From positions 1 through 36,564 of the forward strand of contig ONNZ01000019.1 in the NCBI GenBank assembly GCA_900319345.1: a stretch of DNA of 36,564 bases, written 5' to 3'. How positions within the stretch are numbered: position 1 is the first letter of the stretch; every line of letters begins with the position of its first letter. A program made the translations under genes and the position numbers. The notes under the pieces are model-generated. The model was not told where the DNA came from. It saw only the letters and a program-made list of their open reading frames with translations, and ran no database searches. Source of the DNA: an uncultured Eubacteriales bacterium (GTDB lineage: Bacteria > Bacillota > Clostridia > Christensenellales > CAG-138). Below, piece by piece: positions 1 to 36,564 of the stretch.

Positions 1-735
1 TTCGCGTGCCTCGGCAACGGGGTCATCATCTCCCACATGGCCAACGAGATCCGGCAGCGGGAGACCCTGTTCGCGGACTACATCTTCCGGTATCATCCCA
101 TCTATAAGAACGTGCCTCATTGGTACGAGCGGAGCAACAACTGGTCCATCGAGGGCGGCGACACCCTGGTGCTGAACGAGCGGACCATGGCCATCGGTAT
201 GAGCGAGCGCACCAGCCCCCAGGCCATCGAGGATATGGCCGAGAAGGTGCTGAGCGCCCACATGGGCGTGGAACAGATATTGGTGATCGACCTCCCCAAG
301 TTCCGCACGTTCATGCATCTCGACACGGTCATGACCATGGTGGACGTAGACAAGTTCGTGGTGCACCCCAACATCCAGCGGTCCATGCGCTCCTTCCTGC
401 TGACCCGAGGCGACGGGAAGCGGAAGCTGAATATCCAGGAGACCGGCCTCCCCATCGACGAGGCCCTGCGGAAGGTCATGGATCTCGACAAGATCACCCT
501 GATCCGCTGCGGCGGCGCCAGCACCATCGACGCGGCCCGGGAGCAGTGGAACGACGGCGCCAACACCCTGGCCGTGGCCCCCGGGGAGGTCATCACCTAC
601 ATCCGGAATCACGTGACCAACAGCATCCTGCGGGATCACGGCATCACCGTCCACGAGATCCCCTCCTCCGAGCTCTCCCGGGGCCGCGGCGGCCCCCGGT
701 GCATGAGCATGCCGCTGGTCAGAGACGGCATCTGA
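1..735 (+). CDS. arcA: Arginine deiminase, 5'-truncated by the window edge
   Basis: The reading frame is open from base 1, and the last 244 residues of a roughly 410-residue enzyme are visible. Arginine deiminase hydrolyses L-arginine to citrulline and ammonia, the first step of the cytoplasmic arginine deiminase pathway that yields ATP. Family signatures seen are EGGD followed by a TSPQAIE helix, the catalytic histidine in MHLDTVMTMVD, and the C-terminal GGPRCMSMP motif with the nucleophilic cysteine 11 residues before the end. The N-terminal third lies outside the window, so the start and promoter cannot be judged. No arcB, arcC or arcD follows; the next gene is convergent, and a strong terminator lies about 33 bases after the stop. 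Other ADI pathway genes, if present, are upstream or elsewhere. Confidence 0.96.
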   Translation, partial: FACLGNGVIISHMANEIRQRETLFADYIFRYHPIYKNVPHWYERSNNWSIEGGDTLVLNERTMAIGMSERTSPQAIEDMAEKVLSAHMGVEQILVIDLPKFRTFMHLDTVMTMVDVDKFVVHPNIQRSMRSFLLTRGDGKRKLNIQETGLPIDEALRKVMDLDKITLIRCGGASTIDAAREQWNDGANTLAVAPGEVITYIRNHVTNSILRDHGITVHEIPSSELSRGRGGPRCMSMPLVRDGI

Positions 736-751
736 GGCTTCTTTTTGCCGG

Positions 752-803
752 ATAAAGTTCTTTGGGATGCACCCTTTCTTGTAAGAAAGGGTGCATTGCT
801 TTT
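752..803 (+). terminator. arcA terminator with conserved upstream box
   Basis: A 13-bp perfect stem (768-780 pairing with 783-795, two unpaired bases) is followed by TTGCTTTT. It is preceded by the box ATAAAGTTCTTTGGG (752-766). The same box and nearly the same hairpin recur behind the dehydrogenase gene at 21661-21711 on the other strand. The outermost pair is T-A here and C-G there. Confidence 0.85.
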
Positions 804-812
804 GATCGTTCC

Positions 813-1466
813 TTATTTGTTTTCCGGGATAAGGTTCAAGAGGTCGTCGGTGTTGGCCACGTTGGTGTAGGCTTCCGGCACGTCGCCCACGATCACGTTC
901 TCCGCCACGGGGGCCTGGGTGAGGACGGTGACGGAATAGGAGCGGCCCGGCAGGACCACCCGGACCGTGCCGGTGAGCTGCAGGGTGATCCGGTGGAGGG
1001 TCTGGTTGATGCCCGCGGAACGGAACTCGCTGTGGAAGGAGGACTGGACCATGCCCACCGGCGTGAACCGGAAGCTGAGCCGGGGCCCCAGCCCCGCCAG
1101 CAGGGGCACGCCGCTGAGCGTCCCCAGGGGCACCGACACCCCCTGCTCCCCCAGGTCCTGGATCCGCCGCTGGGCCGCCGCCGCGCAATCCGCCGCCAGC
1201 AGGTTCAGCTTCCCCGCGTCCGCCGTCAGCAACGAGACGTGCCCCTCGTTGGATGCCTGGGCGCTCAGCAGCTCCCCGGTGGACGCGCTGCCCAGCACCT
1301 CCAATATGGCTTCGTTCATGGCCCGGGCCGCGGCGCTCTCCACCCGGGCGGAGGCGAGGCCCTCCAGCACCGGCCGCAGGCTGGCGTTCACGTACCAGAG
1401 GGCCCCCGCCGCGGCCAACAGCACCAGCAGCAGCCCCGCCAGCGCCTTTCGTTTTCGTCTGTGCAT
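813..1466 (-). CDS. yunB: Sporulation protein YunB
   Basis: This 217-residue protein has an N-terminal basic stretch (MHRRKRK), one membrane segment at about residues 8-26, and an extracytoplasmic domain. Its C-terminal half carries the YunB family pattern: FTPVG, then FHSEFRSAGINQTLHRI, and near the end PVAENVIVGDVP. In Bacillus, YunB is expressed in the mother cell and is needed for normal spore formation; its biochemical role is unknown. The ATG at 1466 is preferred over an in-frame GTG 18 bases upstream, because the GGAGG ribosome binding site (7 bases before the ATG) lies inside that extension. The gene is convergent with arcA and divergent from the two-component operon. It implies a spore-forming host. 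Confidence 0.9.
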   Translation of the reverse strand: MHRRKRKALAGLLLVLLAAAGALWYVNASLRPVLEGLASARVESAAARAMNEAILEVLGSASTGELLSAQASNEGHVSLLTADAGKLNLLAADCAAAAQRRIQDLGEQGVSVPLGTLSGVPLLAGLGPRLSFRFTPVGMVQSSFHSEFRSAGINQTLHRITLQLTGTVRVVLPGRSYSVTVLTQAPVAENVIVGDVPEAYTNVANTDDLLNLIPENK

Positions 1467-1549
1467 ACCCTTCCCTCCCCCCACAGCATATGCGCGGGAG
1501 GCGAAAAAAGAAGGAATCTGTCGCCGGCGGGTCCGGCCCGGTCCAAAGA

Positions 1550-1604
1550 ATTACAAAGAAATTACATCTATTCCGCATCCTCTTTTTTCCAGGCATGGTA
1601 TCCT
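1550..1604 (+). promoter_or_regulatory. Candidate response-regulator operator and promoter of the two-component operon
   Basis: Two direct ATTACA copies (1550-1555 and 1561-1566) are separated by AAGAA, an 11-bp repeat typical of OmpR/PhoB-family sites. Exactly 32 bases after the second copy comes TATCCT (1599-1604), a likely -10 box; no good -35 is seen, as expected for an activated promoter. The same layout stands before the first lipoprotein gene (3683-3737). Inferred autoregulation. Confidence 0.65.
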
Positions 1605-1633
1605 ATAGGCAGGGAAACGAGAGGAGTTTTTGT

Positions 1634-2296
1634 ATGCAGAACCGCATCCTTTTGGTGGAGGACGACCAGGCCATCGCCGACGCCGTGGCCCTGAACCTGA
1701 AGATCGTGGGCTACGACTACGCCCGCTTCGACGACGGGCAGGCCGCTGCCGACAGTTTGGAGTCGGACCACGGCTTCGATCTTGCCCTCCTGGATATCAT
1801 GCTGCCCGGCATGGACGGGTTCGAGCTGTTGAGCTACATGAAGAAATACGGCATCCCCGTGATCTACATGACCGCCAAGGCCGACGCCGCCTCGGAGATC
1901 AAGGGCCTGCTGGACGGGGCGGAGGACTATGTGATCAAGCCCTTCGACATGATGGCCCTCATGGTGCGGATGGAGAAGGTGCTCCTGCGGACCGGGCGAC
2001 TGAACCGGATCTACCGGGCCGGGGACGTGGAGCTGGACGACTACAAGCACCTGGTCTACAAGGCCGGGGCGCCCGTGGAGGTGAGCCCTCTCGAATACGC
2101 GGTGCTGCTGTACCTCATGAAGCATAAGAACCTGACCGTGAGCCGGGAACAGCTGTTGAACGAGGTGTGGGGCTTCGAGTACATGGGCGAAAGCCGGTCC
2201 GTAGACGTGAAGATCTCCACCCTGCGGCGGAAGCTGGGCCTCGGCGACGCCATCAAGACCGTGCAAAAGCTGGGCTACAGATTAGAGGATCGATAG
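1634..2296 (+). CDS. OmpR/PhoB-family response regulator
   Basis: This 220-residue regulator starts at an ATG with GAGGAG 7 bases upstream. The receiver domain (about 1-118) has the acidic pair near residues 9-11, the phospho-acceptor Asp54 in LLDIMLPGMDG, the conserved Thr in YMTAKAD and the Lys in DYVIKPF. The C-terminal winged helix (about 128-220) ends with the recognition region SVDVKISTLRRKLG and the hairpin VQKLGYRLED. The kinase ATG follows the stop codon without a gap, so the two genes are translated together and form a cognate pair. The ATTACA repeats before this gene and before the first lipoprotein gene suggest its binding site. The longer in-frame extension upstream runs antisense through yunB and is not credible. 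The signal is not identifiable from sequence. Confidence 0.95.
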   Translation: MQNRILLVEDDQAIADAVALNLKIVGYDYARFDDGQAAADSLESDHGFDLALLDIMLPGMDGFELLSYMKKYGIPVIYMTAKADAASEIKGLLDGAEDYVIKPFDMMALMVRMEKVLLRTGRLNRIYRAGDVELDDYKHLVYKAGAPVEVSPLEYAVLLYLMKHKNLTVSREQLLNEVWGFEYMGESRSVDVKISTLRRKLGLGDAIKTVQKLGYRLEDR

Positions 2297-3676
2297 ATGA
2301 AGCTGCGACACAAGATCAGCCTGTTGGCCGGAGCCGTCCTGCTGCTGGTGCTCCTCACCTGCGCCGGGGTGCTGCTCCTGTACGCCCGGAAGACCATCTT
2401 AGCTCTGGCGGAGGACCAGGCCAGGGACAAGCAGAGCGCCCTCAGTGCCTCCTTCTCCTCCATGGTCCGGTACTACGCCGTGCCGGAGGACAGCGACGCC
2501 GCCCGGGAGAGCCTGATCCGGTACTGCTTCACCCGGTTCGCCGACCAGGAGGGTGTGCTCATGCGGGGCGGCGAGACCCTTTGCTCCTCCGTGGCCGTTG
2601 ACCCCAGCCTCTACGCCCTGCCGGACCGGGAGGACAGCCGGACCGCCGTCTACCGGGGATCGGTGGACGGGCGGCAGCTGCTGATCGTGGCGAGCCTCGA
2701 ATGGGTCCAGACGGACACCCTCTACGTGGGCTTGGTCCGGGACATCACGGAGGTCTACGACGCCATGGCCCGACTCACCCGGCTGTTCCTCGGGGTCTGC
2801 GCCGCCGGGGTGGCCCTGGGCATGGGGCTTCTGTTCCTGGCGGTGAAAAAGAGCACCGCCCCCCTCTCCCGCCTGACCGCCGCCACCGGGGAGATCGCCG
2901 CCGGAGCCTACGACAAGCGGGTGACCATTTCCGGCCGGGACGAGGTGGGCGACCTGGGGCAAAGCTTCAACCGGATGGCGGAGGCGGTGGAGAACAGGAT
3001 CGCGGACCTGACGGAGCAGAACGAGCGCCAGCGGCTGTTCATCGGCGGGGTGAGCCACGAGTTCAAGACCCCCTTGGCCGCGGTGGGCCTCCACGGGGAC
3101 CTGCTCCAAAACGCCAAATTGAGCGAGGCGGAGCGGGAGGATTCCCTGCAGCACATCCGCCGGGCCGGGGCCTACATGACGAGCATGACCCAGAGCCTCA
3201 TGGAGCTGCTGCTCCTCGATCAAGAGATCGAGACCGAGAAAACTGACCCCGCCGCCCTCCTTTCTATCGTATCGGAAGCCGCCTATGACGGTCTCGCCGC
3301 CCGGGGCGTGACGCTGGTCACCGCGTGCCAGGCCGCCTCTCCCCTGCCCCTGAACCCCACCCTCATGACCTCCCTGCTGCTGAACCTGGTGGAGAACGCC
3401 GCCCGCAGCTACGATGCGGAGGACGAGAACAAGACCGTCACCCTGCGGGCCTGTGGCCGCTGCTTCGAGGTGACCGACCGGGGCCGGGGTATCCCCGCCG
3501 AGGCCCAAGACCACATCTTCGAGCCCTTCTACCGGGTGGACAAGTCCCGCAGCCGCAAGCAGGGGGGCAGCGGCCTGGGCCTGGCCCTGGTCAAGGCCAT
3601 CGCCGACGCCCACGGGGCCAGCCTGTCCCTGGACAGCGCGCCGGGCCGGGGCACCACGTTTCGGGTGCAGTTTTGA
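2297..3676 (+). CDS. Sensor histidine kinase (HAMP, HisKA, HATPase_c)
   Basis: This membrane sensor kinase has 459 residues. The first membrane helix is at about 8-30 and the second at about 160-183, enclosing an extracytoplasmic sensor domain of about 125 residues. A HAMP linker (about 184-236) precedes the dimerisation helix with the phospho-acceptor His254 in GGVSHEFKTP. The ATP-binding domain shows the N box (Asn367 in LNLVEN), the G1 box DRGRGIP near 394-400, the F box EPFYRVD and the G2 box GGSGLGLAL near 423-431. It begins at the base after the regulator stop. The sensor domain is not one I recognise. Because lipoproteins follow immediately and appear to share the regulator's promoter element, an exported or envelope signal is a reasonable inference. 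Confidence 0.95.
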   Translation: MKLRHKISLLAGAVLLLVLLTCAGVLLLYARKTILALAEDQARDKQSALSASFSSMVRYYAVPEDSDAARESLIRYCFTRFADQEGVLMRGGETLCSSVAVDPSLYALPDREDSRTAVYRGSVDGRQLLIVASLEWVQTDTLYVGLVRDITEVYDAMARLTRLFLGVCAAGVALGMGLLFLAVKKSTAPLSRLTAATGEIAAGAYDKRVTISGRDEVGDLGQSFNRMAEAVENRIADLTEQNERQRLFIGGVSHEFKTPLAAVGLHGDLLQNAKLSEAEREDSLQHIRRAGAYMTSMTQSLMELLLLDQEIETEKTDPAALLSIVSEAAYDGLAARGVTLVTACQAASPLPLNPTLMTSLLLNLVENAARSYDAEDENKTVTLRACGRCFEVTDRGRGIPAEAQDHIFEPFYRVDKSRSRKQGGSGLGLALVKAIADAHGASLSLDSAPGRGTTFRVQF

Positions 3677-3682
3677 TCCACA

Positions 3683-3737
3683 ATTACAGTTTCATTACAA
3701 TTTCGAAAAGACTTTTAGGGCTGCTTCGTCGTACCCT
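3683..3737 (+). promoter_or_regulatory. Candidate response-regulator operator and promoter of the lipoprotein array
   Basis: ATTACA at 3683-3688 and again at 3694-3699 (spacer GTTTC, 11-bp period), then exactly 32 bases to TACCCT (3732-3737). The order and spacing match the regulator's own upstream region at 1550-1604. The stretch from the -10 to the start codon is also alike in both: GGCAG, then AAACGAGAG, then a T-rich run before ATG. The element begins 7 bases after the kinase stop, so the array can be transcribed separately from the kinase. Confidence 0.65.
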
Positions 3738-3767
3738 GGAGGCAGAAAAACGAGAGAGGTGATTTTT

Positions 3768-5183
3768 ATGAAACGAACCCTTGTATTCCTCCTCGCCCTC
3801 CTGCTCCTCGCCGGCTGCCAGCCCACGCCCCAGGCGCCCCTGGTCGTGCCCAAGGACCAGGAGCTGATGCTGGAAAAGGCGGCGGCCACCCAGGTCCCGG
3901 TGGAAGCGTATACCCCGCCCGCCGCGCCGGAACGGTGGACCTTCGACCATGGGGACGGCAACTTCGTGATCCACGCTGACGCGGACGTGGCGGTGCCTGA
4001 CGTGCCCCTGCCCACGGTCTGGGTCCGGGCGGAGGGCCTCCCCCAGGAGACGCTGTACCGACTGTTCCGCCTCCTGTCCCAGGGAGAGGAGCTGAAGCTC
4101 CCCCACGTGCAGACCAGGGCGGAGATCGAGGAGAGCATCCGGGCCTATACGGAACTGCTGGAACAGGGGCCGGACCAGGACGCCGACATGTCCAAGGAGG
4201 AATACGACGAGGGCCTGCTCCAGGAGATCGAATCCCTGAAGAAGGCCTACGAGACCGCCCCGGAAACCTCCCCGGATCGGGTCAGCGACGGCACCTACGA
4301 GGTGGAAAAGAGCGGAAAGACCGGCACGGACATGCTGGTGCTCAGCGCCAGCAACCTGAACCGGGAGATCAGCGCCCGCGCCTTTCCTCAGGCCGACGAG
4401 CGCTCCAGCTTCGCCTACTATCGGCATCTTCGGGGCCGGTCCGACTACTCCATGGCCAACGCCCGGCGGATGGAGGCGGCGGCGCTGCAGGACGATCCCC
4501 TGTATCAAAAGGCCATGGGTGAGGTCGAAGCCGTGTTGGAGACCATCGGCGATCCCTTCGAGGTGGCCGCTCTGTACCTCATCGACGACGCGGCCTACGG
4601 CAACGTGGACGGCATCGTCCACGACGCGGAGCACCGGGCCCTGTGCGTGGACTGCCGCCGGCTGGTGAACGGGGCGCCCGCGGCCTACGACGTGTCCGGC
4701 GCCGCCCGCAAGGACCCCAAGAGCTACGCCATCCCCTGGCCCGTGGAGAGTTTGCGGCTGGTGGTGGACGAGGAGGGCATCGTGTCCGTCAGCTGGAAGA
4801 ACATGGTGACGGTGCTGGAGACGGCATCCCCGGTCACGAACCTGCTGCCCTTCGACCAGGCGGCGGCCGTGGCGGAGAAGATGCTGCCCATCCTCTACAA
4901 CCCCACGGGCTGGGAGGACCTGCGCTCCGTGGATATCGATATCGTCCACGTGGGCCTGGAGCTCATCCGTATCCGGGAGCAGAACAACACCGGGGAGCTC
5001 AAGGGCCTGCTGGTCCCCGCCTGGGTATTCTACGGCACCATCCGGATGACCGAAGCCTCGGGCTTTCAGGATTACGCCAACTATGGGCTCAAAAGCGGCT
5101 ACGACCACTACCGGGGCGAGGAGATATTGCTCTGCCTCAACGCCGTGGACGGCAGCGTCATCGACCCGCTGCTGGGGTATTGA
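3768..5183 (+). CDS. Lipoprotein, paralogue 1 of 4 (uncharacterised family)
   Basis: This 471-residue secreted lipoprotein starts at ATG 3768, with AGGTG 6 bases upstream. The signal peptide MKRTLVFLLALLLLAGC has a canonical lipobox, with lipidated Cys17, so the protein should be anchored on the outer face of the membrane. After CQPTPQAP come a KDQELMLEKA helix, a strand pair ending VPLPTVWVR, a helical segment ending KKAYETAPE, a variable middle, then a conserved C-terminal block LLPF, KMLPILY, LLVPAWVFYG and finally NAVDGSVIDPLLGY. The closing pattern resembles the last strand of PepSY/YycI-like domains, which is inference only. It looks like the Clostridia family I remember as DUF6034; this is from memory and unverified. 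It is first of four paralogues behind a two-component system. Confidence 0.88.
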   Translation: MKRTLVFLLALLLLAGCQPTPQAPLVVPKDQELMLEKAAATQVPVEAYTPPAAPERWTFDHGDGNFVIHADADVAVPDVPLPTVWVRAEGLPQETLYRLFRLLSQGEELKLPHVQTRAEIEESIRAYTELLEQGPDQDADMSKEEYDEGLLQEIESLKKAYETAPETSPDRVSDGTYEVEKSGKTGTDMLVLSASNLNREISARAFPQADERSSFAYYRHLRGRSDYSMANARRMEAAALQDDPLYQKAMGEVEAVLETIGDPFEVAALYLIDDAAYGNVDGIVHDAEHRALCVDCRRLVNGAPAAYDVSGAARKDPKSYAIPWPVESLRLVVDEEGIVSVSWKNMVTVLETASPVTNLLPFDQAAAVAEKMLPILYNPTGWEDLRSVDIDIVHVGLELIRIREQNNTGELKGLLVPAWVFYGTIRMTEASGFQDYANYGLKSGYDHYRGEEILLCLNAVDGSVIDPLLGY

Positions 5184-5270
5184 AAGGAATGTATATATGC
5201 GTAAAGTTTGCATTTTTATTCTTTTATTTCTATTGATATGCGTTGGGTGCCAGCCCACGCCGGAGGAGCC
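5139..5270 (+). repeat. Junction repeat, copy 1 (lipoprotein 1 end / lipoprotein 2 start)
   Basis: The segment from the last 15 codons of one lipoprotein gene to the first 25 or so of the next recurs at 6634-6764. The first 38 bases and the last 35 bases are identical between the copies, while the gene interiors have diverged. This looks like the trace of tandem duplication or of gene conversion at the junctions. Confidence 0.75.
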
Positions 5271-6678
5271 TGCGGTGACGCGAAAGGATCAGCGCGCCAT
5301 GCTGGAGAGGGCCAAAGAGCCCATCCCGGCCGAGATGCTTTCCCTTCCCCTGAGGGAACGGCTGGAGGTCCCGGACCGACTTGCCTACGCCTATCAGAGG
5401 GGCGCGCTGACCATCGACGCTGACGCCGTCATCGTCATGCCTGAAAGCGAAATGCCCATCGTGCGGGTGTTTCCCACCGATTTTGACCAGGCCACGGTGA
5501 GCCGTCTTTGGAATACCCTGGTGGGGGACGTCCCTATGACGGCGGTCCAGGAATATAAGACGAAGGAATACTATGCTCCGTTGATCGAGCTGGCCCTCCA
5601 GGCGATGGAGAGCGACGATCCACAGAAGTATGGATTCGATTCCAGGGAGGACGCCCAGCGGAGGCTGGAATCGCTGCAGAAGCAGTACGTCGAAGCACCG
5701 GAAACGCCGACCGTGATCGCCGCGGACGGCACCCTGCAGCAAGGCGCATATCTTGACGACGAAGGGCAAGCGGCGGCGACATATACCTATATCAAGGCGG
5801 AATCCACCCAAACCGGCTACCGATTCATCGTCCGAAACAACGGGAGCAACGCCGAACCTATCCAAACGACCATGTACGACGATGCGGGCAAGGCTATGGG
5901 CTTCTCCCTGCGGCGGGTGGAGCGCAACGCCTATTTTTCCTTCATCAAGGGCAACGAAGATCAGGCGGCCTGCTTCGTCTGGGATCGGGAGCTGGACTGG
6001 GACGCTGACTGTCCCCCGGAGGCGGCCGGGAGCCTGTCCATCCCGCCCCGGCAGGCCGTTGCGGCGGCGGCACGGTTCCTGGAGGAAGCGGGCCTGGCGG
6101 AGGAGTATAGGGTCTGGCGGGTGTTCCTCATCACGGACTGGCCCGAAGGCGACGAGTCCTGCACCTATGCCTATAGGGTGGTCTGCTCCCGCCTGGTGAA
6201 CGGCTGCCCCACCCTGATGGCCGGGAACCTGGTGGAGGAAAGCGACGACGCGTTCGCGCCCAACTGGCGCTCGGAAAAGCTGTATGTGGACGTGAACGAC
6301 CAGGGCCTGTACTGCGTCCAACTCACCTCCCCCCTGACCGTGGGCGACACCATGATCGACCGGGCGAATCTCATGCCCTTCTCTGAGATCCGGTCCATCA
6401 TGGAAAAGATGCTGCCCATCCTGTACGAGGAACAGGCCCGCAGCTTTGAGGAGGGCGTCCGTACCACCTACGAGAAGCATATCCGCCGGGTGGAGCTGGG
6501 GCTTTGGTGCATTCGGGAGATGGACCAGCTGGGCCAGGGCATCCTGATCCCCGCCTGGGCCTTTTACGCCAATACCCGGGAGGTGAACGAGGACGGCGAG
6601 GCATGGTGCAGTTTTGAGCCGATCCTGCTTGTCAACGCCGTGGACGGCAGCGTCATCGACCCGCTGCTGGGATATTGA
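5197..6678 (+). CDS. Lipoprotein, paralogue 2 of 4 (uncharacterised family)
   Basis: This 493-residue lipoprotein begins 13 bases after paralogue 1; AAAGGA lies 8 bases before ATG 5197. The signal peptide MRKVCIFILLFLLICVGC has Cys18 as the lipidation site, with an unusual cysteine at -3 and another at residue 5. The mature part starts QPTPEEP and a KDQRAMLERA helix, as in the neighbours. The middle contains a predicted helical hairpin ending KQYVEAPETP, followed by DGTLQ. The C-terminal block matches the other copies: LMPFSEI, EKMLPILYEE, GILIPAWAFY and a final NAVDGSVIDPLLGY. Length and order of blocks make it a clear paralogue, but the interior has diverged strongly. Function is unknown; it probably acts outside the membrane, with the upstream sensor kinase as a candidate partner. 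Confidence 0.87.
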   Translation: MRKVCIFILLFLLICVGCQPTPEEPAVTRKDQRAMLERAKEPIPAEMLSLPLRERLEVPDRLAYAYQRGALTIDADAVIVMPESEMPIVRVFPTDFDQATVSRLWNTLVGDVPMTAVQEYKTKEYYAPLIELALQAMESDDPQKYGFDSREDAQRRLESLQKQYVEAPETPTVIAADGTLQQGAYLDDEGQAAATYTYIKAESTQTGYRFIVRNNGSNAEPIQTTMYDDAGKAMGFSLRRVERNAYFSFIKGNEDQAACFVWDRELDWDADCPPEAAGSLSIPPRQAVAAAARFLEEAGLAEEYRVWRVFLITDWPEGDESCTYAYRVVCSRLVNGCPTLMAGNLVEESDDAFAPNWRSEKLYVDVNDQGLYCVQLTSPLTVGDTMIDRANLMPFSEIRSIMEKMLPILYEEQARSFEEGVRTTYEKHIRRVELGLWCIREMDQLGQGILIPAWAFYANTREVNEDGEAWCSFEPILLVNAVDGSVIDPLLGY

Positions 6679-6764
6679 GGGGATGAATATATGAGAATAT
6701 ATTGCATTTTTATTCTAATATTACTGTTAATATGCGTTGGGTGCCAGCCCACGCCGGAGGAGCC
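6634..6764 (+). repeat. Junction repeat, copy 2 (lipoprotein 2 end / lipoprotein 3 start)
   Basis: Direct copy of 5139-5270, with the same 38-base left end and 35-base right end and a more variable centre holding the ribosome binding site and start codon. A weaker third version spans the next junction from about 8209 to 8342. Confidence 0.75.
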
Positions 6765-8253
6765 CTTCGTCATTGGAAAGGACAATGGGCAGATGATCGA
6801 AAAGGCCAGGGATACGGAAAAACCGGCGAAAACGGGCGGGGACCTGCACGAGGCGTTGGGCTGTCCGAAGACCTATGTGATAGATATTCGGAACGACGCT
6901 GCCCGGGTGCATATACAGGGCGAAGCGAAGGTCATATTGCCGGAGACGGAGGGGCTGCCCCTCGTTTACGTCCAGGCGGCCCGGTTCGACCAGGAACGGG
7001 TGTACGCCTTCTTCCGGGCCCTGACGGGCGGGGTAGAGATGTACGACATCCCCACCGCCACGCCCAAGGCCGTGATCGAAAAACGGATCCGGGCGGCACA
7101 GGCGGAGCTGGACGAGCTCGTCGTCGCCCGAGGGGAGGACGATTTTCGGGTCCAGTTCAAACGAAGCGAAATCGCCAGCCTGCAGAAGGCCTATCAGGAC
7201 GCCCCGGAAACCGTGTCGCTGACGATCAACGACGGGACATTGAAGCCCTATACCATGACCTTTCTGGGGAAAAACCGAGGCACAGCCACGGCGGTGGACG
7301 CCATCAGCTACCCCTTCGGCGACGACGGCGGGCGCTGGTTCGCCGTGAACAACGACGCGGACTACGCGGACGCGGGCAGCTACACCTTCATCGACCAGGA
7401 CGGCAACGAGCAGTTCTTCACGCCCCACAGCGGGTCCAACCTCATGTATGCGGCCAAGAGCGGCGTCATGGTGGGCACCTATTCGGCCGGCACCATCCTG
7501 GCGGACGCCACGGCGGCGAGCCTGACCGGGGCGGCTGTGGCCTTCCCTGAAAACTATACCATCCTGGGCTATCTGGAGCCGGAAGTCCTGCGCCTCTCCC
7601 TCACCCCCGCCGACGCCCGACGGCAGGCGGAGGAGCTCATGACCGCTTGCGGCGTGACGGACATGTTCGTGGACGGGGTGTACCTGCTGTCCGACCGCCA
7701 GGAGATATACGGCGCCGAGTATTGGGAACCGGCCGATCTTGCGGAGCTTCGGGCCAAGCCGGAGCATCAGGTCTACGCCGTGCGCTTTTTGCGACGGGTC
7801 GCGGGGGTGCCTGTGGAGAGCTTTTTCGGCATGAGTCAGGTGAAGGTGGACGACAGCGGCTACGGGCCGGAGTGGCAGTACGAGGTGTTGGAGGTGGCCG
7901 TGGACGACGGGGGCATCCAGGCCGTGGAGTGGACCGGGCCGTTGACGGTGGAGTCCGTCATAACCGAGAAAGCGGCCCTGCTGCCCTTCGAGGACGTGCG
8001 CTCCATCTTCGAGAAGATGCTGCCCGTCGTCTACGCCAACTACGGGGCGGACCGGGACTGGGACATCGAGATCAGCCAGGTGCGGCTGTGCCTCTGGCGC
8101 ATCTTCGACAAGAACTCCTTCACCCGGGGCATCCTGGTGCCCGCCTGGTGCTTCTACGGCGCCGTGGACGGCCGCCCGGCCACGAACTTTCAGCCCCTGC
8201 TCATCGTGAACGGGGTGGACGGCAGCGTCATCGACCCCTTACAGGGCTATTGA
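6691..8253 (+). CDS. Lipoprotein, paralogue 3 of 4 (uncharacterised family)
   Basis: This is the longest member, 520 residues. It starts at ATG 6691 with GAGGGGA about 7 bases upstream, 12 bases after the previous stop. The signal peptide MRIYCIFILILLLICVGC again places cysteines at 5, 15 and 18; Cys18 should be lipidated. The mature start QPTPEEP and the KDNGQMIEKA helix are family hallmarks. The helical segment ends KAYQDAPETV and is followed by DGTLK. A Gly/Asp-rich insertion in the middle (about residues 200-270) accounts for the extra length. The C-terminal block is conserved: LLPFEDV, EKMLPVVYAN, GILVPAWCFYG, and a last NGVDGSVIDPLQGY. No enzyme motif is visible. An extracellular binding or signalling role is inference. 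Confidence 0.87.
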   Translation: MRIYCIFILILLLICVGCQPTPEEPFVIGKDNGQMIEKARDTEKPAKTGGDLHEALGCPKTYVIDIRNDAARVHIQGEAKVILPETEGLPLVYVQAARFDQERVYAFFRALTGGVEMYDIPTATPKAVIEKRIRAAQAELDELVVARGEDDFRVQFKRSEIASLQKAYQDAPETVSLTINDGTLKPYTMTFLGKNRGTATAVDAISYPFGDDGGRWFAVNNDADYADAGSYTFIDQDGNEQFFTPHSGSNLMYAAKSGVMVGTYSAGTILADATAASLTGAAVAFPENYTILGYLEPEVLRLSLTPADARRQAEELMTACGVTDMFVDGVYLLSDRQEIYGAEYWEPADLAELRAKPEHQVYAVRFLRRVAGVPVESFFGMSQVKVDDSGYGPEWQYEVLEVAVDDGGIQAVEWTGPLTVESVITEKAALLPFEDVRSIFEKMLPVVYANYGADRDWDIEISQVRLCLWRIFDKNSFTRGILVPAWCFYGAVDGRPATNFQPLLIVNGVDGSVIDPLQGY

Positions 8254-8268
8254 GAAAGGAGTGCATAT

Positions 8269-9693
8269 ATGCGAAATAATTGCATTATTATTCTAATATT
8301 TCTATTGGTATGCACCGGGTGTCAGAAGACGCCGGAGGAGCCCATCGTGGTGGGGAAGGATCAGCAGCAGATGATCGAGAAGGCCCAGGGCGAGACAGTG
8401 TATGCCGCCGACGCCCCGGCGGGGGTGGACTGGGCGGCGCGGCTGGGGGTCCCGAAGAGGTATGAGGCCAAGCTCACCAGCGCCGGGGGCCACCTGGTGG
8501 TGGACGTGGACGCAACCGTGAGCCTGCCGGAGGTGGAGCTGCCCGTGGTGCGGGTGTCGCCGTATCTATTCACCGACGAGGACGTGCATCGGTACGCCCG
8601 GGCCCTGCTGGGGGAGGAGCTGAAGTGCCTGGACCCCTGGAACGAGAACAACCGGACCAAGGCCATGTGGGAGAAGGAGATCATGGCGCTGAAGAACGAT
8701 CTGGACCACTGGGAGGAGTACGGCAGCGTCATCTGGGACAGCTACGACAGCAAGGCGGATTTTGAAAGGGCCCTGCAGGAAAAGATGGTCCGGGCCGCCA
8801 ACGCCCCGGAGCGGCCCGAGACCGCCGCTCCCACCTGGACCTGGGAGACCCCCAACGTGTGGACGAAGGACGGGAAGCAGGAGACCAGCGACCGGTATAT
8901 GACGTTGCTGGTGCTGAACGAGGATAACAGCGAGTCCCTTCTCTCCATCGACCGGGCCTCGGAATGGGGCCGCTGCGGCCTCCGGTATCTGCGGGACGCG
9001 GACAGCAGCCTTCATTTCGACCTCTTCAGCGGCGTCTGGCCCAACGAGCTGTCCCTGACCCGGGAGGGAGCCCAACAGGCGGCGGAGCAGAAGCTGAAGG
9101 ACATGGGGCTCGATCACCTCCAATGCGCCTACGGTGCCAGCCTGCGGGTCTACCGGGGGGGCGTGATCGTGGAGGGGAACCCCTACGGGGCCTACTGGGC
9201 CTTCGTGTTCACGCCGGAGGTCAACGGAGCGCCTCTGGGCTTTACCCTCCAGACCGCCGTGGAGCCATCGGAATTCAACCGGGAATGGCGGTACGAGCAG
9301 TGCCGGGTGCTGGTGGACGAGGCAGGCGTGGCCCTCTTAGAATACGACGCCCCCTGCGCCGTGGAGAGGGTCGAGGTGGAAGCGGCCACCCTGCTGCCCT
9401 ATTCGAAGATCCAGGAGATCTTCGAGAAGATGGTGTTGATCGTGAACAACAACGCGGACGTGAACGGCTCCGACCAGCGCTACATCGTGACGGAGGTCCG
9501 GCTGAGCCTGGTGACCCTGCCGGAACAGAACGGGGACGGGGGCCTGCTGGTGCCCTGCTGGGACTTCCTGGGCTATCCCCCGGAGACCGCAGACTATCCG
9601 CCCCTCTGGCGGACGCTAGGCCTGCAGCCCCTTGAGGCCTACTGCCATCTGACCGTCAACGCCATCGACGGCAGCATCATCCAGAGACAATAA
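8269..9693 (+). CDS. Lipoprotein, paralogue 4 of 4 (uncharacterised family)
   Basis: The last member has 474 residues and starts at ATG 8269, with AAAGGAG 7 bases upstream and a 15-base gap to paralogue 3. The signal peptide MRNNCIIILIFLLVCTGC keeps cysteines at 5, 15 and 18. The mature part begins QKTPEEPIVVGKD and has the LPEVELPVVRV strand shared by the array. It is the most divergent copy: the middle is rich in Trp, Asp and Asn, and the C-terminus ends NAIDGSIIQRQ, lacking the DPLLGY tail of the others. The C-terminal pattern LLPY, IFEKM and GLLVPCWDF is still recognisable. A terminator follows, so the operon ends here. Confidence 0.86.
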   Translation: MRNNCIIILIFLLVCTGCQKTPEEPIVVGKDQQQMIEKAQGETVYAADAPAGVDWAARLGVPKRYEAKLTSAGGHLVVDVDATVSLPEVELPVVRVSPYLFTDEDVHRYARALLGEELKCLDPWNENNRTKAMWEKEIMALKNDLDHWEEYGSVIWDSYDSKADFERALQEKMVRAANAPERPETAAPTWTWETPNVWTKDGKQETSDRYMTLLVLNEDNSESLLSIDRASEWGRCGLRYLRDADSSLHFDLFSGVWPNELSLTREGAQQAAEQKLKDMGLDHLQCAYGASLRVYRGGVIVEGNPYGAYWAFVFTPEVNGAPLGFTLQTAVEPSEFNREWRYEQCRVLVDEAGVALLEYDAPCAVERVEVEAATLLPYSKIQEIFEKMVLIVNNNADVNGSDQRYIVTEVRLSLVTLPEQNGDGGLLVPCWDFLGYPPETADYPPLWRTLGLQPLEAYCHLTVNAIDGSIIQRQ

Positions 9694-9709
9694 ATCAGAG
9701 AACGCAAAA

Positions 9710-9743
9710 CGGAGAGTCCGGCCGGGCTCTCCGCTTTTCTGTT
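9710..9743 (+). terminator. Terminator of the lipoprotein operon
   Basis: CGGAGAG (9710-9716) pairs with CTCTCCG (9727-9733) around a GC-rich loop and is followed by CTTTTCTGTTT. It lies between convergent genes; the T-rich tail favours the plus strand. Confidence 0.75.
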
Positions 9744-9752
9744 TAATTCGAC

Positions 9753-10457
9753 TTATCCCAACCAGTTGGTCTGCTCCACGATGAACATGTTGCATCGGCG
9801 GGTCAGACGCAGGTCCTCCTTGGTGAGGAGCAGGGATTCCGTCAGCTCCTCGTTCTCCGGCAGGATGGACGCGGAGACGATGCACTTGGCCGACGCAGGG
9901 AGGAGCATCCTTGAGGAGATGCCGGAGAGGAGGCCGGTGCTTTCGCTGGGCCGGTCCAAGGAGCGCATGACGCAGAGGAAGGCGTGCTCCACCCCGTTGG
10001 ACTGGTTCTCCAGCAGGTAGTTGGTGACGAAGTCGTGCTTCTGCCGCCGGCCGTAGTAGAGGGCCCGGCACCGCTGGGGCTCCGTGAAGGAGGGGATGTC
10101 GTAGAAGAGGGTCACGGCGTCGTCCCCCTCGTCCTGCCCGGAGACCAGGAGGCTTCGGACGATGCGGCTGGCCCGGCCGTCGTAGAGGTACATGTAGCGG
10201 CGCTCCCCCATGAGCCGGGGCTCCCCCTTCTCCCTCTTCTCCGGCAGCAGGGACACCATCAGCTGGAAGGGGCTCACCCTCAGGGCCGCCGCGATCTCGT
10301 ACAGGGTATCGAGATCCAGAGCGATGGCCCCCTGCTCGTATTTGCCCACGGTGGCCTTGCTCTTGTTGATTTTTTCCGCCAGCTCCGATAGGGTCATCCG
10401 GTTGGCCCGGCGGTAGATGCGAATATTTTCCCCCACGCGCATGCCCAATTCACTCAT
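9753..10457 (-). CDS. XRE-family transcriptional regulator with C-terminal effector-like domain
   Basis: This is a 234-residue cytoplasmic protein. Residues 8-62 form a Cro/C1-type helix-turn-helix, with TLSELAEKINKSKATVGKYE as the two binding helices. The remaining 170 residues form a domain I do not recognise, with several strands and short motifs such as MYLYDGR and SRMLLPAS; it may sense a ligand. The start at 10457 is chosen because GGAG lies 7 bases upstream; an earlier in-frame start would extend 28 residues through a promoter-like region. The gene is divergent from brnQ across 190 bases that hold an inverted repeat, so control of brnQ is plausible but inferred from position only. Confidence 0.88.
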   Translation of the reverse strand: MSELGMRVGENIRIYRRANRMTLSELAEKINKSKATVGKYEQGAIALDLDTLYEIAAALRVSPFQLMVSLLPEKREKGEPRLMGERRYMYLYDGRASRIVRSLLVSGQDEGDDAVTLFYDIPSFTEPQRCRALYYGRRQKHDFVTNYLLENQSNGVEHAFLCVMRSLDRPSESTGLLSGISSRMLLPASAKCIVSASILPENEELTESLLLTKEDLRLTRRCNMFIVEQTNWLG

Positions 10458-10531
10458 GTAAATACTCCTTCCTCTCCCAAACGGCCAGGGTCGCTTGCTA
10501 CATCCAGTATATCGCTGAAAAATGGTATTGT

Positions 10532-10560
10532 AAAGAGACAAAACGGTATAAAATCTCTTT
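10532..10560. promoter_or_regulatory. Inverted repeat in the regulator/brnQ divergent region, candidate operator
   Basis: AAAGAGA (10532-10538) and TCTCTTT (10554-10560) form 7-base arms with starts 22 bp apart, about two helical turns. The repeat encloses TATAAA (10547-10552), and TACAAT on the minus strand (10527-10532) overlaps its left edge. A dimeric repressor could bind here. Inferred from symmetry and location only. Confidence 0.4.
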
Positions 10561-10579
10561 TCGATGCGTTTTGGGACGT

Positions 10580-10609
10580 TTGCGCGGGGGTGCCCTTTGC
10601 GGATATACT
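10580..10609 (+). promoter_or_regulatory. Candidate brnQ promoter
   Basis: TTGCGC (10580-10585), 18-base spacer, TATACT (10604-10609); the start codon is 38 bases downstream behind AGGGAGG. The -35 match is only moderate. Confidence 0.45.
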
Positions 10610-10647
10610 AAGGATGCACATTTGGATACATCTTAGGGAGGTAGCCC

Positions 10648-11991
10648 ATGAACGACAAGCTCTCCTTCGGCAAGGTATTCGTCCTCGGTTTCGCCCTGTT
10701 CGCCATGTTCTTCGGCGCGGGCAATCTGATCTTTCCCCCGGCCCTGGGCATCGTCACCGGCACCAACTGGATGATCAGCTTCCTGGTGTACATCCTGGCG
10801 GACGCGGGTCTGGCCATCCTGGCGCTGCTCGCCTTCTTCCGCTGTCAGGAGGGCTTCCAGAACAGCATCTCCATCCAGCTGGACAAGACCACCTCCTTTC
10901 TGCTGATCCTCTTCAACACCCTGTGCATCGGTCCCTTCATCGCCATCCCCCGGACCGCCGCCACCACCTTTGACATCGCCGTGAAGCCCCTTTTGGGCGC
11001 GTCCTTCCCCGGCTGGACCTCCTGGGTCGCCGGCGGCATCTACTTCGCCGTGGTGCTGATCCTGTGCCTTCGGCCCGGCAAGGTGGTGGACATCATCGGC
11101 AAGGTCCTGTCCCCGGCCATGTTCGTAGCGCTGCTGGTGCTCATCGGCATCGGCATCCTGCATCCCCTGGGGAAGGTGGCCCCCGGCTCCTCCACCATGG
11201 CGGCCGTGAAGCTGGGCCTTGAGTCCGGATACCAGACCATGGATATGCTGGGCTCCCTGCTCTTCGCGGTGGTCACCCTGGCCTCCGTGAAGCAGACGGG
11301 CATCACCAGCCCCAAGAAACAGTTCCGGCTGGTGGCCCTGGCTGGCCTGGTGGCGGCCTTCGCCCTGTTCGTGGTCTACGGCGGCCTCACGTTCCTGGGC
11401 GCTTCCATCTCCGGGGAGCGAGGTCTGGCCGCCAATGCCCTCAACGATCGGGCGGGGCTGCTGGTGCTCATCGTCCGGCGGCTGGTGGGCCCGGCGGGGG
11501 CGCTGCTCCTGGGCTTCATCGTGACGGCGGCCTGCCTCACCACGTCCATCGGCCTTGCCTCCTCCTGCTCCCAGAACATCGAGGAGCTGACCCATGGCAA
11601 GCTCCCCTATCGGCCCGTGCTCATCGGCATGATCCTCTTCAGCTACGTCGTGTCCAACCTGGGTACCACCGCCATTTTGAACATCGCGGGGCCCATCCTG
11701 AACGTGATCTTCCCCGTGTTCATCATGCTGGTGATCCTCTCCTTCCTGCCCAAGCGCATCAACCAGGAGACCTACAGCGCCCCCTACGGCGCCCTGTGCG
11801 CCTTCATCGTCACGGTGCTGACGGAGATCGGCGGCTTCATCCCATCCCTGAAGCTCCTCATGACCCGGCTGCCCCTCTCTTCCGTGGGCCTCGGCTGGCT
11901 GATCCCCTCCCTGATCGCCGCGGCCATCGGCGCCTTCGTGGGCGCTTTCGTGCCCCGGAAGCATCGGTCCTTCCACAAGGAGAAGAAATAA
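10648..11991 (+). CDS. brnQ: Branched-chain amino acid:cation symporter BrnQ
   Basis: This 447-residue, very hydrophobic protein has about 12 membrane helices. The LIVCS family signature is at the N-terminus (FALFAMFFGAGNLIFPP), with further typical segments GPFIAIPRTAATTF and ACLTTSIGLAS in the expected places. It imports leucine, isoleucine or valine driven by a sodium or proton gradient. The C-terminus ends in a basic tail (PRKHRSFHKEKK), as expected for a cytoplasmic end. AGGGAGG lies 7 bases before the ATG. It is a single-gene transcription unit, divergent from an XRE regulator and followed by tdh-kbl, which has its own promoter. Which branched-chain amino acid is preferred cannot be told. 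Confidence 0.95.
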   Translation: MNDKLSFGKVFVLGFALFAMFFGAGNLIFPPALGIVTGTNWMISFLVYILADAGLAILALLAFFRCQEGFQNSISIQLDKTTSFLLILFNTLCIGPFIAIPRTAATTFDIAVKPLLGASFPGWTSWVAGGIYFAVVLILCLRPGKVVDIIGKVLSPAMFVALLVLIGIGILHPLGKVAPGSSTMAAVKLGLESGYQTMDMLGSLLFAVVTLASVKQTGITSPKKQFRLVALAGLVAAFALFVVYGGLTFLGASISGERGLAANALNDRAGLLVLIVRRLVGPAGALLLGFIVTAACLTTSIGLASSCSQNIEELTHGKLPYRPVLIGMILFSYVVSNLGTTAILNIAGPILNVIFPVFIMLVILSFLPKRINQETYSAPYGALCAFIVTVLTEIGGFIPSLKLLMTRLPLSSVGLGWLIPSLIAAAIGAFVGAFVPRKHRSFHKEKK

Positions 11992-12003
11992 TATACTACC
12001 TCC

Positions 12004-12018
12004 GCCCCCGGCGGGGGC
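12004..12018 (+). terminator. Weak terminator-like hairpin after brnQ
   Basis: GCCCCC and GGGGGC pair around GGC, followed by ATTGTTGT, which is a poor T-run. The tdh -35 box begins two bases later, so the hairpin may only partly insulate the two units. Confidence 0.5.
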
Positions 12019-12019
12019 A

Positions 12020-12048
12020 TTGTTGTACGATGGAAGCAGTGATATACT
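12020..12048 (+). promoter_or_regulatory. Candidate tdh promoter
   Basis: TTGTTG (12020-12025), 17-base spacer, TATACT (12043-12048), 34 bases before the tdh start codon. Confidence 0.65.
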
Positions 12049-12082
12049 GAACCCATAGAAAATGTGAAAGGAAGGCAAGCAA

Positions 12083-13123
12083 ATGACCCAGAAGATGATG
12101 GATGCCATCGTGAAGCCCATCGCGGGCGTCGGTTTGGAGCTTCGGCAGGTGCCCGTGCCCGTGCCCGGCCCCGGCGAGGTGCTCATCAAGATCCATAAGA
12201 CCGCCATCTGCGGCACGGACGTGCATATCTACGACTGGACCCCCTGGTCCGCGGAGCATGTGAAGCCCCCCATGGTCATCGGTCACGAGTACGTGGGCGA
12301 GATCGCGGAGCTGGGCGCCGGCGTCACCGGCCTTCAGGTTGGCATGCGGGTCAGCGGCGAAGGCCACATCACCTGCGGCCACTGCCGCAACTGCCACACC
12401 GGCAACATCCAGTGGTGCAAGAACACCCACAGCGTGGGCGTGGATCGGGACGGCGCCTTCGCGGAGTACGTGTGCATCCCCGCCAGCAACGTCATCATCA
12501 TCGACCCCAAGCTGGACGAGGACGTGGTCTCCTTCTTCGACGCCTTCGGCAACGCCACCCATACGGCCCTCATGTTCAACCTGGTGGGCGAGGACGTGCT
12601 CATCACCGGCGCGGGCCCCATCGGCGTCATCGCCGTGGGTATCTGCAAGTACGCGGGCGCCCGGCGGGTGGTCATCACGGACATGAACGAGTATCGGCTG
12701 GACCTGGCCAGGAAGATGGGCGCAGACGCGGCCGTGAACATCGGCAAGGCGAATTTGGAGGAGGTCATGCACCAGCAGGGGCTGGTGGAAGGCTTTGACG
12801 TGGGCCTGGAGATGTCGGGCAGCGGCGCGGCTCTGAAGCAGATGCTGTCCGTCATGCGCAACGGCGGCAAGATCTCCCTGCTGGGCCTCGGCAACGGGCC
12901 CATCAACCTGGACATGAACCTGATCATCGGCAAGGGGCTGACCCTCCAGGGCATCTATGGCCGGAAGATGGACAACTGGCACCAGATGAGCTACATGGTC
13001 CAGGGCGGTCTCGATCTCACGCCGGTCATCACCCACCGGTTCCACTACACCGACTTTGAAAAGGGCTTCGCGGCCATGCACTCCGGCAACTCCGGAAAAG
13101 TAGTACTCGACTGGACGAAATAA
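12083..13123 (+). CDS. tdh: L-threonine 3-dehydrogenase
   Basis: This 346-residue, zinc-dependent medium-chain dehydrogenase oxidises L-threonine with NAD to 2-amino-3-ketobutyrate. The catalytic zinc ligands are Cys43 (AICGTDVHIYDW) and His68-Glu69 (GHEYVGE). The structural zinc site has cysteines at 98, 101, 104 and 112. The nucleotide fold starts at VLITGAGPIG, and an acidic residue in ITDMNEY would select NAD. The HIYDW motif is characteristic of threonine dehydrogenase within the family. The start follows GGAAGG. kbl, whose enzyme consumes the unstable product, lies 124 bases downstream, which is the usual pairing. The long intergenic space with a folded element is unusual for this operon. 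Confidence 0.97.
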   Translation: MTQKMMDAIVKPIAGVGLELRQVPVPVPGPGEVLIKIHKTAICGTDVHIYDWTPWSAEHVKPPMVIGHEYVGEIAELGAGVTGLQVGMRVSGEGHITCGHCRNCHTGNIQWCKNTHSVGVDRDGAFAEYVCIPASNVIIIDPKLDEDVVSFFDAFGNATHTALMFNLVGEDVLITGAGPIGVIAVGICKYAGARRVVITDMNEYRLDLARKMGADAAVNIGKANLEEVMHQQGLVEGFDVGLEMSGSGAALKQMLSVMRNGGKISLLGLGNGPINLDMNLIIGKGLTLQGIYGRKMDNWHQMSYMVQGGLDLTPVITHRFHYTDFEKGFAAMHSGNSGKVVLDWTK

Positions 13124-13138
13124 CATTTAGGAGGCGTC

Positions 13139-13226
13139 GTGTGAAAAACAGGTTTTTCACACACGTAGTTTGTGCCTTTGCCGCGGACCGGCGCGGCAAT
13201 TTCGCAGGCGAAACCGGCAAAACTAC
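13139..13226 (+). other. Candidate structured RNA element: hairpin plus three-way junction
   Basis: GTGTGAAAAA (13139-13148) pairs with TTTTTCACAC (13153-13162) around CAGG. Directly after it an outer helix (13165-13176 with 13216-13226; 11 pairs, one bulged G at 13172) encloses two hairpins: 13178-13185 with 13192-13199 (8 pairs, loop GACCGG) and 13200-13205 with 13208-13213 (loop centred on CAGG). Nearly every base is accounted for. There is no T-run, so it is not a simple terminator. It could be a cis-acting RNA for kbl, a processing site or an inserted repeat; I do not recognise a known family. Confidence 0.6.
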
Positions 13227-13247
13227 AGAAAAGGAATGTGGATCAAA

Positions 13248-14429
13248 ATGAAGAAGGCATACGAGCTGTATCAGAACGAGCTTTCCGCCATCCGGGAAGC
13301 GGGCACCTACAAGGACGAACGGATCATCGTGACCCCCCAGCGCTCCCGCATCGACACGACGCTCGCTAAGGGCGTGGTGAACATGTGCGCCAACAACTAT
13401 CTGGGCCTCTCCGACAACCCGGATCTTATCGCCGCCGCCAAGGCCTCCTACGACGAGTGGGGCTTCGGCCTCTCCTCCGTCCGCTTCATCTGCGGCACCC
13501 AGGACATCCACAAGCAGCTGGAAGGGCGCATCGCCAAGTTCGTGGGCATGGAGGACGCCATCCTCTACTCCTCCTGCTTCGACGCCAACGGGGGCCTCTT
13601 CGAGACCCTGCTGGGGCCCGAGGACGCCATCATCTCCGACGAGCTGAACCACGCCTCCATCATCGACGGCATCCGCCTCTGCAAGGCGAAGCGGTTCCGC
13701 TACAAGAACAACAACATGGAGGACCTCCACGCCAAGCTGGAGGAGGCCAAGGACTGCCGGATCAAGCTCATCGCCACCGACGGCGTGTTCTCCATGGACG
13801 GGTACATCGCCAACCTGAAGGGCATCTGCGACCTCGCTGAGCAGTACGACGCCCTGGTGATGGTGGACGATTCCCACGCCGTGGGCTTCATGGGCGAGCA
13901 CGGCCGGGGCACCAGCGAATACTGCGGGGTCATGGGCCGGGTGGACATCATCACCGGCACCTTCGGCAAGGCCCTGGGCGGCGCCTCCGGCGGCTACACC
14001 GCGGCCCGGAAGGAGATCGTGGACCTGCTTCGGCAGAAGTCCCGCCCCTACCTCTTCAGCAACGCCCTCGCCCCCGCCATCTGCGCCGCCAGCATCAAGA
14101 CCCTCGACATGCTGGAAGCGTCCACGGAGCTCCGGGACCGGGTCCACGAGAACGCCAACTACTTCAGGGCGGAGCTTAGCAAGCTGGGCTTCGACCTGCT
14201 GCCCGGCGAGCACCCCATCGTGCCCATCATGCTCTACGACGCCAAGGTGGCCCAGGAGTTCGCCCGGCGGATGCTCACGAAGGGCGTGTACGTGACCGGG
14301 TTCTGCTACCCCGTGGTGCCCATGGGCAAGGCCCGCATCCGTACCCAGATCTCCGCCGGCCACACCAAGGCCGATCTCGACTTCGCCGTCAAGTGCTTCG
14401 GCGAGGTCAAGCAGGAGATGGGGCTCTGA
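13248..14429 (+). CDS. kbl: 2-amino-3-ketobutyrate CoA ligase (glycine C-acetyltransferase)
   Basis: This 393-residue, PLP-dependent alpha-oxoamine synthase cleaves 2-amino-3-ketobutyrate with CoA to glycine and acetyl-CoA, completing threonine degradation started by Tdh. The PLP lysine is Lys241 in [15 protein letters not shown]. The stacking histidine is His135 in DELNHAS, and the cofactor-binding DDSHAVG lies at about 207-213. Length is normal for the family. The ATG at 13248 gives the typical N-terminus [12 protein letters not shown]; an ATG four codons upstream (13236) also exists. AAAGGA lies 12 bases from the chosen start and directly abuts the alternative, so neither has ideal spacing. 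A strong AGGAGG sits far upstream at 13129, cut off by the folded element. Confidence 0.95.
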
Positions 14430-14449
14430 GCCATCCGTCAAACCATCGA

Positions 14450-14478
14450 GGGCAGTCCCCCAGGGGGCTGCCCTTTTT
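14450..14478 (+). terminator. Terminator of tdh-kbl
   Basis: A GC-rich hairpin (14450-14473, GGGCAG arm pairing with CTGCCC, inner C-run with G-run) is followed by TTTTT. Confidence 0.88.
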
Positions 14479-14484
14479 AACCTA

Positions 14485-14513
14485 TTGACAAGGTGGGGTT
14501 ATTGTTGTAGGCT
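14485..14513 (+). promoter_or_regulatory. Promoter of the amino acid ABC transporter operon
   Basis: Perfect -35 TTGACA (14485-14490), 17-base spacer, TAGGCT (14508-14513). It lies between the kbl terminator and the binding-protein gene. No riboswitch or T-box is visible in the leader, which is only about 30 bases. Confidence 0.72.
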
Positions 14514-14548
14514 ATTTCTATCTTTTGTAGACAGAAAGGGAAAAACCC

Positions 14549-15361
14549 ATGAACCGCAAAAAAACCTTATCCCTCCTTTCCCTCTGCCTCGCGGCCCTTT
14601 TGCTCCTCGCCCTCGCGGGCTGCAAAAAGAGCGACGCCTCCGACGCCCAGAAGGATCACCTGACCCGCATCCGGGAAGCGGGCGTTCTCGTCATCGCCAC
14701 AGAGGGCAACTGGTCCCCCTGGACCTACCACGACGAGAAGGATACCCTGACCGGCTTTGACGTGGAGATCGGCAAGCTCCTGGCCCAGGGCCTGGGCGTG
14801 GAAGCCAAGTTTGAAGAGACCGAGTGGTCCGCCATCCTGGCGGGCGTGGACGCCGGCCGCTTCGACATCGCCTGCAACGGCGTGGGCTACACCCCCGAGC
14901 GGGCCGAGAAGTACAACTTCTCCACCCCCTACGTGTACACGCCGAAGGTGCTGGTGGTCCGGGCGGACAACGAGGATATCCATACCCTGGCCGATCTGAA
15001 GGGCCGCACCACCGCCAACTCCCCCAACAGCACCTACGCCAATTTGGCCGAGGAGAACGGGGCCACCGTCACCTCCATCGACACGTTGGACCAGACCATC
15101 GAGCTGCTGCTGCAGGGCCGGGTGGACGCCACCATCAACGCCAAGGGCTCCATCGACGACTACCTTGCTCAGCATCCCGGCGCGGCCATCAAGATCGCCC
15201 TGACGCTGGAGGGCGACCCGGTGGTCTTCCCCGTCTCCAAGGGTGCCGACAGCGAAAGCCTCATGGCGGAGATCGACCGCATTCTGGGGGAGCTGCGCGC
15301 CAGCGGCAAGCTGCAGGAGCTGTCCCTCAAGTACTTCGGAGAAGATCTGACCAACCCGTAA
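14549..15361 (+). CDS. Amino acid ABC transporter substrate-binding lipoprotein
   Basis: This 270-residue family-3 solute-binding protein has a lipoprotein signal peptide with lipobox LALAGC (Cys25). The mature protein shows the usual features: an EAGVLVIATEGNWSPWTYHD opening, LTGFDVEIGKLLA, and FDIACNGVGYTPERAEKYNFSTPY around the ligand site, where FD and the later TPERAEKYNFS are family hallmarks. It captures a polar or sulphur-containing amino acid outside the cell and delivers it to the permease encoded next. Cystine is a common substrate for this architecture in Firmicutes, but specificity cannot be fixed from sequence. AAAGGG precedes the start. The permease gene begins 6 bases after the stop. 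Confidence 0.93.
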   Translation: MNRKKTLSLLSLCLAALLLLALAGCKKSDASDAQKDHLTRIREAGVLVIATEGNWSPWTYHDEKDTLTGFDVEIGKLLAQGLGVEAKFEETEWSAILAGVDAGRFDIACNGVGYTPERAEKYNFSTPYVYTPKVLVVRADNEDIHTLADLKGRTTANSPNSTYANLAEENGATVTSIDTLDQTIELLLQGRVDATINAKGSIDDYLAQHPGAAIKIALTLEGDPVVFPVSKGADSESLMAEIDRILGELRASGKLQELSLKYFGEDLTNP

Positions 15362-15367
15362 AAACGC

Positions 15368-16039
15368 ATGAGTGAACGACTCTGGGACATTTTAGTCAGC
15401 TCCTTCCCCCGGCTGCTGGGGTACGGGCTGAAGGTGACCCTGCCGCTGACCGCCCTTTCCTTCGCCCTGGCGCTGGTGATCTCCGTGATCGTGGCCATGA
15501 TCCAGTACGCCAAGGTGCCGGTGCTGCGGCAGATCTGCCGGTTCTATATCTGGATCATCCGGGGCACGCCCCTGCTGGTCCAGCTCTTTTTGGTGTTCTA
15601 CGGCCTCCCGCAGCTGGGCGTAGTCTGGGCCGCCTTCCCCACGGCAGTGGTTGTCTTCGGCTTCAACGAGGGGGCCTACATGGCCGAGAGCGTCCGAGGC
15701 GCGCTGGAATCCGTGTCCCGGGGGCAGATGGAGGCGGGCTACTGCGTGGGCATGAACTATTTTCAGATCATGTGGCACGTGGTGCTGCCCCAGGCCTTCC
15801 GCACCGCCTTCCCCGCTCTGTCCAACTCCCTCATCTCCATGATGAAGGGCACCTCCCTGGCCGCCACCATCACCGTCATGGAGATGTTCCGCCAGGCCCA
15901 GGTCATCAACGGCCGGGTCTACGAATCCCTGGCCCTGTACAGCGAAACGGCCCTCATCTACCTGATCTTCAGCACCGTGCTCACCTATCTGCAGCGCTGG
16001 GGCGAGAAGAAGCTGAGCCAATACGGTACCGTTAAATGA
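15368..16039 (+). CDS. Amino acid ABC transporter permease
   Basis: This 223-residue inner membrane protein of the HisM/GlnP type has about five membrane helices. WIIRGTPLLVQLFLVFYGLP is the typical segment after the second helix, and the EAA loop that contacts the ATPase reads EAGYCVGMNYFQIMWHVVLPQA. It presumably works as a homodimer, since only one permease gene is present. The ATPase gene overlaps it by 4 bases (ATGA), indicating translational coupling. Substrate is inferred to be the same polar amino acid as that of the binding protein. Confidence 0.95.
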   Translation: MSERLWDILVSSFPRLLGYGLKVTLPLTALSFALALVISVIVAMIQYAKVPVLRQICRFYIWIIRGTPLLVQLFLVFYGLPQLGVVWAAFPTAVVVFGFNEGAYMAESVRGALESVSRGQMEAGYCVGMNYFQIMWHVVLPQAFRTAFPALSNSLISMMKGTSLAATITVMEMFRQAQVINGRVYESLALYSETALIYLIFSTVLTYLQRWGEKKLSQYGTVK

Positions 16040-16788
16040 GCATGCTGGAAGTTCACAACGTTCATAAGTCCTTCGACGGGACGGAGATATTGAAAGGCAT
16101 CGACCTCACGGTGGACAAGGGGGACGTGGTGGCGATCCTGGGGCCCAGCGGCTCCGGCAAGACTACGTTCCTGCGGTGCATCAACTTTCTCGAGCGGGCC
16201 GACGGGGGCGAGATGATCTTCGACGGGGAGCGGTTCGATCTGAGGACCGTCCACCGTCGGGAGATCGCCCGCATCCGCCGCAAGACCGCCTTCGTGTTCC
16301 AGAACTACAACCTGTTCCAGAACAAGACCGTGCTGGACAACGTGACCTTGGGGCTCACCGCCGTGCGCAGGCTCCCCCGGGAGCAGGCGAAGGCGCGAGC
16401 CATGGACGCCCTCGTTCGGGTGGGCATGGCGGACAAGATCGACAGCTACCCCTCCCAGCTCTCCGGCGGCCAGCAGCAGCGGGTGGCTATCGCCCGGGGC
16501 CTGGCCACGGAGCCGGAGATCATCTACTTCGACGAGCCCACCAGCGCCCTGGACCCGGAGCTCATCGGCGAGGTCCTCTCCGTCATGCGCAAGCTGGCCG
16601 AGGAGGGCATGACCATGCTGGTGGTGACCCACGAGATGGAGTTCGCCCGGAGCGTGTCCGGCAAGGTGCTTTTTATGGAGGGCGGCCGGGTCATCGAGTC
16701 CGCGCCCACGGCCGAGTTCTTTGCCGACCCCAAGGAGGCCCGCAGCCGGGAGTTCATCCGGGGCATCCTGCAGGCCAGGCAGGGCTGA
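16036..16788 (+). CDS. Amino acid ABC transporter ATP-binding protein
   Basis: This 250-residue ATPase powers the transporter encoded with it. The Walker A motif is GPSGSGKT (residues 36-43), the Q-loop is in FVFQNYNLF, the signature is LSGGQQQRVAIARGLA, Walker B is IIYFDEPTSALDPE and the switch histidine is in VVTHEM. These are the typical sequences of the polar amino acid uptake (GlnQ/TcyC) subfamily. It is the last gene of the operon; a strong two-way terminator follows within 15 bases. Confidence 0.96.
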   Translation: MSMLEVHNVHKSFDGTEILKGIDLTVDKGDVVAILGPSGSGKTTFLRCINFLERADGGEMIFDGERFDLRTVHRREIARIRRKTAFVFQNYNLFQNKTVLDNVTLGLTAVRRLPREQAKARAMDALVRVGMADKIDSYPSQLSGGQQQRVAIARGLATEPEIIYFDEPTSALDPELIGEVLSVMRKLAEEGMTMLVVTHEMEFARSVSGKVLFMEGGRVIESAPTAEFFADPKEARSREFIRGILQARQG

Positions 16789-16792
16789 AGAA

Positions 16793-16837
16793 ACAAAAAA
16801 AAGGACGTTCCAGGCTACTGTCTTGGAACGTCCTTTT
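16793..16837. terminator. Bidirectional terminator between the ABC operon and the tilS operon
   Basis: AAGGACGTTCCA (16801-16812) pairs perfectly with TGGAACGTCCTT (16824-16835). There is a T4 on the plus side and an A-rich run upstream that gives a long T-tract on the minus strand, so it serves both convergent operons. Confidence 0.9.
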
Positions 16838-16847
16838 CGTATGCTTT

Positions 16848-17675
16848 TTACGATTCCATCCTTCGGATCAGCGTCTCGTAGGTCCGATCCAGCTCCCGGC
16901 TCTCCCGCCAGGCGCAGCCCACGGGCACCCCGGGCCGGTTCTTCCCGTGGAAGTCGCTGCCGCAGGTGGCGAGCAGGCGATACTGGTGAGCCAAGGAGAT
17001 ATAGAGCTCCGTCTGCCGGGGCGTGTTGGCGGGGTAATAGGCCTCGATGCCCAAGAGCCCCATGCTCACCAGCTCCCGGACCAGCCCGTGCAGGTTCTCC
17101 CGGATATGGCAGGGGTGGGCCAGCACCGGCACGCCGTCGCTCCTGTGGATGATCTCCAGCACCTGCTCCGGCGTGAACCGCTTCTCGGTGTAGTAGCCGG
17201 GGGTCCCGGGCCGCAAATACTTCATGAACGCCTCCCGGACCTCCGTGGCGTACCCAGCGGCGATGATGGCGTGGGCGATATGGAGCTTCGTGGTGGCGGT
17301 CTGCCCCGTCCGCATGAAGGACCGGACCTCGATCCCCGCCGCATCCAGCCGGGAGAGGATGAGCTCGTTCCGCCGGTCCCGCCGCTCCCGAGCCACCTCC
17401 ATGGCCCGAATGAGCACCGGATGATCCATGTCCACGTCCAGCCCCAGGATATGCAGCTCGTGGTGCCACTCGTTGTCGAACTCCACGCCGGGGATCACCC
17501 GGACCCCCTCCTCCTTGCCTGCCGCCACAGCCTCCGGGACCCCGGAGATGCAGTCGTGGTCCGTCAGCGCCAGAAGGTCGATATGCCCCCGGGCGGCGAA
17601 GCGCACGATCTCCGCCGGCGCGTAGGTGCCGTCGGAGTGGTCGCTATGGGTGTGCAGGTCAAATCTGTGGCTCAT
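16848..17675 (-). CDS. PHP-domain metal-dependent phosphoesterase
   Basis: This 275-residue protein of the PHP superfamily opens with [12 protein letters not shown], the first metal-binding motif (His8, His10). [30 protein letters not shown] and [11 protein letters not shown] supply the remaining ligands. Relatives such as the YciV/RnmA group hydrolyse nucleoside 3',5'-bisphosphates and trim short RNA 5' ends; that activity is a family-based guess. The start codon overlaps the ftsH stop by 4 bases (ATGA), so it is the last gene of the tilS-hpt-ftsH transcription unit. Confidence 0.9.
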
Positions 17676-19648
17676 TCCTTCGCTGCCGCTTCCTTTTCTT
17701 CTTCCTCTGCTCCTTCGCCGGTCTGCGGCGCCGCGGCGGCCGCTTCCTTCTTGGCGGTCATGACCGCGTCCATGTCCTCGCCCCGGTAGACCCGCTCGAA
17801 CTCCTCGCCGGTGACCCGCTCATACTTGATGAGCAGGGCGGCGGTCCGATGGAGCCCCTCCAGGTTCCGCCCAAGGATATCCTTGGCCCGGCCGTACTGG
17901 GCCGCCAGGATGCGGCTGACCTCCTGGTCGATGCGCCCGGCCATGGCCTCGGAATGCTCCTTCCCATGGCCCCAGTCCCGGCCGATGAACACCTCCTGGT
18001 CCCCGCCGTAGAACACGGGCCCCAGGTTCTCGCTCATGCCGTACTGCTCCACCATCTTCCGGGCGGTGGCGGTGTTCTGCTTCAGGTCCTGGCTGGCGCC
18101 GGTGCTGACATCCCCCAGCACCAGCTCCTCGGCCACCCGGCCGCCCATGGTCATGCAGATATGGTCCTCGAGGCGCGCCCGGGTCACGTGGTTCCAGTCG
18201 TCCTTGGGGAGCGTCATGGTGTACCCGGCGGCCATGCCCCGGGAGATGATGGACACCTCGTGGAGGCTGTCGCACTTAGGTAGCTCGATGGCCAGGATGG
18301 CGTGGCCGGACTCGTGGTACGCGGTGTACCGCTTATCCTCCTCGGTGACCACCCGGCTCTTCTTCTCGGGCCCCATCTGGACCCGGGTGATGGCCTCCTC
18401 CAGATCCGCCTGGGAGATCCGCTTCCGGTGGGCCCGGGCGGTCAGGATGGCGGCCTCGTTGAGCACGTTCTCTAAATCGGCGCCCGTGAACCCAGGCGTC
18501 CGCTGGGCGAGGACGGCCAAATCCACGTCCGGCTCGAACTTCTTGTTCCGGGCATGGACGTGCAAAATGGCCTCCCGGCCCTTCACATCGGGATAGTTCA
18601 TGGTCACCTGCCGGTCGAACCGGCCCGGCCGCTGCAGGGCGGGGTCCAGGATGTCCGGCCGGTTGGTGGCGGCGATGACGATGATCCCCTCGTTGGGGGC
18701 GAATCCGTCCATCTCCACCAAAAGCTGGTTCAGCGTCTGTTCCTTCTCGTCGTGGCCGCCGCCCAAGCCCGCGCCCCGCTGCCGACCCACGGCGTCGATC
18801 TCGTCGATGAAGATCACCGCGGGGGTGCTCCTTTTGGCTGTGTTGAACAGGTCCCTGACCCGGGACGCGCCCACGCCCACGAACATCTCCACGAAATCGG
18901 AGCCGGAGATGGAGAAGAAGGGCACCTTGGCCTCCCCCGCCACGGCCTTGGCCATGAGGGTCTTGCCGGTCCCCGGCGGGCCCACCAGCAGGACGCCCTT
19001 GGGTATCCGGGCGCCCACCTCGGAGAACCGCTGGGGCTCCTTTAAGAAGTCCACGATCTCCTGCAGCTCCAGCTTCTCCTCGTCGGCCCCCGCCACGTCC
19101 TTGAAGGTGATGGGGTTCTGCCCCGGGGCGTACTCCCGGGCCCGGGACCGACCGAAGTTGGCCATCTGCTTGCCGCCGCCCTGCTGCCGGTACATGAACC
19201 ACATGAACAGGGCCATGGACCCGAACAGCAGCACGTAGGGCAATATCACCACCAGCCAGCTCTGGCCCTTGGGCTGGACCACGGTGTAGGTGAAGGGATA
19301 GTCCACGGAGGACACGGCGTCCGCGTCCTTCCCCTGCATCTTGGCGATGAGCAGGGACATGTTCTTGCTGAACTCCTCCTCCGAGCAGGTGAAGGTGAAG
19401 TCCGCCCGGTTGGGCAGGTCCTTGATGGTATAGTTCGACCCGGTGTAGAGGCCGGTGTAGAGGCCGGAGCCCAGCGTCTCATGGACGGCCTGGACCTTCT
19501 TGTCCTCCACCAGCTTCACGAAGTCCTGGAGCGTGATCTCGTCCGGGGTCTTGGTGGTGAAGCCGCCCGAGATCATGTACAGGATCAGGGCGCCCATGAG
19601 CACCCAGATCAGCAGGGTCGATAGTCCTTTTCTCGTCTTGGGATTCAA
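17672..19648 (-). CDS. ftsH: ATP-dependent zinc metalloprotease FtsH
   Basis: This 658-residue membrane protease degrades misfolded membrane proteins and regulatory proteins. Two membrane helices (about 9-28 and 131-152) flank an extracytoplasmic domain. The AAA module has Walker A GPPGTGKT (223-230), Walker [12 protein letters not shown], and the second region of homology ending RPGRFDRQV. The zinc site is HESGH (445-449), with the third ligand in the segment TGASQDLKQ. The C-terminus is rich in Ala, Glu and Lys. In the extracytoplasmic domain a 12-base unit is duplicated in frame (19440-19463), giving GLYTGLYTG. The gene follows hpt by 37 bases, the conserved Firmicutes order. Confidence 0.97.
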
Positions 19649-19685
19649 TGGATGTTCTCCTTACGCAGGGCCGTCCCCTGCCGGT

Positions 19686-20252
19686 TTATTGTTCTTCGTA
19701 CACCCGGGGGCTAAGCACGCCCACATAGGGCAGATTCCGGTAGTAGCCCTTGTAGTCCAGGCCGTAGCCCACCACGAACTTGTTGGGGATGGTGAACCCG
19801 CAGTAGTCCGGCGTGATCTCGCACTCCCGGCGCTCGGGCTTGTCGAGGAGGGCGCACACCCGCAGGGAGGCGGGCTTGCGCTCGGACAGGAGCCGGGTCA
19901 GGTAGGAGAGGGTGAGGCCGCTGTCCATGATGTCCTCGGCGATGATCACGTGCTTGTTCGTGATGCTGCTGTCCATGTCCTTGTTGATGCGGACGATGCC
20001 GCTGGTCTTCTGGGCGTCGCCGTAGCTGGAGATGCTCATGAAGTCCATCTTGAGATGGATGCTCATGGCACGGGCCAGGTCCGTGAAGAACACGCAGGCC
20101 CCCTTGAGGACGCACAGCAGGATCACGTCCTTGCCCGCGTACTCCCGGCTGATCTGCTCGCCCAGCTCCTTCACCCGGGTCCTGATCTGCTCCTCGGTGA
20201 CCAACACCTCGGCGATGTCCTTGTTCATGAATTCAGTTCCCCAGTTCTTCAT
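19686..20252 (-). CDS. hpt: Hypoxanthine phosphoribosyltransferase
   Basis: This 188-residue cytoplasmic purine salvage enzyme converts hypoxanthine (and usually guanine) with PRPP to IMP (or GMP). The PRPP-binding motif is VIIAEDIMDSGLTL; LLCVLKGACVFFTDLAR and the C-terminal base-contacting segment GFTIPNKFVVGYGLDY are also typical. The start at 20252 is preferred because its ATG overlaps the tilS stop as ATGA and GGGGGA lies about 6 bases upstream; a second ATG eight codons in is possible. A much longer frame reaching to 20711 only reads antisense-like sequence inside tilS. In Bacillus, Hpt and TilS act together in controlling ftsH; whether that holds here is unknown. Confidence 0.95.
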   Translation of the reverse strand: MKNWGTEFMNKDIAEVLVTEEQIRTRVKELGEQISREYAGKDVILLCVLKGACVFFTDLARAMSIHLKMDFMSISSYGDAQKTSGIVRINKDMDSSITNKHVIIAEDIMDSGLTLSYLTRLLSERKPASLRVCALLDKPERRECEITPDYCGFTIPNKFVVGYGLDYKGYYRNLPYVGVLSPRVYEEQ

Positions 20253-21580
20253 GACGTTCTTCCCCCATTCGTAAAGATGATATGTAGGATACGCTTGGTT
20301 CCATCGGTGATCTTCGCCCGGTCCGCCACCGTGCCGCCGGGGACGAACAGGGGCCCCGCCCCGTCGCAGACCAGGGGCGTCTGCCGGTCCCGGCCGTACA
20401 GCTTCCGGTCCGTGAAATAGTCCGAGAGGAGCTTGGTCCCCCCCATGCCCAGGGGCACGAACCGTTCCCCGGGCCTGGCTTGCCGCAAAACGAGCCACCC
20501 GGTGATCTTGTCCCCGTCCAGATACGCCTCGTGGGCCGGACAGGGGATGGCCGCTTTCTCCGCCCAGCGGGCCTCGTACACGCCCCAGGGGGTGGCCAGG
20601 GGCCTGCCCATGGGCAGTTCCGCTTCGAAGGGCTCCGCTTCCGATACAGGGCCGATACTGAGCCGGTCCCCCTCCGCCCGGGCGATCAGGCCCCCTCGAA
20701 GGGGCGCCCACCGGCCCGAGGGCTGGGCGAACAGGTCCGTGAGCCGGGTCACGTCCGCTTCGGTGAAATCCTCCGTCACCCCGCGCAGGAGCAGCAGGGC
20801 CGCCCTGTTTTGGAGCACCGGCGGCAGCGCCGCCAGGGCCTTGCGGCTGCCCCGGGCCTCGTCCAAAGCCCGCTGCGCCAGGCTGTCCAGGAACTCGTCC
20901 TCCGCCCTAAGCTTGTCGGCACAGGCAGCGATATGGGCCGCCGCCTGGGGATTTATGGCTGTGAGGGCCCCCATGCCCTCCTGCCGGAGCCGGTTCCGGC
21001 TGGCGTCCAACAGGGCGTTGGTGCTGTCCAGCCGGTAGGGCTGATGCCCTTCGGCCAGGTACGCCAGGATCTCGTCCCTGCCCACGCTGAGCAGGGGCCG
21101 AATGAGGTCGCCCCGCCTCGGGGCCATGCCCGTAAGGCCGGCCATGCCGCTGCCGCGGACCAGGTGCAGGAGCACCGTCTCCGCCTGGTCGTCCCGGTGG
21201 TGGCCGAGGGCGATCACGTCCGCGCCCAGGGCGTCCTTCAGCCGCCGAAGGAAGGCGTATCGGAGCTGTCGCGCCGCCGTCTCCAGGGAGAGGCTCTGGC
21301 TCCTTGCCAAGGCGGGCGCGTCCCCGCTTTCGCTGAACAGGGGCACCCCCAGCTCCAGGCACGTCTTCCGGCAGAAGCAGAGGTCCGCCCGGGCCTCCAC
21401 GCCCCGGATGCCGTGCTCGTAATGGGCCGCGTACAGAGGGCCGATCCGCCCCTCGTCCCGGAGCCGCCGCAATTCCAGCAGCAGCGCCGTGGAGTCGGGC
21501 CCGCCGGAGAATGCGCACACCACAGCCTCCCGCCCGTGAAGGCGGCAGGCCGTCAGCGTTCGTTCCGTCAAGAGCAGCAT
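20249..21580 (-). CDS. tilS: tRNA(Ile)-lysidine synthetase
   Basis: This 443-residue protein modifies the wobble cytidine of the CAU-anticodon isoleucine tRNA to lysidine, making it read AUA. The ATP-pyrophosphatase loop is SGGPDS (residues 25-30). Other motifs are AAHYEHGIRG, the YAFLRR region before ADVIALGHHRDDQAETVLLHL, and a C-terminal domain containing WLVLRQARPGERFVPLGM and KLLSDYFTDRK. It is the first gene of a minus-strand operon and overlaps hpt by 4 bases. A clear promoter lies just upstream, but the ribosome binding site is weak, only a GGGG about 11 bases before the ATG. Confidence 0.95.
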   Translation of the reverse strand: MLLLTERTLTACRLHGREAVVCAFSGGPDSTALLLELRRLRDEGRIGPLYAAHYEHGIRGVEARADLCFCRKTCLELGVPLFSESGDAPALARSQSLSLETAARQLRYAFLRRLKDALGADVIALGHHRDDQAETVLLHLVRGSGMAGLTGMAPRRGDLIRPLLSVGRDEILAYLAEGHQPYRLDSTNALLDASRNRLRQEGMGALTAINPQAAAHIAACADKLRAEDEFLDSLAQRALDEARGSRKALAALPPVLQNRAALLLLRGVTEDFTEADVTRLTDLFAQPSGRWAPLRGGLIARAEGDRLSIGPVSEAEPFEAELPMGRPLATPWGVYEARWAEKAAIPCPAHEAYLDGDKITGWLVLRQARPGERFVPLGMGGTKLLSDYFTDRKLYGRDRQTPLVCDGAGPLFVPGGTVADRAKITDGTKRILHIIFTNGGRTS

Positions 21581-21610
21581 GGATACCAGACCCCGATTAT
21601 AGTTATATAT

Positions 21611-21639
21611 ATCATACCCTTTGCGCCGCTTTTTGACAA
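21611..21639 (-). promoter_or_regulatory. Promoter of the tilS-hpt-ftsH operon
   Basis: On the minus strand: TTGTCA (21634-21639), 17-base spacer, TATGAT (21611-21616). It starts about 24 bases before the tilS start codon and stands just beyond the dehydrogenase terminator. Confidence 0.8.
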
Positions 21640-21660
21640 GTATTTTTTATAGGAACGAAT

Positions 21661-21711
21661 AAAAGCACGCACCCTTTCTTGAAAGAAAGGGTGCGACCCA
21701 AAGAACTTTAT
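21661..21711 (-). terminator. Dehydrogenase terminator with conserved upstream box
   Basis: Read on the minus strand: box ATAAAGTTCTTTGGG (21697-21711), then a 13-bp stem (21683-21695 with 21668-21680) and GTGCTTTT. It matches the arcA terminator at 752-803 base for base, except around the loop, the box-stem joint and one compensated outer pair. Confidence 0.88.
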
Positions 21712-21725
21712 ATGGGATAAGGGGA

Positions 21726-22673
21726 TCAGTTGACAACATTCACTGGCTTATCTTCCAGCACGCCTCGGATGCTGTCTGCCGTCACGTCCACGATCTTCTG
21801 CCGGGCCTCCACGGTGGCCCAAGCGGAGTGGCCCGTAAGGTAGCAGTTGGGCGCCTTCAGGAGGGGGTTGTGGATGTCGATGGGCTCCCGGCTCACCACG
21901 TCCGCCCCGTAGCCCCCCAGCTTCCCGGAAATAAGGGCCGCGGCCACGTCCATTTCGTTCACCAACGACCCCCGGGCGGTGTTGATGAGCAGGGCCCCGT
22001 CCTTCATCTTCTCGATGGTCTCGGCATTGATAAAGCCCATATTCTCCGCCGTGGCCGGGCAATGGAGGCTGATCACGTCCGACGCGGCCAACAGCTCCTC
22101 CAAGGGCACCTGCTTGCCGGGAAAGGCGGGATGCTCGTGCCGGGCATACCCCAGCACCCGCATGCCGAACGCCCGGCCTACGGCCGCCACCCGGGACCCG
22201 ATGGCCCCGCAGCCCACCACGCCCAGGGTCTTCCCCTCCAGGGCCATGGGGGTCCTCTCCCACCAGCAGAACTCCGGGCAGGCGGTCCAGGCCCCCTGGC
22301 GGATGCGGGCGGTGCTTTGATAGGTCCGGCGGGTCATCTCCAGCAGAAAGGCGAACACGCTCTCCGTCACGCCCCCGGCGGCGTAGCCGGGCACGTTGCA
22401 CACGGGGATGCCCAGGGCCCGGGCGGCCTTCACGTCCACCACGTCGTACCCCGTGGCGAGGACGCCGATCATCTTCAGGGAGGCCGCCCCCTTCAGGGCG
22501 TCGGCGGACAGCTTCACCTTGTTGGTCAGCACCACGTCCGCCCCCCGAAGCCGCTGGGGCACCAGCGCCGGGTCCGTCCTATCGTAGAGGGACAGGGTGC
22601 CCAACGCCCGCCAGGGGCTCAGGTCCAGCTCCTCCACCTTCAGGGTCTTTGCGTCCAGGACCACGATCTGCAT
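21726..22673 (-). CDS. D-2-hydroxyacid dehydrogenase (glycerate dehydrogenase-like)
   Basis: This 315-residue NAD-dependent enzyme belongs to the D-isomer hydroxyacid dehydrogenase family. The nucleotide-binding fold is LGVVGCGAIGSRVA. The catalytic Arg is in LLINTARGSLVNE, the Glu region in ADVVSREPID, and the catalytic His in LTGHSAWATVEAR, where family members of the hydroxypyruvate/glycerate type usually have TPHIAWAT. It probably interconverts a 2-oxo acid and its D-hydroxy acid; hydroxypyruvate to glycerate is the best guess. The start at 22673 has AGGGAG 7 bases upstream. It forms a single-gene unit with its own terminator. Confidence 0.92.
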   Translation of the reverse strand: MQIVVLDAKTLKVEELDLSPWRALGTLSLYDRTDPALVPQRLRGADVVLTNKVKLSADALKGAASLKMIGVLATGYDVVDVKAARALGIPVCNVPGYAAGGVTESVFAFLLEMTRRTYQSTARIRQGAWTACPEFCWWERTPMALEGKTLGVVGCGAIGSRVAAVGRAFGMRVLGYARHEHPAFPGKQVPLEELLAASDVISLHCPATAENMGFINAETIEKMKDGALLINTARGSLVNEMDVAAALISGKLGGYGADVVSREPIDIHNPLLKAPNCYLTGHSAWATVEARQKIVDVTADSIRGVLEDKPVNVVN

Positions 22674-22767
22674 AGGTTTTCTCCCTTTTTCGTCATTTTC
22701 AGCCCCATTGTAGCCCCTCGGGGAGGGGGCGTCAAATGAACATTCCTTGAACGCTGGCGGGGACAAG

Positions 22768-22796
22768 TTGCCAAAAAAGCGGAGATATGGTAATAT
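22768..22796 (+). promoter_or_regulatory. Promoter of trkA-trkH
   Basis: TTGCCA (22768-22773), 17-base spacer, TAATAT (22791-22796). Transcription would start near 22803. Confidence 0.78.
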
Positions 22797-22799
22797 ATA

Positions 22800-22814
22800 C
22801 GATAATCATTATCA
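22800..22814. promoter_or_regulatory. Fur-box-like palindrome over the trkA transcription start
   Basis: GATAAT and ATTATC flank a single C (22801-22813), a perfect 6-1-6 palindrome. It matches 14 of 15 positions of the Bacillus-type 7-1-7 Fur core TGATAAT-N-ATTATCA. Its position at the predicted start site would suit repression. A chance match or another regulator of the Fur family (for example a PerR-type) is possible. Confidence 0.45.
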
Positions 22815-22830
22815 ACATGGGGGCAAAGAT

Positions 22831-24207
22831 ATGTTCATCATTGTGGTCGGCCAGGGCAAGGTGGGAACCACCCTTTCGTCCCAGCTGTGCGCCGAAGGCC
22901 ACGACATCGTCACCATCGACAACGACGATCGGGTGCTCAAGAAGCTCCAGGAGACGCTGGACGTAGCCACCCTCTGCGGCAACGGCGCCGCCGGCTCCGT
23001 GCTGGAGGAGGCGGGCGCGGCCCGGGCGGACCTGCTGATCGCCTGCACCGACAGCGACGAGGTCAACCTCCTGAGCTGCATGGTGGCCCGGAAGCTGGGC
23101 ACCAGGAACACCATCGCCCGGGTCCGGAACCCGGAGTACGACAGCGACTTGCGGCTTTTAAAGGACGAATTCCACATCTCCCTCAGCATCAACCCGGAGC
23201 TCACCTGCGCCCGCGAGATCTTCCGCATCCTCCGCTTCCCCGCCTTCCTGAAGCGGGAGACCTTCCTCCGAGACAAGGCGGAGCTGGTGGAGCTGAAGGT
23301 GGCCCCCGGCAGCAAGCTGGACGGGCTCAAGCTCATGGACCTGAGGCGCATCACCGACGAGAAGGCCCTGATCTGCGCCGTGGAGCGCCAGGGCGAGGTC
23401 ACCATCCCCGACGGCACCTTCGTGCTCCAGGGGAACGATAGGATCTCCATCACCGCGGAGGCCTCGGGCCTGGTCCGGTTCATGAGCGATCTCAAGCTCT
23501 CCACCCCCAGCATCCGTAAGGTCATGATCGTGGGCGGCAGCCGCATCGCCATCCACGTGGCCCGGATGCTGCTGAAGAACAAGATCCGCGTCACCATCAT
23601 CGACAACGACGAGCAGAAGTGCAAGCTTCTCACCGACATGCTCCCCGAGGCCACCATCCTCTGCGGCAACGGCTCCTTGCAGGAGGTGCTTCTCGAGGAG
23701 GGCGTGAAGGACACGGACGCGGTGCTGGCCCTCACGGGCTTCGACGAGGAGAATTTGACCATCTCCATGTTTGCCAACTACCTGAAGGTGCCCAAGACCG
23801 TCACCAAGATCGACCGGACGGAGCACCTGGAGGTCTACACCAACGCCGGCATCGACACCATCGTCTCGCCCAAGCTTTTGACCGCCAACGAGATCGTCCG
23901 CTACGTCCGGGCCATGGGCAGCCGGTCCGGCCAGTCCATGCTGGCCCTGAGCCGGTACATGGACGGGCGGGTGGAGGCCATGGAGTTCGTGGTCCCCGCC
24001 GGCGCCAGCTACTGCGACATCCCCTTCAAGGCCCTCCAGACCCGGAAGCGGAAGAACACCCTGGTGGCGGCCATCGCCCGGAACCGGCAGCTCATCATAC
24101 CCAGCGGCAACGACTGTCTGTTGCCCGAGGATCGGGTGGTGATCGTGGCGCCCCGGGACGTGACCATCTCCGAGCTTAAGGACGTGTTCCCGGGAGGCAG
24201 CCTATGA
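22831..24207 (+). CDS. trkA: Trk system potassium uptake protein TrkA (double RCK)
   Basis: This 458-residue cytoplasmic gating subunit binds NAD(H) and regulates the TrkH potassium channel encoded next. It has two tandem RCK units. The first Rossmann fold starts MFIIVVGQGKVG, with the acidic residue in TIDNDDRVL; the second starts KVMIVGGSRIAIHVARML, with TIIDNDEQK. Each is followed by a TrkA-C domain, the last ending near the C-terminus with LLPEDRVVIV. The start at 22831 aligns with the conserved N-terminus; a G-run about 8 bases upstream serves as ribosome binding site. trkH overlaps by 4 bases (ATGA). The leader contains a Fur-box-like palindrome, which is unusual for potassium uptake genes. 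Confidence 0.95.
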   Translation: MFIIVVGQGKVGTTLSSQLCAEGHDIVTIDNDDRVLKKLQETLDVATLCGNGAAGSVLEEAGAARADLLIACTDSDEVNLLSCMVARKLGTRNTIARVRNPEYDSDLRLLKDEFHISLSINPELTCAREIFRILRFPAFLKRETFLRDKAELVELKVAPGSKLDGLKLMDLRRITDEKALICAVERQGEVTIPDGTFVLQGNDRISITAEASGLVRFMSDLKLSTPSIRKVMIVGGSRIAIHVARMLLKNKIRVTIIDNDEQKCKLLTDMLPEATILCGNGSLQEVLLEEGVKDTDAVLALTGFDEENLTISMFANYLKVPKTVTKIDRTEHLEVYTNAGIDTIVSPKLLTANEIVRYVRAMGSRSGQSMLALSRYMDGRVEAMEFVVPAGASYCDIPFKALQTRKRKNTLVAAIARNRQLIIPSGNDCLLPEDRVVIVAPRDVTISELKDVFPGGSL

Positions 24208-25658
24208 ACGGCCGGGCCGTCCGATACTTCATCGGCCATATCCTCCGGTGGGAAGCCATCTTGATGCTCCCCGCCCTCATCATCGCCATCGTGGACAAGA
24301 CCTGGGGCGCGGTGAACGGGTTCCTCATCACCATGCTGGCCCTGCTCCTCTTCTCCTCCCTGCTGCTGTTCATCGGCCAGAAGGGGGACCACAGCATGCA
24401 GGCCCGGGAGGGCTTCGTGATCGTGGGGTTGAGCTGGGTGCTCATGTCCCTGTTCGGCGCATTGCCCTTCGCCATCTCCAGGGAGATCCCCCGGTACGTG
24501 GACGCCGTCTTCGAGACCGCCTCCGGCTTCACCACCACGGGGGCCAGCATCCTGACCAACATCGAGGGCCTGTGCCGGGGCTTGCTGTTCTGGCGCAGCT
24601 TCACCCACTGGATCGGCGGCATGGGCGTGCTGGTGTTCGTCATGGCCATCATCCCCCTCAGTAAGGGCAGCGGCGAAAGTATGCACCTCCTTAGGGCCGA
24701 GAGCCCGGGCCCGGACGTGGGCAAGGTGTCCCCCACCATGCGCAAGACCACCCGGGTCCTCTACGCCATCTACTTCGGCATCACCCTGCTGACCTTCCTG
24801 CTGCTGGTCCTGGGCGGCGACCCGGCCTTCGACAGCTTCTGCAACGCCGTGGGCGCGGCGGGCACCGGGGGCTTCGCCATCAAGAACGCGGGCATCGCGG
24901 CCTACGGTCCCTACACCCAGACGGTCCTGTCCTTCGCCATGATGGCCTTCGGCGTGAACTTCTCCGTGTACTACCTGATCCTCACCCGGCAAACTAAGCG
25001 GGCCCTGCAGGACGAGGAGCTCCACTGGTACGTGGGCATCATCCTGGGGGTGCTGGTGATCCTGGTCCTCAACACCCGCAAGCTCTTCCCCAGCCTGGGC
25101 GAGGCGATCCACCACGTGTTCTTCACCATCTGCTCCATCATCACCACCACGGGCTTCTCCACGGTGGACTTCAACCTGTGGCCGGAGCTCTCTAAGTGGA
25201 TTCTGGTGCTCCTCATGTTCATGGGCGCTTCCGCCGGCAGCACCGGCGGCGGCATGAAGGTGAGCCGCATCCTGATCCTCATCAAGAGCCTGAAGAACCA
25301 GATCGCCTCCATGCTCCGGCCCCGGAGCGTCCACGTGGTGCGGCTCAACAAGAAGATGGTGGACGATTCCACCGTCCGGGGCGTCCACGTGTTCGCCCTG
25401 GCCTACTTCTTCATCCTGGCCGTGTCCGCCCTCATCGTGTCCTTCGACAACTACGACGGCGTCACCACGTTGACCTCCGTCATCGCCTGCATCAGCAACA
25501 TCGGCCCCGGTCTCAACATGGTGGGCCCCACGGGGAACTATTCCGCCTTCTCGGACCTCTCCAAGATCGTCCTGTCATTGGACATGCTCTTCGGGCGTCT
25601 CGAGATCTTCCCCATGCTATTGTTATTTGCCCCTATGGCATGGCGCAGGAATGGCTGA
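24204..25658 (+). CDS. trkH: Trk system potassium uptake protein TrkH
   Basis: This 484-residue potassium channel/transporter subunit of the TrkH/KtrB family is membrane-embedded, with four repeated helix-pore-helix units. The pore loops are visible as ASGFTTTGAS, NAVGAAGTGGF, SIITTTGFSTVDFN and ISNIGPGLNMVG; the glycines in these loops build the selectivity filter. GASAGSTGGGMKVSR is the family's characteristic intramembrane loop region. It forms the ion path, while TrkA encoded just upstream (4-base overlap) gates it. The C-terminus ends FPMLLLFAPMAWRRNG, of normal length. A terminator follows after 17 bases. Confidence 0.96.
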   Translation: MNGRAVRYFIGHILRWEAILMLPALIIAIVDKTWGAVNGFLITMLALLLFSSLLLFIGQKGDHSMQAREGFVIVGLSWVLMSLFGALPFAISREIPRYVDAVFETASGFTTTGASILTNIEGLCRGLLFWRSFTHWIGGMGVLVFVMAIIPLSKGSGESMHLLRAESPGPDVGKVSPTMRKTTRVLYAIYFGITLLTFLLLVLGGDPAFDSFCNAVGAAGTGGFAIKNAGIAAYGPYTQTVLSFAMMAFGVNFSVYYLILTRQTKRALQDEELHWYVGIILGVLVILVLNTRKLFPSLGEAIHHVFFTICSIITTTGFSTVDFNLWPELSKWILVLLMFMGASAGSTGGGMKVSRILILIKSLKNQIASMLRPRSVHVVRLNKKMVDDSTVRGVHVFALAYFFILAVSALIVSFDNYDGVTTLTSVIACISNIGPGLNMVGPTGNYSAFSDLSKIVLSLDMLFGRLEIFPMLLLFAPMAWRRNG

Positions 25659-25675
25659 TCCACAGCAAATCAAAA

Positions 25676-25707
25676 GGACTCCGTCGAAAAGGCGGAGCCC
25701 TTTTTTT
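25676..25707 (+). terminator. Terminator of trkA-trkH
   Basis: GGACTCCG (25676-25683) pairs with CGGAGCCC (25693-25700), with one A-C mismatch, followed by TTTTTTT. Confidence 0.85.
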
Positions 25708-25723
25708 CTCTCCCCAAGGGGGA

Positions 25724-25773
25724 GAAAAAAAAGAGAGAGCATCCCCCTGGGGGGATATATATATGCTCTCTCT
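25724..25773 (-). terminator. Terminator for the APFL-repeat regulator gene, nested hairpin
   Basis: On the minus strand, AGAGAGAGCAT (25763-25773) pairs with ATGCTCTCTCT (25732-25742), enclosing an inner C-run/G-run pairing, followed by a T-tract (complement of 25725-25732). A further stem (CTCCCC with GGGGAG, flanked by T- and A-runs) lies between this and the trkH terminator, at about 25702-25730. Confidence 0.7.
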
Positions 25774-25774
25774 C

Positions 25775-25876
25775 GTCTTTGTCCTTGTCCTTGTCTTTGT
25801 CCTTGTCCTTGTCCTTGTCTTTGTCTTTGTCCTCGTCTTTGTCTTTGTCCTTGTCTTTGTCCTTGTCTTTGTCTTC
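25775..25876. repeat. Hexanucleotide tandem repeat, 17 units of GTCYTT
   Basis: Seventeen uninterrupted units span 102 bases. The fourth base alternates between T and C, and two units end in C instead of T; no other position varies. The array sits between the convergent trkH and XRE genes, inside the probable 3' untranslated region of the XRE gene, before its terminator. On the minus strand the RNA would read as repeated AARGAC, a purine-rich run resembling weak ribosome binding sites. The remaining gene-free sequence here (25877-25948) shows nothing further. Confidence 0.9.
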
Positions 25877-25948
25877 GCTAGTTTTCTGCCTGTTTCAGAT
25901 AGATTTCTATCGATACGGGCCCGATATGGGAGGATCTCTATCCGGTAC

Positions 25949-26701
25949 CTATCTCAGCAGCGTTTTAAGGGTCTCCTGGGACAGGAAGGGTGCGAAGGGC
26001 ACCAGCTGCTTCCAGGTCAGGCCCTTCGCCTGGAGCCTGTCCATGAGCTTTTCCAAGGTGCTTTCTCCCAGGAATGGAGCGAGCCCCACCAGCTGCTTCA
26101 CCTCCGGCGCCTCCTGCTCGGCCATATCCTCCGCCAGACGGTCCAGCGTTTCCTGACCCAGGAAGGGCGCCAGGGCGATCAGCGAGCCATAGTCGGTGTC
26201 CCGGGCCCGCTGCGCCAGCCGGTCCAGCTCCCCGGAAGACAAGAACGGCGCCAGGGCGATCACCTTCTTCATATCGGTCTTTCCCAGCTGCTCCGCCATA
26301 GCGTCCAGGTATCCTTCATCCAGAAAGGGGGCCAAGGCCTTGAGGCTGGCAAAGTCCACCTCCTCCCTTGCCTTCGCCCTTTCGGCGCTCTCCCTCACCG
26401 TCTCCGGGGGCAGCAGGGACGCCACTTCGGCGACCTCCTGCACGGTCACCGGCTCCCCCTCCAGCACCTTCTCCACGGTCTTCGTCTCCCGGGAGGGGCC
26501 GCCCACCAGGGTTTCAAAGGTGATGCCCAACAGCTCGCACAGCTCCGGGAGCTTCGATATATCGGGCATGGCGTTGCCCCGCTCCCAGTTGGACACGGCC
26601 TGGTAGCTTACGCCCATGGCGTCCGCCAGGGCCATCTGGGTCATGTTTTTCTCGATCCGGGCCTGCCGGATGCGGCGGCCCACCTGCATGGTATCGAACA
26701 T
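25949..26701 (-). CDS. XRE-family protein with five APFL repeats
   Basis: This 250-residue protein has a Cro/C1-type helix-turn-helix at about residues 7-62 (MTQMALADAMGVSYQAVSNWERG). From about residue 115 to the end it consists of repeats of 27-30 residues, with APFL at 124-127, 151-154, 178-181, 208-211 and 237-240. The shape is a hydrophobic start, APFL, a short polar loop, then LDxLA and a charged helix. A degenerate unit (LLPPETVRESA) precedes the first. The repeats are probably paired helices forming a small solenoid for protein binding; this is inference. GAGG lies 8 bases before the ATG. DNA targets are unknown. The 3' region holds a hexamer repeat array. Confidence 0.88.
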   Translation of the reverse strand: MFDTMQVGRRIRQARIEKNMTQMALADAMGVSYQAVSNWERGNAMPDISKLPELCELLGITFETLVGGPSRETKTVEKVLEGEPVTVQEVAEVASLLPPETVRESAERAKAREEVDFASLKALAPFLDEGYLDAMAEQLGKTDMKKVIALAPFLSSGELDRLAQRARDTDYGSLIALAPFLGQETLDRLAEDMAEQEAPEVKQLVGLAPFLGESTLEKLMDRLQAKGLTWKQLVPFAPFLSQETLKTLLR

Positions 26702-26762
26702 CGTCTTTTCCTCGTTTCGTCAGATTCGACCGGTCATGGCTGCATCATAGCCCACGACGCCC

Positions 26763-26811
26763 CAAAAGAGAAGCAACCGTTCCTTGAGTTCCGGTCTGCA
26801 AGGAACGGTTG
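26763..26811 (-). terminator. Terminator of the HAD hydrolase gene
   Basis: A perfect 13-bp stem (26799-26811 with 26774-26786), followed on the minus strand by CTTCTCTTTTG. It separates the HAD gene from the XRE repeat gene downstream. Confidence 0.8.
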
Positions 26812-26818
26812 AGTGCAA

Positions 26819-27475
26819 TCACAGCCTGTCCAGGTAGTCCCCGAGGGCTGCGAGGTCCGGGAGGACGGGAACGCCCATGGCCTTGAGGCGCTCCCGGCTC
26901 TGGTGGCCGCCCTCCAGGAGCACGCAGGGACAGCCGATGGCGGAGGACACCTCGAAATCGTGGTCCGTATCGCCGATGAACAGGGTCCTTTCCCGGGGAA
27001 TGCCCTCTCTTTCGATGAAGTCTCGCGCAAGGGCTGCCTTGGAGAAGGCGTAGTGGTCCGTGAGTCCCAGCTTCCGCTCGAACCGGTCCCCCACGTCCCC
27101 AAAGGCCGCCACCTGCTCCACCAGCTGATCGTACCGGGTGGCGGACAGAAGCACCTGCCGGTAGCCCTCCCCCTTCAGCCTGTCGAGGAAGGGGACGATG
27201 CCGGGCCGCAGCAGGGCGGTCCGGTAGAGCTTGTCGTACCAAATTATGAACTCATCGGCCACGTGCTCGTAGGGCTCGTCCTCCGGGCCGAAGCGGTAGC
27301 CCATCTTCTCGTAGTAGCTCTTGATGGGGAAGCCGAAGACCGCCCGATAGGCGTCCATGTCCGGCAGCGTGGGGATGCCCCGCTCGCTGAGCATGATGTT
27401 GGCGATGGTCTTGCAGACCAGGGCGTCGTCCAGTATGGTGCCATTCCAGTCCCAAATCAAAAGTTCCGGCTTCAT
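26819..27475 (-). CDS. HAD-family hydrolase (phosphoglycolate phosphatase-like)
   Basis: This 218-residue cytoplasmic phosphatase is of HAD subfamily I. Motif I is WDWNGTILDD, with the nucleophilic Asp and the acid/base Asp replaced in spacing by Asn-Gly-Thr as in the Gph-like group that reads DWNGT. Motif II is the Ser/Thr in VLLSATR, a Lys lies in the FSKAAL region, and motif III is LFIGDTDHDFEV. A helical cap lies between motifs I and II. Small phosphorylated metabolites such as phosphoglycolate are likely substrates, but none is proven. The start at 27475 has GGAGG about 5 bases upstream and a very good promoter; an upstream TTG in the same frame would cross that promoter and is rejected. 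Confidence 0.9.
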   Translation of the reverse strand: MKPELLIWDWNGTILDDALVCKTIANIMLSERGIPTLPDMDAYRAVFGFPIKSYYEKMGYRFGPEDEPYEHVADEFIIWYDKLYRTALLRPGIVPFLDRLKGEGYRQVLLSATRYDQLVEQVAAFGDVGDRFERKLGLTDHYAFSKAALARDFIEREGIPRERTLFIGDTDHDFEVSSAIGCPCVLLEGGHQSRERLKAMGVPVLPDLAALGDYLDRL

Positions 27476-27502
27476 GTGCCCCTCCCGGTGGATAGTGGAT
27501 TT

Positions 27503-27531
27503 AGTATACCTGACCTTCCCCCGTATTGCAA
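27503..27531 (-). promoter_or_regulatory. Promoter of the HAD hydrolase gene
   Basis: On the minus strand: TTGCAA (27526-27531), 17-base spacer, TATACT (27503-27508). Confidence 0.78.
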
Positions 27532-27582
27532 GAGCCCACAATTATTCACACTCTATTCACCGGCCCCCGGACCCCGGCGGCC

Positions 27583-27611
27583 TTGCCAAGGGGTAGGCGC
27601 GGGTGTATACT
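27583..27611 (+). promoter_or_regulatory. Promoter of the ftsK-rimO-pgsA-cinA operon
   Basis: TTGCCA (27583-27588), 17-base spacer, TATACT (27606-27611), 53 bases before the TTG start of ftsK. It is back to back with the HAD promoter. Confidence 0.8.
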
Positions 27612-27664
27612 TATAGTTGAAATAATATGGGGTAACATGTGCCCCCTTGCAGGAGTGAAACGCA

Positions 27665-30635
27665 TTGGCACAGAAGAAGAAAACCGCCCCCAGCGGCGGA
27701 AAAAAGAATACGAAAAAAGCAGCCTCCAAGAAGCCCGCCCAGCCTAAGCTGACAGCGGCGGAGCGCCGGGAACAGAAGGAGGAAGCCATCCGGGAGGCCA
27801 CCGTGTCCCAGCGGGTGGGCGCGGAGGTCTTGGGCGTGGTGCTCATAGCCCTGGGCGTGCTTCTCGGTCTATACCTCTATCGGGCCACGGAAGCGCCCCT
27901 GGGAGTAGCTTTGCAGAAGGTGCTCTTCGGGGCCGTGGGCGTGGTGGCCTTTGGGCTGCCGCCCTTCCTGCTGCTGCTGGGCATATTCTCCATCGCCGGG
28001 CGCAAGCGGATGCCCGCCTCGGGCCGGCTGCTGGTGTGCGTGCTGCTGGTGGTGTTCGTGGCGGCCCTTACCCAGCTCTTCACCAACTACAGCGCCCGGG
28101 ACGCCGAGGGCAAGGCCATCCCCATCGCCAAGTTCATCGTGGACCGGCGGTCTCCTCTGCTACGTGCTGGAGCTGATCGGCGGCCGGACCCTGTGCGGCG
28201 TGGTGGTGGTGGCGGGCATCGTGGTGTGCCTGCTGTTCATCACCCGCATCAGCCTCAAGACCTTCCCGGAGCTGCTCAAGAACAAGATGGCCACCGCCAT
28301 CGAACGGCTGGATGCGGAGGCCCCGGAGGACGATTACGACGAGGTGGCCTCGGAGCCCAACGCCCTGCCCGCCCGGAAGCAAAAATCCCTGTTCATCCAG
28401 TCCGTGGAGGACCAGAAGCAAGCTTCCGTCCCCGAGGTGGACCCGGACAAGCTGGGGCATCTCGAAGACATCCCCCAGCCTGGCGGCAAGCCTGCGCCCA
28501 AGGCGGAGCCCGCCCCCCGGAAGAAGAGCAAGGTCCCCTTCGACGAGGTCTTCTTCGTGCCGGAGGCGGAGGAGCCCAAGAAGCGGCCGGAAGGCGAGGA
28601 CGACCTCTCCTTCTTCCCCTCGGGCGGCCCCCTGGCCCGAAAGCCCAAGACCGTGGGCCCCGCCTTCGTGGACGAGCCCATCGACGACGTGTTGCGGCTC
28701 CCCGGCGACGGGCCCCTGCCCGCCAACAAGCCGGTGCCCGATCTGACCCCCCCGGCGCCCAAGGAGGAACTGTTCAAGATGCCGCCCCGGCGGTCCAAGA
28801 TGAGCCGCCCGGCGGAGACGCCGGCCCCGGAGGCCCCCACGCCTTTGGAGGACGTGTCCATCTTCGGCCATGCCCCCGAGGCGGAGGAGCCCAAGCCCCT
28901 CCGGCCCGCCGATCCCTGCGATCGCCCGGCCGAAGCAAAAACACGTCCGGTCGATCCCAAGAACATGACCATGGACGATCTCAAGGCCTTCACCGAGGCC
29001 ACCCCCTACAAGGAGGGGGAGGCGCCCCTGCCGGAGCCGGAACGGGCCCCCGACAAGAAGTTCGTATACCACGACGAGGCCACCGGCGAAGCGTTGCCGG
29101 AGCCCATGGAGGCCCCCGTCATCGAGTATCAGCGGCCCAGCCTGGACGTACTGAAGACCCCGGAGAAGAACTACCGCACGGCCTCCGAGACCCCGGAGAA
29201 GACCATGGACCTGCTGATCGAGACCCTATCGAGCTTCAACATCGAGTGCCGGCCCCTGGGCTGGTCCGTGGGCCCCGTGGTCACCCGGTACGAGCTGCAG
29301 CCCGCCCGGGGCGTGCGGGTGAACCGGATCACCACCCTCTCTAACGACCTTGCTTTGGCCCTCGCCGCCCCCCGGGTGCGCATCGAGGCCCCCATCCCCG
29401 GCAAGGCTGCCGTGGGCGTGGAGGTGCCCAACAAGACCGCCGCCACGGTGCTGCTGAAGGAGATCATCGACACCGACGAGTTCAGGAACGCCAAGTCCCC
29501 CGTGACCATGGCCATCGGCAAGGACATCGGCGGCAAGATCGTGGTGGCGGACCTCGCGAAGATGCCCCATATGCTGATCGCCGGTTCCACCGGCTCCGGC
29601 AAGTCCGTGTGCATCAACGACATCATCCTGTCCATGGTCTACAAGTCCGCCCCCGCGGACCTGCGGCTCATCATGGTGGACCCCAAGCAGGTGGAGCTGT
29701 CCGTGTACAGCACCCTGCCCCATCTCTTGATCCCCGTGGTCACCGACCCCAAGAAGGCCGCCAGCGCCCTCCGCTGGGCCGTCAACGAGATGACCATGCG
29801 GTATAAGAAGTTCAGCGACCGGGGCGCTAGAGACCTGGCCCGCTACAACGAGATCCAGGAGGAGGAGCGGAACCGGCTGCCCCGGATCGTGGTCATCGTG
29901 GACGAGCTGGCCGATCTCATGATGGTGGCCCCCGACGAGGTGGAGGACTGCATCTGCCGCATCGCCCAGCTGGGCCGGGCGGCGGGCATCCATCTCATCG
30001 TGGCCACCCAGCGGCCCTCGGCCGACGTCATCACCGGCCTCATCAAGGCCAACATCCCGAGCCGGGCGGCCTTCGCCGTCAGCTCCGCCATCGACTCAAG
30101 GATCATCCTGGACAGCACCGGCGCGGAGAAGCTGTTGGGCCGGGGCGACTGCCTCTTCCACCCCAACGGGGCGGCCAAACCCACCCGGCTCCAGGCAGCC
30201 TTCGTCTCCGACGAGGAGGTGGAGGCGGTGGTCAACGATATCAAGGCCAAGAACGGCGGCGAGCAGCAGTTCGACAGCGAGGCCGAGCAGGCCATGTCCG
30301 GCGGCGGCGGCGCCAAGGGCGGCGTCTTCGGCGAGGGCAAGCAGGAGGACGATCTCTTGGGCGAAGCGGTCCGGATCGTGCTCGATTCCGGCCAGGCCTC
30401 CATCTCCATGATCCAGCGGAAGCTCCGGGTGGGCTACGCCCGGGCGGCCCGGCTGGTGGACATGATGGAGGAGCAGGGCTACGTGTCCGGCTTCGACGGC
30501 AGCAAGCCCCGGAAGGTGCTCATCAAGCGCTCCCAGTGGGAGGCCATCTTCGGCGACGGGTCCGGCAGCTACGGGGACGACGACGCTGCTGAGGACGACG
30601 AGGCCCCCTGGGACGAGGACGAGGAGAAGGCATGA
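27665..30635 (+). pseudogene. ftsK: DNA translocase FtsK/SpoIIIE, reading frame broken by a +1 shift
   Basis: The first 160 codons, from a TTG start (AGGAG 9 bases upstream), encode a basic N-terminus and about three membrane helices, up to FIVD. The continuing frame then loses sense. Sensible sequence resumes one base later with GGLLCYVLELIGG, the next helix, and runs to 30635: a Pro/Glu/Lys-rich linker, the RecA-like motor with Walker A GSTGSGKS, Walker B VVIVDELADLMM, and the DNA-orienting gamma domain near the end (SISMIQRKLRVGYARAARLVDMME). Removing one C near 28145 restores a 989-residue protein of normal architecture. Such translocases pump chromosomes through the septum. Sequencing error is more likely than loss; the motor part is intact. 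rimO overlaps the end by 4 bases. Confidence 0.9.
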
Positions 30636-31927
30636 AGGTAGGCGTCATCAGCCTTGGCTGCGCCAAGAATCAGGTGGACACGGAACGGATGCTGGGCCTT
30701 TTAGGGCGGTTCGGCTACGATTTCACCCCCGACCCCAGCGAGGCGGAGGTGCTGATCGTGAACACCTGCGGGTTCATCGACCCGGCCAAGGAGGAAAGCA
30801 TCAACACCATCCTGGAGATGGCTCAATATAAGGAACGGGGCCGCTGCCGGGTCCTGGTGGCCACGGGCTGCCTGACGGAGCGGTATCGGGCGGAGCTTTT
30901 GGAAGAGCTGCCGGAGATAGATATCCTGCTGGGGGTCCGGGAGTACGAGAAGCTCCCGGGGCTCCTCTCCGAGAAGCTGGGCCAGCCCCTGCCCAAGATG
31001 AGCTGCAACCTTTCGGACCGGCTGCTGACCACGCCCCCCTACCGGGCCTTTTTGCGCACCGGCGACGGGTGCAACAACCGCTGCACCTACTGCGCCATCC
31101 CCCTGATCCGCGGGAATTTGTGCTCGGAGCCCATGGAGCAGCTCATCGACGAGGCCAAGGCCCTGGCGGACCGGGGCGTCACGGAGCTCACCGTCATCGC
31201 CCAGGACACCTCGGGCTACGGGGTGGACCGGTACGGGAAGTCCATGCTGGTGCCCCTGCTGAAGGAGTTGAACGGCATCGACAGCCTCCACTGGGTCCGG
31301 GTCCTCTACACCTACCCGGACACGGTGAACGAAGCCCTTTTGGACACCCTGGCGGAGGGAGAGAAGCTGATCCCGTATCTGGATATCCCCCTGCAGCACA
31401 TCGACGACGATATCCTAAAGCGCATGCACCGGCGGGGCAGCGGGGCTTATATCCGGGGCCTCCTCGACTACCTATACAAGAATTACCCCGATTTCACCCT
31501 CCGCACCACCATGATGGTGGGCTTCCCCGGGGAGACGGATCAGCAGTTTGAGACCCTGCTCACCTTCCTTAGGGACTACCCCTTCGACCGGGTGGGGGCC
31601 TTCGCCTTCTCCCCGGAGGAGGGCACCAAGGCCGCCCAGATGCCGGATCAGGTGCCGGACGAGGTGAAGCAAGAGCGCCTTTCCGCCCTCATGGCCCAGC
31701 AGCGGCCCATCTCTCTCCGGCGGAACCAGCGCTGGGTGGGCCGGCAGACGGAGCTGCTCATCGAAGAATTGACCCGGACCCACGCCGTGGGCCGGACCCC
31801 CCGGGAGGCCCCGGACGTGGACGGCCGGGTGAAGATCCCCCGCAAAAGCTATCACGCCGTGGGCGAATATGAATCCATCCGCCTCACCCATGCAGGCGAG
31901 TACGACATGAAAGGAGAGGCCCTATGA
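30632..31927 (+). CDS. rimO: Ribosomal protein S12 methylthiotransferase RimO
   Basis: This 431-residue radical SAM enzyme adds a methylthio group to an aspartate of ribosomal protein S12. The N-terminal UPF0004 domain binds one iron-sulphur cluster through Cys10 (SLGCAKNQ), Cys46 (NTCGF) and Cys80 (TGCLTE). The radical SAM cluster is bound by Cys147, Cys151 and Cys154 (GCNNRCTYCAIP). A C-terminal TRAM domain follows from about residue 365. The sequence SLGCAKNQVDTE separates RimO from the related MiaB. Its start overlaps the ftsK stop (ATGA), and its own stop overlaps pgsA in the same way. Confidence 0.97.
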   Translation: MKVGVISLGCAKNQVDTERMLGLLGRFGYDFTPDPSEAEVLIVNTCGFIDPAKEESINTILEMAQYKERGRCRVLVATGCLTERYRAELLEELPEIDILLGVREYEKLPGLLSEKLGQPLPKMSCNLSDRLLTTPPYRAFLRTGDGCNNRCTYCAIPLIRGNLCSEPMEQLIDEAKALADRGVTELTVIAQDTSGYGVDRYGKSMLVPLLKELNGIDSLHWVRVLYTYPDTVNEALLDTLAEGEKLIPYLDIPLQHIDDDILKRMHRRGSGAYIRGLLDYLYKNYPDFTLRTTMMVGFPGETDQQFETLLTFLRDYPFDRVGAFAFSPEEGTKAAQMPDQVPDEVKQERLSALMAQQRPISLRRNQRWVGRQTELLIEELTRTHAVGRTPREAPDVDGRVKIPRKSYHAVGEYESIRLTHAGEYDMKGEAL

Positions 31928-32466
31928 AGAACATGAATCTTCCCAACAAACTGACCATCCTGCGCATCCTGCTGGTGCCCTTCATCATCCTCTGCTTCTA
32001 CCTGCCCCCCAGCTGGGGCATGTGGGTGGCGGTGGTCCTGTTCATCGTGGCCTCCGTCACCGACACGGTGGACGGCCGCTACGCCCGGGCACACAACATG
32101 GTCACGGACTTCGGCAAGTTCATGGACCCCATCGCGGACAAGCTGTTGGTGAATTCGGTCCTCATCATGCTGACGGCCCAGGGGAAGGTCCCCCCGGTGG
32201 TGACCATCCTGTTCATCTTCCGGGAGTTCGCCATCTCCGGCCTTCGGCTGGTGGCGGCCAGCAAGGGCGTGGTGCTGGCGGCGGGGAACCTGGGGAAGAT
32301 CAAGACCACCCTCCAGGACATCGCCCTACCCTTTTTGATGGTGGGCCACGTCTGGAAGGTCTTTCGGATCGTGGGCCTCATCCTCCTCTACGCCTCCCTC
32401 ATCATGTCCCTGTGGTCCGGCTGGGACTACGTGTACAAGAACAAAAACCTGATCCAACAGGGGTGA
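31924..32466 (+). CDS. pgsA: CDP-diacylglycerol--glycerol-3-phosphate 3-phosphatidyltransferase
   Basis: This 180-residue integral membrane enzyme makes phosphatidylglycerol phosphate, the committed step to phosphatidylglycerol. The CDP-alcohol phosphotransferase motif is complete: Asp47, Asp50-Gly51, Ala54-Arg55, Gly64, Asp68 and Asp72, the acidic residues binding the metal ions. The N-terminus NLPNKLTILRILLVP is typical of PgsA. Further membrane helices follow to the C-terminus. It overlaps rimO by 4 bases and lies 4 bases before cinA; the order rimO-pgsA-cinA-recA is common in Firmicutes. Confidence 0.96.
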   Translation: MKNMNLPNKLTILRILLVPFIILCFYLPPSWGMWVAVVLFIVASVTDTVDGRYARAHNMVTDFGKFMDPIADKLLVNSVLIMLTAQGKVPPVVTILFIFREFAISGLRLVAASKGVVLAAGNLGKIKTTLQDIALPFLMVGHVWKVFRIVGLILLYASLIMSLWSGWDYVYKNKNLIQQG

Positions 32467-32470
32467 TACT

Positions 32471-33697
32471 ATGATCGCGGAAATCATCTGTGTGGGCACC
32501 GAGCTCCTCATGGGGCAGATCGTGAACACCAACGCCCAGTTCATGGCCGAGAAGCTGGCCCCCCTGGGGGTGGACCTGTACCGCCAACAGGTGGTGGGCG
32601 ACAATCCTCAGCGGCTCACGGAGGCGGTGCTGACGGCCCTCGATCGATCCGACGTGGTGCTGTTCTCCGGCGGCCTCGGGCCCACGGAGGACGACCTCAC
32701 CAAGGAGACCGTGGCGGCGGCCCTGGGCCTCGAGCTGGTCCTGTACCCCGAGGAATGGGACAGGATCGTGGAGCGGTTCAAGGGCTTCGGCCGGAAGCCC
32801 GCCCCCAACAACAAAAAGCAGGCCATGTTCCCCGCCACATGCTGCACCATCCTCCCCAACCCCCGGGGCACCGCCCCCGGCTGCCTCATGGAGAAGGACG
32901 GGAAGGCGGCCATCCTCATGCCCGGCCCGCCCCGGGAGCTTCGGCCCATGTTCACGGACTACGTGATGCCCTATCTCGAGCAGCGCAGCGGCCACCGGCT
33001 CTACACCCACATGCTCCGCATCTTCGGCAAGGGCGAGAGCGACGTGGAATACGAATTGAAGGATCTGATCGACGGCCAGACCAACCCCACCTTGGCCACC
33101 TACTGCGAGACCGGCGAAGTGAAGCTTCGGATCACCGCCCAGGCCAAGACCGACGCGGAAGGGGAAGCCCTCCTCTCCCCCATCGTTGCCGAGGTGGAGC
33201 GCCGCTTCGGGGACGTGGTTTACTCCGAGAACGACGAGGAGCTGGCGGCGGTGTGCCACCGGCTGCTCATCGAGCAGAAGGCCACCCTGTCCTGCGCCGA
33301 GAGCTGCACCGGCGGGCTCCTCTCCTCCGCCTTCATCGACCTGGGCGGCAGCTCCGCCTACTTCGTCGAGGGGGACGTGACCTACGCCAACGAGGCCAAG
33401 ATGGGCTCCCTGGGCGTGAAGGCAGAGACGTTGGAGAAATACACCGCCGTGTCCAGGGAGTGCGCCCAGGAGATGGCCGCGGGCATGCGGCGGAAGGCGG
33501 GCACGGACTACGCCCTGGCCACCACGGGCTACGCCGGCCCCGACGGGGAGCAGGTAGGCCTGGTGTACGTGTCGCTGGCCAGCAAAGACGGCGTAGAGGT
33601 GAAGGAGCTCCATCTCACCGGGGAGCGGAGCCGCATACGGCGGTTGGCCGTGCTCCACGCCCTGGATCTGCTGCGCCGGAAGCTGTGCGCAAAATGA
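32471..33697 (+). CDS. cinA: CinA: competence/damage-inducible protein (nicotinamide-nucleotide amidase domain)
   Basis: This 408-residue protein has two domains. The N-terminal MoCF-like domain (about 1-170) shows GTELLMGQIVNTNAQ and FSGGLGPTEDD, which in some CinA proteins gives ADP-ribose pyrophosphatase activity. The C-terminal domain (about 250-408) has SCAESCTGGLLSS and ALATTGYAGPDG, the PncC-type nicotinamide mononucleotide deamidase signature. It may recycle pyridine nucleotides. AGGGG lies 7 bases upstream of the ATG. Adjacent to recA as in many Gram-positive bacteria, where the pair is linked to competence. Confidence 0.95.
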   Translation: MIAEIICVGTELLMGQIVNTNAQFMAEKLAPLGVDLYRQQVVGDNPQRLTEAVLTALDRSDVVLFSGGLGPTEDDLTKETVAAALGLELVLYPEEWDRIVERFKGFGRKPAPNNKKQAMFPATCCTILPNPRGTAPGCLMEKDGKAAILMPGPPRELRPMFTDYVMPYLEQRSGHRLYTHMLRIFGKGESDVEYELKDLIDGQTNPTLATYCETGEVKLRITAQAKTDAEGEALLSPIVAEVERRFGDVVYSENDEELAAVCHRLLIEQKATLSCAESCTGGLLSSAFIDLGGSSAYFVEGDVTYANEAKMGSLGVKAETLEKYTAVSRECAQEMAAGMRRKAGTDYALATTGYAGPDGEQVGLVYVSLASKDGVEVKELHLTGERSRIRRLAVLHALDLLRRKLCAK

Positions 33698-33729
33698 GCG
33701 CTTTATGGGACTCTACGCCCAAAAATCTC

Positions 33730-33758
33730 TGTACGAAATGACGGAACTATGGTATACT
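33730..33758 (+). promoter_or_regulatory. Candidate recA promoter
   Basis: TATACT (33753-33758) is a good -10; the hexamer 17 bases upstream (TGTACG, 33730-33735) is a poor -35. The spacer holds GGAAC-TATG-GTATA, which only weakly resembles a LexA site. Confidence 0.45.
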
Positions 33759-33789
33759 GAATCGAAGACAAAAGAAGGACGGTATCACT

Positions 33790-34863
33790 ATGCTGGATAA
33801 GGAAAAAGCCCTTGAAATAGCCCTTGCGCAGATCGAAAAGCAGTTCGGCAAGGGAGCCATCATGAAGCTGGGCGACAGCTCCGCGAACCTCAACATCTCC
33901 GCCATCCCCACGGGCTGTATCGACCTCGATATCGCCCTGGGCGTGGGCGGCATCCCCCGGGGCCGGATCGTGGAGATCTTCGGGCCCGAGTCCTCCGGCA
34001 AGACCACCATCGCCCTGCACGTGGTGGCCCAGGCCCAGAAGATGGGCGGCACGGCGGCCTTCATCGACGCGGAGCACGCTCTCGACCCGGTGTACGCCGA
34101 GAGTTTGGGCGTGAACGTGGACGACCTGTACGTGTCCCAGCCCGACACCGGCGAGCAGGCCTTGGAGATCACCGAATCCCTGGTCCGGTCCGGCGCCATC
34201 GACGTGGTGGTGGTGGACTCCGTGGCGGCCCTGGTGCCCAAGGCGGAGATCGAGGGCGACATGGGCGATTCCCACGTGGGGCTGCAGGCCCGGCTCATGA
34301 GCCAGGCCCTTCGGAAGCTCACCGGCGCCATCAACAAGAGTAACTGCGTGGTCATCTTCATCAACCAGCTCCGGGAGAAGGTGGGCGTCATGTTCGGCAA
34401 CCCCGAGACCACCCCCGGCGGCAAGGCGTTGAAGTTCTACGCCTCCGTGCGCCTGGACGTGCGGCGGATCGAGACCCTCAAGGTGGGCGGCGAGGCCGTG
34501 GGCAGCCGCACCAAGGTGAAGGTGGTCAAGAACAAGGTGGCCCCGCCCTTCCGCACGGCGGAGTTCGACATGCTCTACGGCGAGGGCATCTCCCGGGAGG
34601 GCAGCGTCATCGACCAGGCTGTGGCCCGGAAGATCATGACCAAGTCCGGCGCCTGGTTCAACTACGGCGAGATGCGCATCGCCCAGGGCCGGGACAACGC
34701 CCGCCAGTTCCTGAAGGACAACCCGGAGCTGTGCGACGAGATCGAAAACAAGATCCGGGCCCAGGTGGAGGACGAGAAGAAGAAGGCCCAGGCCGAGGCC
34801 GAAATGAAGCGGGCCGCCCGCCGGGCCGCCCTGGACGCCCGCAGCGACGGGCCCCAGGCGTAA
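33790..34863 (+). CDS. recA: Recombinase A
   Basis: This 357-residue DNA strand-exchange protein of homologous recombination also triggers LexA self-cleavage. Walker A is GPESSGKT (65-72), preceded by the conserved PRGRIVEIF; Walker B is [15 protein letters not shown]. The DNA-binding loop L1 follows in [22 protein letters not shown] (positions about 156-177), and loop L2 lies near [18 protein letters not shown]. The C-terminal tail is unusually basic and alanine-rich (after [20 protein letters not shown]), unlike the acidic tail of enterobacterial RecA. AAGGA precedes the start. It follows cinA by 92 bases, with its own likely promoter. Confidence 0.98.
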
Positions 34864-34878
34864 CTTACGGAACCACAT

Positions 34879-34908
34879 GCGCCTTGCCGCCGGGCAGGGC
34901 GCTTTTTT
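34879..34908 (+). terminator. recA terminator
   Basis: Ten-pair stem (34879-34888 with 34893-34902, one G-U pair) and tetraloop GCCG, followed by TTTTTT. The next gene starts only six bases later. Confidence 0.9.
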
Positions 34909-34914
34909 GAGGGT

Positions 34915-35673
34915 ATGAAAAGCCAGGAATACCACATCTCCCGCAACGGGTACAACGTGAGCTGCAAGCTCTATTATGAGGACAAAAAGGCCGTCCCCGG
35001 GGTGGTCCTCTACGGCCACGGCTTCGGCGGTCACAAGGACAACAAGGCGGCGGAGCGGTTCGCCCAGCGGGCCCTGGACAAGCTGAAGCTGTGCACGGTC
35101 ACCTTCAACTGGCCCTGCCACGGGGACGACGTGCGGAAGAAGCTGCGCCTGGAGGACTGCGACGGGTACCTCACCGCCGTCATGGAGGACATCCGGGAGC
35201 GGTACGGCGCGCCCCGGCTCTACGGGTACGCCACCAGCTTCGGGGGTTTCCTGTTCCTCAAGTACATTTTGGAGCACGGCAACCCCTTTCTCAAGCTGGC
35301 CCTGCGCTGCCCCTCCGTGGACCACTATCGGGTCCAGGCGGAGCGCATATTGACCCCAGAGGAGCTGGAGAAGCTCCAGAAGGGCAAGGAGGCGGCCGTG
35401 GGCTTCGATCGGAAGGTGACGGTGGACAAGGTGTATCTGGATCAGATACGGGCCGTGGACCTGCTCCACGCCGATTTCACGCCCTATATGGACGATATCC
35501 TGATTCTCCACGGCCGGAAGGACGAGATCGTACCCTTCGAGATGGTCCAAGCCTTCGCCGACGACCAGCTTCTGGAGTTCGTGCCCGTGGACAACGCCGA
35601 CCACCGGTTCCAGGACCCCCGGGCCATGGACGAGGCCATCAAGGCCATCCTGGACTTCTTCGGCCAGGCGTAA
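34915..35673 (+). CDS. Alpha/beta hydrolase
   Basis: This 252-residue protein has the alpha/beta hydrolase fold. The oxyanion region is LYGHGFGGHKD; the nucleophile is the Ser in GYATSFGGF; the acid is the Asp in LHGRKDEIVPF; and the His is in NADHRFQD. No signal peptide is seen, so it is cytoplasmic. It could be a carboxylesterase or acyl-peptide hydrolase; substrate unknown. The only ATG start lies six bases after the recA terminator T-run, and GAGGGT directly abuts it, an unusual arrangement. Expression therefore needs readthrough or a promoter inside the recA end. Confidence 0.88.
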   Translation: MKSQEYHISRNGYNVSCKLYYEDKKAVPGVVLYGHGFGGHKDNKAAERFAQRALDKLKLCTVTFNWPCHGDDVRKKLRLEDCDGYLTAVMEDIRERYGAPRLYGYATSFGGFLFLKYILEHGNPFLKLALRCPSVDHYRVQAERILTPEELEKLQKGKEAAVGFDRKVTVDKVYLDQIRAVDLLHADFTPYMDDILILHGRKDEIVPFEMVQAFADDQLLEFVPVDNADHRFQDPRAMDEAIKAILDFFGQA

Positions 35674-35690
35674 AATTGCTGACAGGAAAA

Positions 35691-35713
35691 CAGCGCTCCG
35701 GCAAGGAGCGCTG
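35691..35713. terminator. Bidirectional terminator between hydrolase and SRAP genes
   Basis: CAGCGCTCC (35691-35699) pairs with GGAGCGCTG (35705-35713). TTGTTGT follows on the plus strand and TTTTCC on the minus strand. Confidence 0.8.
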
Positions 35714-35728
35714 TTGTTGTATACAGTA

Positions 35729-36334
35729 TTATGCTCGTTCGGCCGTCACGGCCACCCGCAGGTTTTGGATCATGCCCAAAAAGTCCGTGTCCGGGGAGAG
35801 CCATTCCTCTGCCCGGGAGTAGGGCACCAGCACGGGCATGCGGGGGTGGAGCTCCCGGATGGTCCTGTCCGCGTCCTGGGTCAGCACGGTGAAGCAGGGG
35901 AGCTTGTGCTGGTCCGAGGTGCGGATGTATAGCCCCGCCAGGAACAGGGGCGACCCGTCCTCCGCCTTGAAGGCGTATCGCTCCTTCCGCTTGGGGTCGG
36001 TCTTCTTCCACTCGTAGTACGCCGCCGCGGGGATCAGGCACCGGCGGTCGTTGACGCTGCCCGCGAACATCTCCCGCTCCTGGGCCGTCTCCATGCGGGT
36101 GTTGAAGACCAGCATGCCCCGTTTGGGGTGGGTGAAGCCCCACTGCATGGGGAAGGCTCCCAGGGCCCGGTTCCGGGCGGAGGGCGCCAGCACTGGGGCG
36201 ATGTCCGTGGGCCGCACGTCACCGGAGGTGACTATCTTGGCCCCCAGCTTCAGCGATATTTCGATGGCCTGCTGGAACAGCTCCGCCAGCTTTTCGTCGC
36301 TGGGCTGATCCTGGATGCGAAACCGTCCGCACAT
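35729..36334 (-). CDS. SRAP-domain protein (HMCES/YedK family)
   Basis: This 201-residue protein protects abasic sites in single-stranded DNA by forming a covalent thiazolidine crosslink through its N-terminal cysteine. MCGRF at the start places Cys2 at the N-terminus once Met is removed, which fixes the start at 36334; the upstream in-frame extension would destroy the active site. Other family motifs are MQWGFTHP, VFNTRMETA, RRCLIPAAAYYEW and ELHPRMPV, which supply the conserved Asn, Glu and His around the active site. GGAAGGGA lies upstream. A TATACT at 36374-36379 (minus strand) with a poor -35 may be the promoter. It stands alone, convergent with the hydrolase and near recA. Confidence 0.96.
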   Translation of the reverse strand: MCGRFRIQDQPSDEKLAELFQQAIEISLKLGAKIVTSGDVRPTDIAPVLAPSARNRALGAFPMQWGFTHPKRGMLVFNTRMETAQEREMFAGSVNDRRCLIPAAAYYEWKKTDPKRKERYAFKAEDGSPLFLAGLYIRTSDQHKLPCFTVLTQDADRTIRELHPRMPVLVPYSRAEEWLSPDTDFLGMIQNLRVAVTAERA

Positions 36335-36432
36335 ACAGCGTCCCTTCCTTGCATTTACCCGTATTACAGCTTTAGTATACACTATTCCGAGGCTTAGGAA
36401 AAGAGACTTTATTCGGCGATAGGCCGCTTGAG

Positions 36433-36467
36433 CAAAAAGAAAAGAGTCACTCGTTGGAGTGACTCTT
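36433..36467 (-). terminator. Terminator of the rRNA operon
   Basis: Stem of 11 pairs (36457-36467 with 36442-36452), loop of four, followed on the minus strand by TTTTCTTTTTG. It lies directly behind the 5S rRNA. Confidence 0.9.
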
Positions 36468-36469
36468 GG

Positions 36470-36564
<95 letters not shown>

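Follow-up and report, generated by a model that had tools for sequence, protein, structure and literature searches.

A direct-repeat promoter design conserved before two-component and DUF6034 lipoprotein genes of an uncultured gut bacterium

RESULTS

The window, that is, the whole stretch of 36,564 nucleotides that was analyzed, comes from an uncultured gut bacterium, probably of rumen origin. On its forward strand, two genes of a two-component system are followed by an array of four lipoprotein genes. The first gene (1634..2296) encodes an OmpR/PhoB-type response regulator of 220 amino acids, whose Response_reg and Trans_reg_C domains are both over the cut-off (PF00072, 82.6 bits; PF00486, 79.5 bits). 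The second (2297..3676) encodes a membrane histidine kinase of 459 amino acids with HAMP, HisKA, and HATPase_c domains and an extracytoplasmic domain that has no Pfam match. The four lipoproteins, of 471 (3768..5183), 493 (5197..6678), 520 (6691..8253), and 474 (8269..9693) amino acids, belong to the DUF6034 family and score 222.3, 227.5, 234.5, and 198 bits, respectively, with PF19499, all over its gathering cut-off of 27 bits. The first one also matches LPAM_1, and its structure model has a pLDDT of 91.9; lipoproteins 2 to 4 are 30, 33, and 26% identical to it. A terminator-like hairpin (9710..9733) with 10 pairs, 7 of which are G-C, and a T-rich tail ends the array; the hairpin scan gave 7 such sites overall, compared to a shuffle mean of 5.8.

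An earlier note on this DNA had described the motif ATTACA-N5-ATTACA, then exactly 32 bases, then TAYCCT, before both the regulator gene and the first lipoprotein gene. Both copies were confirmed. Upstream of the regulator gene, an exact direct repeat (boxes 1 and 2, 1550..1566), which is conserved before orthologous regulators, is followed by the -10 element TATCCT (1599..1604). Upstream of the lipoprotein array, the repeat (3683..3699) starts 6 bp past the kinase stop codon and is followed by the -10 element TACCCT (3732..3737). The gap between repeat and TAYCCT is 32 bp at both sites, and the distance from the box to the ATG is 84 and 85 bp, respectively. When a gap of 30 to 34 was allowed, the window had exactly two copies of the whole pattern, and none of 100 dinucleotide shuffles contained it. 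The repeat by itself matches exactly at two places in the window and at three in the whole 2.14-Mb genome, where the control pattern, the repeat read backwards, has no match. A sigma-70 scan had neither promoter among its listed matches. The similarity of the two leaders is also present in the sequence, with GGCAG at 1608-1612 and 3741-3745 and AAACGAGAG at 1615-1623 and 3748-3756. It is kept in part among close orthologs, which have, for example, GACAG, AAGCAG, or GGACAG for GGCAG, plus AAAGAGAG, and the third genomic site of the repeat, on contig C25, has GGCAG downstream of its -10 element as in the window.

Across 103 genomes from the family there are 83 copies of the 17-bp repeat and 8 of the backwards pattern; many of these genomes are close relatives, and counts across them are not phylogenetically independent. 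The gene 3' of the repeat encodes a DUF6034 protein at 37 sites, a response regulator at 15, and a member of one permease family at 11, whereas 20 sites are followed by none of these. (A first pass with 80 distinct contexts, 36 DUF6034, 15 response regulator, and 29 other, was superseded by this count.) The best -10 hexamer lies 31 to 32 bp from the box at 56 of the 63 linked sites but at only 6 of the 20 unlinked ones, 2 of which (G005:C93:6273 and G006:C43:133) resemble contig-end or broken copies of linked sites. Sixteen offsets were tried for this hexamer and the highest score was taken, TA...T earning a bonus; its letters are therefore partly given by construction, and the spacing is the test. 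The earlier wording has to be relaxed in two respects. A spacing of exactly 32 bp holds for both window sites, but among the linked sites 31 bp is the usual value (44 of 63, compared to 12 of 63 with 32 bp). Likewise, TAYCCT describes the -10 element of both window promoters, but TATGCT, TACACT, TATCAT, TATGAT, and TAGGAT are found elsewhere.

Fifty-six of the linked sites, reduced to 29 non-redundant ones, were used to look for further boxes. A third box at offset +22 is weakly enriched (mean of 2.34 of 5 letters), and the corresponding positions in the window, TCCGCA (1572..1577) before the regulator gene and GAAAAG (3705..3710) before the array, are degenerate, weak matches. At offset 33, the place of a fourth box, there is no enrichment in these 29 sites, and a second rise at offsets 29 to 31 reflects a T-run rather than the 11-bp step. 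In the same 29 contexts the boxes are preserved even as the sequence between them and the -10 varies.

The earlier note had named absence of the motif upstream of orthologous operons as evidence against its proposal; the motif is present there. Among 32 modules in which a regulator gene, a kinase gene, and DUF6034 genes are adjacent, the box stands before the regulator in 28 and before the lipoprotein gene in 26, compared to 1 of 43 other regulator-kinase pairs (1 of 19 within the family; the remaining 24 are from distant bacteria). Three modules have no box at all (L202, L203, and L207), and one of the two boxes is lacking in L205, L307, L297 (second), and L015, where the second box lies just beyond the gap window and was scored absent. 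Two further modules, L011 and L012, have boxes at both places at <=1 mismatch but fell outside the scoring rules and are not among the 32. The 43 pairs remained from 56 without DUF6034 after eleven fragments of window-type modules and L152, a fragment of a DUF6034 module, had been removed by hand and L138 had proved unscorable; L018 and L311, within the 19 in-family pairs, are the same pair. Paralogous modules, with kinases about 32 to 35% identical, have this operator as well.

The box also follows the kinase from genome to genome. A linked box is found in 19 of 21 genomes that have the kinase (>=40% identity; G091 and G096, at 35%, were taken out of an initial 23) but in 5 of 82 others. The seven genomes of the genus with the kinase have at least 14 to 17 DUF6034 matches (at least 4 in one fragmentary genome), compared to at least 1 to 5 in the five genomes of the genus without it. 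Five genomes have linked boxes but no kinase match at E <= 1e-70, and G007, whose closest kinase relative is only 33% identical, nevertheless keeps several boxes in the promoter of a DUF6034 gene. These cases suggest that paralogous regulators may read the box as well. In an unrooted tree, 17 regulators, 16 or so of them encoded beside DUF6034 genes, are split from 8 others with a support of 0.983. Among the 8 full-length OmpR-type regulators of this genome, only the window regulator and the one on contig C33 have the box in their examined loci.

Within this genome, 6 of the 7 scorable DUF6034 operon heads carry the box; the operon on contig C20 has none at <=1 mismatch. An operon for a permease, which has no Pfam match, and an ATPase is also in the box set, and the permease cluster on C25, which holds an ABC ATPase, is grouped with DUF6034 genes behind the same operator. 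The earlier note had expected four uncharacterized lipoproteins as the main visible output. Lipoproteins are indeed the commonest target and have no assigned function, but they belong to a named family, and because so many operon heads carry the box the predicted output would extend beyond the four to some 16 genes of the DUF6034 family plus an ABC transporter. With the box upstream of it as well, the regulator gene would be autoregulated.

Sixty of the 103 family genomes have DUF6034, as do 41 of a sample of 297 genomes from the order. Sequences for the family alignment were chosen for their lipobox, so that its invariant cysteine is there by construction. A sequence profile of the family gave four weak matches in the PDB, none of them convincing. 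With the structure model, the only fold match at E <= 0.001 among the best 50 of 362 is 5coz, the uncharacterized protein EUBREC_2869 of Eubacterium rectale (E = 3.4e-10, probability 1.00). The two differ, with 13% identity, TM scores of 0.43 and 0.56, and an rmsd of 13.2, and the sequence profile did not recover 5coz. The literature that we searched contained no mention of DUF6034, PF19499, or EUBREC_2869, and none of the papers listed in a broad search deals with such a system, judging by title and abstract.

DISCUSSION

The promoter design is kept by relatives before the same kinds of genes, and this conservation makes it look like the mark of a real, hitherto unstudied regulon. With good confidence, we propose that a dedicated group of OmpR/PhoB-type regulators activates its own genes together with genes for DUF6034 lipoproteins and an ABC transporter. 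The DUF6034-linked regulators, which are split from the other regulators of the genome, would bind head-to-tail ATTACA repeats 11 bp apart, in an operator about 44 to 60 bp upstream of the inferred start, and the weaker third repeat would lie near the -35 position. The target promoters would have a -10 element and no evident -35 element. As the boxes stand upstream of the -10, we infer activation, and repression is disfavored. The regulator of the window would act on its own gene, on the neighboring four-gene operon, on DUF6034 operons elsewhere, and on the permease/ABC-ATPase operon. The membrane kinase may sense an envelope cue, to which the lipoproteins and the transporter would be the response.

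What this response serves can be suggested only tentatively. It may be directed at antimicrobial compounds or others that act on the envelope; the lipoproteins would then be binders at the cell surface or would modulate the kinase. We would put this at somewhat less than an even chance. A narrower form, in which lipoproteins and transporter give immunity to, or detoxify, the envelope-active peptides of competitors and the two-component system is the alarm, is possible but rather doubtful. It is a functional reading of the proposed regulon and not a reading of the operator. It would fit the clustering of permease and ABC ATPase genes with DUF6034 genes behind one operator, and also the many diverged members of the lipoprotein family, such as those of the array. 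However, the permease matches no Pfam family. More speculatively, and with a low probability, regulator, kinase, operator, DUF6034 genes, and a shared ABC transporter may form a family-wide cassette that has been duplicated repeatedly. Each sensor would then have its own repertoire of surface lipoproteins, and the diverged lipoproteins would be interchangeable co-receptors or decoys for a wide variety of envelope-active compounds, combining sensing with immunity. No description of such a lipoprotein-based system was found in the literature searched.

Another OmpR-type regulator, either the one on contig C33 or a WalR-like one, could be the main reader of the boxes, with the window regulator as just one of its targets. 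The C33 regulator carries the near-identical TTTACAACGCCATTACA upstream of its own gene and a further box 1.8 kb away, the reverse strand of the box fits the WalR consensus (PMC9210968), and the multi-box promoter of G007 survives without the window kinase. We nevertheless find this unlikely. At C33, the end of the box is separated from the -10 by 10 bp, far from the spacing of most linked sites, and this box is present in the five genomes of the genus that have neither the window kinase nor an exact ATTACA pair, whereas linked boxes track the kinase. Moreover, regulators that are linked to DUF6034 but divergent have retained upstream boxes.

It is less probable still that the locus is a WalRK-like system for cell wall homeostasis, whose kinase would be tuned by DUF6034 lipoproteins in the manner of YycH and YycI. 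The WalR consensus is given in PMC9210968 as TGTWAH-N5-TGTWAH, to which TGTAAT-N5-TGTAAT, the reverse complement of the box, conforms. Among PDB structures, the kinase model matches WalK-YycH (9a5d) best, with TM scores of only 0.41 and 0.31, and wal operons typically include accessory membrane proteins, C. difficile having the lipoprotein WalA. Orthology to WalR was rejected, however, because both curated cut-offs are missed: the regulator reaches about 134 bits (133.5 to 134.7) against 340 for YycF, which ranks it seventh of the eight in the genome, and the kinase 162.3 bits against 725 for WalK. A YycH/YycI-like fold, an idea that came from a C-terminal motif, is not among the best 50 of 362 PDB fold matches, nor is a YycH/YycI family among the 25 listed of 44 Pfam families found for 65 DUF6034 proteins. 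In addition, wal operons reportedly are not autoregulated, and the kinase is absent from 5 of 12 genomes of the genus, three of which are at least 92% complete, as would not be expected of an essential system. Finally, that the repeat is a chance occurrence or a by-product of descent without regulatory meaning is highly improbable, for all the close relatives among the genomes, given the rarity of the backwards pattern, the change of the intervening bases around constant boxes, and the recurrence of the operator in paralogous modules.

Some gut Clostridia hold large lipoprotein families of no known function, and linking DUF6034 to a single type of sensor, a single operator, and a transporter provides a first testable handle on such a family. 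Genes that respond together can be predicted from the operator, and the signal may be sought through the kinase. A WalR- or PhoB-like operator that would here serve regulators scoring below both cut-offs also calls for caution in predicting regulons from motifs only.

Compared with known systems, the locus shares with WalRK an OmpR-type regulator, a membrane kinase with an extracytoplasmic domain, and accessory envelope proteins, but it has DUF6034 where WalRK systems have YycH, YycI, or WalA, and its box before the regulator gene points to probable autoregulation. The earlier note had likened the repeat to PhoP-type boxes. An operator of 11-nt direct-repeat units is indeed common to PhoB/PhoP (PMC4415409) and this system, but the likeness is generic, as the WalR consensus fits too. 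Of the NCBIfam families, PhoB scores highest with the window regulator, yet at 173 bits the curated cut-off of 296.2 is missed and orthology was rejected. No match to the pstS model TIGR02136 was found in this genome (completeness of 90%), and the 63 linked sites are without a phosphate gene, by construction of the classes. MtrAB-LpqB of actinobacteria is likewise an operon of regulator, kinase, and lipoprotein, and the MtrA site consists of two short direct repeats (PMC5650626). Here too the proteins fall short, the regulator with 157.1 against the MtrA cut-off of 300 and the kinase with 150.5 against the MtrB cut-off of 450, and no LpqB-type family is among the Pfam matches listed for the DUF6034 proteins. 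Unlike in MtrAB-LpqB, the lipoprotein genes of the window are multiplied and have a promoter of their own.

Results

The two promoters in the window that the earlier note had described as sharing ATTACA-N5-ATTACA, 32 bases and TAYCCT do have this pattern in common, with exactly two matches (1550-1604 and 3683-3737) and none in any of 100 shuffles of the window. Across the 68 contigs of the genome (2.14 Mb) there are three exact matches to the bare repeat, which we call the box, and none to a backwards-read control pattern. The third, at C25:23080, reads ATTACA-AGTCG-ATTACA-ACTCT-GTTACA, with a third box 11 bp on, and is followed by TATCAT at 31 bp, a GGCAG leader and a permease gene. The window holds genes for an OmpR/PhoB-type response regulator (1634-2296), a HAMP-HisKA-HATPase kinase (2297-3676) and four lipoproteins (3768-9693), each of which matches Pfam DUF6034 over the cut-off; a terminator-like hairpin lies 3' of the lipoprotein genes (9710-9733). 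The sporulation gene yunB (813-1466, reverse strand; TIGR02832 over the cut-off) points away from the regulated operon, with 83 bp between it and the first box. The nearest named kinase records come from uncultured Clostridiales RUG11425 (98% identity), RUG13181 (97%), RUG14781 (91%) and RUG11019 (70%), names which we take to denote rumen MAGs. A MAG from dairy-cattle omasum and 'Christensenella sp. UBA3792' are among the three records that follow, at 50-51%. These records point to an uncultured gut clostridium, probably from the rumen, as the host.

The strongest evidence for a regulon is the pairing of boxes in whole modules, as the proteins have diverged far and both operators have stayed. 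A script found 32 distinct response regulator-kinase-DUF6034 modules in the loci examined, and, allowing one mismatch in ten letters, a box stands within 160 bp before the regulator gene in 28 of them, while 26 have one around the gap between the kinase and lipoprotein genes. The finding of the earlier note is genuine and extends well outside the window. Paired boxes are also kept in paralogous modules whose kinases are only about 32-35% identical to that of the window; three modules (L202, L203 and L207) have a box at neither place, allowing one letter off. Among scorable regulator-kinase pairs not tied to DUF6034, 1 of 43 has a box (L304, with the C33-type regulator of genome G007), or 1 of 19 within the family, the other 24 pairs being from distant bacteria.

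Across 103 genomes of the family, the repeat was found at 83 sites, against 8 for the backwards control. All 83 sites were classified by the gene downstream: 37 precede a DUF6034 gene, 15 a regulator of the window type and 11 a member of the same permease family (together the linked sites), and 20 none of these. When the -10 element was called as the best-scoring of 16 offsets after box 2, it lay at 31 bp in 44 and 32 bp in 12 of the 63 linked sites, the remaining seven having it at 39 (four), 38, 36 and 33 bp; 6 of the 20 unlinked sites had it at 31-32 bp. In 29 non-redundant contexts, a weaker third box is visible at offset +22 (on average 2.34 of 5 letters matched, against 0.55-1.62 at most other offsets and 1.9 at offset 17). 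A rise at offsets 29-31 stems from a T-run, the score is not raised at the fourth-box position, and no TTGACA-like -35 was found in these contexts. A promoter scan of the window had neither box-bearing promoter among the matches listed, which is consistent with the absent consensus -35. If transcription begins about 7 bp downstream of the -10, as we assumed, boxes 1-2 would span roughly -60 to -44, with box 3 close to the -35 position. This placement makes activation, rather than repression, likely.

A DUF6034 search of the window's genome gave 20 matches, which merge by reading frame into 16 genes at eight loci. The form nTTACA-N5-nTTACA, with at most one mismatch, is found at the operon heads on contigs C19, C25 (before the permease and at 55306), C14, C33 and C60, and at some of these heads the repeat unit recurs every 11 bp, three or four times in all. 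The C20 head has no box at up to one mismatch, and the C61 head lies beyond the contig end. The permease (582 aa, no match in Pfam) lies in one cluster together with an ABC ATPase and four DUF6034 genes, and similar clusters are present in genomes G008 and G074. The C25 cluster (L287 3165-4910, L294 1073-3813) also encodes a large protein that matches CARDB and contains a long PTDTPKPTD-type repeat.

The DUF6034 structure model is confident (mean pLDDT 91.9), and among its PDB matches listed 5coz alone reaches E <= 0.001 (E 3.4e-10, TM 0.43/0.56); this is an uncharacterised protein of Eubacterium rectale. All 65 aligned members match DUF6034 and 16 match the lipid-attachment motif LPAM_1; other Pfam matches among those listed were weak and scattered. 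The invariant columns, in first-lipoprotein numbering, are C17, T20, P21, E327, P417 and G462, the first being invariant by construction, since members were picked for having a lipobox. Lipoprotein 2 (5197-6678) has best matches of only 34-37% in four other loci of the genus, where lipoproteins 1, 3 and 4 reach 57-96%; the make-up of the array therefore appears to change within the genus. In the kinase model (mean pLDDT 83.4, pTM 0.51), the extracytoplasmic part folds as an alpha/beta domain, for which a Pfam search gave no named family. The best fold match to the kinase model is WalK-YycH, 9a5d, itself a model, with a TM of only 0.41/0.31, and the next are generic kinase cores.

Discussion

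Which regulator reads the box can be approached from several sides. An unrooted tree (FastTree, 25 regulators) sets the 17 of the DUF6034 side apart from the eight others with support 0.983; those eight include the seven remaining full-length OmpR-type regulators of the window's genome. Among the loci examined, only two of the eight OmpR-type regulators of that genome, those of the window and of C33, have a box. Kinase relatives of at least 40% identity are present in 21 of the 103 genomes, and linked boxes were found in 19 of these 21 versus 5 of the 82 others; in two of the five, G068 and G071, a different kinase adjoins a DUF6034 gene. Seven genomes of the genus have the kinase, and these have at least 14-17 DUF6034 matches apart from a fragmentary one with at least 4; the five without it have from at least 1 to at least 5. 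G007 speaks against a reading in which the window's regulator alone uses the box: its kinase relative is only 33% identical, and even so one of its DUF6034 genes retains a multi-box promoter. We therefore provisionally assign the box to the DUF6034-linked regulators as a group rather than to that of the window alone.

Some related arrangements were also seen. A second two-component system, on C33 (17520-20915; L285 about 9020-12415), consists of a regulator, a kinase and then a gene with its own TTTACA-type box. Only 10 bp separate its boxes from TATACT; the half-site is the same, the spacing class different. Its sequence TTTACAACGCCATTACA was found again in the other genomes of the genus apart from G004, which has a one-letter variant. 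G007 and G010 (L305 1240 and L306 2845, both reverse strand) have a similar repeat, ATTACAACTTTTTTACA / ATTACAACTATTTTACA, then GTTTTGACGAATATG, divergent to a gene that by eye, without a search, resembles a BlaI/MecI-type repressor. In G008 (L298 15129-17305) another regulator-kinase pair lies directly upstream of the module, at a place that in the window (37-1466) holds yunB and an arginine deiminase; in the window's genome the corresponding pair is apparently carried by contig C23, which would mean a rearrangement in one of the two.

We consider it quite probable that the regulatory core comprises a DUF6034-linked regulator, a common operator, autoregulation, and lipoprotein and transporter targets. 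As to function, our first choice, held tentatively, would be an envelope response to harmful compounds, which the transporter and the multiplied, diverged lipoproteins favor. The main alternative is that the lipoproteins tune the kinase. The regulon would gain in interest should the lipoproteins turn out to be sensors or decoys.

Read on the opposite strand, the box is TGTAAT-N5-TGTAAT, in agreement with the WalR consensus of B. subtilis, TGTWAH-N5-TGTWAH, as given in PMC9210968. As a WalR the window regulator scored 133.5 against a curated cut-off of 340, seventh of eight in its own genome, and as a PhoB 173 against 296.2; one pstS model had no match in this genome. The regulator may work like a PhoB/WalR-type activator while falling below the cut-offs of both. 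This is probably a new regulon, with machinery of a known kind and an unstudied output. The window proteins also fall below the cut-off for MtrAB-LpqB, but that operon (PMC5650626) offers a precedent for a regulator-kinase-lipoprotein arrangement with short direct repeats.
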